A stretch of DNA of 31,904 bases from a virus. Of the stretch, positions 1 through 31,904 are shown piece after piece. Position 1 is the first letter of the stretch. Each line of letters begins with the position of its first letter. The notes under the pieces were generated by a model that worked only from the letters and a program-made list of their open reading frames with translations, was not told the DNA's origin and searched no databases. A program made the translations under genes and the position numbers. The DNA lies in the IMG/VR virus record IMGVR_UViG_3300010148_000060, positions 1 through 31,904 of that record. One strand, given 5' to 3'.

Positions 1-53
1 CGCAGCAACAACCCGCGCCGACCGAAAAAAAGAACCCGTTATTTTTTGAATAA
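1..53 (+). CDS. C-terminal end of an upstream gene (partial)
   Basis: Reading from position 3, an open frame enters from the left edge and ends at a TAA at 51-53. The visible tail reads QQQPAPTEKKNPLFFE. It is a Gln/Pro/Glu-rich linker followed by a short hydrophobic end, much like the tail of the internal virion protein that ends at 29202. The next gene starts three bases later, a spacing typical of this window. Nothing can be said about function. The frame choice rests on the tight spacing and residue composition, and the fragment is too short to be sure. Confidence 0.5.
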   Translation, partial: QQQPAPTEKKNPLFFE

Positions 54-55
54 TT

Positions 56-397
56 ATGGGATTTAAGCTAAGAAGCAGCATAGGTAGATTACTCGGTATA
101 AACGAAGAGCTTTCATCATACACACATCCAGTGTTTGAAAAAAATTTAGATGATGGAGTTGTTGCTGAAGCTAACAGAGATGGAACTACATTTGTAGACA
201 AGAAAGCTAGTGAAGCTAAAAAAGAAGAAGCTATTGAGCATGAAAACGTTCATCATGAACAAATGCGACGTGGCGATTTAAATTACGATGAAAAAAACGT
301 TTACTGGAAAGGTAAAACATATCCGCGAGGGCCACAAATGAATGAGGGTGCAAAAGGCTTACCTTGGGAAGCGGAAGCATATAACAGAACAAAATAA
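56..397 (+). CDS. Small HExxH putative zinc metallopeptidase-like protein
   Basis: This is a 113-residue soluble protein. Residues 62-66 read HENVH, an HExxH zinc-binding and catalytic signature on a predicted helix (EEAIEHENVHHEQM). A conserved-looking LPWEAEAY segment lies at 102-109, where E105 or E107 could be the third zinc ligand in a gluzincin-like arrangement. The protein is much shorter than most metallopeptidases, so it would be a minimal domain. No signal peptide or membrane segment is visible. The start follows an AATT leader with no Shine-Dalgarno site, three bases after the preceding stop. Its place next to virion genes suggests a virion-associated or assembly role. Peptidase activity is inferred only from the motif. 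Confidence 0.65.
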   Translation: MGFKLRSSIGRLLGINEELSSYTHPVFEKNLDDGVVAEANRDGTTFVDKKASEAKKEEAIEHENVHHEQMRRGDLNYDEKNVYWKGKTYPRGPQMNEGAKGLPWEAEAYNRTK

Positions 398-398
398 T

Positions 399-572
399 AT
401 GAAAGCAATACCAATTACACAACGATGTAAGTCACCAATGAAATTAAGTGACAAAACTTTAGCCGCTTTAGATCAAGGTAACGAAAAATATGAAGACAGT
501 TCCGCTTCACAAATAGGAGGCGCTATAACAGAAGCTGGAAAACAAATTTCTAAAAAAGCAGAAGAAGAATGA
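399..572 (+). CDS. Small SPxK-motif protein, function unknown
   Basis: This 57-residue protein starts at the ATG at 399. An upstream in-frame ATG at 342 would overlap the metallopeptidase-like gene by 56 bases and is less likely. The N-terminus (MKAIPITQRCKSPMK) resembles that of the next protein (MKTTPITSALKRKYSPFK): both have PIT followed by a basic SPxK motif about six residues later. The rest is polar with a charged, probably helical C-terminus. The stop overlaps the next start as ATGA at 569-572, suggesting translational coupling. Function is unknown; a virion cargo or nucleic-acid-binding peptide is possible. Confidence 0.6.
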   Translation: MKAIPITQRCKSPMKLSDKTLAALDQGNEKYEDSSASQIGGAITEAGKQISKKAEEE

Positions 573-1561
573 AAACAACACCTATAACTAGTGCGTTAAA
601 GCGCAAATACAGTCCGTTTAAAATAACAGCTGCTGAAAAATTACAACAGGAAATTGAAAAGCAATCTGTTATTGTTGCAGACCCACAAGGTAAAGCAAAA
701 AAACAGGTTACTTATGAAACGCCTGGCTCTGAAGGAACCGCTCCAAAAACAGAAAGAAGACGAACTCAGGCTTCACTTGATTTTGAAGCTAAATGTTATA
801 ATCCTGATGGCAGCAGAAAAAGAGGAGTGCCTGGATGTACATGGGCTGATGAAGAGGGTACTGAGGCTCCTAGCGACTATGAGGATGTAGTTGTAGATGA
901 AGGCTCTAAAGGTACTGATCCATCTGAAAGACAAGAAGAAAAACCTATATACACAAAAGTAACAGGTACTGGTAAAAGAGCTTATGAATCAAGAGAAGAT
1001 TTAAGAGGCGGAAAACAAGCAAGGCGTAAAGAAAAAAGGGATTCAATTAAACTTGCTCGCCAGGAAGCCAAAGCAAAGCACCCAAATGATAAAAAAGCTC
1101 AAAGAGAATATATTAAAGAGCAAAAAAGACTTGCTAAAATAGAGCAGGCTAAAGGTAATATAGCTCAGGCTAAAGCAGAAAGCGAAAACTTTAAAAGAAT
1201 GTCTGAAGAGGGTAAAACAGCTGGGCAAGATTTTTATAAAGGCCAGCGTGAGGCTGATATTTCAGAAGTACAAACAACACGGGAACAAGGTGGCACTGCT
1301 AATAGTGATAAATCCGAAGATGAAAAGAAAACAGATGGAGCCCTAACAATGCGCTATGACATGGGCAAATTTAGAAAAATGAGTACAAAAGCTCCTCTTA
1401 AAAAATTAACTGATTTGTCTGGCGATGGCAAGATTACTAAAAAGGATGTTCTTATTGGTAGAGGCGTTATTAGCAAAGACGGATCACCTGCTAAAATGAG
1501 CTATGGCAATAAAAAGACTCCATTTAAAATGGGGGGCTATGGCAAAAAGACTTATAAATAA
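569..1561 (+). CDS. Basic coiled-coil SPxK protein with EF-hand-like loop
   Basis: This 330-residue, strongly charged protein has an SPFK motif near residue 16, a disordered acidic/basic middle, a Lys/Arg/Glu-rich predicted coiled coil at about 140-215, and a C-terminal tail with three more copies of the motif (APLKK, SPAKM, TPFKM). Residues 282-293 read DLSGDGKITKKD, which fits an EF-hand/dockerin calcium loop with acidic or polar residues at positions 1, 3, 5, 9 and 12. It is coupled to its neighbours by ATGA at the start and TAATG at the end. No enzyme motif is seen. From its basic charge and neighbours it may be a DNA-associated or capsid-interior protein; this is inference. Confidence 0.75.
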   Translation: MKTTPITSALKRKYSPFKITAAEKLQQEIEKQSVIVADPQGKAKKQVTYETPGSEGTAPKTERRRTQASLDFEAKCYNPDGSRKRGVPGCTWADEEGTEAPSDYEDVVVDEGSKGTDPSERQEEKPIYTKVTGTGKRAYESREDLRGGKQARRKEKRDSIKLARQEAKAKHPNDKKAQREYIKEQKRLAKIEQAKGNIAQAKAESENFKRMSEEGKTAGQDFYKGQREADISEVQTTREQGGTANSDKSEDEKKTDGALTMRYDMGKFRKMSTKAPLKKLTDLSGDGKITKKDVLIGRGVISKDGSPAKMSYGNKKTPFKMGGYGKKTYK

Positions 1562-1845
1562 TGTACGTTCAAACAAACTCCCCGTTTAAAAAGCTTCGTA
1601 AAACAACGAAAGGCAAAGGAAGGCATTTTCTTTCAGCTAAAGAAGGTGCAGGTATGACAGCAGCCGGGAGAAAAGCGTATAATAAAGAAACCGGAGGCAA
1701 CCTTAAAGCGCCTCAACCGGGCGGTGGTAAAAGACGTACATCATATTGTAAAAGGTCAGCTGGCCAAATGAAAATGCACAATATTAATTGCAGTAAAACA
1801 CCAAAGAAAAGAATCTGCGCAGCTCGCCGTAGATGGAAATGTTAA
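1561..1845 (+). CDS. Small basic four-cysteine phage protein (DUF6321-like)
   Basis: This 94-residue, very basic protein has an N-terminal SPFKK motif and a core of the pattern AAGRKAYNKETGGNLKAP, then SYCKR and a C-terminal RRRWKC. This resembles a small family common in marine phages (DUF6321-like, recalled from pattern). Cysteines at 63, 77, 86 and 94 could bind a metal, but the spacing fits no named zinc finger I know. A TPKKR segment lies at 80-84. The start overlaps the previous stop as TAATG. The family has no known function to my knowledge. Charge and cysteines suggest nucleic-acid binding. Confidence 0.75.
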   Translation: MYVQTNSPFKKLRKTTKGKGRHFLSAKEGAGMTAAGRKAYNKETGGNLKAPQPGGGKRRTSYCKRSAGQMKMHNINCSKTPKKRICAARRRWKC

Positions 1846-1847
1846 TT

Positions 1848-2012
1848 ATGTTTAAAAACGATAGAGGTTTAGGCGATACCGTAGAAAGATTTACAAAAGC
1901 TACAGGCATAAAAAGCGTGGTTGACCGTGTGTCAAATGGCTTAAATATACCATGCGGTTGTGAAGGAAGAAAAGATGCCTTAAACAAAATGTTCCAATAC
2001 AAAAAAAGATAA
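1848..2012 (+). CDS. Short CxC protein of marine-phage type (54 aa)
   Basis: This 54-residue ORF starts two bases after the preceding stop, behind the TTAATTATG context used elsewhere in the window, and ends two bases before the next start. The sequence has a GLGDTVERFTKATGIKSVV helix-like first half, then PCGCEGRKDALNKMF. This order (GDxxE, TGI, CGC, Arg, LN, Phe) resembles a short conserved protein I recall from uncultured marine and flavobacterial phages. It could be a small metal-binding or nucleic-acid-binding peptide. The snug fit between neighbours and the conserved pattern argue that it is real. Function is unknown. Confidence 0.7.
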   Translation: MFKNDRGLGDTVERFTKATGIKSVVDRVSNGLNIPCGCEGRKDALNKMFQYKKR

Positions 2013-2014
2013 AA

Positions 2015-2800
2015 ATGGGAAAACAAGTAGGGCCAACTCCAATTACGGCCAAAGTAACAAAAACAACAAAAGGCGGTATAGTTCAGCCTAAGATTAAAAA
2101 TTTACAGGTTGAATCTCCTGCAAAATTTTCCCCAGGAAGCATGGGGCTGTCAACTATTGCAAGTCAAATTGTTAAAAGAGGCGCAAGCGGTGCTATAGAA
2201 GGAGCAAGGCATCTGGCGAGAGCACAGGACAATATTTTTAGCAAAGCGGCTTCTGCGGCATTCGGATTTGGAAAAGGATTTCTACAAGGTTCAAAATCTT
2301 CATCTGCACCATCTACACCTAAAGCTTCGCAAACGACAGCACCCAAAAAAGGTACCTATAAATACGCTAAAAGCCAAAACGCAAATTTAGATAGTATTAT
2401 ATCTAGCAGAAATAAATCTACAAAAGGAAGTGCTGAATATAATCGTTATCAAAATCAAATTAATAAAGCATACGGCGTTGGGCCAACAAGCAGAGATACA
2501 ACAGTTAAAAAAGTGTCAAGTGTAAAGCCTGCTTCAACAAGCGTAAGCACTAAGCCTACGGCCTCTACAGAAATTAAACCAATTTCTCAAGCTAAAAAAG
2601 CTCCACAAGTTAGTGCTAAGTCTGTTAAGAGAGTTTCTAAAATTTCAGATAGATCAGCTAAAACAAGAAAAAAAGGTGAAGCTGCTCTTGCTGCTGGAAA
2701 CGTTCAAAAAGCTCAGAGGCTTAGAAAAAAATACGATAGACAAGAAAGACGAGCAGGTAGAAAAGCTTCACGGGCTGTTAAAAGATCTGTAAGAAAATAA
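2015..2800 (+). CDS. Lys/Ser/Ala-rich basic protein, candidate DNA-binding virion cargo
   Basis: This 261-residue protein is rich in Lys, Ser, Ala and Thr and nearly free of large hydrophobics. The N-terminus carries TPIT and an SPAKFSPGS motif at about 33-41, echoing the preceding genes. Residues 45-100 include a short Ala/Gly-rich segment, and 100-210 look disordered. The last 50 residues form a strongly basic helix ending in RRAGRKASRAVKRSVRK. The composition resembles histone-like or nucleoid-condensing proteins, so packaging with the phage DNA or ejection is plausible. No named family is recognised. Confidence 0.7.
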   Translation: MGKQVGPTPITAKVTKTTKGGIVQPKIKNLQVESPAKFSPGSMGLSTIASQIVKRGASGAIEGARHLARAQDNIFSKAASAAFGFGKGFLQGSKSSSAPSTPKASQTTAPKKGTYKYAKSQNANLDSIISSRNKSTKGSAEYNRYQNQINKAYGVGPTSRDTTVKKVSSVKPASTSVSTKPTASTEIKPISQAKKAPQVSAKSVKRVSKISDRSAKTRKKGEAALAAGNVQKAQRLRKKYDRQERRAGRKASRAVKRSVRK

Positions 2801-2809
2801 AAATATATA

Positions 2810-3268
2810 ATGTCTAAGAAAAAATTTAATCAAACTACAGTCGGTAAACTATTATTAGGCGCAGCTAATGTAATAAACCCAGCGTTAGGTAACGTTCTTG
2901 AGGGCATTACATCCCCAAAAGACGCAATAGCTGCTATTACAAAAGCTGATATACCCGCTGAAGAAAAGATTAAATTACAACAATTGATTTTTGATCAGCA
3001 GAACAAAGAAATAGAAGCAATAAGCGTTCGTTGGAAAGCGGATTCCGCTTCTGATTCTTGGCTTTCAAAAAACGTACGCCCGCTGGTTTTAGTGTGGTGT
3101 ATTGTTATTTTTAGTTTCGCTGGTATATTAGATAGTGTTGATTCTATACCATTTAATATTGGAGCAACTTGGAATGACACATTTGAAAAAGTAATGATGG
3201 CGGTAGTTTTAGCCTATTTTGGCGGTCGCACAACAGAAAAAGCAACAAATATATTTAAAAGTAAATAA
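2810..3268 (+). CDS. 3TM-type holin (GTA-holin-like)
   Basis: This 152-residue protein has a cytoplasmic N-terminal half with a charged helix (about 50-75), a WKADSASDSWLSKNVRP linker, a membrane segment at about 94-113 (LVLVWCIVIFSFAGIL) and a second hydrophobic segment at about 128-142 (VMMAVVLAYFGG), then GRTTEKATNIFKSK. This order (W..D..SDSWLSK.VRP, two hydrophobic helices, YFGGRTTEK) is typical of the 3TM/gene-transfer-agent holin family. Such holins form lesions in the inner membrane at the end of infection. No endolysin is seen in the window. The stop overlaps the next start as TAATG. The holin role is assigned by pattern only. Confidence 0.75.
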   Translation: MSKKKFNQTTVGKLLLGAANVINPALGNVLEGITSPKDAIAAITKADIPAEEKIKLQQLIFDQQNKEIEAISVRWKADSASDSWLSKNVRPLVLVWCIVIFSFAGILDSVDSIPFNIGATWNDTFEKVMMAVVLAYFGGRTTEKATNIFKSK

Positions 3269-3999
3269 TGCCAAGAATAAACACGTATGCTCTGGATGAT
3301 GACCTGCATGTAGATGATAAAGTGATTGGAACAGACTCCACTGGTCTTGGTACTAAAAACTTTAAATTAGCAGAGATAGCTGAATTTTTTAGCCAAAAAG
3401 GCCTTATTACTGTTGGAAGTCAAAGTATTTATAAATTTGCTACAATTGAAAGATCAGACTCTACTTTTAGCCTGCAGTCATTAGGCGGCAATGGCACTAA
3501 TTTTTCAGATATAACAAGCCTTAAGTTTAGTGGTATAGATTCAAGATCAATTGATATTGCGCAATTTTTATTAGCATATAAAAGTAAAAAAATATTAATA
3601 GCTCAATTAAATAATAAAAATAATTTTGGCATTTATGACGCTGCAAATGTTGCCGCTGATGCCAATAACACTGGGTATTACGATTTTACATTAACTGAAT
3701 TTGAGGGAAACGGATCTTTAATTGCAGATGAATATTATGCAATATGTATATTAGGCCCTAAAAATCATTCGGCTTTTAATTTCTCTACATCAGACTTTAA
3801 TTCTCAATCTGAAAATATAAATGGGTCTAACATGCGCTTTGTAGATTTTACTCATAATATGAAAAAATACCCCTCAATAACAGTTACAGAAACCGGGTCC
3901 GAAGATCAAGTAGCCCATGTTCCTGTCAAATACATAAGTAAAAATATTGTCCGCGTATATTTTACCGGACTAACAAACGGAACTATTTACGCAAATTAA
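3268..3999 (+). CDS. Tail fibre/receptor-binding-like structural protein
   Basis: This 243-residue protein has an N-terminus with the pattern DDKVIGTDSTGLGTKNFKL followed by EIAEFF. Many marine phage fibre proteins have such a segment for attachment to the virion. The middle is predicted beta-rich and could be a binding domain. The C-terminal 50 residues (SITVTETGSEDQVAHVP to the final GTIYAN) resemble the small beta domain that ends many phage fibres. It lies directly before two longer fibre-like genes, which supports a host-recognition role. No enzymatic motif is visible. The assignment is by pattern and context. Confidence 0.6.
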   Translation: MPRINTYALDDDLHVDDKVIGTDSTGLGTKNFKLAEIAEFFSQKGLITVGSQSIYKFATIERSDSTFSLQSLGGNGTNFSDITSLKFSGIDSRSIDIAQFLLAYKSKKILIAQLNNKNNFGIYDAANVAADANNTGYYDFTLTEFEGNGSLIADEYYAICILGPKNHSAFNFSTSDFNSQSENINGSNMRFVDFTHNMKKYPSITVTETGSEDQVAHVPVKYISKNIVRVYFTGLTNGTIYAN

Positions 4000-4015
4000 A
4001 AAAAAATAAATAAAA

Positions 4016-5998
4016 ATGGCAATTCCTTTTCTTAGTAATATAAATTTAAACAAAAATCAAGCTTTAAATTTAGTTTTACATAATGCAACTTCTAATATTT
4101 CAACCCCTTCCACAGGGCAGGTATATTTTAACACGTCAAGTAGCTTAGCTTTTATTTATAATGGCTCTGCGTGGGTTCAGCTTGGTAAGTCAGATGAACA
4201 AATACAAGATATTGTAGGTGCAATGCTTACCGGCGGCACACATTCGTCTAATGTAACAGTAACATACGATGACACCGATGGCTTTATAGATTTGTCTGTA
4301 GATAGCGTAACAGGAACAGGGGCTGCAAATAAATTAGCTATTTGGTCCTCGTCTTCTGCCTTAACTAACGATACTAATCTTCATTGGGACACTTCTAATA
4401 ATAGGCTAGGTATTGGCACTGCAACGCCAGATTATACTTTAGATGTAGCCGGAAACGTAGGGGTTGATGAATATATATATCATAACGGAGATACTGATAC
4501 TCATTTAAGATTTACAAATAATATAGCACGACTAAAAGGAGGAAACGGCCCTTCGGTGCAAGCAGATGCAAATAAAATCGCTATAGGTCTAAGCGAATTT
4601 GACCTTGATGGTGATGTTCGTATAGGTGACACTGCTGGAATTAATTCTGGAACTCATTTAGAAATTGCAGGCGGTAGTACTCTTGAAGTTAAAACGCCTG
4701 CTTCGTATGTTTATTTTAAAACAGGTGGCACACATAGTTATTTTACAGGTAATCTTGGAATAGATGTTACATCCCCTACTCAAAAGCTGGATGTTAGCGG
4801 TAATATAAAAATGACAGAAACAGCTGCTACTTCAGACACAGACAAATTTATTGTCTCTGATAGCGGTGTTTTAAAATATAGAACAGGATCTCAGGTTAGG
4901 AGCGATATAGGTGCCGGTACAGGCAATGGAACTGTAACAAGTGTAAATTTAACAGCTGGCAATTTAATAGATGTTTCCGGTGGTCCTGTTACAAGTTCTG
5001 GCTCTATAACAGTTAATGTTGATTTATCGGAGCTAACTGATATGACACAAACAATGCTGTCAACCGATGAGCTTGTTGTTCTTGATGGCGGATCGCAAAA
5101 AAGAAAAGCGGCAAGTGAAATTGGTCTTAGTATATTTAATAATAATCTGTCAAATATTGCTAATTCAGCATTAGCAAATTCTAGTATTACAATTGGTAAT
5201 TCTACTATTTCGCTTGGAGGCACAGATACCACCCTTACCGGTCTTACAGATATAGATCTTACCTCAGGGAATAAAACTATTTTTGATGGCGTTGGATCAA
5301 ATAATTTAACTATTGGCGCGGGTGGAACAACAGTAATTATACCAGGTGATTTACAAGTAACAGGAACAACCACTACTAACAATGTTGAAACCATATCTAC
5401 TTCAAATGGTGTTGTGTTTGAGGGAAGTGTTGCGGACGCTAACGAGCTTACATTATTAGCAGGCTCACTTACTGCAGATAGAACTGTAACATTACCGGAC
5501 GCCACTGGAACTGTTGCCTTAACAAGTGACTTACCAACTGTAAATAACGGCACTCTAACTGTTCAAGGTACTGGTGCTTTAGGCGGCTCTGGGACATTTA
5601 CAGCAAACCAAAGTGGAAATACAACAATATCTATATCTCACGACGACACCTCATCACAGTCCTCTGTAAATAATTCGGGCTTAAGTGTAATTCAAGACGT
5701 AACTTTAGATACTTATGGTCATACCACGGGACTTACGTCTGTAAACTTAACATCAGGAATTGATGGCAGAGTAACTGCTAGAGAATTTTCAGTAAGTATT
5801 GGAGATGGTATAAATACATCATATACAGTAACTCACAATTTAGACACCAGAGATGTAATTGTACAATTATATGACGTAAGCTCATATGAAACAGTATATG
5901 CAGATGTAACAAGAGCAACTGTAGACACTATAACAATTGCATTCGCATCAGCACCAAATTCAAGCGATATTAGAGTTCTTATAACTCAAATAGGATAA
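4016..5998 (+). CDS. Tail fibre protein with GIGTxxP repeats
   Basis: This 660-residue protein is rich in Thr, Ser, Gly, Asn and Val, as in trimeric beta-helical fibres. The N-terminus (LSNINLNKNQALN, then GQVYFNT..LAFIYNG..W) is a common marine-phage fibre opening. Two repeats of the form [LV]GI-x-[TV]-x-[ST]-P-x3-L-D-V-x-G occur at residues 131-147 and 247-263; this pattern is usual before or between fibre shaft segments. Residues 480-580 include RTVTLPDATGTVALTSD and a YGHTTGL motif. The last 70 residues (SIGDGINTSYTVTHNLDTRDV to RVLITQIG) form a typical terminal beta domain. No peptidase S74 chaperone is recognisable. The next gene begins two bases after the stop. Confidence 0.8.
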   Translation: MAIPFLSNINLNKNQALNLVLHNATSNISTPSTGQVYFNTSSSLAFIYNGSAWVQLGKSDEQIQDIVGAMLTGGTHSSNVTVTYDDTDGFIDLSVDSVTGTGAANKLAIWSSSSALTNDTNLHWDTSNNRLGIGTATPDYTLDVAGNVGVDEYIYHNGDTDTHLRFTNNIARLKGGNGPSVQADANKIAIGLSEFDLDGDVRIGDTAGINSGTHLEIAGGSTLEVKTPASYVYFKTGGTHSYFTGNLGIDVTSPTQKLDVSGNIKMTETAATSDTDKFIVSDSGVLKYRTGSQVRSDIGAGTGNGTVTSVNLTAGNLIDVSGGPVTSSGSITVNVDLSELTDMTQTMLSTDELVVLDGGSQKRKAASEIGLSIFNNNLSNIANSALANSSITIGNSTISLGGTDTTLTGLTDIDLTSGNKTIFDGVGSNNLTIGAGGTTVIIPGDLQVTGTTTTNNVETISTSNGVVFEGSVADANELTLLAGSLTADRTVTLPDATGTVALTSDLPTVNNGTLTVQGTGALGGSGTFTANQSGNTTISISHDDTSSQSSVNNSGLSVIQDVTLDTYGHTTGLTSVNLTSGIDGRVTAREFSVSIGDGINTSYTVTHNLDTRDVIVQLYDVSSYETVYADVTRATVDTITIAFASAPNSSDIRVLITQIG

Positions 5999-6704
5999 AA
6001 TGGCAATTAAATTTTTAAATACAGTCGAGGTAGATACTAATGTATTGTATGTAAATACTTCAAGCAATAGAGTCGGTATTGTAACGGCTAGCCCAAGAAC
6101 TAGTTTAGATATAAATGGACCTTTATCAGTAATGGGGGGTACATTTACAAGCGGCGATTCGGGTGCTGATTCAATTTCTGGTGCGGGTATAGTTTTAAGA
6201 AGAGGTAAAAAATTACTTTCAGGTATTCCAGGCAACGGTAATGAAGATTTTCATTTAAGAAACTTAATAGGACATGACAGTGGTAATAATATTAATATTG
6301 GGCAAACTGGCACAAGCCTTATAGGTAATATATCTTTAAGCACAGGAACCAGTGGAAATGTAATATTTAATACTATAGGGTCTGAAAACCTGCGCATTGC
6401 TAGTAACGGCAGGGTTGGGATTGGAACAACTTCCCCTACTGCTAAGCTAAACGTTAGGGGTGACTTGCACATTAGGCATACCTCTAGTTCTACCACTGCA
6501 TTTAAAGTTCAAGGTAGTGGTGGTGATGATGTTTGGTTTGAAATAACACCAAATAGTAGCACTGTTTTTATACTTGGAGATGAGGAGCAGTCTTCTGGTG
6601 GGGGTTATATAAAATTAGATTCCAATGCAAATATAACATTCAATGAGGCTGATGTTGGTATTAATACTTCAAATCCAACAGAAAAGTTAGAAGTTAATGG
6701 CACT
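4406..6704 (+). repeat. Five GIxTxxP protein repeats across two fibre genes
   Basis: The pattern [LV]-G-I-x-[TV]-x-x-P-x3-[LK]-x-[VI]-x-G appears at 4406-4456, 4754-4804, 6072-6122, 6414-6464 and 6654-6704. The copies are diverged at the DNA level but aligned at the protein level. They mark repeated shaft or trimerisation units in the two adjacent fibre genes. It is not a contiguous tandem repeat. Confidence 0.75.
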
Positions 6705-7154
6705 GTAAAAGCTACCAATTATAAGGGCTATGTTCCTACTTACCAATCTGGAGGGTTTTTTCATAGCTCATCTTCTAGTACATCAACAATTTATTGGATT
6801 CCTACTAATTACATTGTTGAAACAACTAGCGGCCAATACTATAATAACTGGGTTGCTCCGTATGATGGGAGGGTTAGAAAAATAATAATGAGATATACTA
6901 ATGGATCAACACCAACAGCAACCTCTGTTACGTTTAAGTGGGCTAAAAACGGGAGTACTCAGCTTAGTTCTTATAGTGCTACAGTGACCAACGGAGCATC
7001 AACTAGCATGGTAGCATCGTATAGTTTTGGCGATTCCAACATTACATTTAGCGAAGGAGATAGAATACAATTAGGATTTACTACGAATGGACCTACTGCT
7101 AGGCTCTTAAACGGTTTTGCGTATACAATACTTTTTGAATATAATAAAAATTAA
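6000..7154 (+). CDS. Second tail fibre protein with GIxTxxP repeats and a distinct head domain
   Basis: This 384-residue fibre-like protein begins MAIKFLNTVEVDTN and carries three copies of the GI-x-T-x-x-P...L-x-V-x-G motif, at residues 25-41, 139-155 and 219-235, with beta-rich spacers. From about 245 to the end lies a different, aromatic-rich beta domain (IYWIPTNYIVETTSG, YYNNWVAPYDGRVRKI, then FAYTILFEYNKN) that looks like a globular receptor-binding head. It shares its repeat style but not its C-terminus with the preceding fibre, so the two may bind different receptors or sit in a branched fibre. No S74 peptidase motif is visible. Confidence 0.75.
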   Translation: MAIKFLNTVEVDTNVLYVNTSSNRVGIVTASPRTSLDINGPLSVMGGTFTSGDSGADSISGAGIVLRRGKKLLSGIPGNGNEDFHLRNLIGHDSGNNINIGQTGTSLIGNISLSTGTSGNVIFNTIGSENLRIASNGRVGIGTTSPTAKLNVRGDLHIRHTSSSTTAFKVQGSGGDDVWFEITPNSSTVFILGDEEQSSGGGYIKLDSNANITFNEADVGINTSNPTEKLEVNGTVKATNYKGYVPTYQSGGFFHSSSSSTSTIYWIPTNYIVETTSGQYYNNWVAPYDGRVRKIIMRYTNGSTPTATSVTFKWAKNGSTQLSSYSATVTNGASTSMVASYSFGDSNITFSEGDRIQLGFTTNGPTARLLNGFAYTILFEYNKN

Positions 7155-7206
7155 AAAAAGGGCAAAAACACGTAAATAATATAATATCAATAAATAACAA
7201 ATAAAA
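7155..7206 (+). promoter_or_regulatory. AT-rich intergenic leader, possible promoter
   Basis: This 52-base gap lies between the fibre module and the next module and is almost pure A/T. It holds a TATAAT hexamer at 7180-7185 and ends in an ACAAATAAAA leader before the start codon. No good -35 element or flavobacterial TAnnTTTG box is placed correctly. The position at a module boundary fits a promoter, but sequence support is weak. Confidence 0.2.
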
Positions 7207-7551
7207 ATGGCAAATACATATTCATGGTCAATTAAAAAATTGGATGTATATCCTTCTAGCGAAGGGTTAGATAATGTTGTCTTTGGTATACACTGGGGAC
7301 TGGTTGCAACATCTGATCAAACATATTCTGAAAACGGCGAAGACGTTAACTATACTGATGAAATTATTGGTTTACATACTGTCAATCCACCTGATTCAAG
7401 TAATTTTACCGCCTTTGATTCTTTATCCGCTTCGGACGTAGAGGGATGGTTAGAGGCTGGTATGGATTATGAGGCGCTAAAAGCACAATTAGATTTAAAT
7501 ATAGAAAATTTAATTTCGCCTCCTGTTGTTACTAAGGAAGTGCCTTGGTAA
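7207..7551 (+). CDS. Conserved short phage protein (DUF7936-like), function unknown
   Basis: This 114-residue protein has the pattern MANTYSWSIKKLDVYPS, then NVVFGIHWGLVATSD, FTAFDSLSASDVEGW and a C-terminal EVPW. The order (N-terminal W-x-I-x-x-L-D-V-Y, H-W-x-L-x-A, F-x-x-L-T/S-x-x-x-V-x-G-W, final P-W) resembles a short family I recall from cyanophages and other marine phages near tail and capsid genes (DUF7936-like). Role is unknown. It is probably a small beta-sandwich with a C-terminal helix. Its last codons form the 5' arm of an intrinsic terminator. Confidence 0.7.
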   Translation: MANTYSWSIKKLDVYPSSEGLDNVVFGIHWGLVATSDQTYSENGEDVNYTDEIIGLHTVNPPDSSNFTAFDSLSASDVEGWLEAGMDYEALKAQLDLNIENLISPPVVTKEVPW

Positions 7552-7563
7552 TATTTTTTTTTT
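7529..7563 (+). terminator. Intrinsic terminator overlapping the gene end
   Basis: A nine-base-pair stem (TTACTAAGG at 7529-7537 with CCTTGGTAA at 7543-7551, one G-U pair) closes over the loop AAGTG and is followed by a run of ten T at 7554-7563. The stem includes the last codons and the stop of the upstream gene. The next start codon is only 20 bases beyond the T-run. Confidence 0.7.
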
Positions 7564-7582
7564 AATTTTAATATAATTTAAT

Positions 7583-7834
7583 ATGAGTAAATCAATTACA
7601 GCTGATGAGCTAAAAACATTACAAGCTATTGTAGGAGATATAAATAAAATTGAATTGCAGATTGGACAAGTAGAATCGCAAAAGCATCAGCTATTGCATT
7701 CTTTAACAGAACCACAAGAGCAACTAGCTAAATTTCAAGAAGAAATGAAAGAGGCTTACGGAGATGTGGCTATAAATATCCAAACTGGCGAATATAAAGA
7801 GGGAGCTAAAGATGAACCTAATACGGAAGATTAG
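7583..7834 (+). CDS. Small coiled-coil protein, function unknown
   Basis: This 83-residue acidic protein is almost entirely helical. A heptad-like stretch at about 10-60 (ELKTLQAIVGDINKIELQIG, then a second helix to FQEEMKEAYG) suggests a helical hairpin or coiled coil. The end (GDVAINIQTGEY, then an acidic tail) resembles short proteins in related marine phages with the ending YGxVxINIxDGxY. It lies 20 bases after a terminator and overlaps the next gene by 23 bases. It could be a small virion or chaperone-like factor. No function can be assigned. Confidence 0.7.
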   Translation: MSKSITADELKTLQAIVGDINKIELQIGQVESQKHQLLHSLTEPQEQLAKFQEEMKEAYGDVAINIQTGEYKEGAKDEPNTED

Positions 7835-8030
7835 TATTGGTAAAGATTATAAAAACGAAGCCATGCACTACTCCGTAGGGCAAGAAGTTTATGGTGGACA
7901 TATAATCTCCGATATTATAGAAAAAGAGGAAAAGTTTGTTATATTTATAGAAAAGAATAATGAAGTTTTACCCTGGAAAGATTTTAATAAAAATATGGCT
8001 ATAGCAGTTGAATATAACTTGCAGTATTAA
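7812..8030 (+). CDS. Conserved small protein, function unknown
   Basis: This 72-residue protein starts inside the end of the preceding gene, with a 23-base overlap in another frame. The opening MNLIRKISIGKDYKNEAMHY is strongly patterned and followed by VGQEVYGGHIISDI and an LPWKDF segment, which looks like a small beta-barrel or SH3-like fold. I recall similar openings in uncultured marine phages, which supports the start at 7812. The stop overlaps the next start as TAATG. Function is unknown. Confidence 0.65.
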   Translation: MNLIRKISIGKDYKNEAMHYSVGQEVYGGHIISDIIEKEEKFVIFIEKNNEVLPWKDFNKNMAIAVEYNLQY

Positions 8031-8626
8031 TGAGAAGTTTATTTCATTTTATAGTAACACCGAAAGGAAACCGCACTACAAACCAAGTTAAAGTTAACAA
8101 TAAAGAATTAGTAGTTAACACTGAATTGCAAAACCATCAATATGTAAATCGTATTGGTGTCGTTTTAAATACTCCTAAAAACGAAAAAACAAATATTAAA
8201 AAAGGTGATGAAGTAATTTTACATCACAACGTGTTTAGACGTTTTTATGATGTACGAGGAGAAGAAAAAAATAGTAAAAGCTATTTTAACGAAGAAACAT
8301 ATTTTGTTGATTCAAGCCAAATATTTTTATATAAAAGAAATAATGAATGGTATGCTCCTAAAAACTATTGTTTTGTAAAACCTATTAAATCTAATAATAT
8401 TTTCAGCACAGATTTTGAAACTCCATTAGTTGGGGTTATTAAATATTTAGATAAGTCATTAATTAATAACGGTATTAAAAAAGGTGACTTAGTAGGGTTT
8501 ACGCCTCGCAGTGAATATGAATTTATTATTGAAGACGAAAGGCTTTATAGGGTAACTACAGATTCAATTGCGATTAAATATGGATATAAAGGAAACGAAA
8601 AAGAATATAATCCGAGCTGGCTATAA
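8030..8626 (+). CDS. Tandem GroES-like putative co-chaperonin
   Basis: This 198-residue protein appears to hold two GroES-like beta-barrels. Domain 1 (about 1-104) has GVVLNTP, then NIKKGDEVILHHNVFRRFYD, and ends VDSSQIFLY. Domain 2 (about 110-186) has GVIKYL, then GIKKGDLVGFTPRSEYEF and RLYRVTTDSIAIKYG. The second closely follows the GroES C-terminal half (VK-x-GD-x-V-x-F ... E-Y/V-L-x-x-x-x-x-D-I-L-A-I). Phage co-chaperonins such as T4 gp31 replace GroES so that host GroEL can fold the capsid protein. The location just before the packaging and capsid genes fits that role. The HHNVFRRF stretch may correspond to the mobile-loop region, but this is uncertain. Confidence 0.6.
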   Translation: MRSLFHFIVTPKGNRTTNQVKVNNKELVVNTELQNHQYVNRIGVVLNTPKNEKTNIKKGDEVILHHNVFRRFYDVRGEEKNSKSYFNEETYFVDSSQIFLYKRNNEWYAPKNYCFVKPIKSNNIFSTDFETPLVGVIKYLDKSLINNGIKKGDLVGFTPRSEYEFIIEDERLYRVTTDSIAIKYGYKGNEKEYNPSWL

Positions 8627-8855
8627 AGCGGTTGACGAGCTTATTAATGTTGCAGAAGAAAAAATTATCACTAATACTGAGGATGATGTTTCTGCAGATA
8701 GGCTTAAAAATGCAGCTGCAACTAAAAAGCTTGCAATATTTGATGCGTTTGAAATATTAAATCGTATTGAAGAAGAAAAATCTGTATTGCTTAATAAGCC
8801 GAAAGAAGAAAAAAAAGAAGCTTTTAGCGGATTTGCAGAAAAAAGATCTAAGTAA
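8580..8855 (+). CDS. Helical protein before TerL, possible small terminase subunit
   Basis: This 91-residue helical protein starts from the ATG at 8580; an in-frame ATG at 8568 would add four residues. The patterned core is IIRAGYKAVDELINVAEE, then DRLKNAAATKKLAIFDAFEI and LNRIEEEK, followed by a basic tail. The protein lies immediately before the large terminase, with TAATG coupling. Small terminase subunits are typically small helical DNA-binding oligomers encoded there. No helix-turn-helix is certain, so this is a context-based candidate. It overlaps the co-chaperonin-like gene by 47 bases. An alternative is a scaffolding or packaging accessory. Confidence 0.65.
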   Translation: MDIKETKKNIIRAGYKAVDELINVAEEKIITNTEDDVSADRLKNAAATKKLAIFDAFEILNRIEEEKSVLLNKPKEEKKEAFSGFAEKRSK

Positions 8856-11065
8856 TGTATAAGCAAACTTTATTTAGGGTTATTGATCCAATTAAAATAA
8901 ATACGCTTAAACGTTATAATAAAGCGCGTAGATGGAAATATGGCTACGATAAAGAAAACGACATTGTTGTTATTAGTAAAACAGGGCAGATTGGCGAAGT
9001 GTATAGCATACAGAATTTAAAAATTGCGCTGCCTCCTATGCCTGCAAAAATTACTAAAGACAATAATAAATGGCTTAAGCGCGAATATCCTAAAGAATTA
9101 AACAGGATAAAAACAATCTTTGATTGGAAAAGCTATCCAGAAGAATTTAAGGATCAATGGGAACCATATATAGATGAAGAGTTTAAAAGGCGAGATGAAG
9201 GCCACTGGTTTTATAACAAAAACAATCCTACTTATATTACTGGCACTCATTACATGTACTTGCAGTGGAGTAAAATTGACGTTGGGGCCCCTGAATTTAG
9301 AGAAGCAAACAGATTATTCTTTATATTTTGGGAAGCATGTAAAGCCGATCCACGGTGTTATGGAATGTGCTATCTTAAAAACAGACGCTCTGGCTTTTCA
9401 TTCATGGCATCATCGGAAGCTGTTAACATGGCAACAATATCCTCCGATTCACGATTTGGTATACTGTCCAAGTCTGGGTCTGACGCTAAGAAAATGTTCA
9501 CCGACAAAGTCGTGCCAATATCCGTTAACTATCCATTCTTCTTCAAGCCAATACAAGACGGTATGGATAGACCAAAAACCGAACTGGCTTATAGGGTACC
9601 CGCATCAAAACTCACGCGTAAATCTATACAGTCAGGGCAGACGCGGGAAGAGCTACAGGGGCTCGATACGACAATCGACTGGAAGAACACGGGTGACAAC
9701 TCCTACGACGGTGAGAAGCTTAAACTCCTCGTACATGACGAATCGGGCAAATGGGAACGGCCGGACAACATACTCAACAACTGGCGAGTTACAAAGACGA
9801 CGCTAAGACTAGGTAGCCGGGTTATAGGTAAGTGTATGATGGGGTCTACAAGCAATGCTTTAGACAAAGGCGGAGAAAATTTTAAAAAACTATATTATGA
9901 CTCAGACGTCACCAAACGAAACGCCAATGGACAGACTCGCTCAGGATTATATAGTTTGTTCATACCTATGGAATGGAACTACGAGGGATTCATTGATTCT
10001 TTTGGAAACCCTGTCTTTGATACGCCACAAAAACCGATTAAAGGCCCGTATGGAGACCTTATTGAGGTCGGAGTTATAGATCATTGGAACAATGAAGTTG
10101 ATGGCTTAAAAGGTGACCAGGATGCTTTAAATGAGATGTATAGACAGTTTCCACGCACAGAGGAGCACGCGTTTAGAGATGAAACAAAAAATAGTATATT
10201 TAATTTGGTAAAAATATACGAACAAATAGATTATAACGAAGACTTAGGTTCTTCGGATATAATAACAAGAGGTAATTTTCAATGGTCAAATGGTATAAAA
10301 GATTCTAAGGTAATATTTTTGCCAGATTTAAAGGGAAGATTTTATGTAAGCTGGCTGCCAAAAGTAGAGTTACAAAATAGAATAATAATAAAAAATAGCA
10401 TTAAGTTTCCTGGTAACGAGCATGTAGGTGCCTTTGGGTGTGACTCATATGATATATCAGGAACAACTGATGGGCAGGGCTCTAAGGGGTCTTTGCATGG
10501 GCTCACTAAGTTCAGCATGGAAGACTCGCCTCCACATATGTTTTTTTTAGAATATATAGCCCGGCCTCAAACAGCCGAAATGTTTTTTGAAGACGTATTA
10601 ATGGCGTTACATTTTTATGGTATGCCAATACTTGCTGAAAACAACAAACCTAGATTATTATACTATTTAAAACGAAGGGGCTATAGAAAATTTTCTATTA
10701 ATCGACCCGATAAAATATGGAATAAATTATCTGTAGCAGAAAAAGAAATAGGCGGTATACCTAATTCAAGTGAGGATATAAGACAGGCCCATGCTGCCGC
10801 TATAGAAACATATATACAATCATATGTTGGTTATAATGAAAACGGGGGTGCTAATAATATATATTTTAACAGGACTCTAAATGATTGGGCTAAGTTCGAT
10901 ATAAATAAAAGAACAAAGTTTGATGCTGCGATTAGCTCAGGTTTGGCTATAATGGCGTGTAATAGGCACTTATATTCACCAGTATCGCAAAAAGAAAAGT
11001 CTACTGTAAACATAAATTTTGCAAAATATAAAAATAGCGGTTTAAGATCGCAAATAATACAATAA
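8855..11065 (+). CDS. terL: Terminase large subunit (packaging ATPase and nuclease)
   Basis: This 736-residue protein powers DNA translocation into the capsid and cuts the concatemer. The ATPase domain has a deviant P-loop at 175-182 (KNRRSGFS, with Phe where GK[S/T] normally has Lys), Walker B at 291-296 (LLVHDE, D295 and catalytic E296) and a coupling motif, MGSTSN, near 330. The C-terminal RNase H-like nuclease shows GCDSYD with D530, a central AENNKP segment and FDAAISSGLAI with D690, the usual three acidic sites. Length is somewhat above average, as in crAss-like phages. The central ATPase coding region has clearly higher GC and C/G-ending codons (see findings). It is coupled to the upstream gene by TAATG, and the portal follows two bases after the stop. 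Confidence 0.95.
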   Translation: MYKQTLFRVIDPIKINTLKRYNKARRWKYGYDKENDIVVISKTGQIGEVYSIQNLKIALPPMPAKITKDNNKWLKREYPKELNRIKTIFDWKSYPEEFKDQWEPYIDEEFKRRDEGHWFYNKNNPTYITGTHYMYLQWSKIDVGAPEFREANRLFFIFWEACKADPRCYGMCYLKNRRSGFSFMASSEAVNMATISSDSRFGILSKSGSDAKKMFTDKVVPISVNYPFFFKPIQDGMDRPKTELAYRVPASKLTRKSIQSGQTREELQGLDTTIDWKNTGDNSYDGEKLKLLVHDESGKWERPDNILNNWRVTKTTLRLGSRVIGKCMMGSTSNALDKGGENFKKLYYDSDVTKRNANGQTRSGLYSLFIPMEWNYEGFIDSFGNPVFDTPQKPIKGPYGDLIEVGVIDHWNNEVDGLKGDQDALNEMYRQFPRTEEHAFRDETKNSIFNLVKIYEQIDYNEDLGSSDIITRGNFQWSNGIKDSKVIFLPDLKGRFYVSWLPKVELQNRIIIKNSIKFPGNEHVGAFGCDSYDISGTTDGQGSKGSLHGLTKFSMEDSPPHMFFLEYIARPQTAEMFFEDVLMALHFYGMPILAENNKPRLLYYLKRRGYRKFSINRPDKIWNKLSVAEKEIGGIPNSSEDIRQAHAAAIETYIQSYVGYNENGGANNIYFNRTLNDWAKFDINKRTKFDAAISSGLAIMACNRHLYSPVSQKEKSTVNINFAKYKNSGLRSQIIQ
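9361..9840 (+). other. GC-rich island inside the TerL gene
   Basis: Hand counts give about 40-53% GC per 60 bases over this stretch, peaking at 53% in 9601-9720, against about 25-35% in most of the window. The frame is intact and codes for the P-loop to Walker B region of TerL. Codons switch to ACG, CTC, GAC, AAC, TGG and CGG types that are rare elsewhere here. Moderately raised GC extends on both sides (about 9241-10080). Confidence 0.75.
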
Positions 11066-11066
11066 T

Positions 11067-13490
11067 ATGGCTGAGTCAGTTGTAAAAAGTTATTTCCCAA
11101 GCCAAATCGCTAGTGATTTAGAAAAAATGAGTTCAGAGTATGGACTTAAAGTTGCTAAAGCTATAGAGCACGAATGGTTTAAAAGAGATTCCGGTACTAC
11201 TAGATTTTATAATAATCAAAATCAATATCATAAGTTAAAATTATACGCAAGAGGTGAGCAGTCAGTGCAAAAATATAAAGATGAATTATCTATTAACGGT
11301 GACTTATCTTATCTTAACTTAGACTGGAAGCCTGTGCCAATTATACCAAAGTTTGTTGATATAGTGGTTAATGGTATCGCGGAAAGATTATATGATATTA
11401 AAGCTTTTTCGCAGGATCCGTATGGCATAGAAAAAAGAACAAAATACATGGAGTCTTTATTGCGAGACATGAAGACTGTAGAATTAAACGAATTTGCTCA
11501 ACAAGAGTTTGGTGTTAATTTATATGAAAATGACCCTACAGCATTACCTACAAGTGAAGAAGAATTAGCCGTTCATATGCAGCTTTCTTATAAGCAGCAA
11601 GTTGAATTAGCAGAAGAGCAAGCTATAAATACTATATTTGAACAAAACCATTACGAGCTAATTAAAAAACGCTTTTATTATGATTTAACAGTATTAGGTA
11701 TAGCTTGTGTAAAAAACACATTTACAACATCAGAAGGTATAAAGCTGGAGTATGTTGATCCGGCTGATTTAGTTTATTCATACACAGATTCACCTTATTT
11801 TGATGATATATACTATATAGGCGAAATAAAAACTATATCTTTAAACGAGCTTAAAAAGCAGTTTCCTGAATTAACTAATGAAGATTTAGAAGAAATTACA
11901 AAGCAAGGCGTACAAAATACGGATTTTTATCATCGTACAATTACTGAAACAAATAATTTAGACGCTAATTCTGTGCAAATATTATACTTCAATTATAAAA
12001 CATTTATGAATGAAGTGTATAAAATAAAGCTTACGCCCTCAGGCGCTGAAAGAGCATTAATTAAAAATGACCAGTTTAATCCGCCTAAAGACGAAAGATC
12101 TAGATTCGAAAAAGTATCAAGATCACTTGAAGTATTATATGAAGGCGCGCTGGTACTAGGCACTAATAAACTTCTTAAATGGAGCATGGCCGAAAATATG
12201 ATGCGCCCTAAAAGTGATACAACTAGAGTAAAACTAAATTATTCATTAGTTGCTCCTAGAATGTATAAGGGTCGCATTGAAAGCTTAGTTAGCAGAATTA
12301 CAGGGTTTGCAGACATGATCCAGCTTACTCATTTAAAAATACAGCAGGTGATGGCAAGAATGGTTCCAGACGGAGTATATCTTGACGCAGATGGACTTGC
12401 TGAAATAGATTTAGGCAATGGCACAAATTACAATCCGCAGGAGGCGCTAAACATGTTTTTTCAAACCGGTTCTGTAATTGGGCGATCATTTACCTCAGAT
12501 GGCGATATGAATCCAGGTAAAGTGCCTATTCAAGAAATACAAAGCGGTAATGGTGGTGGAAAGCTACAAAGCTTAATAAGTACGTATAACTATTATTTGC
12601 AAATGATACGTGACGTGACGGGTCTTAATGAAGCGCGTGATGGCAGCATGCCAGATAAAAATACTTTAGTAGGTGTGCAAAAACTTGCTGCTGCAAATTC
12701 AAACACAGCTACACGGCATATATTACAAAGTGGATTATTTTTAACAGCAGAAACAGCAGAATGTATTTCTTTAAGAATAGCGGATGTACTTCAATATTCG
12801 CCTACAGCGAATGCTTTTATACAAAGTATTGGTGCACATAATGTAGCTACGTTAGACGAGCTTACTGAGTTACATCTTAGAGACTTTGGTATATTTATAG
12901 AATTAATGCCAGACGAAGAGGAAAAAGCAATGCTTGAAAACAATATTCAAACCGCTCTGTCAGCTGGCCTTATCGATTTAGATGATGCTATAGATATTAG
13001 AGAAATTAGGAATATGAAACTAGCTAATCAGTTATTAAAGATTAGACGTCAGAAAAAACTTGAGCGCGATCAGCAAATGCAGCAAGAAAATATTCAAGCT
13101 CAGTCACAAGCTAATGCGCAAGCACAACAAGTTGCAGCTCAAGCAGAAGTACAAAAAAGTCAGGCTTTAACATCTCAAAAAGCTGAATTAGAAAAAATAA
13201 GATCAACTCTTGAAATCCAAAAGCTTATGCAAGAAGCAGGGCTTAAAAAAGAATTAATGCAGCTTGAATTCCAAATGAACATGCAGCTAAAAGGACTAGA
13301 GGTTGATGGCCAGAAAAAATTAGCTACTGAAAAAGAAGATAGAAAAGACAAAAGAACTAAAATACAAGCGTCTCAGCAAAGTGAGCTAATTAATCAAAGA
13401 AAAAACAATTTACCGCCTAAAGTATTCGAATCTTCAGGAAATGATATACTTAGTGGTGATTTTGACTTAGGTTCTTTTGAACCTAGGTAA
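11067..13490 (+). CDS. Portal protein
   Basis: This 807-residue protein lies directly after TerL and before the scaffold and capsid genes. A crAss-type portal pattern is visible: LNLDWKPVPIIPKFVDIVVN with NGIAERLYD at about 87-115, then a long helical region with a DPADLVYS-like wing element (EYVDPADLVYSYTD at about 228-242) and the MIRDVTGLNEARDGSMP segment at about 513-529, typical of portal stem/clip regions. From about 655 to 775 the protein becomes a Gln/Lys-rich coiled coil, which could be the barrel reaching into the capsid. The portal is the dodecameric DNA channel at one capsid vertex and the docking site for TerL and the tail. A hairpin covers its last codons. Confidence 0.9.
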   Translation: MAESVVKSYFPSQIASDLEKMSSEYGLKVAKAIEHEWFKRDSGTTRFYNNQNQYHKLKLYARGEQSVQKYKDELSINGDLSYLNLDWKPVPIIPKFVDIVVNGIAERLYDIKAFSQDPYGIEKRTKYMESLLRDMKTVELNEFAQQEFGVNLYENDPTALPTSEEELAVHMQLSYKQQVELAEEQAINTIFEQNHYELIKKRFYYDLTVLGIACVKNTFTTSEGIKLEYVDPADLVYSYTDSPYFDDIYYIGEIKTISLNELKKQFPELTNEDLEEITKQGVQNTDFYHRTITETNNLDANSVQILYFNYKTFMNEVYKIKLTPSGAERALIKNDQFNPPKDERSRFEKVSRSLEVLYEGALVLGTNKLLKWSMAENMMRPKSDTTRVKLNYSLVAPRMYKGRIESLVSRITGFADMIQLTHLKIQQVMARMVPDGVYLDADGLAEIDLGNGTNYNPQEALNMFFQTGSVIGRSFTSDGDMNPGKVPIQEIQSGNGGGKLQSLISTYNYYLQMIRDVTGLNEARDGSMPDKNTLVGVQKLAAANSNTATRHILQSGLFLTAETAECISLRIADVLQYSPTANAFIQSIGAHNVATLDELTELHLRDFGIFIELMPDEEEKAMLENNIQTALSAGLIDLDDAIDIREIRNMKLANQLLKIRRQKKLERDQQMQQENIQAQSQANAQAQQVAAQAEVQKSQALTSQKAELEKIRSTLEIQKLMQEAGLKKELMQLEFQMNMQLKGLEVDGQKKLATEKEDRKDKRTKIQASQQSELINQRKNNLPPKVFESSGNDILSGDFDLGSFEPR
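13465..13488 (+). promoter_or_regulatory. Ten-base-pair hairpin at the portal gene end
   Basis: ACTTAGGTTC at 13465-13474 pairs with GAACCTAGGT at 13479-13488 (one G-U pair) around a TTTT loop. The stem covers the last codons and the first base of the stop. No T-run follows, so it is not a standard intrinsic terminator. It may be an RNA processing or stability element between the portal and scaffold genes. Confidence 0.5.
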
Positions 13491-13523
13491 TGTATAGTGT
13501 ATATAATTATATAATATTTTATC
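13491..13523 (+). promoter_or_regulatory. AT palindrome leader before the scaffold gene, possible promoter
   Basis: This 33-base gap is almost all A/T and contains a perfect 14-base palindrome, TATATAATTATATA (13500-13513), with overlapping TATAAT-like hexamers. It sits between a hairpin and the scaffold-capsid pair, where a late promoter would make sense. No clear -35 or flavobacterial -33 TTG is correctly placed, so promoter function is a guess. Confidence 0.25.
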
Positions 13524-14732
13524 ATGAGTGAAAACGTAGAAGAACAAGTTGTTCAAGAAGAACAACAGGATAAGGTTGTGTCTGCTAAAATAGACGAGCC
13601 TACACCACAAGAAGACCCTAATGTTATTAAGGTCGATTTAAGAAATTTACAACCAGAAGAAGATGCCGTTCAAGAACAAAGCGCAGATGCAGGCAATGAT
13701 ACTGTCGGAGAACCCGAAAACGCGGAAAGTAGCGAAGAAGTGGTTGAAGAAGTACGGGAGCCCGAGCAAAATGAAGAGCCCGCTACAGATGATGGGGTTG
13801 AAGAAACGGTATTAGAAGAGTTTACAGAAGAGGAAATACAAGAAGAAGCTGAAGAGCTTGCTAAAGAAGTAGAAGAAGTAATAGAAGAAGTGCAACAAAC
13901 AGGAGATCCTCTTCCTGAAAATATACAAAAAGTAGTTGACTTTATAAACGAAACTGGTGGCACATTAGAGGATTACGTTTCTTTAAATAAAGATTATTCT
14001 AATGTTGACAATATTGCTTTATTAAGAGACTACTATAAACAAACTAAGCCTCATTTAGATTCTGAAGACATTGATTTATTAATGGAAGATTTTAATTATG
14101 ATGAAGAACTAGATGATGAAAAGGCAATTAGAAAATCTAAAATTGCATTTAAAGAAGAGGTTGCAAAAGCTAAAAACCACCTAGAGTCTTTAAAAGGGCA
14201 ATATTACGAAGAAATTAAAGCAGGGTCTAAATTGACACCTGATCAACAAAAAGCGATAGATTTCTTCAATCGCTATAACAAAGAAAATGAAGAAACAACT
14301 AAAGTTGCAGAGCAGCAACATTCTATATTTGTTAATAAAACTGATAAAGTTTTCAATGATGAATTCAAAGGTTTTGAATATAAAGTCGGGGACAAAAGAT
14401 ATAGATTTAATGTTAAGCAGGCAAATGAAGTAAAAGAGGCACAATCCGATATTAATAATTTTATAAGAAGGTTTCTTGATGAAAATAATAATATGAAGGA
14501 TGCGCGAGGTTATCACAAAGCTTTATTTACCGCTATGAACACAGATAAAGTTGCTCAGCATTTTTACGAGCAGGGTCGTGCTGACGCTTTAAAAGAAAGT
14601 ATGGCAACAGCTAAGAATGTAAATATGGATCCGAGAGGGACTCATGAAAAAGTTACATCTAGCAGCGGATTTTCTGTAAAAGCAATAAGTGGCGACGATT
14701 CTTCACGATTAAGAGTAAAAATAAGAAAATAA
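13524..14732 (+). CDS. Scaffold-like acidic capsid assembly protein
   Basis: This 402-residue protein lies between portal and major capsid, the standard site for a scaffold. Residues 1-130 are extremely acidic (runs such as EEVVEEVREPEQNEEPATD) and probably disordered or coiled coil. The middle is helical (VDFINETGGTLEDYVSLNKD, then LLRDYYKQTKPHLDSEDID), and the C-terminus (about 365-402) is basic and glycine/serine-containing, ending SSRLRVKIRK. Acidic helical scaffolds with a basic C-terminal capsid-binding tail are well known, and this one fits. No maturation protease domain is visible. The capsid gene follows 20 bases later. Confidence 0.8.
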   Translation: MSENVEEQVVQEEQQDKVVSAKIDEPTPQEDPNVIKVDLRNLQPEEDAVQEQSADAGNDTVGEPENAESSEEVVEEVREPEQNEEPATDDGVEETVLEEFTEEEIQEEAEELAKEVEEVIEEVQQTGDPLPENIQKVVDFINETGGTLEDYVSLNKDYSNVDNIALLRDYYKQTKPHLDSEDIDLLMEDFNYDEELDDEKAIRKSKIAFKEEVAKAKNHLESLKGQYYEEIKAGSKLTPDQQKAIDFFNRYNKENEETTKVAEQQHSIFVNKTDKVFNDEFKGFEYKVGDKRYRFNVKQANEVKEAQSDINNFIRRFLDENNNMKDARGYHKALFTAMNTDKVAQHFYEQGRADALKESMATAKNVNMDPRGTHEKVTSSSGFSVKAISGDDSSRLRVKIRK

Positions 14733-14752
14733 CTAAATAAACTTTATAACAC

Positions 14753-16213
14753 ATGAGTTTTGCTACTGGTGGTGCGTTCCCCGCAGGATTAACGCCCGCC
14801 CCAACTAAAACGTTGTTCGATAAGAACTACCTGTCTATTGCAGACAATGACTTTAACTTTACTAAGCAATTTTTACCTGAAGTATACGAAAAAGAAGTAG
14901 AGCGTTACGGAAATCGTTCGATCTCTTCTTTCTTGCGTATGGTAGGTGCTGAAATGCCTATGGCTTCTGACGAAGTCGTATGGTCAGAGCAGGGCCGTCT
15001 ACACTTGGCGTATAAAGATGTAAAAGTTGCTACGGCAAATGATAACACTGACAACACGCTTAACATCACTGGTCACGCCGTTCGCGCTAACCAAACTGTT
15101 GTAGTATCTAATGGTTTTGATACTGTAACGGCTTTTGTTAAAACTGTTGCTACTAACTCAATTGAAGCTTACCCATATAACGCTGATACATGGCCAGCCG
15201 GATTCGTTGCTTCAGGGACTAACCCTGATTTGAACGTGTTTGTATTTGGTTCTGAATTTGGCAAAGGAGCTGCTGGAATGTCTGGATCTGTAGATGCTGG
15301 CTTCCAAAAGTTTTCTAACAGCCCAATCATTATCAAAGACAAATATTCAATTAATGGATCTGATACTGCGCAAATCGGCTGGGTTGAAGTTACAACTGAG
15401 TTAGGTACTTCTGGATATCTTTGGTATCTAAAATCTGAGCACGAAACTCGTCTAAGATTTGAGGACTATCTTGAAATGACTATGGTTGAAGCTGAGAAAT
15501 TTACTGCTTCTACTGCTGTAAGCGATGCCTCTGGTTCCTCTTTACGTGGTACTGAAGGACTTTTTGCAGCTATTGAATCTCGCGGTCTTGTATTTAATGA
15601 TCACGATTTTGATAATTCAACTGGTCTAACTGGTCTTGCTGAGTTTGATCTAATTCTTAAAGAACTAGATAAGCAAGGTGCTATTGAAGAGAATATGTTA
15701 TTCCTTGACCGAGGAACTTCGCTTGCTATCGATAACATGCTAGCTCGCGCAAATTCTTACGGAACTGGCGGTACTTCTTACGGAGTATTCGAAAACAGTG
15801 AGGATATGGCATTGAATCTTGGATTCTCTGGATTCCGTAGAGGTTCTTATGACTTCTATAAAACAGATTGGAAATATTTGAATGATGCTGCTACTCGTGG
15901 CTTAACTGCAGACATTGACGGTGTACTTGTACCTGCTGGTGTTTCTACAGTTTATGACCAAACGCTTGGCAAAAACATTCAACGACCATTCTTGCATATT
16001 CGCTATAGAGCTTCAGAAGCTGATGATCGAAGAATGAAATCTTGGATTACAGGTTCTGTAGGAGGAAACTTCACTTCTGATATTGACGAAATGAACGTAC
16101 ACTTCCTATCTGAAAGAGCCCTATGTGTACAAGGAGCTAATAACTTCATCTTGTTTAAAGATACATCATCAGCTGGTGGATCTGACGGCACTGATGCAAG
16201 CGCACGCACCTAA
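14753..16213 (+). CDS. Major capsid protein (HK97-fold, crAss-like)
   Basis: This 486-residue protein is identified by position after portal and scaffold, length, and the capsid-like pattern: a helical N-arm (KNYLSIADNDFNFTKQFLPE), a segment EVVWSEQGRLHL at about 74-85, beta-rich middle, and a helical ETRLRFEDYLEMTMVEAEKF at about 230-250 that may form the spine helix. Codon use is distinct: more CGT/CGC arginine and C-ending Phe, Tyr and Asn codons, and about 43% GC in a sampled line, against about 30% nearby. This fits selection for very high expression. A strong terminator follows at 16226-16260. The HK97 fold is inferred from the family, not visible directly. Confidence 0.88.
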   Translation: MSFATGGAFPAGLTPAPTKTLFDKNYLSIADNDFNFTKQFLPEVYEKEVERYGNRSISSFLRMVGAEMPMASDEVVWSEQGRLHLAYKDVKVATANDNTDNTLNITGHAVRANQTVVVSNGFDTVTAFVKTVATNSIEAYPYNADTWPAGFVASGTNPDLNVFVFGSEFGKGAAGMSGSVDAGFQKFSNSPIIIKDKYSINGSDTAQIGWVEVTTELGTSGYLWYLKSEHETRLRFEDYLEMTMVEAEKFTASTAVSDASGSSLRGTEGLFAAIESRGLVFNDHDFDNSTGLTGLAEFDLILKELDKQGAIEENMLFLDRGTSLAIDNMLARANSYGTGGTSYGVFENSEDMALNLGFSGFRRGSYDFYKTDWKYLNDAATRGLTADIDGVLVPAGVSTVYDQTLGKNIQRPFLHIRYRASEADDRRMKSWITGSVGGNFTSDIDEMNVHFLSERALCVQGANNFILFKDTSSAGGSDGTDASART

Positions 16214-16225
16214 TAAGTAAACCTT

Positions 16226-16260
16226 AAAAGGGGCGGTTTAATCGCCGCCTCTTTTTTTCT
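16226..16260 (+). terminator. Strong intrinsic terminator after the capsid gene
   Basis: AGGGGCGG at 16229-16236 pairs with CCGCCTCT at 16245-16252 (one G-U pair), extended by AAA/TTT, over an eight-base loop and followed by a T-rich run to 16260. This is the most GC-rich hairpin in the window. The next start codon is 20 bases further on, which leaves little space for a separate promoter, so it may be leaky. Confidence 0.85.
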
Positions 16261-16279
16261 TTTTAAATTTTATTATATC

Positions 16280-17035
16280 ATGTCAACAAGTAAAGAAGCC
16301 TCATGGCAAATTAAAGATCGTGTTTATTTACTTAAAAGTAATAAACAACCTGTTATTGTAACTGTACCATCTAAACACTCTCAAAATAGACCATTATTAT
16401 ATTTTGATGCAGAAAAAGGTTACCAACGGGAACTAAGATACGCAACTAATCAAAAATCACCCTTTGCTGATGAACAGCAAGGTACATCAACATTAGAGCA
16501 TATCGTTTTTAGAGATGGTCAATTATTCGTTCCAAAAGAAAAGCAATCATTGCAAAAATTACTTTCACTTTACCACCCTTTGCGTAATAAATTATATGTA
16601 GAGTTCGATAAAGTTGCAGAAGCAAAAGATGATTTAGATTATCTTGAAGCTGAATTAAGTGCAATGACTCTAGCGGCTCAAATGGATATTGATGATGCAG
16701 AAGCTGTTCTACGTGTAGAATATGGCTCTAAGGTATCTCAAATGTCTTCTAAAGAAATAAAAAGAGATGTATTGCTATTTGCAAAATCATCCCCTGTAGT
16801 ATTTTTAGAACTAGCTGCAGACGATAATGTTAAGCTTAGAAATTTTGGAATTAAAGCAGTTGAAGCAGGCTATTTAAAGTTAGCCGATGATCAACGAACT
16901 TTTAAATATGGAAGTAACGGCAGAAAAGTAATGACCGTTCCTTTTGATGAAAATCCATATTCAGCGTTAGCTGCATATTTTAAAACCGATGAAGGTTTAG
17001 AAATATACAAAGCTATTGAAAAGAAAATGGGCTAA
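16280..17035 (+). CDS. Conserved phage protein next to the capsid gene, function unknown
   Basis: This 251-residue protein has a patterned N-terminal half: ASWQIKDRVYLLKSNKQPV, then RPLLYFDAEKGYQRELRYAT, NQKSPFADEQQGTSTLEHIVF and GQLFVPKE...LQKLLSLYHP. I recall this pattern in many marine phage structural regions, but not an established function. The middle (about 115-145) is an acidic helix (AKDDLDYLEAELSAMTLAAQ), and the rest is mixed helix. No enzyme motif is visible. Its place between capsid and connector genes suggests a capsid-associated, head-completion or packaged protein. It starts 20 bases after the capsid terminator and is followed by a hairpin. Confidence 0.75.
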   Translation: MSTSKEASWQIKDRVYLLKSNKQPVIVTVPSKHSQNRPLLYFDAEKGYQRELRYATNQKSPFADEQQGTSTLEHIVFRDGQLFVPKEKQSLQKLLSLYHPLRNKLYVEFDKVAEAKDDLDYLEAELSAMTLAAQMDIDDAEAVLRVEYGSKVSQMSSKEIKRDVLLFAKSSPVVFLELAADDNVKLRNFGIKAVEAGYLKLADDQRTFKYGSNGRKVMTVPFDENPYSALAAYFKTDEGLEIYKAIEKKMG

Positions 17036-17041
17036 ACAGTT

Positions 17042-17079
17042 ATAGCAGTCGGGCTGCTTAACAGTGGCCCGATTACTAT
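17042..17079 (+). promoter_or_regulatory. Intergenic hairpin upstream of the connector genes
   Basis: ATAGCAGTCGGGC at 17042-17054 pairs with GCCCGATTACTAT at 17067-17079 with one mismatch and one G-U pair, around a 12-base loop. The GGGC/GCCC core stands out in an AT-rich gap. It is followed by AAATTT and A-runs instead of a T-run, so it is not a standard terminator. It ends 15 bases before the next start codon. It could protect or process the message or modulate translation. Confidence 0.55.
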
Positions 17080-17094
17080 AAATTTAAAAAAATT

Positions 17095-17769
17095 ATGAGC
17101 GTTAGTATAGATACTGTTTACCAAAGGGTATTATCAATTTTAAATAAAGAACAGCGTGGATATCTTACGCCGCAGGAATTTAATCTATTTGCTAATCAAG
17201 CGCAAATGGATATTTTTGAGCAATACTTTTATGATTTAAACCAATTTTTAAGATTGCCTAAAAATAGCAGTGAGTATTCTGACATGCTCGATATTCTTAA
17301 CGAAAAAATTAGCTTATTTGAAACTTCCGCATCCTCTACAGGAAGTTTACCATCTGATTTATACAGAATTGGCGCTATTGTTCTAAATGGTGTCGAAGCA
17401 CAATATGTGCTAAAAAATAATTTCCTAACTATTATAAACTCACCATTAGTAAAACCAACAACTACAAGGCCAATATATATAAAAGATAACACGGGCATAA
17501 AAGTATATACGTCCGCAACTAACCTTGCTAGTAGTTTTACAATTCAATATATTAAACGCCCAGCACAAGCGGTATGGGGTTACATTGAAGTTAATGATGT
17601 GGCGCTTTACAATGAAGACACAGCTACTGACTTTGAGTTACACGATTCTGAAGAAACAGATCTTGTTATGAAAGTATTAGCTATGGCAGGCTTAAGTATA
17701 AGAGAACCAGATATTTATGCGGCAGCATCACAAGAGGATTTAAAAAATGTACAACAAGAAAAAGCTTAA
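17095..17769 (+). CDS. Head-tail connector/ring-like protein
   Basis: This 224-residue protein has a helical N-terminal half with the strong pattern VYQRVLSILNKEQRGYLTPQ, then EFNLFANQAQMDIFEQYFYD and LNQFLRLPKN, typical of a conserved protein between capsid and muzzle genes in crAss-like phages. The second half (about 95-190) is beta-rich (LPSDLYRIGAIVLNG and IQYIKRPAQAVWGYI), resembling the beta domain of adaptor or ring proteins. The protein probably stacks beneath the portal. It ends three bases before the next connector-like gene. The exact ring number cannot be decided from sequence alone. Confidence 0.7.
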   Translation: MSVSIDTVYQRVLSILNKEQRGYLTPQEFNLFANQAQMDIFEQYFYDLNQFLRLPKNSSEYSDMLDILNEKISLFETSASSTGSLPSDLYRIGAIVLNGVEAQYVLKNNFLTIINSPLVKPTTTRPIYIKDNTGIKVYTSATNLASSFTIQYIKRPAQAVWGYIEVNDVALYNEDTATDFELHDSEETDLVMKVLAMAGLSIREPDIYAAASQEDLKNVQQEKA

Positions 17770-17772
17770 TAA

Positions 17773-18657
17773 ATGAGTTTAATAACCAACACACAACAAG
17801 CCTACTATGAAGGTGGAGAATACGGAGGGTATCAATTCATTAAGCTTAATGATTTAATTTCAAACTTTATTGTAGCTTACACAGGTGAAGAAAAAATACT
17901 AGGTCACGCCAAACGGAGTGACGTTGTGTTTCATGCCAAGCGAGGATTGCAAGAGTTATCTTATGATACTTTAAAGTCAATAAGAACAATGGAGGTAGAG
18001 CTTGGCCCTACAAATTCAATACGCTTACCGCAAGATTATGTTAATTATGTAAAATTTACATATTGCGACGACGGTGGTGCAGAGCATACTATATTGCCTT
18101 CATTAAAAAGCGGCAACCCTCGATCGCCTTTGCAAGATCAAAACTATAATTTTATGTTTGATTCAAATGGAGATTTATTAGAATCATTTGACTCAAATAC
18201 AATAAGAAAGTTTTTTGCGGCAGTCAGTCAAGAGTCTGAAAAGCAAAAACAATATAATGAAGATAGCCTAGGCGGATCAATTGCATATGGACAAAGATAC
18301 GGTATAGACCCACAGTTTGCTAATGCAAATGGATTGTTTATTTTAGATAACGATAGAGGTAGGGTTTATTTTAGCTCTGAATTTTCAGGAAAAATTATAA
18401 CAATATACTACATATCAGATGGCTTAAATGTTGATGATTCGGAAATGCAAATTCATAAGTTTGCAGAAGAGGCAATGTACAAGTATATTCTGCATGGCAT
18501 TATTTCAACTCGCGTAGGTATACCTGAATATATTATCGCAAGATATAAGAAAGAAAGATTTGCTGCTATTAGACAAGCAAAATTAAGATTATCAAATATA
18601 AAAATAGAAGAGCTGACACAAGTAATGCGAGGCAAATCTAAACAAATAAAACACTAG
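17773..18657 (+). CDS. Tail tubular/ring protein (P22 gp4-like, crAss type)
   Basis: This 294-residue protein shows the crAss connector pattern KLNDLISNFIVAYTGEEKI, then DVVFHAKRGLQELSYDTLKS at about 50-70 and a beta segment with LPQDYVNYVKF at about 85-95. A later LFILDNDRGRVYFSSEF and EEAMYKYILHGIISTRVGIP mark the second half, which ends in a basic helix. Helical-plus-LPxDY connector proteins of this type attach to the portal and form part of the short tail tube, as in P22 gp4. The next gene, the muzzle, lies three bases after the stop. The role is inferred from family pattern and gene order. Confidence 0.75.
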   Translation: MSLITNTQQAYYEGGEYGGYQFIKLNDLISNFIVAYTGEEKILGHAKRSDVVFHAKRGLQELSYDTLKSIRTMEVELGPTNSIRLPQDYVNYVKFTYCDDGGAEHTILPSLKSGNPRSPLQDQNYNFMFDSNGDLLESFDSNTIRKFFAAVSQESEKQKQYNEDSLGGSIAYGQRYGIDPQFANANGLFILDNDRGRVYFSSEFSGKIITIYYISDGLNVDDSEMQIHKFAEEAMYKYILHGIISTRVGIPEYIIARYKKERFAAIRQAKLRLSNIKIEELTQVMRGKSKQIKH

Positions 18658-18660
18658 TCC

Positions 18661-21600
18661 ATGCCAGAAGTTAAAAATACTTTTGTTAAAGGTCTTATGG
18701 ATAAAGATACTGACGAACGATTAGTTCAGTCGGGTACTTATCGTGATGCTTTAAACATAAAAATAGCGAATAGTGAAAATTCAGATGTTGGTGCTATAGA
18801 AAGTGTGCTTGGTAATTTAAGAATTTCTAATATACCGCTTAACGAATATGTTGATGATAGCGGAAATGTTTTATTAGATCCTAACAACTCCACTGTATGT
18901 GTCGGCGCAAAAAGATATGATCTTGAAGACAAAATATATTGGCTTACTACATCTGATGTAAAAGATGGTATTTGGGAATATAACGAAAAAACAGATAGAA
19001 TATCACCTGTAATAGTCGCCAACAAAAAAACTGTTACTGTTACAAGGTTTATGCAAATAAGCAATCAGCAAGGTATAATAGTATTAGAAGATCCCGGTGT
19101 GCCTAGCGGTGTAACAGTTCCTACTGATAACCCTGATCTGCTTAACTTTTTTGCTAATGACGAATGGGCGGATACATTCGGAACAAGGCTTGCAGACGGT
19201 GCTAATAAAATTATAACAGATACAACAAATGATGTAACTATTACAATTAAGGGCCAGTTTAATGAAACTTTGTCTATTCCAATTGGCACAAAAATAGAGA
19301 TTGATCCAAACCCTGCAGATGGCGATGGTGACGGTGTTGACGAAGAACAAATAAAAATATTTTTGCCATATGACCTTGCATTAAACGAAGGTTATTTGGT
19401 AGAGTGCGAAATAAAATACATTACAGGCACAGCTCTAAATTTTAAAAAGAATAGAATAATAACCGGTATAAATATAATTGATGGTTTGTTATTTTTTACT
19501 GATAATCATAATGAGCCGAAAAAAATTAATATTAATACTTTTAAAGATCTTTCCAATAATAACTTTAGCTCTACTACACAAATATTTGGAAATGATATTA
19601 CTGAAGACGACATAACAGTAATTAAAAAATCACCTTTTAGCGCCCCAACATTAAGTTTGTTTGACACAAATAGAGTTAATGAAAATGGAGAATCACTGCC
19701 TGTTAGGTTATATTTAAATCAAGATTTTTCAAATAAAAATATTGGTAGCACAATAACAACTAGCGTAGGTGGCGAGCTTGCTTTAAAAACAAAAGATAGG
19801 CTTAATGTTTTTTCTGAGGATCCGGAAAGTGATATGGAAATCGAAGTCGAAGTTTCTGCAATTAAGTATGTTAAAAGTACAAAAAGAACAGCGATAGATT
19901 TAATTATTTTAACATATTCCTTACCGACTAACCAAGACCAGGGCAACAAATGGATAGGTAGATTAATAGAAGATGACCCTATATATCAATTAACGTTTCC
20001 AAGATTTTCGTACAGATGGAAATACTATGACGGTGAATATTCAGTTATGGCACCGTTTTCTGAAATTGCATTTTTACCCGGTAATTCCGCAAGTACTCAA
20101 TTTAGAGATTTGTCAGATTTTAAATACAATGGTAAAGATGGATTTAACCTAGCTATGACAAATGTAGTTAGGCGTATTGAATTAAATGATATAGAGGTCG
20201 GTGGCGCGGATGTTAAAGAAATAGAAATATTATATAAGACACCTGAAATAAATTCTATATATGTTATAAATAAAATACAACGCCCAGAAGGTGATGGAGC
20301 TAATATAGCCACGGTTGTAGTCGATACAGAGCAAATAGATTCTGTAGTTGAGTCTAATCAGATATTAAGACCATATGATAATGTACCGAGAAAAGCAAAA
20401 GCGCAGGATGTTACTGCTAATAGAATTATATACGGAAACTACTTACAGGGGTATACCGTAGACAAAAAGCCTTCTTTTGATGTTTCATTTGATTATAGAA
20501 ACAACTATAAGTCTATTAAGTCAAATAGAGCATATACATTAGGCGTAGTATATACAGATAAATTCGGCAGACAAACACCGGTTATATCGGATGCATCGGG
20601 AACTTTTAAAATACCAAGAAGCAAGTCAAATGCCGGCACACAAATAGTCACGAAAATTGTTTCTGATCCTCCTTATTGGGCAAAAAGATTTAAGTATTAC
20701 ATTAAAGATACATCGCAAGAATATTATAATATTGCTGTAGATAGAGTTTATGAAAACCCTACCGACTTAGGTTTTGTTTGGCTTTCTATGAGCTCAAATG
20801 ATAGAAGCAAAATAAAAGAAGAAAGCTATCTAATACTTAAAAAAGGGCATAATAAATCTGAGGCTGTTACTTCTAACAATTCAAAATTTAAAGTTTTAGC
20901 AATACAAGCTGACCCGCCTGATTTTATTGCTAAAAAATACGCTACAAAAGATTATTTAGCTAGAGTTGTATTTGATTCTAACTATAATCAAAGACAGACA
21001 CAAGAGACAAAATTATCAGGCAATACTCCGGTCGCTGGATCTGATTCGGTAAATATTTCTAGGTCTAATGATGCTAAAAATGTTCCTCCCGATAGAATAG
21101 TTCATTTAATATCCGGTAATTTTATAAGATTTGAAAGAGATGGCCAATACTCTAACTATTATGAAATAAAAGTTACCGCAAGCAGTGTAAATGGCAAGGA
21201 CTCAGGAGTCGGTTATTCTGTAAAAATAATTACAACAAAACCATTTGGTAATGATGTTGAGTTTTTATATAACGACGCTGGCTCCCAAGCTAGCTATTTT
21301 AGAAATAATACAAGCCAAATAAATATAGAATTATACGACAGACAAAGCACCGCGGGCAATGCTGAATTCGCTGGAAGATTCTTTGTAAAATTACAGAAGA
21401 ATCAACTTATAGAAAAAGAACTAATACAATCCGGGGCAACTGAAGATAATATTAATTATATAACAAAAGGAGCTACTAGGATTGACGGTAAAGTGCGCAG
21501 AAATAGAAATAAATTAGACCCTGGGTATTTTATAGGTGCTGGGGGTAAAGCAGGTTCACCAAGCACTTCAATATCAATAAAAAGAGGAGGTACTTTTGGT

Positions 21601-24600
21601 AAAAATAGGAGTATTAATTGTAAAAGATGCGGTTATAATAAAAATGACGCAAGAGCTGTTTTAGATAAAGCTAGAGCAAACGCTTTTCATTTCCATATTG
21701 CTCCTAACGATACTCGTGCTAATAACACAACTTTTTACAATGGCCTTGTAGAAAACGCCACAATATCTTTTTCAGGGCATTCTAAACCTTATACAGTAAA
21801 AGCTATATATCAGTATACTAATGGAAATAGGTATCAGACTAGCGGAAAAGGGGCAATTGAAAAGTTTATAGTTTTAGATAGAAATTTAGAAAAGAATTTA
21901 CCGTTTAATGGGCAAAGCTTGCCAGATTCTAGAAAACAGCTAATAGAGGTATTGCAAGTTAGTCCTGAAGATACAGAATTTAATACAGAAAATCCAGCAA
22001 TATTTGAGGTTGAACCAATAAGAGGCATTAAAGAATTAGATATATATTATGAAACTGAAGATTCTTACGATATATCTGTGCATGGAAAACAACAAAAATT
22101 AAGATATTTTAATTCATTTGCTTTTGGTAACGGCGTTGAGTCTAACAGAATTAGAGACGATTTTAACGCTTTAACAATGGACAAAGGCGTTAGGGCATCA
22201 GCTACTATACCTCAAGAAATAAAAGCAGAAAGAAAACTGAACGGCCTTATATGGTCTGGTCTTATAAATACTACTGCTAGTGTAAATAATACAAATCAAT
22301 TTATAGCAGGCGAAAGAATAACTAAAGATTTATTACCAGCATACGGAGCAATACAAAAACTTCACGCTAGAGATACGGATCTTATGGTATTTTGTGAAGA
22401 TAAACTTGTTAAAGTATTGTCTGATAAAGATGCTTTATACGACGCCGAAGGCAACTCTTTGGCATTGCAGGCTATTAATTTAGTATTAGGAGCTGTAACA
22501 CCTGTTTCTGGTGAATATGGAATATCTAATAACCCTGAATCATTTGCGTCTTTTGGAAATAGATTTTATTTCGCAGACAGGAATAGAGGCGTTATATTAC
22601 GTCATGGTGGTAACGGCTTAGAAGAAATATCTCGATATGGAATGAATGATTTTTTTAGAGATAAGCTAGCTGATTCAATTATAAATAACGGTTATATCTT
22701 AGGTACTTATGATGACAGAAATAATACTTATAATATAACACTTGAAGGTGTAACTATAGCTTATACAGAAGATACACGCGGATGGACAAGTAGATTATCT
22801 TTTATACCTGAAAATGGTTTTTCTTTAAATAATAAATATTATACATTTAAGCAGGGTCATATTTATAGACATGCTCATCCTAAGGCTATTAAAAATAGGT
22901 TTTATGGCGTACAATATAATTCTAAAGTTAGTTTTATTTCAAATGCTTCACCTTCTGATGTTAAAAACTTTAAAACGTTATCATACGAAGGCACTAAAGA
23001 CTGGAAAGCGACAATGGAAACAGATCTTCAAGAATCTGATGAGTTGTTGTTTGAGAAAAAAGAAGGTAAATATTTTGCTTTTGTAAAAGGTAAAGAAAAA
23101 ACTGCAACTACTGTTGATTTAAAAGATTTTACAGTGCAGGGTATCGGTACAGCTGAAGAAATTGAAGCTGTTGTTGTGGCTACCGAAGTTACACTTACAA
23201 TAAAGCTAGAAGACGGAGTCGGCTATAATGCTGCAGATATAGAAATTACACAGTTTGCAGACACAGAATTACCCGATACTGTAACATTTACAATAGTGCC
23301 AACCGCAGGATATGTAGTGGCAGCCAGAGACTTTTCAGGTGATAATATAACTTTTACAGATAACGGGACAGCTGACACAGCCGACAATACAATATCTGCG
23401 GTATATGATATTAGTGTGTCGAGAATGTATTTAGTTGATACTACAATAGATGTTGAGCTTGATACAGGCTTTGGAAATAGCCAGGAATATACAACTACAG
23501 GTAACTGGAGTTTTGCGCCAACAAATTGTTTTTCTGATATTCCAAACACTGGGCAGTACTCTATAACAGGCGTAGCAGAGTCACTAAGGAACATTAACAT
23601 TAGGACTATAAAAGCGTCAGAAGGATTTGAATTTCAAAGTATAGCCGCGGTGCAGTCTGGCACAAGCAATCCTGACGTAAAAATTTACAGAATATACAAC
23701 GACTCTACCTCAATTACAGTTTTTGAAAGAGTAAGAATACAAACAGGTGGCGGCGCTGAAAGCTATAACTTTTCAGCCACAGCAACACCAGTTACAGTTG
23801 ATACTGAGGTTTTAAACTTTTTTAGTATTAACCAAAGAGATATATTAAAAGTTGGGGACACTAGAGAACTAGTTATATTTGGATCAATTGGTGCAACATA
23901 TCAAATTGTTGTCAATGACGGATCATCCAATATACAAACAGAAACTGGCACATTAAAAGAAGGAATTGAAGAAACAATTGATATTGAATTTCCTGAAAAT
24001 ACAAACCCTGTTGAAAAAACGTATACAATTACATTGACAGGTACAGGCGTAACGTCACTTAGTAACGACCTTACCGGTAATAATGTAATTACTTTAAAGC
24101 AACGCGATTCTGAGGAAACGCTAATAAACTTTAATTTAGAAACAAAATATCCAACAGGTTCTGGCTCGGGTGATGTTACATATGAAAACGGTAAAAAAGT
24201 ACAAAATGTAAAAGTTACTGATTCTTCTGTAACGGGTAGCGTTTCTTGGCAAATATCAGGACAAAGTTGGATGGAGCCTGAAGAATTCTTAGATACAGAT
24301 ATTTCTTTTGCTTCTGACGATGTTGCAATTGGTATCGCTTACTCTAATTTAGTCGCTGCTAAAAATTTAATTGGCGTTGTAGACGGAGCGACAAATAGCT
24401 CTACAGTTGTGCTAACAGATACTGTGCCTGGATTAAAGGAATCTTTTGACGCAGGTGATATTGTAAAAGTTTTAGGTGATGGTATAACCAACAATCCTAC
24501 AACAATAACAGCCATTACCGATTCCGACGATGGCGTTGTTAACGCTAAATTAACATTAAGCCATACTACTAATTTTATAGATGTTGCTGAAATACAATTT

Positions 24601-26781
24601 GTAAGAAACGATGCTTATGTTTCATTCGACTACGAAGTTGTTGAAGCAAACGAAGCCCAGGCAACTGTGAATATAGATTTTGACAACTTCTTTTTTGCAG
24701 GAGTTGATTTATCTTTTGCTTATACAGTTCCTTCTGGCGCGTTTTATACGGCTACCGTTGATTCAACTTTAACATTAACAGGTGGAGATAGCTTAGTTGT
24801 ACCTTCAATACCAATACAAGAGGATAGAGAGATTATATTAGCACCAAATAGCGGCTATGAGTTTATAGAGCCACCGGCTCCGTCTGTATTTACCATTACA
24901 GAAAGCCCAGCAACAACTTGGGGCAGCGAAGTTAAATCTTTAAGCACAAGATTGGACTCTCAAGGTAGAGCTATTATAGTAATTAATTTTGAAGAATTTA
25001 CATTATATCCATCTGCGAACACAACGGTTACATTAACGGCTGCTATAGCGGATTTTAATGCGTCTGTTGTAGTAACTCCTTCAGTACCTACTGTTGCTAC
25101 TACTAGCGTTGCGCAGATTTCAAATGTAGAAGACACTACGCTAGATATTGTTACAAATGTAACAAAAGACTCATCGGGCAGTCCAATACTTAAAAGAGGC
25201 ATCATTATATTGGAAGATTCAACTAACAGTATAAACCCAACTATAACAACAGATGGCATTGAAATAAGAAACCTAACGCAAACTTTAACAGGAAGCGTTA
25301 CTTCAAGGCTGGGGTCGTATATAGCTGATTTAAATAATAATTTTAATTTTGGGTTTGATGGGAATACTGTATATAGAATTAGAGCATATGCAGAAAATGT
25401 TGCAGGGGTAGCTTATGGAACAACACTAAGCATAACTACAGCTCCTACAATGGAAATAACATTAGTCGATGAAGGTGTGTTTAATAGAAAGAGCCAAGCA
25501 CTTGCTAAATTAAAAGCTACATATACAAATCCAAATAATCACACTATAGTAGACAAAGGGTTTATATATATATTTGTTCCGCCATCTGAAGCAGCTAATT
25601 TAACGGCTAATACTTTAACAATATCTGAAGTTGGAGGTGAAGCGTTTGCAGTTGCAGATAATTCTTTTTTAGCTAATAACTCAACATCAGCAAGTTTTGT
25701 AGACGGACCAGGGCTTCAATTTGTAACAGACGTTAGTTTTATTGAAGAAGATGCGCTTGATAACATACTGTATAAAGTTGGCACGTCTAAAGTATCTCGT
25801 ACTCAAAACACGACTAATAAAGTAGCAAATTCTAATCTTCCTATGTTTGCTGTTGGTTATATAAAAACACAAGAATTAGGATATAGCTATAGTGATATAA
25901 AATCAATTTCAAAAATTGCTTCCAATAATGATGTAACGATTAATATTAGTGAACCTCTGCAAGTTATTAATCCTATAGATGACAGTCCAGACGCTTCGTG
26001 TAAATTATATGAAATTACAAATAACGATGCCAAATATGATTTTGATAATGCTGTTGACGACAAAGGGTTTAATAGTCACCACAGGGGTAGTATAAGTGTA
26101 AATTACACAGAGTGCTCAACCGGGAAAAGTCAACCTGTTCAAAAAAGATTAGAGCCTGGCCAAAAAATTAGAGTTTATTCTAATACCACTCCAACATCAA
26201 GCGGACAAACCCAAGCAAATGTGGTTGAAATTACTGATACACGAGTAACAGGTATTGGAACGTTACTTGCAGGAACTACAAATAGAGTTCAAATTGATAT
26301 TACTGTTTCAGATAGTAATTTTGGTTTAGATTTAAAAGAATATGGTATTTTAGCATCAAGCACAAGAACAGGTGCTAGTGGTAATAAAATTACAATTAAT
26401 TCACCTAATACATTAAGAAGTTCCGCAAAATACCCGGTTGCAGAAAAGCTAGCAAATGGCACTTTAAGTTTTTCATATGAAAAATCTATTACAGATAACG
26501 ATTTTGAAATGAGACTAGAACAAGGCAAAACTTTTGTTCTTAGAGGATATGCTATTAATGATTCAGGAGTATATTATAGCGATTTAAAATTAATAGCTAT
26601 GGCTGGTAACGCTGATACTGACTTTGACGGCAAGGTTAACAATGATTCAAATAACTCTTTTAATGATAGAGTCGGTGGTGGGACTGGTAATAATGGCCCT
26701 TCTAAGATTGACATTGATGGAGCTACCGATGATGTTGGTTTTAATGATAGTCCCAATAATCCCGATAATATCTTTTTATAA
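18661..26781 (+). CDS. Giant muzzle/stabilisation tail protein with Bacteroidota-type Ig/FN3 extension
   Basis: This 2706-residue protein begins with the crAss stabilisation/muzzle signature (NTFVKGLMDKDTDERLVQSG, then YRDALNIKIA and ENSDVGAIESVLGN). The conserved body runs to about residue 1480 and includes a calcium-loop-like DGDGDGVDEE at 220-229, a CKRC (987-990) with FHFH (1009-1012) site, an NPESFASFGNRFYFAD propeller-like element near 1290 and FYGVQYNSKV...KNFKTLSYEG at about 1410-1445. After that come many beta domains. Those at about 2100-2255, 2260-2405 and 2480-2650 end in forms like YRIRAYAENVAGVAYG or VLRGYAINDSGVYYS, as in Bacteroidota surface FN3-like modules. A DTDFDGKVNND loop lies at 2652-2662. 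The muzzle closes the short tail; the extension may bind host glycans or proteins. Confidence 0.85.
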   Translation: MPEVKNTFVKGLMDKDTDERLVQSGTYRDALNIKIANSENSDVGAIESVLGNLRISNIPLNEYVDDSGNVLLDPNNSTVCVGAKRYDLEDKIYWLTTSDVKDGIWEYNEKTDRISPVIVANKKTVTVTRFMQISNQQGIIVLEDPGVPSGVTVPTDNPDLLNFFANDEWADTFGTRLADGANKIITDTTNDVTITIKGQFNETLSIPIGTKIEIDPNPADGDGDGVDEEQIKIFLPYDLALNEGYLVECEIKYITGTALNFKKNRIITGINIIDGLLFFTDNHNEPKKININTFKDLSNNNFSSTTQIFGNDITEDDITVIKKSPFSAPTLSLFDTNRVNENGESLPVRLYLNQDFSNKNIGSTITTSVGGELALKTKDRLNVFSEDPESDMEIEVEVSAIKYVKSTKRTAIDLIILTYSLPTNQDQGNKWIGRLIEDDPIYQLTFPRFSYRWKYYDGEYSVMAPFSEIAFLPGNSASTQFRDLSDFKYNGKDGFNLAMTNVVRRIELNDIEVGGADVKEIEILYKTPEINSIYVINKIQRPEGDGANIATVVVDTEQIDSVVESNQILRPYDNVPRKAKAQDVTANRIIYGNYLQGYTVDKKPSFDVSFDYRNNYKSIKSNRAYTLGVVYTDKFGRQTPVISDASGTFKIPRSKSNAGTQIVTKIVSDPPYWAKRFKYYIKDTSQEYYNIAVDRVYENPTDLGFVWLSMSSNDRSKIKEESYLILKKGHNKSEAVTSNNSKFKVLAIQADPPDFIAKKYATKDYLARVVFDSNYNQRQTQETKLSGNTPVAGSDSVNISRSNDAKNVPPDRIVHLISGNFIRFERDGQYSNYYEIKVTASSVNGKDSGVGYSVKIITTKPFGNDVEFLYNDAGSQASYFRNNTSQINIELYDRQSTAGNAEFAGRFFVKLQKNQLIEKELIQSGATEDNINYITKGATRIDGKVRRNRNKLDPGYFIGAGGKAGSPSTSISIKRGGTFGKNRSINCKRCGYNKNDARAVLDKARANAFHFHIAPNDTRANNTTFYNGLVENATISFSGHSKPYTVKAIYQYTNGNRYQTSGKGAIEKFIVLDRNLEKNLPFNGQSLPDSRKQLIEVLQVSPEDTEFNTENPAIFEVEPIRGIKELDIYYETEDSYDISVHGKQQKLRYFNSFAFGNGVESNRIRDDFNALTMDKGVRASATIPQEIKAERKLNGLIWSGLINTTASVNNTNQFIAGERITKDLLPAYGAIQKLHARDTDLMVFCEDKLVKVLSDKDALYDAEGNSLALQAINLVLGAVTPVSGEYGISNNPESFASFGNRFYFADRNRGVILRHGGNGLEEISRYGMNDFFRDKLADSIINNGYILGTYDDRNNTYNITLEGVTIAYTEDTRGWTSRLSFIPENGFSLNNKYYTFKQGHIYRHAHPKAIKNRFYGVQYNSKVSFISNASPSDVKNFKTLSYEGTKDWKATMETDLQESDELLFEKKEGKYFAFVKGKEKTATTVDLKDFTVQGIGTAEEIEAVVVATEVTLTIKLEDGVGYNAADIEITQFADTELPDTVTFTIVPTAGYVVAARDFSGDNITFTDNGTADTADNTISAVYDISVSRMYLVDTTIDVELDTGFGNSQEYTTTGNWSFAPTNCFSDIPNTGQYSITGVAESLRNINIRTIKASEGFEFQSIAAVQSGTSNPDVKIYRIYNDSTSITVFERVRIQTGGGAESYNFSATATPVTVDTEVLNFFSINQRDILKVGDTRELVIFGSIGATYQIVVNDGSSNIQTETGTLKEGIEETIDIEFPENTNPVEKTYTITLTGTGVTSLSNDLTGNNVITLKQRDSEETLINFNLETKYPTGSGSGDVTYENGKKVQNVKVTDSSVTGSVSWQISGQSWMEPEEFLDTDISFASDDVAIGIAYSNLVAAKNLIGVVDGATNSSTVVLTDTVPGLKESFDAGDIVKVLGDGITNNPTTITAITDSDDGVVNAKLTLSHTTNFIDVAEIQFVRNDAYVSFDYEVVEANEAQATVNIDFDNFFFAGVDLSFAYTVPSGAFYTATVDSTLTLTGGDSLVVPSIPIQEDREIILAPNSGYEFIEPPAPSVFTITESPATTWGSEVKSLSTRLDSQGRAIIVINFEEFTLYPSANTTVTLTAAIADFNASVVVTPSVPTVATTSVAQISNVEDTTLDIVTNVTKDSSGSPILKRGIIILEDSTNSINPTITTDGIEIRNLTQTLTGSVTSRLGSYIADLNNNFNFGFDGNTVYRIRAYAENVAGVAYGTTLSITTAPTMEITLVDEGVFNRKSQALAKLKATYTNPNNHTIVDKGFIYIFVPPSEAANLTANTLTISEVGGEAFAVADNSFLANNSTSASFVDGPGLQFVTDVSFIEEDALDNILYKVGTSKVSRTQNTTNKVANSNLPMFAVGYIKTQELGYSYSDIKSISKIASNNDVTINISEPLQVINPIDDSPDASCKLYEITNNDAKYDFDNAVDDKGFNSHHRGSISVNYTECSTGKSQPVQKRLEPGQKIRVYSNTTPTSSGQTQANVVEITDTRVTGIGTLLAGTTNRVQIDITVSDSNFGLDLKEYGILASSTRTGASGNKITINSPNTLRSSAKYPVAEKLANGTLSFSYEKSITDNDFEMRLEQGKTFVLRGYAINDSGVYYSDLKLIAMAGNADTDFDGKVNNDSNNSFNDRVGGGTGNNGPSKIDIDGATDDVGFNDSPNNPDNIFL

Positions 26782-26790
26782 AAAATTATA

Positions 26791-27120
26791 ATGGCAGCTG
26801 TAAATTTAGCAATAACATTTGAAAAACCCGTAAATGCATCACTGCAAGTTGGAGACTTAGTTTTGCAAAAGCTTAATGAAGACATTATAGAAGTTGGTTC
26901 ATGCACAGCTCTATCTACAGATAGAAAAATTGTAACTGTACTAATACAAGCGCAAACCCCACGACCCGAAACATCTACATATTTATTATTTGCAAAAAAT
27001 AATAAGATTAATACTTCAGGCCTTGCGGGATATTATAGCGAAATAACAATGACAAATGATCGCACGGATGATATAGAGCTATATGCTGTAAATGCTAATG
27101 TATTTAAAAGCAGCAGCTAA
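26791..27120 (+). CDS. Conserved short protein after the muzzle gene, function unknown
   Basis: This 109-residue, mainly beta protein has the pattern FEKPVNASLQVGDLVLQKL, then IEVGSCTAL, LLFAKNNKINTSGLAGYYSE and a tail IELYAVNANVFKSSS. This order (N-x-S-L-Q-V-G-D, F-x-K-x-N-x-x-N-x-S-G-L-x-G-Y-Y, E-L-Y/F-A-V, S-S-S/K) is one I recall from other marine phage virion regions. It sits nine bases after the muzzle gene. A small tail component is likely, and the exact role is unknown. Composition is normal for the region. Confidence 0.7.
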   Translation: MAAVNLAITFEKPVNASLQVGDLVLQKLNEDIIEVGSCTALSTDRKIVTVLIQAQTPRPETSTYLLFAKNNKINTSGLAGYYSEITMTNDRTDDIELYAVNANVFKSSS

Positions 27121-27155
27121 AACGTAATTAATAAAATATTGAAATATAACAAAGT

Positions 27156-27875
27156 ATGGAATGGTTAATTGATTTTTTATTTAGTAACCCAAATGGAGAT
27201 TTAACCTATGGTATTGCACCTGCCGCGATTGGTATGGGGTTGCAGGCTATTGGCGGTATTGCTCAAGGCTTAATTGGTAGAGGTAAGCGTAAAAGAGCGC
27301 GGCAACGAGCACAAGCTGACTTTGATGTTGCTAAGCAAAGATTTATGGAAAGAGATTTGTCTGATCCTACAGCTGGCTTATCATCTCAATTAGAAGATAT
27401 AAGTGTTTCAGGGCAAGCGCAAGAAATGCAATTAGGCGCACAGCAGCAAGCCTTATCAGATACAATGGGCAGCATGAGACAGACCGCTGGAGCAAGCGGT
27501 ATAGCTGCATTAGCACAAAGTTTAGCTGGGCAGCAAGCAAAAAATATACAGTCTACCACAGCAGGGCTTGCTCAGCAAGAGGCTAGTCTTCAAATGGCAC
27601 AAGCTGGCGAGCGGTCGCAACTACAGCAAGCAAGGATGGAAGGTGACATGCAGCAAAGATCCATGCAAAACGAATACAACCAAGACATGCTACAAATGTC
27701 TGGTCAGGCATTAGGTAGAGCTAAAGCGGCAGAACAAGCTGGAAATAAAGCGTTAATAGGAGGTGTTACTACTTTGGCAACAGGAGGGCTTTCTGCAGGG
27801 TTATCAAAAGGAGGTGGCAACTTTATGGAAAAATTTGGAGGGGCATTAGAAGGTATGGCTGGCAGTACTGGTTAA
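27156..27875 (+). CDS. Gln/Ala-rich internal virion protein candidate
   Basis: This 239-residue protein has an N-terminal hydrophobic glycine-rich segment at about 18-41 (YGIAPAAIGMGLQAIGGIAQ), a basic GRGKRKRARQRAQ stretch, a long Gln/Ala/Met-rich predicted helix (about 50-190) and a glycine-rich C-terminus with another weakly hydrophobic segment (ALIGGVTTLATGGLSAGL). The layout resembles small ejection proteins such as T7 gp14, which are stored in the capsid and insert into the host envelope. It lies directly before another internal protein candidate. The role is inferred from architecture and position. Confidence 0.65.
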   Translation: MEWLIDFLFSNPNGDLTYGIAPAAIGMGLQAIGGIAQGLIGRGKRKRARQRAQADFDVAKQRFMERDLSDPTAGLSSQLEDISVSGQAQEMQLGAQQQALSDTMGSMRQTAGASGIAALAQSLAGQQAKNIQSTTAGLAQQEASLQMAQAGERSQLQQARMEGDMQQRSMQNEYNQDMLQMSGQALGRAKAAEQAGNKALIGGVTTLATGGLSAGLSKGGGNFMEKFGGALEGMAGSTG

Positions 27876-27885
27876 TAAAAACATT

Positions 27886-29202
27886 ATGGAACAAAAATTA
27901 TTAGATACTATTGCGTTTGCTGAAACAGGCATGCAGAAAGAAGAGCGTCAAAGAACCGGTGGTTTTTATGATCCTATTTCTGATGCTTTTGGCAAAATGG
28001 GACAAAACCTTATAAATGCTGCTAGATTTAAAAATCAAGAAAAAAAAGAACAAAACAGAAAAGTAGAAGGCTATATATCTCAGCTTGAATCTAATGTAGA
28101 TGTAACTAAATTATCTGGCGATATGCAAGCACCTATTAATGAATATTTAATGGGGCTAAAAAATGAATATGCAAATGCCGCAATGAATATCGTTAACTTT
28201 GATGCAGGGTCGCCTGAATACATGCGTTATATATCCACTATGAATAACGTAAATAATAAGGTTAAAAATCTTGCTAGCCAAGTTAAGTTGTTTGGTGAAA
28301 GAAAAGCTAGCTTTATAAATGACTTTGAGAATGGCTCTATATCGGAAGGTAACGACCTGGGCGATTATAAAACATTGTCTAATATATATACAGACGATAC
28401 ATTTACTACAGTTGACGAAGGTGGCAACTTATTATTTTCAGGAGCTGATGGAAAATTTAAGAAGTTTAATGAAATACCAGAATATTACGGTAAAGACTTT
28501 GACTCTGCAAATAAAATAATGAAGATGATGGATGATGTGTATAGCACGGGACAAACTCTTGCGCCAAGTCAAGAAAACCTTATACGTATGCAACTAAATA
28601 CCATGATTCAACAAGGCGGCAGAGGTACTCTTATGTCTTTGGCTACTGATAACTTTTTTAATGACGGAGGCTTAGGTATTATAGATCCTAGATATTACGA
28701 AGAAAGCAATGAAAATGTTTTAAAAGACAAAGTTATAGAATCTTATGTTCAAGCTATAAAAGATTCCGCTAAAGATGGTGCTGCTAGAGCCGCTAAAAAC
28801 AATAAGACTAGAAGAACTACCGCTCAAGATCAAAAAATTTCGCAAATGCAAGGGCTGGTGTTAAACAATCAAGACTTAATAACAAATTCAGTTAACAGCT
28901 TAATACCTGAAATAACAGCCGGTGAATTAGGATTTGATCAATTGTATGACTTAGGCACTAACTTGGGGCTAGATGTTAATAATGTAACAAACGAAGATGG
29001 TGATATTATAGGCTATAGATTCGAGCATCCTCTTGTTAAACAAAAAGTTGAAATATCTACAAAAGGTGCGATGGATCCATTCTTAATACAAAAAGCATTA
29101 ATTAGAGCACTTGGATCTGATTACTTAGGTTTAAACATTACTAGACCAGAACCTGAGCAACAACCAGAACAGACAGAATCCGATCTACCAATAATAGAAT
29201 AA
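27886..29202 (+). CDS. Helical internal virion/cargo protein candidate
   Basis: This 438-residue, mainly helical protein opens MEQKLLDTIAFAETGMQKEE. A basic helix (NAARFKNQEKKEQNRKVEGY) lies at about 44-65, with further helices at 80-150, a glycine/asparagine-rich middle, and a basic AARAAKNNKTRRTTAQDQK at about 302-320. The tail is Pro/Glu/Gln-rich and ends DLPIIE, similar in style to the gene tail at the left edge of the window. It starts ten bases after the Gln-rich protein gene and is followed five bases later by the giant HExxH gene. No enzyme motif is visible. It is probably packaged or part of the inner tail. Confidence 0.65.
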   Translation: MEQKLLDTIAFAETGMQKEERQRTGGFYDPISDAFGKMGQNLINAARFKNQEKKEQNRKVEGYISQLESNVDVTKLSGDMQAPINEYLMGLKNEYANAAMNIVNFDAGSPEYMRYISTMNNVNNKVKNLASQVKLFGERKASFINDFENGSISEGNDLGDYKTLSNIYTDDTFTTVDEGGNLLFSGADGKFKKFNEIPEYYGKDFDSANKIMKMMDDVYSTGQTLAPSQENLIRMQLNTMIQQGGRGTLMSLATDNFFNDGGLGIIDPRYYEESNENVLKDKVIESYVQAIKDSAKDGAARAAKNNKTRRTTAQDQKISQMQGLVLNNQDLITNSVNSLIPEITAGELGFDQLYDLGTNLGLDVNNVTNEDGDIIGYRFEHPLVKQKVEISTKGAMDPFLIQKALIRALGSDYLGLNITRPEPEQQPEQTESDLPIIE

Positions 29203-29207
29203 TAATT

Positions 29208-31904
29208 ATGTTTGAATTAAACGGTAAGCAGTATAGTTTAGCGCAAGTTGAAGCAGCTGCGGCAAAATCAAATAAAACACTGGATGATTATATCCAAGGA
29301 ACTGGTTTAATTACTATTGAGCCGGGAAAGACAACTCCCACGAGTCAGGGTGCGCTTGTGGAGGAAACTGTAGCGCCCGAACCCGTGAGTACGGAATCAG
29401 AATCGGACGCTGGTTTTTTGGAGCGACAATTTAATGCAACAATACAGGGTTGGAAAAGCGGTAGGCTTAGAGCTGATGCTACTGATGAAATACTATCTGT
29501 AGCATATAATCTTGGTGAATCTACTGACGAAGACTATGATGAATTTGTAACGGCTGTAAATAAATATCAAACCGCCGAAGGTATTGAATCTTTTGAGCAA
29601 TGGGATGCAGCTTATGATAAACATAAAGCAGAAGGCAATAATGCTATAATGTCCACTATACTTGCTACAAAAGATGCTGGAATATCTGGTTTTACAGGAA
29701 TTATAGTGCAATCACTAGCTGGATTAACTAGCAAAGAATCTATGGCCACTGCTGGTGTAACAGGCGCAGCCGGCGCTGGTACAGGTGCAGCTGCCGGTTT
29801 GGCTGGTGGTATATTTGCCCCCGTTACAGTTACAGCTGGTGCTATTACTGGCGGTATTGGCGGCGGAATGGCTGGCGCAAATGCAATGTCAGAAAGTATG
29901 ATAACGTTCGCTTCAGGTATACAAGATGAGCTCGCTAAAAGAAATATGGAGTTTACCAGCGACAATGTAAAAAAATTAATGCAGGACACCGAAGCTGTTA
30001 CTAAAATACGAAACACCTCATTAAAAAGGGGTGTAACTATAGGTATGGTAGAAGGTGTATTTACAGCATTAGGAGGTAAAGCTTTTTCAAGTACAGCAAG
30101 AGCCGTGAAGACAGCTACAGGATCTAGAAAAATAAGCAGATTAGCAGGGGCTGGTGCCGCAGGAACTACAGAAGCGGTAGGGGGCTCATTAGGTGAAACA
30201 GCAGGTTTATTAATTGAAGGTAAGCCGCTAGACCCTAAAGAAATTATAGTGGAAGGTATTGCCGGTATTGGAGGTGCGCCAGCAGCCATGGTAACTAAAG
30301 CACCAGGATTACTTAAGCAAAATAAATACACTATAAATGGTGATAAAGTAAATTTTTCACAGGCTAAAGAAATTATTGATACAGCTACTGCAGATGAGTT
30401 AGCTGGTATGAAAATACAAATTCAAAACGATTCTGAATTTAAAAGCTATGCCGAAACAAGACAACAAGACGAAATACTTAAAACTCAAATAGATACCAGA
30501 ATAACTGAAGATCAAGATAGAGCAGATGTTTTCGAACTTGAAAAAGAATTGTTGCAATTTCAAAACAAAAATAGCGAAAGTGCTAAGCTAAGAGTTAAAG
30601 AAATAAAACAGGAAATAGCCGATATATCTGCTAAATATAAAAGAGTTGGTAGAAGAACCGCAGAATCAAAAGATTTAGAAACACAAAAGCTTAGTATACA
30701 GGATAAAGTTGTACAAAGAGTAAAAGAGCAATTACTTGACCCTGGAAATAAAATTGGTAAAACAGTTGCGTTTGCTCAAACAGCAGGAAAACAATTAGGA
30801 CTTCAAGACCCAACCATAGCTGATAACACAAAGCAATTTTTAGCTGCATTAAAAAAAGATAATGTAGCGCTTGACGAAAGCTCTTTATCTAAAGTACAAG
30901 CTGGATTAGTTGGAGGGGCTGCTTTTAATGGTAAAATATATATTAATAAAGAAGTAGCAGCTAAAACAAAACAAATCAATGTAGGAGCTCATGAAGTACT
31001 ACACCCTATAGTAAATGCTAGAATTCAAAACCAACCCGAGTTTGTTGAACAGTTTAAACAAACGCTAACAAAAAATCAGCTTAACGCAATGGAAGATTTG
31101 CTTACTAGGAGACAATATACCGGTGAGCAAAGAGCTAGAGAGTACTTTACCGTATTTAGTGACGGTATTAGAAATAAAGACATTAAGCTAAATGATAGTA
31201 TATTACAAAAAATTGGTAATGTAATACTAAATATATTAAGACCTCTCGGCTACACAAATGCAAGTTTTAAAGATGCTAAGGGGGTATTTAACTTTATGCG
31301 TGAGTATAATCGTAGCATCGAAAAAGGCAAACTTACTAAAGGGGCTTTAAAAGCTATTGGTGATACAACAGATTTAACCGGTGGACAGCTAGACTTTAGT
31401 ACTGCTGATCAAAGTTTTGTACAAGAACTTGGAGCTAACCAAAGCAAACAGCAATGGGACACTAGAGGTTCGCAAGAGGCTATTGAAAAAATGTATACTG
31501 CCGGTACGTTTGAAAAACTTATAGGTAGTAAAATTACTTCACAAATGAGGCAGCTTCCGGATTTTAATCAGGAAGATTTTATTATGGACACTATAGGTGA
31601 ACTTATACCTCACATCCGTAATTTTAACCCCGAGGTTAACGATAACCTTTCTGGGTGGATTAACTCGCAATTGCAAAATAAAGTAAACTCTGTACTTAAA
31701 AAAGGCCAGGTAACACAAGAGCAATTTACAACAGATATTTCTGAAATTGCAGAACGTACTGAATTTGCGAGCAGCGAGATAGAAGATATGTCTGAAATTA
31801 TAGCCGCTGAAAACGAGCGTTTAGAGAGCCTAATAAATCCATTAGATATATTACCTAATAAACTTAAAACGGAGTACATAGACGCGGTAAAAGAGGCCTT
31901 AAAA
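29208..31904 (+). CDS. Very large internal virion protein with HExxH motif (partial, runs off the window)
   Basis: The ATG at 29208 follows the usual TAATT leader and opens a frame that continues to the window edge, 899 codons without a stop. Residues 1-20 (FELNGKQYSLAQVEAAAAKS) are followed by a Pro/Glu/Ser/Thr-rich linker. Residues 181-235 form a glycine/alanine-rich hydrophobic stretch (GVTGAAGAGTGAAAGLAGG and GAITGGIGGGMAGANAM) with GxxxG patterns suited to membrane insertion; a similar weaker stretch lies near 280-350. Residues 400-500 are charged coiled coil. HEVLH at 595-599 is an HExxH zinc-peptidase signature. Position at the end of the tail module suggests an ejected protein that crosses or opens the cell envelope. 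No polymerase motif is seen. Family is unknown. Confidence 0.75.
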   Translation, partial: MFELNGKQYSLAQVEAAAAKSNKTLDDYIQGTGLITIEPGKTTPTSQGALVEETVAPEPVSTESESDAGFLERQFNATIQGWKSGRLRADATDEILSVAYNLGESTDEDYDEFVTAVNKYQTAEGIESFEQWDAAYDKHKAEGNNAIMSTILATKDAGISGFTGIIVQSLAGLTSKESMATAGVTGAAGAGTGAAAGLAGGIFAPVTVTAGAITGGIGGGMAGANAMSESMITFASGIQDELAKRNMEFTSDNVKKLMQDTEAVTKIRNTSLKRGVTIGMVEGVFTALGGKAFSSTARAVKTATGSRKISRLAGAGAAGTTEAVGGSLGETAGLLIEGKPLDPKEIIVEGIAGIGGAPAAMVTKAPGLLKQNKYTINGDKVNFSQAKEIIDTATADELAGMKIQIQNDSEFKSYAETRQQDEILKTQIDTRITEDQDRADVFELEKELLQFQNKNSESAKLRVKEIKQEIADISAKYKRVGRRTAESKDLETQKLSIQDKVVQRVKEQLLDPGNKIGKTVAFAQTAGKQLGLQDPTIADNTKQFLAALKKDNVALDESSLSKVQAGLVGGAAFNGKIYINKEVAAKTKQINVGAHEVLHPIVNARIQNQPEFVEQFKQTLTKNQLNAMEDLLTRRQYTGEQRAREYFTVFSDGIRNKDIKLNDSILQKIGNVILNILRPLGYTNASFKDAKGVFNFMREYNRSIEKGKLTKGALKAIGDTTDLTGGQLDFSTADQSFVQELGANQSKQQWDTRGSQEAIEKMYTAGTFEKLIGSKITSQMRQLPDFNQEDFIMDTIGELIPHIRNFNPEVNDNLSGWINSQLQNKVNSVLKKGQVTQEQFTTDISEIAERTEFASSEIEDMSEIIAAENERLESLINPLDILPNKLKTEYIDAVKEALK

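Follow-up and report, generated by a model that had tools for sequence, protein, structure and literature searches.

The 31,904-nt stretch of viral DNA analysed here, referred to as the window, carries a block of virion genes that runs, 5′ to 3′, from a portal region through a capsid protein, ring-type proteins and the muzzle to ejection-type proteins. This gene order is the same as in phi38:1 and Calle_1, and the adjoining genes matched PHROG virion structural families. Within the block, positions 18661-26781 form a single open reading frame (ORF) encoding a crAss muzzle protein of 2706 aa. This ORF contains PF25729 (crAss_MUZ_C; aa 1411-1476, E 5e-13 in Pfam) and phrog_14478, whose match reaches aa 1517 (E 9e-126 in PHROGs), and its position after the ring and portal/capsid genes matches that of crAss-like muzzles. 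The C-terminal segment (CTS) is absent from the polypeptide and displaced to ORF 26791-27120. One IMG/VR contig, L002, has the entire window arrangement at 66% identity. Further downstream, an unfinished ORF (29208-31904) contains an HExxH motif (AHEVLH at 30987-31004; no Pfam match), which may point to an ejected cargo protein with a zinc-peptidase part. The features of the muzzle region are as follows.

18661-23184, plus strand: muzzle body, aa 1-1508 (PF25729, phrog_14478; homologous to propeller, IG and crass regions)
23185-24195, plus strand: M1, proximal insert module, aa 1509-1845 (iterated HMM, AlphaFold model, comparison with L002)
24196-25065, plus strand: insert middle, aa 1846-2135 (aligns fully only with L002; low-confidence model)
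25066-25449, plus strand: Bacteroidota-type FN3 module, aa 2136-2263, ending in RIRAYAENVAGVAYGTTLSITT (HMM of 112 modules)
25450-26778, plus strand: insert distal part, aa 2264-2706 (fastest-evolving; two weak FN3-like strands at aa 2397 and 2627)
26779-26793, plus strand: junction of TAA, 9 nt and an in-frame ATG (sequence)
26791-27120, plus strand: CTS gene, 109 aa (phrog_18548, alignment with isolate muzzles, CTS HMM)

The conserved muzzle body, whose C-terminal core spans aa 1145-1508, stops at approximately aa 1508-1517 (PF25729, phrog_14478), and ~1,200 more residues follow in the same ORF. A preliminary description had placed the end of the body near residue 1480 and read the remainder as an extension; the additional residues are there, but they are not terminal. 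The terminal ~105 residues of the muzzle itself are missing from the 2706-aa ORF and are found in the next gene. This small ORF matched positions 145-239 of the 241 in phrog_18548 (E 2e-8), the first part of which matches the muzzle core; both PHROGs 18548 and 38031 cover muzzle residues ~1365-1518 and match ORF 26791-27120 with their final ~60-95 positions. The window CTS also aligned with the final ~100 aa of the muzzles from phi38:1, elemoC and Gundel_1, where such a segment ends the muzzle inside the same protein. Its match to the CTS HMM (E 1e-35) includes the window CTS among the training sequences. Because the isolate muzzles and both PHROGs place this homology at the muzzle end, sequence comparison indicates that the ~1,200 residues after the body are an insert between core and CTS, and that the muzzle is split, with the CTS turned into a gene of its own. 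The feature noticed earlier at 23100-26781 is thus real and its nature was partly guessed correctly, although the split muzzle with its cassette site lies partly outside that interval.

A model of one contiguous relative, built from an alignment of contiguous relatives and core-only rows, has the core end folded together with the CTS (pLDDT ~85-90), and the break falls between two predicted strands. The dN/dS of the CTS was ~0.06. Since the ORF runs on beyond muzzle homology, a plain C-terminal extension followed by an unrelated small gene could be imagined. This reading was rejected, being refuted by the CTS homology of ORF 26791-27120 (PHROGs, isolate muzzles and CTS HMM): independent PHROG profiles identify the small gene with the C-terminal end of the muzzle family, and the split pattern recurs in 92 loci. 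We regard it as barely credible.

Translation across the junction also had to be considered. The window TAA and the CTS ATG share a frame and lie only 9 nt apart, as would suit read-through or recoding of the stop to give one 2818-aa protein, with the CTS as its true C-terminus and the insert as a large internal loop. In L002, the closest relative, however, the CTS ATG overlaps the preceding stop in a different frame (ATGA), and 53 loci have an entire separate gene in between. TAA moreover terminates nearly all window genes, including the capsid genes, and so is not recoded, and we consider a read-through product very unlikely. We propose instead that the CTS is translated separately, by termination and re-initiation 9 nt further on, and that it would dock non-covalently onto the muzzle, completing the beta domain in trans.

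We applied HMMs of the core and CTS to 88, and later 142, related loci. Among the 142, which are the 80 top-scoring loci of two scans and so do not give a population frequency, 92 were split at the same break, the CTS forming a separate gene with an ATG start, 31 were contiguous, and 19 were not classed. The isolates phi38:1, Calle_1, Gundel_1 and elemoC all belonged to the contiguous group. Length and C-terminus therefore vary within the family: the full-length window protein is not common to all relatives, and their inserts differ. Each CTS-bearing locus had one CTS, in the muzzle ORF or in a separate gene but never in both, apart from L073 and L086, where hits were fragmented or doubled within one ORF. 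The CTS gene of split loci starts with an ATG at the segment's first strand, M(A/P)xITLTFxxPLNVSxQVGD, and in 90 of the 92 this start lies between -20 and +30 nt from the preceding stop (median 9 nt). The insert was only fused to the muzzle in 28 split loci, only separate in 53, and present in both forms in 11 (fused in 39 overall).

Several loci showed individual arrangements. L086 (6287-11806) carries one and a half tandem CTS copies in a single ORF, which might represent an intermediate in which the C-terminus was duplicated before the split. L078 carries the main break and a second one (10636-10640) ~140 residues upstream, the latter shared with phi18:3 (L007, 10849-11574). The muzzle of Maribacter phage Panino (L005, 8253-8364) is broken at a third place into 946 + 320 aa, ~110 nt apart; this break may be genuine or may result from a sequencing error. 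The muzzle-type ORF of L137 (1203-13373; 4057 residues) runs on for ~1,400 residues as a tail, and the remainder of the contig showed no CTS. In six loci with a separate insert (L014, L027, L031, L033, L048 and L082), the core ORF has a conserved C-terminus, '..TLTIxENND', before its TAA, and the insert gene mostly starts with an ATG 1 nt past this stop. Frameshifting at this core end ('..TLTIxENND*') was considered and set aside, as we found no proof of it and a stop with a start 1 nt further on fits coupled translation.

On a core tree, the contiguous and split labels changed at least five times, with three changes forced by well-supported branches, and contiguous, fused and separate labels needed 14 changes; both counts are approximate, as the tree was a quick one with some long branches. 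The contiguous junctions of L013 and L015 have a Met (SPTMQLLFNNEINVS) at the position of the CTS start codon of split relatives, possibly a relic of re-fusion once the insert was lost. The fixed insertion point and the repeated gain and loss could also be expected if a mobile element (an intron, intein or homing-type insertion) had split the gene with adhesin domains as hitch-hikers, and crAss001 gp37 and gp41 are indeed annotated as group I intron endonucleases. Against this, no Rfam intron family was detected in six loci tested and no nuclease family in 73 inserts, and the insert keeps the reading frame and evolves under purifying selection. Such an origin appears highly improbable.

We then looked at the composition of the insert. 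Its first ~330-337 residues, M1, consist of Ig/FN3-like beta sandwiches that form a conserved base. M1 is fused to the body in the window and opens the separate insert gene in many relatives; an iterated HMM detected it between core and CTS in 55 of the 92 split loci, in 0 of the 31 contiguous loci, and never elsewhere. The preliminary description had the ORF continuing as beta domains, and the AlphaFold model agrees for the first ~310 insert residues, which were confident beta sandwiches (pLDDT ~80-90), but not for most of the remainder (pLDDT <50). Two further relatives (L009 and L017) matched part of the insert middle, around insert profile positions 507-625, and the whole distal insert was common only to the window and L002.

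The FN3 module at aa 2136-2263 matched a whole-domain HMM with E 4e-12. This HMM was built from 112 modules, mostly from Bacteroidota genomes, and the source genome hits had been picked by their terminal motif; we therefore ran a control without the motif columns, which gave E 6e-7, compared with 0.58 for the best of 200 shuffles. By hand count, roughly 64 of the 80 genome matches listed for the terminal motif, AYAxNxxGxxYG, have Bacteroidota titles. At least three FN3-like strands had been proposed, and three or more copies were not found in the insert: there is one full module, and the strands at aa 2397 and 2627 are weak (E 0.03 for the better one).

Beyond ~aa 1508, searches of Pfam, PHROGs and NCBIfam gave no match to the window insert, nor did a search of 50,697 phage records with a threshold as loose as E 10, and no PDB sequence matched convincingly. 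A structure search with the insert model returned only generic Ig/FN3 sandwiches with weak scores. The inserts of relatives likewise gave no meaningful match to PHROGs, and Pfam families in 73 of them included Big_9 (12), Cadherin_3 (7), Cadherin_5 (7), Cadherin_4 (4), TSP3_bac and fn3. Together with the window FN3 module, these domains at the same site bear out the earlier idea of host-type surface modules, and they are not limited to phage families. The motif 'GCTDPxAxNYDPxAxxDDGSC' occurs in the inserts of nine loci (L041, L045, L052, L061, L063, L072 and L078-L080); such motifs are common in Bacteroidota surface proteins.

Two other readings of the insert were discarded. No BACON family was found by Pfam in the window insert or among the families listed for the 73 inserts, and a BACON reading was dropped for want of a profile match. 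A diversity-generating retroelement was rejected because the 31.9-kb window holds no direct repeat of ≥40 nt involving the insert, and thus no template repeat matching its end.

Comparison with L002 revealed a gradient of divergence along the protein. Amino acid identity was 88% in the core, 85% in M1, 70% at aa 1846-2280, and 49% at the far end of the insert (aa 2281-2706; about 48% over aa 2264-2706), and returned to 89% (97/109) in the CTS. As synonymous sites were near saturation, dN is the safer figure; it was 0.077 for the core, 0.096 for M1, 0.18-0.23 for aa 1846-2280, 0.51 for the distal end, and 0.074 for the CTS. Purifying selection acts on all parts: core, insert and CTS. Close cores can also carry unrelated insert ends, as in L113/L114 versus L129 and L014 versus L048; the comparison of L113 with L129 gave 0.87 for the core, 0.73 for the CTS, and 0.04 for the insert end. 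A receptor-binding arm should have a conserved base and a variable, exchangeable end, and this is what was found; the fastest evolution of the distal end agrees with the expectation for a binding arm and counts as support for it. Read from sequence divergence, the pattern is that of a constant base whose tip can be exchanged. The same break with differing adhesion cargo in most sampled environmental relatives suggests an exchangeable host-binding arm.

From these results, we consider it fairly probable that a recurrent insertion hotspot mounts exchangeable host-binding arms on the muzzle, with the CTS completing the muzzle in trans. An adhesion-type beta-domain cassette would enter the muzzle gene at a single constant site, which encodes a loop joining two beta strands of the C-terminal domain. 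Fused to the body, the window cassette would be displayed as an arm of ~1,200 residues on each muzzle subunit, giving six arms per tail if the muzzle is hexameric as in crAss001. M1 would form the base, followed by the middle part, the FN3 module and the fast-evolving end, which probably touches the surface of a Bacteroidota host, because cultured relatives infect Flavobacteriaceae. In the 53 loci with separate-gene inserts only, the insert products would putatively attach to the muzzle.

The place of the arm on the particle may differ from the tail-tip position first suggested for it. Bayfield et al. 2023 (PMC10172136), describing crAss001, put the crass domain at the tip and trace differences in muzzle length to insertions within the crass region and IG2. 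The window insertion point instead follows the propeller repeats and falls within the C-terminal domain, outside the tip-forming crass domain, and therefore may be nearer the barrel than the tip. This location (PMC10172136), the strong conservation of M1, and the frequent use of Ig/FN3 sandwiches as structural spacers would also be compatible with a non-binding role, in assembly, in the collar or in anchoring another fibre, the CTS gene then encoding an accessory ring subunit. We think this rather unlikely: the far end evolves fastest and is swapped wholesale among close relatives, like receptor-binding arms, and contiguous relatives have no insert at the site, indicating that it is dispensable for assembly. 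Extending the host-binding-arm model, there is about an even chance that the muzzle of many environmental crAss-like phages is a natural multi-part protein whose body and terminal chains reassemble, leaving a gap that serves as a dedicated docking port for interchangeable adhesins, fused or separate.

The muzzle of crAss001, gp44 (7QOL, 7QOK), is homologous in its body (HMM E 1e-16 over gp44 1049-1297), and a core + CTS model of the homologous L039 protein matched the fold of these structures with E 2e-8 in Foldseek, although the model is poor in its first half and the search gives no aligned residues. gp44 is one chain of 1371 aa, whereas the window muzzle is split in two genes. Insertion-driven length variation was already known for this family, but the window insertion interrupts the C-terminal domain and leaves the terminus to a gene of its own. 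A profile comparison of the full CTS with the C-termini of gut crAss001 and cr118_1 was not significant, the resemblance being confined to the last hairpin as judged by eye.

The muzzle of the cultured Cellulophaga phage phi18:3 (Baltivirus; relatives phi13:2, phi19:3 and phi46:3) also consists of two genes. Its gp114 ends in Big_9/cadherin-like domains and gp115 comprises MUZ_C and the CTS; notes in the phi18:3 record cite virion MS/MS for both. The phi18:3 break is ~140 residues upstream of the window-type break and its insert is different; it therefore supports the principle of the split, not an identical junction. In the phage collection, the L048 insert matched only the phi18:3 group, over a Big_9-like stretch.

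The BACON-repeat tail protein of p-crAssphage similarly has fast-evolving Bacteroidota-type surface modules (PMC6949934, PMC10136315). The parallel drawn with it in the preliminary description does not hold in detail, as the window insert has no BACON domain and the p-crAssphage protein is described as a separate one, tail-proximal or a tail-spike (PMC10136315). Ig-like adhesins of gut phages (BACON, PKD, Big2) also have exchangeable domains, which alter surface binding, and they bind epithelium (PMC13370021), but they have not been described as split-muzzle inserts. Bacteroidota surface proteins have FN3 repeats ending in (Y)xVRAYAxNxxGxxYG, whose HMM matches window aa 2136-2263; the window module differs as a single divergent copy with an extra loop, within a phage structural protein. 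We found no report of a split muzzle with a cassette site in the open-access literature, as distinct from subscription journals.

The annotation of the small gene after the muzzle can be corrected to the muzzle end, so it is likely an essential structural gene. To our knowledge, few receptor-binding proteins have been identified in crAss-like phages from outside the gut. If the proposed arrangement is true, such proteins could be recognised in a genome by lying between muzzle core and CTS, and differences in host range could be traced to a swappable cassette. The muzzle would gain a built-in attachment point for foreign domains, and a natural split of the tail gate protein would bear on a possible coupling of adsorption to gate opening.
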